From NCBI GenBank assembly GCA_035528375.1, contig DATKYS010000080.1, forward strand, positions 1-8,057: DNA of 8,057 bases. The letters run 5' to 3'. The position numbers and the translations under genes were made by a program. Position 1 is the stretch's first letter, and each line of letters begins with the position of its first letter. The notes beneath the pieces are model-generated. The model had not been told where the DNA came from. It searched no databases and saw nothing but the letters and a program-made list of their open reading frames with translations. The DNA comes from a bacterium (GTDB lineage: Bacteria > RBG-13-66-14). Positions 1 to 8,057 of this stretch are shown one piece after another.

Positions 1-2
1 AC

Positions 3-98
3 ATTATTAAAAAACAAGGTTGGAACTACGATAGTAATAACCACAATTGGGTACGTGGTGACGTTTCTTCGTCTTACGAACTTCACCTGGGAATTTAA
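3..98 (+). CDS. Possible 3' end of an AT-rich gene, truncated by the window edge
   Basis: One frame is open from position 3 to a TAA at 96-98 and encodes about 31 residues ending in SSYELHLGI. The peptide is rich in Asn, Trp, Tyr and Gly, with alternating polar and aromatic residues near the end. This pattern is compatible with the last beta-strands of an outer-membrane or other beta-rich protein. Twenty of its 31 codons end in A or T, unlike every other gene here. Frame 1 is also open, to a TAA at 100-102, so the frame choice rests on residue pattern alone. I do not recognise the family. It may be a real gene end, a transferred segment or an assembly junction. Confidence 0.35.
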   Translation: MIKKQGWNYDSNNHNWVRGDVSSSYELHLGI

Positions 99-119
99 TT
101 AATAAAAAAGCGTTAAATT
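92..119. repeat. AT-only inverted repeat just after the first stop codon
   Basis: AATTTAA at 92-98 is the exact reverse complement of TTAAATT at 113-119, with a 14-base loop that contains a run of six A. It overlaps the stop codon of the putative upstream gene. A stem made only of A-T pairs is weak, and no U-tract follows on the + strand, so it is not a standard intrinsic terminator. In DNA this AT-rich it could easily arise by chance. Confidence 0.2.
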
Positions 120-135
120 GTGTGAAGTCGTTAAT

Positions 136-165
136 CGGCCCTAAAGGATTAATCCCGGCGGGCCG
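136..165. repeat. GC stem with long loop in the upstream intergenic region
   Basis: CGGCCC at 136-141 pairs perfectly with GGGCCG at 160-165 across an 18-base loop. The loop carries the perfect 10-base palindrome GGATTAATCC at 146-155. No T-tract follows, so this is a poor intrinsic terminator. It lies just upstream of the predicted promoter and could be a protein-binding site or chance GC-rich self-complementarity. Confidence 0.22.
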
Positions 166-166
166 C

Positions 167-197
167 TTAAACATCGGCGCAGCCGGTGTGCTAAAAT
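167..197 (+). promoter_or_regulatory. Predicted sigma-70-type promoter with extended -10
   Basis: TAAAAT at 192-197 is one substitution from the TATAAT consensus. It is preceded directly by TGC (189-191), giving an extended -10 element. A weak -35 candidate, TTAAAC at 167-172, sits 19 bases upstream, longer than the ideal 17, but extended -10 promoters depend less on the -35. Transcription would begin around 203-206, leaving a leader of about 25 bases before the GTG start at 231. This is the only convincing promoter seen in the window, and it could serve all four downstream genes. The assignment is by pattern only. Confidence 0.5.
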
Positions 198-213
198 AGC
201 AGCGATTTTAAGC
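190..213. promoter_or_regulatory. Imperfect dyad overlapping the -10 and start site (possible operator)
   Basis: GCTAAAAT at 190-197 faces ATTTTAAGC at 205-213. The arms are complementary over eight pairs with one bulged A at 211, around a 7-base spacer. The left arm is the predicted -10 and the right arm covers the likely transcription start. That is a classical position for a repressor operator. The arms are short and no regulator is encoded nearby, so this is a suggestion only. Confidence 0.25.
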
Positions 214-218
214 CGTCC

Positions 219-225
219 GGAGAGG
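219..225 (+). promoter_or_regulatory. Ribosome binding site for the zinc-ribbon/pseudokinase gene
   Basis: GGAGAGG lies five bases before the GTG at 231. This purine-rich Shine-Dalgarno match decides the GTG start, and the zinc-ribbon cysteines begin at codon 3, so no later start is plausible. Confidence 0.7.
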
Positions 226-230
226 TCGAC

Positions 231-2855
231 GTGTACTGTCCCGCCTGTGGCAAGGAAAACCCCGACCACGCGCGCTTCTGCCGCCATTGCGGTACGCGGA
301 TGCCCGACCTGGCCACGGAGACCACCACCGACGCCGACCTCGAGCTCATCGAGGGCGCCAGTGAATTCGTCGGCCAGACCCTCGGTCGCTACCGGGTCCT
401 GCGCAAGCTCCGGACGACCTCGACGGGCATCGTTTACCGTGCCCTGGACACCCAGCTCGACCGCATCGTCGCCCTGAAAATCCTCCCCCACGGCCTCGGC
501 GCTACGGGGTCGGAATCACCGAGCCCCGTGGAAGAGGAGGAGGCGCTGGAGGCCTTCCGTGAGGAGGTCAACCTCGCCGCCAACCTCGAGCATCCCAACA
601 TCCTCCCCGTCCACGACTTCGGCCGCTTCGGCGACAACTACTTCGTGGTGATGAAGCAGGCCGACGGGCACTCCCTGGCGCGGCACATCGAGAAGCGCGC
701 CCCCCTGGCGCCCGTCGAGATGCTCCGCATCGGCATCCAGATCGCCACGGCCCTCGTGTATCTCCACAAGCGCTTCATCATCCACGGGCGGCTGTCGCCC
801 TCGGGGATAATCCTCCAGGACTCGGGGCACGTCCTTCTGCGGGACATCACCTTCCTCGGCCGGAAACATCCCCGACCCCTCTCGCCCGAGGAGAAAATTT
901 ACCAGGCGCCCGAGCTGGAAAAGGGAGGCTCGTTCGACGCCCGCTCGGACATCTACTCCCTCGGCGTCATCCTCTACCAGCTCCTCACCGGCCACCTCCC
1001 CTACACCGAGGATGGCGGCGAGGCCGACGAGCTCACCGTGCGGGGCGTCCCGCTGTCCCTGGAAGAGCTCCTCATCTCCATGATCCAGCGCGACCCGGAC
1101 AAGCGGATGAACTCCGTCGAGGATGTGCGCGAGCGGCTCCGGCGGGCCTACTCTCTCTCCATCACCTCCATGGCCGGCGAGGAGGACCTGACCGGGGAGT
1201 TCATAGACTTCTCCCGGCTCTCGACAGCCCAGGAATCGGACCGCCGCGTCATCCTGGAGGGATTGCTCAGCGCCCTGGCCAAGGACATAGACCTGAAGAG
1301 CATGCTGGTCGTGGACACCGACGCCGAGGCCCTGGACGCCATCGCCGCCGGGGAACCGGCCCCCACGAACTCCATCGGGCGCCTGTCTTTCTACTCCGCC
1401 CTGGACGAGACGGTGCGGCTGGCCAGAATGGGCCAACTGGCCGACGCCCTGGAAAACCTCGTCGGTGAGACGAAAATCGTGAAGGAAAAGGCGCTGCCGG
1501 CGACAAAAGCTTTCTTGGCCAGGGTGGGGGAAAGGGAGAGGAAGCTCAAGCGCGCACGCTTCATCCTGGGCAACAACCTGGTGACCGAGTTCCGCCGGGC
1601 GGCGGAGAGCTTTTCCCAGGTGCTCTCCGGCGATTCCAACTGCGAGGAGGCCCGCGAGGGGCTCGCCATCCTCTCCAGCCTCGGTGAATTCTGGCAGCAG
1701 GCGAAGGAAAAAACCAAGCCGAAGTGGCTTCTACCGGCTATCATACTCGGCGGAGCCGCGATTCTGACCGCGGTCCTGCTCCTGATGTTCGGCGGCCCAG
1801 ACCCGGGGATGCTGGCCGACACCCTCTCCCCGCGCGGCTTCCTCCCCGGCGGCATCCAGAACCTCCTCGGCGAGGCCACCGGGGCCGAATCCGTGCTGGC
1901 TCTGCCCTCGGCCCCGGTCAGCGAGCCCACCTTCTCCGGCGATTGGGTCCTCGTCCCCCTCGAGGGGGCCACCCTGGCCGCTTACTCCCTGGCCTCGGAG
2001 GAGGAGGTTTGGCGCCAGAGCGACTATCCGGTGGACCACCCCCCGCTGGTCTACCGGAAGGAGATAATCTCCGCCTCGGGGCAGGTTCTCACCCTGCGCG
2101 ACGCCGACGGCTCGACCATCGCCACCCACAACATCGAGGAGCGCCTGGCGGGAATCCCCGCCCTGGGCCCCGAGGGGCAGCTCTACGTGGCCAACGAGAA
2201 GGGGACCATCTACGCCTTCGACCTGGCCACACCGAGCAAGCTGCGCTTCCTGTGGTCCATCTCAAGCCAGGCCCGTCCCGCCGGCCTGTTCCCCACACCG
2301 GCGGGGAAGAAGCTCCTGGTCAGTTTCATAGACGGTTCCCTGGTGCTCTTCGACGGTTTCAACGGCGGCGAGCTTTGGCGGTACCAGATTCAGGGCTCCA
2401 ACGTACCCACCGCCCGTTCGCCCCAGCCGATCATCACGGGGAACACCGTCTACATCGCCGCCTCCAACCGCTGCATCGCCCTGTCCCTGGAGGACGGCTC
2501 ATTGCTTTGGGAACAGGAGCTCTCCGGACCCCTCGGCAACCCCACGCTCTGGGAGGGCTCCCTCTTCATCCCCTCCGGCGACGGTCGGATCTACAGATTG
2601 CTGGCCGACGGCGGGAACGTGGCTGAGGTGGAGAACCTCGGCAACGGGCTGACCCTGGAGAGACCGCTGGTCTGCGGGTCGGAGCTCATCCTCCGCCTGA
2701 CGGACGGCGGCCTTCTGCCGGTGCGGACCACCGACCTCCGACCGGTGAACCGTGAACTGCCCAAGGCCGACTTCCCCCTCGCCGCCACCAAGGGTTCGGC
2801 CTGGCTCATCCGAGGCACGAGGGTGTACCGTCTTTCGAGCTCCGAAGAGGATTGA
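231..2855 (+). CDS. Zinc-ribbon / predicted pseudokinase / transmembrane / PQQ beta-propeller protein
   Basis: This 874-residue protein starts at GTG. Residues 3-20 form a zinc ribbon with CxxC pairs at C3/C6 and C17/C20. Residues about 52-305 have the Hanks-type Ser/Thr kinase fold: VALKIL with K83, alpha-C E112, APE at 226-228 and the F-helix motif DARSDIYSLGVILYQLLTG. The glycine loop is degenerate (LRTTSTGIVY), HRDxKPxN is replaced by HGRLSPSG (185-192), DFG by DIT (205-207), and the activation segment is short. It is therefore probably catalytically weak or dead, although K83, E112 and D205 could still bind nucleotide. Residues about 385-485 are helical and TPR-like. A single membrane helix spans 499-520 after a basic stretch, placing the kinase in the cytoplasm. 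Residues about 565-870 carry PQQ-like propeller strands (YVANEKGTIYAFDL, GGELWRYQI, DGSLLWEQEL) outside. The architecture resembles AfsK-type kinases with PQQ sensor domains. The likely role is a sensor or scaffold; the ligand and partner are unknown. Confidence 0.88.
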   Translation: MYCPACGKENPDHARFCRHCGTRMPDLATETTTDADLELIEGASEFVGQTLGRYRVLRKLRTTSTGIVYRALDTQLDRIVALKILPHGLGATGSESPSPVEEEEALEAFREEVNLAANLEHPNILPVHDFGRFGDNYFVVMKQADGHSLARHIEKRAPLAPVEMLRIGIQIATALVYLHKRFIIHGRLSPSGIILQDSGHVLLRDITFLGRKHPRPLSPEEKIYQAPELEKGGSFDARSDIYSLGVILYQLLTGHLPYTEDGGEADELTVRGVPLSLEELLISMIQRDPDKRMNSVEDVRERLRRAYSLSITSMAGEEDLTGEFIDFSRLSTAQESDRRVILEGLLSALAKDIDLKSMLVVDTDAEALDAIAAGEPAPTNSIGRLSFYSALDETVRLARMGQLADALENLVGETKIVKEKALPATKAFLARVGERERKLKRARFILGNNLVTEFRRAAESFSQVLSGDSNCEEAREGLAILSSLGEFWQQAKEKTKPKWLLPAIILGGAAILTAVLLLMFGGPDPGMLADTLSPRGFLPGGIQNLLGEATGAESVLALPSAPVSEPTFSGDWVLVPLEGATLAAYSLASEEEVWRQSDYPVDHPPLVYRKEIISASGQVLTLRDADGSTIATHNIEERLAGIPALGPEGQLYVANEKGTIYAFDLATPSKLRFLWSISSQARPAGLFPTPAGKKLLVSFIDGSLVLFDGFNGGELWRYQIQGSNVPTARSPQPIITGNTVYIAASNRCIALSLEDGSLLWEQELSGPLGNPTLWEGSLFIPSGDGRIYRLLADGGNVAEVENLGNGLTLERPLVCGSELILRLTDGGLLPVRTTDLRPVNRELPKADFPLAATKGSAWLIRGTRVYRLSSSEED

Positions 2856-2877
2856 CCATCCCCCACACAACCCGCGC

Positions 2878-5800
2878 ATGACTAACGCTTCCCAGAACGT
2901 CCCCTTCGTCCATCTCCACAACCACAGCGAGTACTCGGTTCTCGATGGCATGTGCCGCGTCGAGGACATGGTCTCCCGGGCCGTGGAGTACGGCATGGGC
3001 GCGCTGGCGCTGACCGACCACGGCAACATGTTCGGTGCGGTCAGTTTTTACCAGGCCTGCCGGCGCCGGGGCGTCGTGCCCATCATCGGCTGCGAGGCGT
3101 ATCTGACCCCCGGCTCCCGCTTCGATAAAGATTCCTCCCAGAAGGACCGCCATCATCTCATCCTACTCTGCGCCGACGAGACGGGCTACCGCAACCTCAT
3201 CAAGCTCACCAGCCTGGCCCACACCGAGGGTTTTTACTACAGGCCGAGGATTGACCGGGATATTTTGGAAAGATACTCGGCGGGCCTCGTGTGCCTCTCG
3301 GCCTGCCTCTCCGGCGAAATCCCGCGCCTGTTGCAGGGCGACGACTACGCGGGGGCGCTGGCGGCGGCCGGCTGGTACGCGGAAATCTTCGGCCGGGAGA
3401 ACTTTTTCCTGGAGCTGATGTACCACGGGCTCGACGTAGAGCGGAAGGTCAACCACGGCCTTTTGTCCCTGGCCCGGGAGCTCGGGCTGGGGACCGTGGC
3501 CACCAACGACTGCCACTACCTGGACCATTCCGACCACCGCGCCCACGAGGTCCTGCTCTGCATCCAGACTTCAAAGACCCTCGCCGATCCGGACCACATG
3601 CGCTTCCCCTCCGACCAGTTCTACTTCAAAAGCCCCCAGGAAATGGCAAAGACCTTCGAGGAGCTCCCCCAGGCGGTGGCCGCCTCGGAGGAGATCGCAC
3701 GGCGGTGCCGCCTCGACCTTGAGCTGGACCCCCTGGGCGGGAAGCTCCCCTCCTACCCCGTCCCCGAAGGCCACGGCGAAGAGGGCGCCTACCTGCGCGA
3801 GCTGGTGCTGGAGAAGCTCCCCGAGCGCCTCCCCGGCTGCGGCGATGAGTACAGGACCAGGATGGCGGAGGAGCTGGACATCATCGAGGCCATGCACTTC
3901 CCCGGCTACTTCCTGATCGTGTGGGACATCATCAACCAGGCCCGGCAGATGGGGGTCGAGGTCGGCCCGGGACGAGGTTCCGCCGCCGGCTCCCTGGTGG
4001 CGTACGTCCTGGGCATCACCGACATAGACCCCCTCGGGTACGGTCTCCTCTTCGAGCGCTTCCTGAACCCCGAGCGGGTCAACCTGCCCGACTTCGACCT
4101 GGATTTCGCCGACGACCAGCGAGAGCAGGTCATCGAGTACGTCAAGCGGAAGTACGGCGAGGCCAACGTGGCCCAGCTCATCACGTTTTCCCGGCTGGGT
4201 GCGCGGGCGGTCATCCGCGACGTGGGGCGCGTCCTCGGCGTCCCCCTGGAAGCGGTGGACCGGGTGGCCAAGCTCGTCCCCTTCGGCTCGGGCGTGACGC
4301 TCGCGGGCGCACTGGAGACCACCCCCGAGCTCCGGCTGATCCAGCGGGAGGACCCGCTCATCGCCGAAGTCCTGGGGTACGGTCGGAGCCTGGAGGGACT
4401 GGTCCGCCACGCCGGCACCCACGCCGCCGGGGTTGTGCTCTCCGATCACCCCCTCGACGAGATGGTTCCCATGTACCTGGGCAACACCACCCAGTACGAC
4501 GGGAGCTCGGTGGAGAAGGTCGGCCTCCTGAAGATAGACTTCCTGGGTCTGAAGAACCTCTCGGTCATCCGGGACTGCCTGGAGCTGGTTTACAAACGCC
4601 ACGGGAAGCGGATCCGGCCCGAGGACATCGCGCCGGACGACCCGAAGACCTACGAGCTGTTGAAACGGTGCGACACGGCCGGCGTCTTCCAGCTCGAGTC
4701 GGAGATAGCCCGCGACGTCCTGCGGCGGGTTGCCCCGGACAACTTCCGCGAGCTCATCCCGGTCCTGTCACTCTTCCGCCCCGGACCCCTGGGCAGCGGG
4801 ATGACCGAGACATACATCAAGGGCAAGCACGGGACGACGCCCATCTCCTACCCCCACCCCTCCCTGGAGGGCGTCCTGGCGGAGACTTTCGGGGTGATGG
4901 TCTACCAGGAGCAGGTGATGCAGGTCGCCAGCACCCTGGGCGGCTTCTCCTATGGGCGGGCGGACCTCTTGCGGCGGGCCATGGCGAAGAAGACGGGGGA
5001 ACTCGACAGCTTCCGCGAGGAGTTCATCCGGGGCGCCGCCGGAAAGGGGATAGATGCGAAGCTCGCCGGGCAGGTCTTCGACCAGATAATCCCCTTCGCC
5101 AGCTACGGCTTCAACAAGAGCCACTCCGCCGCCTATGCCGTGGTCACCTACCGCACCGCCTGGCTCAAGGCCAATTACCGCCCCGAGTTCATGGCGGCCA
5201 TCCTGTCCCACGAGCTCTCCGACGAGGACAAGATAGCTTTTTACCTGGGCCAGTGCCGTCACGACGGCCTCGAGATTCTGCCCCCCGACCTCCACCGGAG
5301 CGACACGTATTTCACCGTGGAGGACTCGAACGGCGACACCGCCATCCGCTTCGGTCTGGGCGCCATCAAGAACGTGGGGCTCGGCATGGTGGGAGGGATA
5401 ATCGCCGACCGCGACAAAAACGGTCCCTTCGCCTCCCTGAAGGACCTCGTGCTCCGGCTGGGCACCCAGCAGGTCAACAAGCGGGTCCTGGAAAGTTTGG
5501 TGAAGAGCGGCGTGGTGGACTGCCTGCCGGGCACACGGAGCCAGAAGTACGCCGCCATCGAGTCCATCCTCGAGACGGCGGCCGCCGAGCAGCGCGACAT
5601 GCAGATGGGCCAGGAGTCTCTCTTCGGCGGTAAGACCGGCGAGAGGCCCGCCGACCCCCTGGACGAGAACCTCGAGCCCTGGAACGAGCACGAGAAGATG
5701 AGGGGGGAGAAGGAGACGCTTGGAATCTACCTCTCCGGCCATCCCCTCACCCGCCACCGGGCGGTCATCGAGCGCTTCGCCACCACCGACCTCGCCCGGG

Positions 5801-6333
5801 TCCAGAGGCTGCAGGGCGGGGAGTCGCTCCGCGCAGCCGGCGTTTTCGCCCAGATCACCCGGAAGCTGGACCGGAACAACCAGCGCATCGCCTTCGCCAC
5901 CCTGGAGGACGAGGGGGCGTCGGTGGAGGTGGCGATTTTCGCGGAGACGTACGCCCGCCACCGCGAGCTGGTGGCCAAGGACTCCGTCGTCCTGGTGGTC
6001 GGTCAGGCGCAGACCAGCCGCGAGGAGATAAACATCCGCGCCAATGCCATCTACGACCTGGCCCGTGTGCCGCGCCTGCTGGCCCGGCAGCTCCACCTGG
6101 AAATTCTCGGCGGCGCCCTCACCGACGAGGACCTGCTGCCCGTCCGGGACCTTTTGGTAAAATACCCCGGCGAGCTCGAGGTCTACATCCACCTGAAACT
6201 GACCGGGGGCGGGGCGACCCTCCTGACCGGCGCGGCGTACATGGTCGCCCCGGACGAGGAGCTGCAGAAAAGGCTCGAGGAGCTGCTCGGGGAGGGGAAC
6301 GCTTACTTCACCCCGGCCCCGGAGATGGGCTAG
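2878..6333 (+). CDS. dnaE: DNA polymerase III subunit alpha (replicative DNA polymerase, DnaE type)
   Basis: This 1151-residue protein is close to the usual DnaE length of about 1160. It extends DNA at the replication fork as the catalytic subunit of the polymerase III holoenzyme. The N-terminal PHP domain (about 8-280) begins FVHLHNHSEYSVLDG. It keeps a full set of likely metal ligands: H12, H14, D23, H48, E73, H93, C143, D211 and H213. The polymerase core has GPGRGSAAGSLVAYVLG (363-379), catalytic D405 and D407 in PDFDLDF, and D554 in KIDFLGL. FGVMVYQEQVM and GFNKSHSAAYA follow. A helix-hairpin-helix segment lies near 866-880, a clamp-binding motif QESLF at 912-916 and an OB fold at about 983-1058. 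There is no inserted DEDD exonuclease, so it is not PolC. The ATG at 2878 is chosen because family similarity begins at residue 9. The frame stays open upstream to a GTG at 2752, but that stretch looks non-coding. The gene begins 22 bases after the upstream stop, without a Shine-Dalgarno sequence. Confidence 0.98.
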   Translation: MTNASQNVPFVHLHNHSEYSVLDGMCRVEDMVSRAVEYGMGALALTDHGNMFGAVSFYQACRRRGVVPIIGCEAYLTPGSRFDKDSSQKDRHHLILLCADETGYRNLIKLTSLAHTEGFYYRPRIDRDILERYSAGLVCLSACLSGEIPRLLQGDDYAGALAAAGWYAEIFGRENFFLELMYHGLDVERKVNHGLLSLARELGLGTVATNDCHYLDHSDHRAHEVLLCIQTSKTLADPDHMRFPSDQFYFKSPQEMAKTFEELPQAVAASEEIARRCRLDLELDPLGGKLPSYPVPEGHGEEGAYLRELVLEKLPERLPGCGDEYRTRMAEELDIIEAMHFPGYFLIVWDIINQARQMGVEVGPGRGSAAGSLVAYVLGITDIDPLGYGLLFERFLNPERVNLPDFDLDFADDQREQVIEYVKRKYGEANVAQLITFSRLGARAVIRDVGRVLGVPLEAVDRVAKLVPFGSGVTLAGALETTPELRLIQREDPLIAEVLGYGRSLEGLVRHAGTHAAGVVLSDHPLDEMVPMYLGNTTQYDGSSVEKVGLLKIDFLGLKNLSVIRDCLELVYKRHGKRIRPEDIAPDDPKTYELLKRCDTAGVFQLESEIARDVLRRVAPDNFRELIPVLSLFRPGPLGSGMTETYIKGKHGTTPISYPHPSLEGVLAETFGVMVYQEQVMQVASTLGGFSYGRADLLRRAMAKKTGELDSFREEFIRGAAGKGIDAKLAGQVFDQIIPFASYGFNKSHSAAYAVVTYRTAWLKANYRPEFMAAILSHELSDEDKIAFYLGQCRHDGLEILPPDLHRSDTYFTVEDSNGDTAIRFGLGAIKNVGLGMVGGIIADRDKNGPFASLKDLVLRLGTQQVNKRVLESLVKSGVVDCLPGTRSQKYAAIESILETAAAEQRDMQMGQESLFGGKTGERPADPLDENLEPWNEHEKMRGEKETLGIYLSGHPLTRHRAVIERFATTDLARVQRLQGGESLRAAGVFAQITRKLDRNNQRIAFATLEDEGASVEVAIFAETYARHRELVAKDSVVLVVGQAQTSREEINIRANAIYDLARVPRLLARQLHLEILGGALTDEDLLPVRDLLVKYPGELEVYIHLKLTGGGATLLTGAAYMVAPDEELQKRLEELLGEGNAYFTPAPEMG
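5611..5625 (+). other. Internal sliding-clamp-binding motif in DnaE
   Basis: Codons 912-916 encode QESLF, matching the QxxLF form of the bacterial beta-clamp-binding peptide. It lies between the helix-hairpin-helix region and the OB fold, where the internal clamp motif of DnaE proteins is known to sit. This motif tethers the polymerase to the DnaN ring for processivity. Confidence 0.75.
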
Positions 6334-6356
6334 AAGTCCGGACACATCCGCCCCAC

Positions 6357-6362
6357 GGGAGG
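6357..6362 (+). promoter_or_regulatory. Ribosome binding site for the DUF2141-like gene
   Basis: GGGAGG lies seven bases before the ATG at 6370. This strong Shine-Dalgarno match fixes the start and lies inside the 36-base gap after dnaE. Confidence 0.75.
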
Positions 6363-6369
6363 CGACGGG

Positions 6370-6771
6370 ATGCACCGCACGACATCAGCATTCATTCTGG
6401 CTTTCATCATCACGGCCGGCGCCGGGTACACCCTCTCCGGCACGGTATCCGGCTGCGGCCGGATCGGCACGGTCTTCGTCGCCGTTTTCGACGAGGACGC
6501 CTGGGACGCCGAAATGCCGCTCTGGCACGTGGAGCTGAACCCGCCTAAAAGCGGCTCCACCATGAGCTTCTCCTTCACCGGCATCCCGCCCGGCGAGTAC
6601 GCGATTTTCGCCTTCCAGGACGAGGACTACAACGGCACGCTGAACCTGGGCCTCCTCGGGCCCACCGAGCCCTGGGGCACCTACCGCCACGTTTCGATCA
6701 TTCCCACCTTTTCCGCCATGGCGTTCAAGTTGAACGTGAACAAGACGGGCATAAAAATCACGATAAGCTGA
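6370..6771 (+). CDS. Small secreted DUF2141-like protein
   Basis: This 133-residue protein has an N-terminal signal sequence: R3, then the hydrophobic stretch AFILAFIITAGAG, with cleavage likely around residues 19-24. The mature part resembles the DUF2141 family of small beta-sandwich extracytoplasmic proteins. It shows an opening strand GTVFVAVFDEDAW, a central FTGIPPGEYAIFAFQDED, and then NGTLNLGLLGPTEPWG. The loop D84-E-D-Y-N-G-T-L-N92 has the DxDxNG pattern of calcium-binding loops, which is common in this family, although calcium binding here is inferred. The one mature cysteine, C29, sits in a predicted first strand rather than at a lipidation site. The gene starts 36 bases after dnaE and ends 12 bases before the next gene, so it is probably co-transcribed with both. 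The biochemical function of DUF2141 proteins is not established. The family call is by recognition of the pattern and could be a related carboxypeptidase-regulatory-like fold. Confidence 0.75.
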   Translation: MHRTTSAFILAFIITAGAGYTLSGTVSGCGRIGTVFVAVFDEDAWDAEMPLWHVELNPPKSGSTMSFSFTGIPPGEYAIFAFQDEDYNGTLNLGLLGPTEPWGTYRHVSIIPTFSAMAFKLNVNKTGIKITIS

Positions 6772-6772
6772 A

Positions 6773-6782
6773 GGGGGAGGGG
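6773..6782 (+). promoter_or_regulatory. Ribosome binding site for the last gene, unusually close to the start
   Basis: GGGGGAGGGG lies immediately upstream of the ATG at 6784. The GGAGG core at 6776-6780 is only three bases from the start. The preceding G-run may instead provide pairing at a more normal distance. An alternative in-frame GTG at 6799 would remove the lysines of the signal peptide, so ATG 6784 is preferred. Confidence 0.55.
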
Positions 6783-6783
6783 C

Positions 6784-8057
6784 ATGGTTAAGCTGAAGGT
6801 GCTGCTGATTCTTTCCCTAGTCGCCGCGGCGCTGGGCGACGCCGGCTACCTGGGTTCTGTTTCCTCCGGCGCCTCGCCCATCGGCGGGCACCCGGGAATC
6901 GCCATGACCGCCGAGGACGTGGTCATCGAGCTCCGCCGCGAGCACGTGGACTACGAGGATTGGAGCGCGAACATATACGATGCCACGGTAACCGCCGACT
7001 TCCTCTTCACCAACACCGGGGACGCCGACACGGTCTACATGTACATCCCCCACGCGGTGCGGACCGCCTTCGTCTCGTACCTCTACGAAGCCGAGGACAT
7101 GGACACGCCGCTGGAAAACCCGCGGGTGCTCGTGGACGGGGAGCCGGTGGAGGTGCGCAAGGTCTGCCTGGGCGCCTTCGACCCGGAGTACATGGGGGAA
7201 ACGACCTGGGACGAGTTCGCCGAATTGACCCGGCCGCTGTTCGATGCAGAGCCTAAGGCGGGCGGGCCGTTCTACTTCACCCGCTACTTCGTCGAAGGCG
7301 ATGAGGAGTGGGGGGGGAAGATAACCCACCCCGCCGAAGCGGTGCTGGCCTACTGGGAGGTCCCCTTCGCCCCGGGCGAGACTAAGCTCGTCGAGTACGT
7401 CCAGGATTACGCGCTGACCTCGGACTACGGCGAGAGCGTCTTCCGGCTCACCTACCCGCTGTTCACCGGGGCGGGCTGGTCGGGCGCCATCGGCTCGGGC
7501 CGGGTGAGCGTCGTGTCCGGCGAGGGCTGCGACTGGGGAGACCTGCTCTATTACGTCGGCCTCCACCTGCCGCTCCCGGCGGATAGGGATGGATACCGCC
7601 TGGACGTCCTGGACCCCATAGCCGACCGCTCGGATTTCGGGAAGTGCGATCTGGCGCGATACGACGGGGAGAAGTACCCCCGGGCGCTGGTCTGGCAGTT
7701 CTCCGATTACGAGCCCTACCCCGGCCAGCTCAACTGCAACGCCCTCTACCCCGACATCGGCGACATCGGCAACTCCCAGTACATGCTCTACGACGACTTC
7801 GACGCCGGCGTCGTGGAGGCGTACGTCAACCCCTGGGACTACTCCATGATCTACCTCTACCTGGGCCGTTACGCGCCGACTTATTTCCTCTCCGCGAACA
7901 CCGAAGGCGTGCCGCTCTACGACTCCCCCGGCGGCGAGCCGCTGGGCGAGAGCGTCGCCTTCACACGGAGCGCGGAGATTCTTGGGCAGGAGGGGAATTG
8001 GGTCAACGTCAGGTCGAGCGACTGGGAGACGGGGGCCGACGTGGTGGGCTGGGCCAA
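6784..8057 (+). CDS. Secreted protein, DUF4424-like N-terminal region plus bacterial SH3 domain, C-terminus beyond window
   Basis: The frame is open for 424 codons from the ATG to the window edge with no stop, so the gene is partial. A signal peptide is clear: K3 and K5, hydrophobic VLLILSLVAAALG, cleavage likely near residues 18-20. Residues about 35-90 read GGHPGIAMTAEDVVIELRR and then VTADFLFTNTGDADTVYMYIP. This resembles the start of DUF4424-type proteins: an extracytoplasmic beta domain with a conserved M-x-x-E-D segment followed by a framework of valine and phenylalanine strands. Residues 376-424 (VPLYDSPGGEPLGES, then GNWVNVRSSDW and VVGWA) match a bacterial SH3 (SH3b) domain, usually a cell-wall or peptide-binding module. 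Four cysteines, at 128, 249, 288 and 318, could form two disulfides. The protein is acidic and rich in Tyr and Trp. It follows the DUF2141-like gene by 12 bases. Function is unknown; an envelope location is inferred. Confidence 0.8.
   Translation, partial: MVKLKVLLILSLVAAALGDAGYLGSVSSGASPIGGHPGIAMTAEDVVIELRREHVDYEDWSANIYDATVTADFLFTNTGDADTVYMYIPHAVRTAFVSYLYEAEDMDTPLENPRVLVDGEPVEVRKVCLGAFDPEYMGETTWDEFAELTRPLFDAEPKAGGPFYFTRYFVEGDEEWGGKITHPAEAVLAYWEVPFAPGETKLVEYVQDYALTSDYGESVFRLTYPLFTGAGWSGAIGSGRVSVVSGEGCDWGDLLYYVGLHLPLPADRDGYRLDVLDPIADRSDFGKCDLARYDGEKYPRALVWQFSDYEPYPGQLNCNALYPDIGDIGNSQYMLYDDFDAGVVEAYVNPWDYSMIYLYLGRYAPTYFLSANTEGVPLYDSPGGEPLGESVAFTRSAEILGQEGNWVNVRSSDWETGADVVGWA

Follow-up and report, generated by a model that had tools for sequence, protein, structure and literature searches.

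A putative single-pass membrane pseudokinase with a zinc ribbon and a beta-propeller in one family of Candidatus Coatesbacteria

The gene at positions 231-2855 of the window (the whole 8057-bp stretch of DNA analysed, which is an entire contig, G000:C80, of a 2.63-Mb genome whose nearest named relatives are Candidatus Coatesbacteria) was found to encode a Hanks-type kinase homologue from which catalytic residues have been lost in all six family genomes where the region could be read. The protein is probably a non-catalytic, single-pass inner-membrane pseudokinase working via binding, as a receptor or scaffold. A sequence-only reading had proposed that it would signal by binding rather than phosphorylation, a reasonable suggestion to which the pattern of constraint among orthologues lends strength; as the catalytic residues were lost long ago and selection nevertheless persists, binding-based signalling or scaffolding appears the most likely role. 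Bacterial pseudokinases are common, yet almost none has an assigned role (PMC12599244). Here, one was present in all seven family genomes examined, each with just one to three Hanks kinases in its kinome, and the orthologues show where constraint shifted once catalysis had been lost. What might be dismissed as a 'dead kinase' thus becomes a testable map, giving a face to mutate and indicating that alphaG and the activation segment no longer matter. The features of the window are as follows.

231..2855, + strand: whole gene for the 874-residue putative pseudokinase receptor, GTG start, orthologues in 7/7 family genomes
234..299, + strand: N-terminal zinc ribbon, residues 2-23 (PF13240, 34.5 bits against a cut-off of 25)
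384..1166, + strand: pseudokinase domain, residues 52-312 (PF00069; structure model)
408..434, + strand: degenerate glycine loop LRTTSTGIV, residues 60-68 (orthologue alignment)
477..479, + strand: beta3 Lys83, kept in the window protein
564..566, + strand: alphaC Glu112, invariant in the alignment
669..785, + strand: alphaD-alphaE segment, residues 147-185, the most constrained part and a candidate docking surface
783..806, + strand: degenerate catalytic loop HGRLSPSG, residues 185-192 (orthologue alignment)
843..914, + strand: DFG degenerated to DIT, followed by an activation segment free of constraint up to APE, residues 205-228
936..965, + strand: intact alphaF motif DARSDIYSLG (orthologue alignment)
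999..1052, + strand: site of the missing alphaG helix, a 12-residue deletion relative to the active paralogue (alignment and both structure models)
1173..1700, + strand: predicted cytoplasmic helical region, residues 315-490 (model)
1731..1793, + strand: single membrane helix, residues 501-521, with basic residues N-terminal to it (hydropathy in five orthologues; model)
1875..2840, + strand: C-terminal beta-propeller, BamB/PQQ_2-like, predicted periplasmic (PF13360; BamB and YxaL matches)
2878..6333, + strand: dnaE, 22 bp downstream, adjacent in relatives

A kinase fold without its catalytic residues

Attention had initially been drawn to positions 402-914, corresponding to residues 58-228 of open reading frame 231-2855. 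The alignment to the Pkinase profile and the structure prediction that had been advised were carried out and established a genuine, PknA/PknB-like Hanks kinase homologue. Profile PF00069 matched residues 55-294 with 94.4 bits (cut-off 31.7; E 9.8e-27), placing the domain within the Hanks-type fold, and the kinase domain modelled alone reached a pLDDT of 87 and a pTM of 0.87. The best structural matches of this model were PknA and PknB (Z 29, 2.1-2.5 A over about 250 residues), and no pseudokinase was present among the best fold matches listed for it, an absence that carries no weight. The full-length model had a pTM of 0.45, and its membrane-proximal region and domain placement are unreliable.

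Every residue that had been named as kept or lost was verified. The fold markers K83, E112, A226-P-E228 (the APE motif) and D236-ARSDIYSL-G245 (the F-helix DxxSDIYSLG) are retained in the window protein, whereas HRD has become H185-G186-R187, placing an arginine at the catalytic Asp, the catalytic-loop Lys and Asn are S189 and G192, and DFG reads D205-I-T. The glycine loop has lost two of its three glycines (R61 and T63 in place of the first two, with G66 retained).

The gene was present in 7/7 family genomes, which span four genera. As the copy in G003 is split over contigs and known by two end pieces that lack the catalytic region, statements on motifs rest on six genomes. The catalytic loops of the orthologues read HGRLSPSG, HGRLSAAS, HGNLSAAG or HGRIAASG and the DFG positions DIT, DVD, DVE or DMY, an overall pattern of HG[RN] and D[IVM][TDEY], with the catalytic Asp, Lys and Asn missing in 6/6 sequences. 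Orthologues were inspected for normal HRD and DFG motifs, which would have spoken against a pseudokinase, and these were degenerate in all six that could be read. Under the definition of PMC12599244 (loss of at least one of the beta3 Lys, HRD Asp and DFG Asp), the family belongs to the pseudokinases through the HRD Asp, lost in 6/6. The residues by which an active Hanks Ser/Thr kinase is recognised, namely the HRD Asp, the Lys and Asn of the catalytic loop and an intact DFG, are incomplete in all four genera, and the protein is predicted to be inactive as a kinase. No orthologue was found in seven further genomes of the phylum. When 84,980 species genomes were scanned with patterns designed for close relatives, only Coatesbacteria and one distant clostridial kinase (31% identity) were added. 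The pseudokinase is apparently confined to one family of Candidatus Coatesbacteria. Its clade was monophyletic (100/100) on a long stem (1.77), and the tree gave it no firm placement among other kinases.

Part of the nucleotide pocket was retained, with E112 and the DFG Asp (D205) present in 6/6 orthologues and K83 in 5/6 (Glu in G005). As the DFG Asp is invariant, metal binding is not clearly lost, and the retention of these residues could support nucleotide binding and counts against the preferred, binding-based reading. A switch lacking phosphotransfer, in which nucleotide held by K83-E112 and D205 would shift the conformation, is nonetheless improbable. Besides the Glu at K83, the glycine loop of G005 is interrupted by an insertion, and the Ala of the VAIK motif is Glu in two genera (G004, G006) and Val in a third; ATP binding is therefore not the conserved property, and conservation of the pocket is not family-wide. 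The same three residues, together with the precedent of SidJ and SelO (PMC12599244), could also be taken to indicate an enzyme repurposed for some other ATP-dependent transfer using D205 and K83. This is very unlikely, given that alphaG, a constrained activation segment and the glycine loop have been lost and that K83 is not universal.

Selection and shifted constraint

Purifying selection on the kinase domain was evident from Nei-Gojobori dN/dS values of 0.12 (G001) and 0.09 (G002) within the genus and 0.29-0.32 between genera, the latter being rough because dS was 0.7-0.9. The kinase domain and the zinc ribbon, the Cys3/6/17/20 of which are invariant in the alignment, were the best-kept parts of the protein between genera, and the propeller evolved faster (dN/dS 0.64-0.76). 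Decay of the gene or an assembly error, to which the broken copy in the G002 assembly might point, can be given next to no credence: the G002 breaks fall on runs of N, and elsewhere the frames are open, selection is purifying and like substitutions recur in four genera. Error and recent decay were ruled out on these grounds.

Constraint was compared between the pseudokinase and the intact zinc-ribbon kinase of the same genomes, using the same three genera. Segment borders were chosen after the alignment had been viewed, and both p values given here hold after correction for eleven regions. Conservation of beta1-beta3 was equal, at 67% in the pseudokinase and in the active paralogue. In the activation segment, only 22% of positions were invariant in the pseudokinase, compared to 76% in the active paralogue (p=2.6e-5), and its length among orthologues ranged from 24 to 41 residues. 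The earlier description of this segment as short therefore holds for the window protein's own genus (24 residues) and fails for G004 and G006 (41 residues). The alphaG region is 12 residues shorter than in the active paralogue, and both models have no helix between alphaF and alphaH. The loss of constraint on the activation segment and the loss of alphaG are firm. The opposite trend was seen in alphaD-alphaE, where 35/39 positions (90%) were invariant in the pseudokinase, compared to 19/38 (50%) in the active paralogue (p=1.6e-4). As the addition of G005 lowered the former to 26/39, slightly above neighbouring regions, this excess is only suggestive, and alphaD-alphaE may be unusually conserved in the pseudokinase.

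Topology, propeller and known relatives

A hydrophobic helix at about residues 501-521 was preceded by basic residues in 5/5 orthologues checked. Under the positive-inside rule, the basic flank of a membrane helix lies on the cytoplasmic side, and the kinase domain is therefore predicted to be cytoplasmic, with the propeller on the far side of the membrane. The genome appears to be that of a diderm, as indicated by five Omp85 matches, and the external propeller that had been anticipated would thus lie in the periplasm. The zinc ribbon and the propeller themselves were both supported, the latter by a PQQ_2 match (PF13360, 83.4 bits) spanning residues 617-796. The NCBIfam BamB model (TIGR03300) gave 62.9 bits, far below its cut-off of 285.2, and the PDB chains 7dxn and 7eq5 matched by the propeller are Bacillus YxaL. 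The suggestion that the protein is ligand-responsive did not find support. A PQQ_2 or BamB-like propeller does not necessarily bind PQQ, and PQQ was rejected as the ligand as the pqqE model gave nothing above its cut-off; the pqqC search carries no weight because its own control matched nowhere. A PDB sequence search with the helical region (residues 315-490) returned no match and thus no solved relative.

Bacterial 'dead' kinases are already known, seven families being largely or wholly pseudokinases according to a 2025 review (PMC12599244). Among these is the actinobacterial ActPs1, which in many members carries a C-terminal PQQ_2 domain and in about 60% lacks the G-helix (PMC12599244). The window protein resembles it in having PQQ_2 C-terminal to the pseudokinase and in lacking the G-helix. 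It differs in that ActPs1 has all three catalytic residues substituted, whereas the present family mostly keeps the beta3 Lys and always the DFG Asp, and in its zinc ribbon and Coatesbacteria host, the comparison being made by description and not by tree. The claim that the combination was not obviously described thus fell for pseudokinase plus C-terminal PQQ_2 and stood for the rest, and the architecture of zinc ribbon, pseudokinase, membrane helix and propeller appears to be new. RqkA (DR2518) of Deinococcus radiodurans likewise joins a Ser/Thr kinase domain to beta-propeller PQQ motifs, but has kinase activity, which PQQ and DNA ends stimulate (PMC11007091); that the window protein lacks the catalytic residues speaks against a quinoprotein kinase of the RqkA type. 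A Streptomyces kinase with a PQQ match also has intact catalytic motifs. PknA and PknB, the closest solved folds, are active, with HRD, DFG, activation loop and alphaG intact. The zinc-ribbon and PEGA kinase of the same genome (G000:C142) shares the zinc ribbon and a kinase domain of about 35% identity, but has HCD, KPGN and DFG intact and PEGA in place of the propeller. BamB, of the same propeller family, is a free lipoprotein, whereas the propeller here is tethered to the pseudokinase.

For a binding receptor, the propeller would dock a protein or ligand in the periplasm, while the zinc ribbon, pseudokinase and helical region would bind a cytoplasmic partner, for which the alphaD-alphaE face of the C-lobe would be the likeliest docking surface. 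The state would then cross the membrane through assembly or conformation, not phosphotransfer. A more specific version, in which the protein founds an undescribed family of trans-envelope receptors, with a BamB-like periplasmic propeller reporting to a docking, non-catalytic kinase domain that is lineage-fixed and dnaE-linked, is put forward tentatively.

Genomic neighbourhood and possible partners

The dnaE gene lies directly downstream with a gap of 16-22 bp in G000, G001, G003 and G004, is likewise the following gene in G002 and G005, and probably so in G006, for which the automatic ORF call is ambiguous. The operon-like arrangement offers a lead and nothing more; no functional tie to replication follows from it. 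Upstream, a double zinc-ribbon/GYF_2 protein is encoded in G000, G001, G003 and G006, and 1.7 kb off in G004; the G000 gene (L074, 9495-10277 of G000:C75) is on a contig overlapping that of the window. The upstream position in G005 is occupied instead by a 7TM-HD protein and, directly upstream (L069, 14673-16181), by a DNA methylase fused to an Mrr-like endonuclease domain.

Each family genome had one to three Pkinase matches, among which only the pseudokinase was found in 7/7. The intact zinc-ribbon PEGA kinase was found in 5/7 and an ATPase-type kinase in 3/7. As searches did not recover the zinc-ribbon kinase from G001 (96% complete) or G005 (70%), an active partner kinase is not established as obligate, and obligate pairing with the PEGA kinase is unsupported. 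The MviN pseudokinase domain (ActPs3) and EssB/YukC are non-catalytic membrane pseudokinases that act as scaffolds (PMC12599244) and so offer a precedent for the binding reading, but have other membrane parts and no propeller. MviN acts via FhaA, whereas the source genome has no FHA match, and an output of the MviN-FhaA type was rejected; a PP2C partner was rejected in the same way, PP2C_2 having no match in that genome. The failure of the intact-kinase, FHA and PP2C_2 searches to supply a candidate partner counts against a binding receptor, as does the shrinking of the alphaD-alphaE excess once G005 is added.

The missing receivers would be consistent with an EssB/YukC-like envelope scaffold without sensing, a fixed part whose propeller holds a periplasmic machine and across which no signal passes. 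The BamB-like propeller also fits, as does EssB itself, a membrane pseudokinase scaffold with a degenerate loop and reduced activation segment (PMC12599244). Such a scaffold is nevertheless rather unlikely, as the neighbours are dnaE and the zinc-ribbon/GYF_2 gene, with no secretion or assembly genes adjacent, and the between-genera dN/dS of the propeller is unlike that of a fixed docking part. A pseudokinase that works via binding is the preferred reading.

Positions 1-182 of the window are AT-rich (GC 32-35% in 1-120, compared to 65% overall) and unlike the end of contig C75, whose gene start matches window positions 183-362 at 96%; they are either a chimeric contig end or a strain variant. 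At the other end (6784-8055), a 424-residue ORF with a signal-like N-terminus and no Pfam match runs off the contig. PADLOC also gave hits to defence kinases, PD-T4-6 among them, which were read as reflecting no more than general kinase similarity. In unrelated genomes, L030 (HGELNPGT with HYGG) and L033 (HGHLVPGN with DFS) have degenerate loops of an HGxL pattern and are further pseudokinase candidates, and kinases of about 1690 residues with HGDVKPSN/TN loops (L046, L047, L048) were seen in another family of the phylum.
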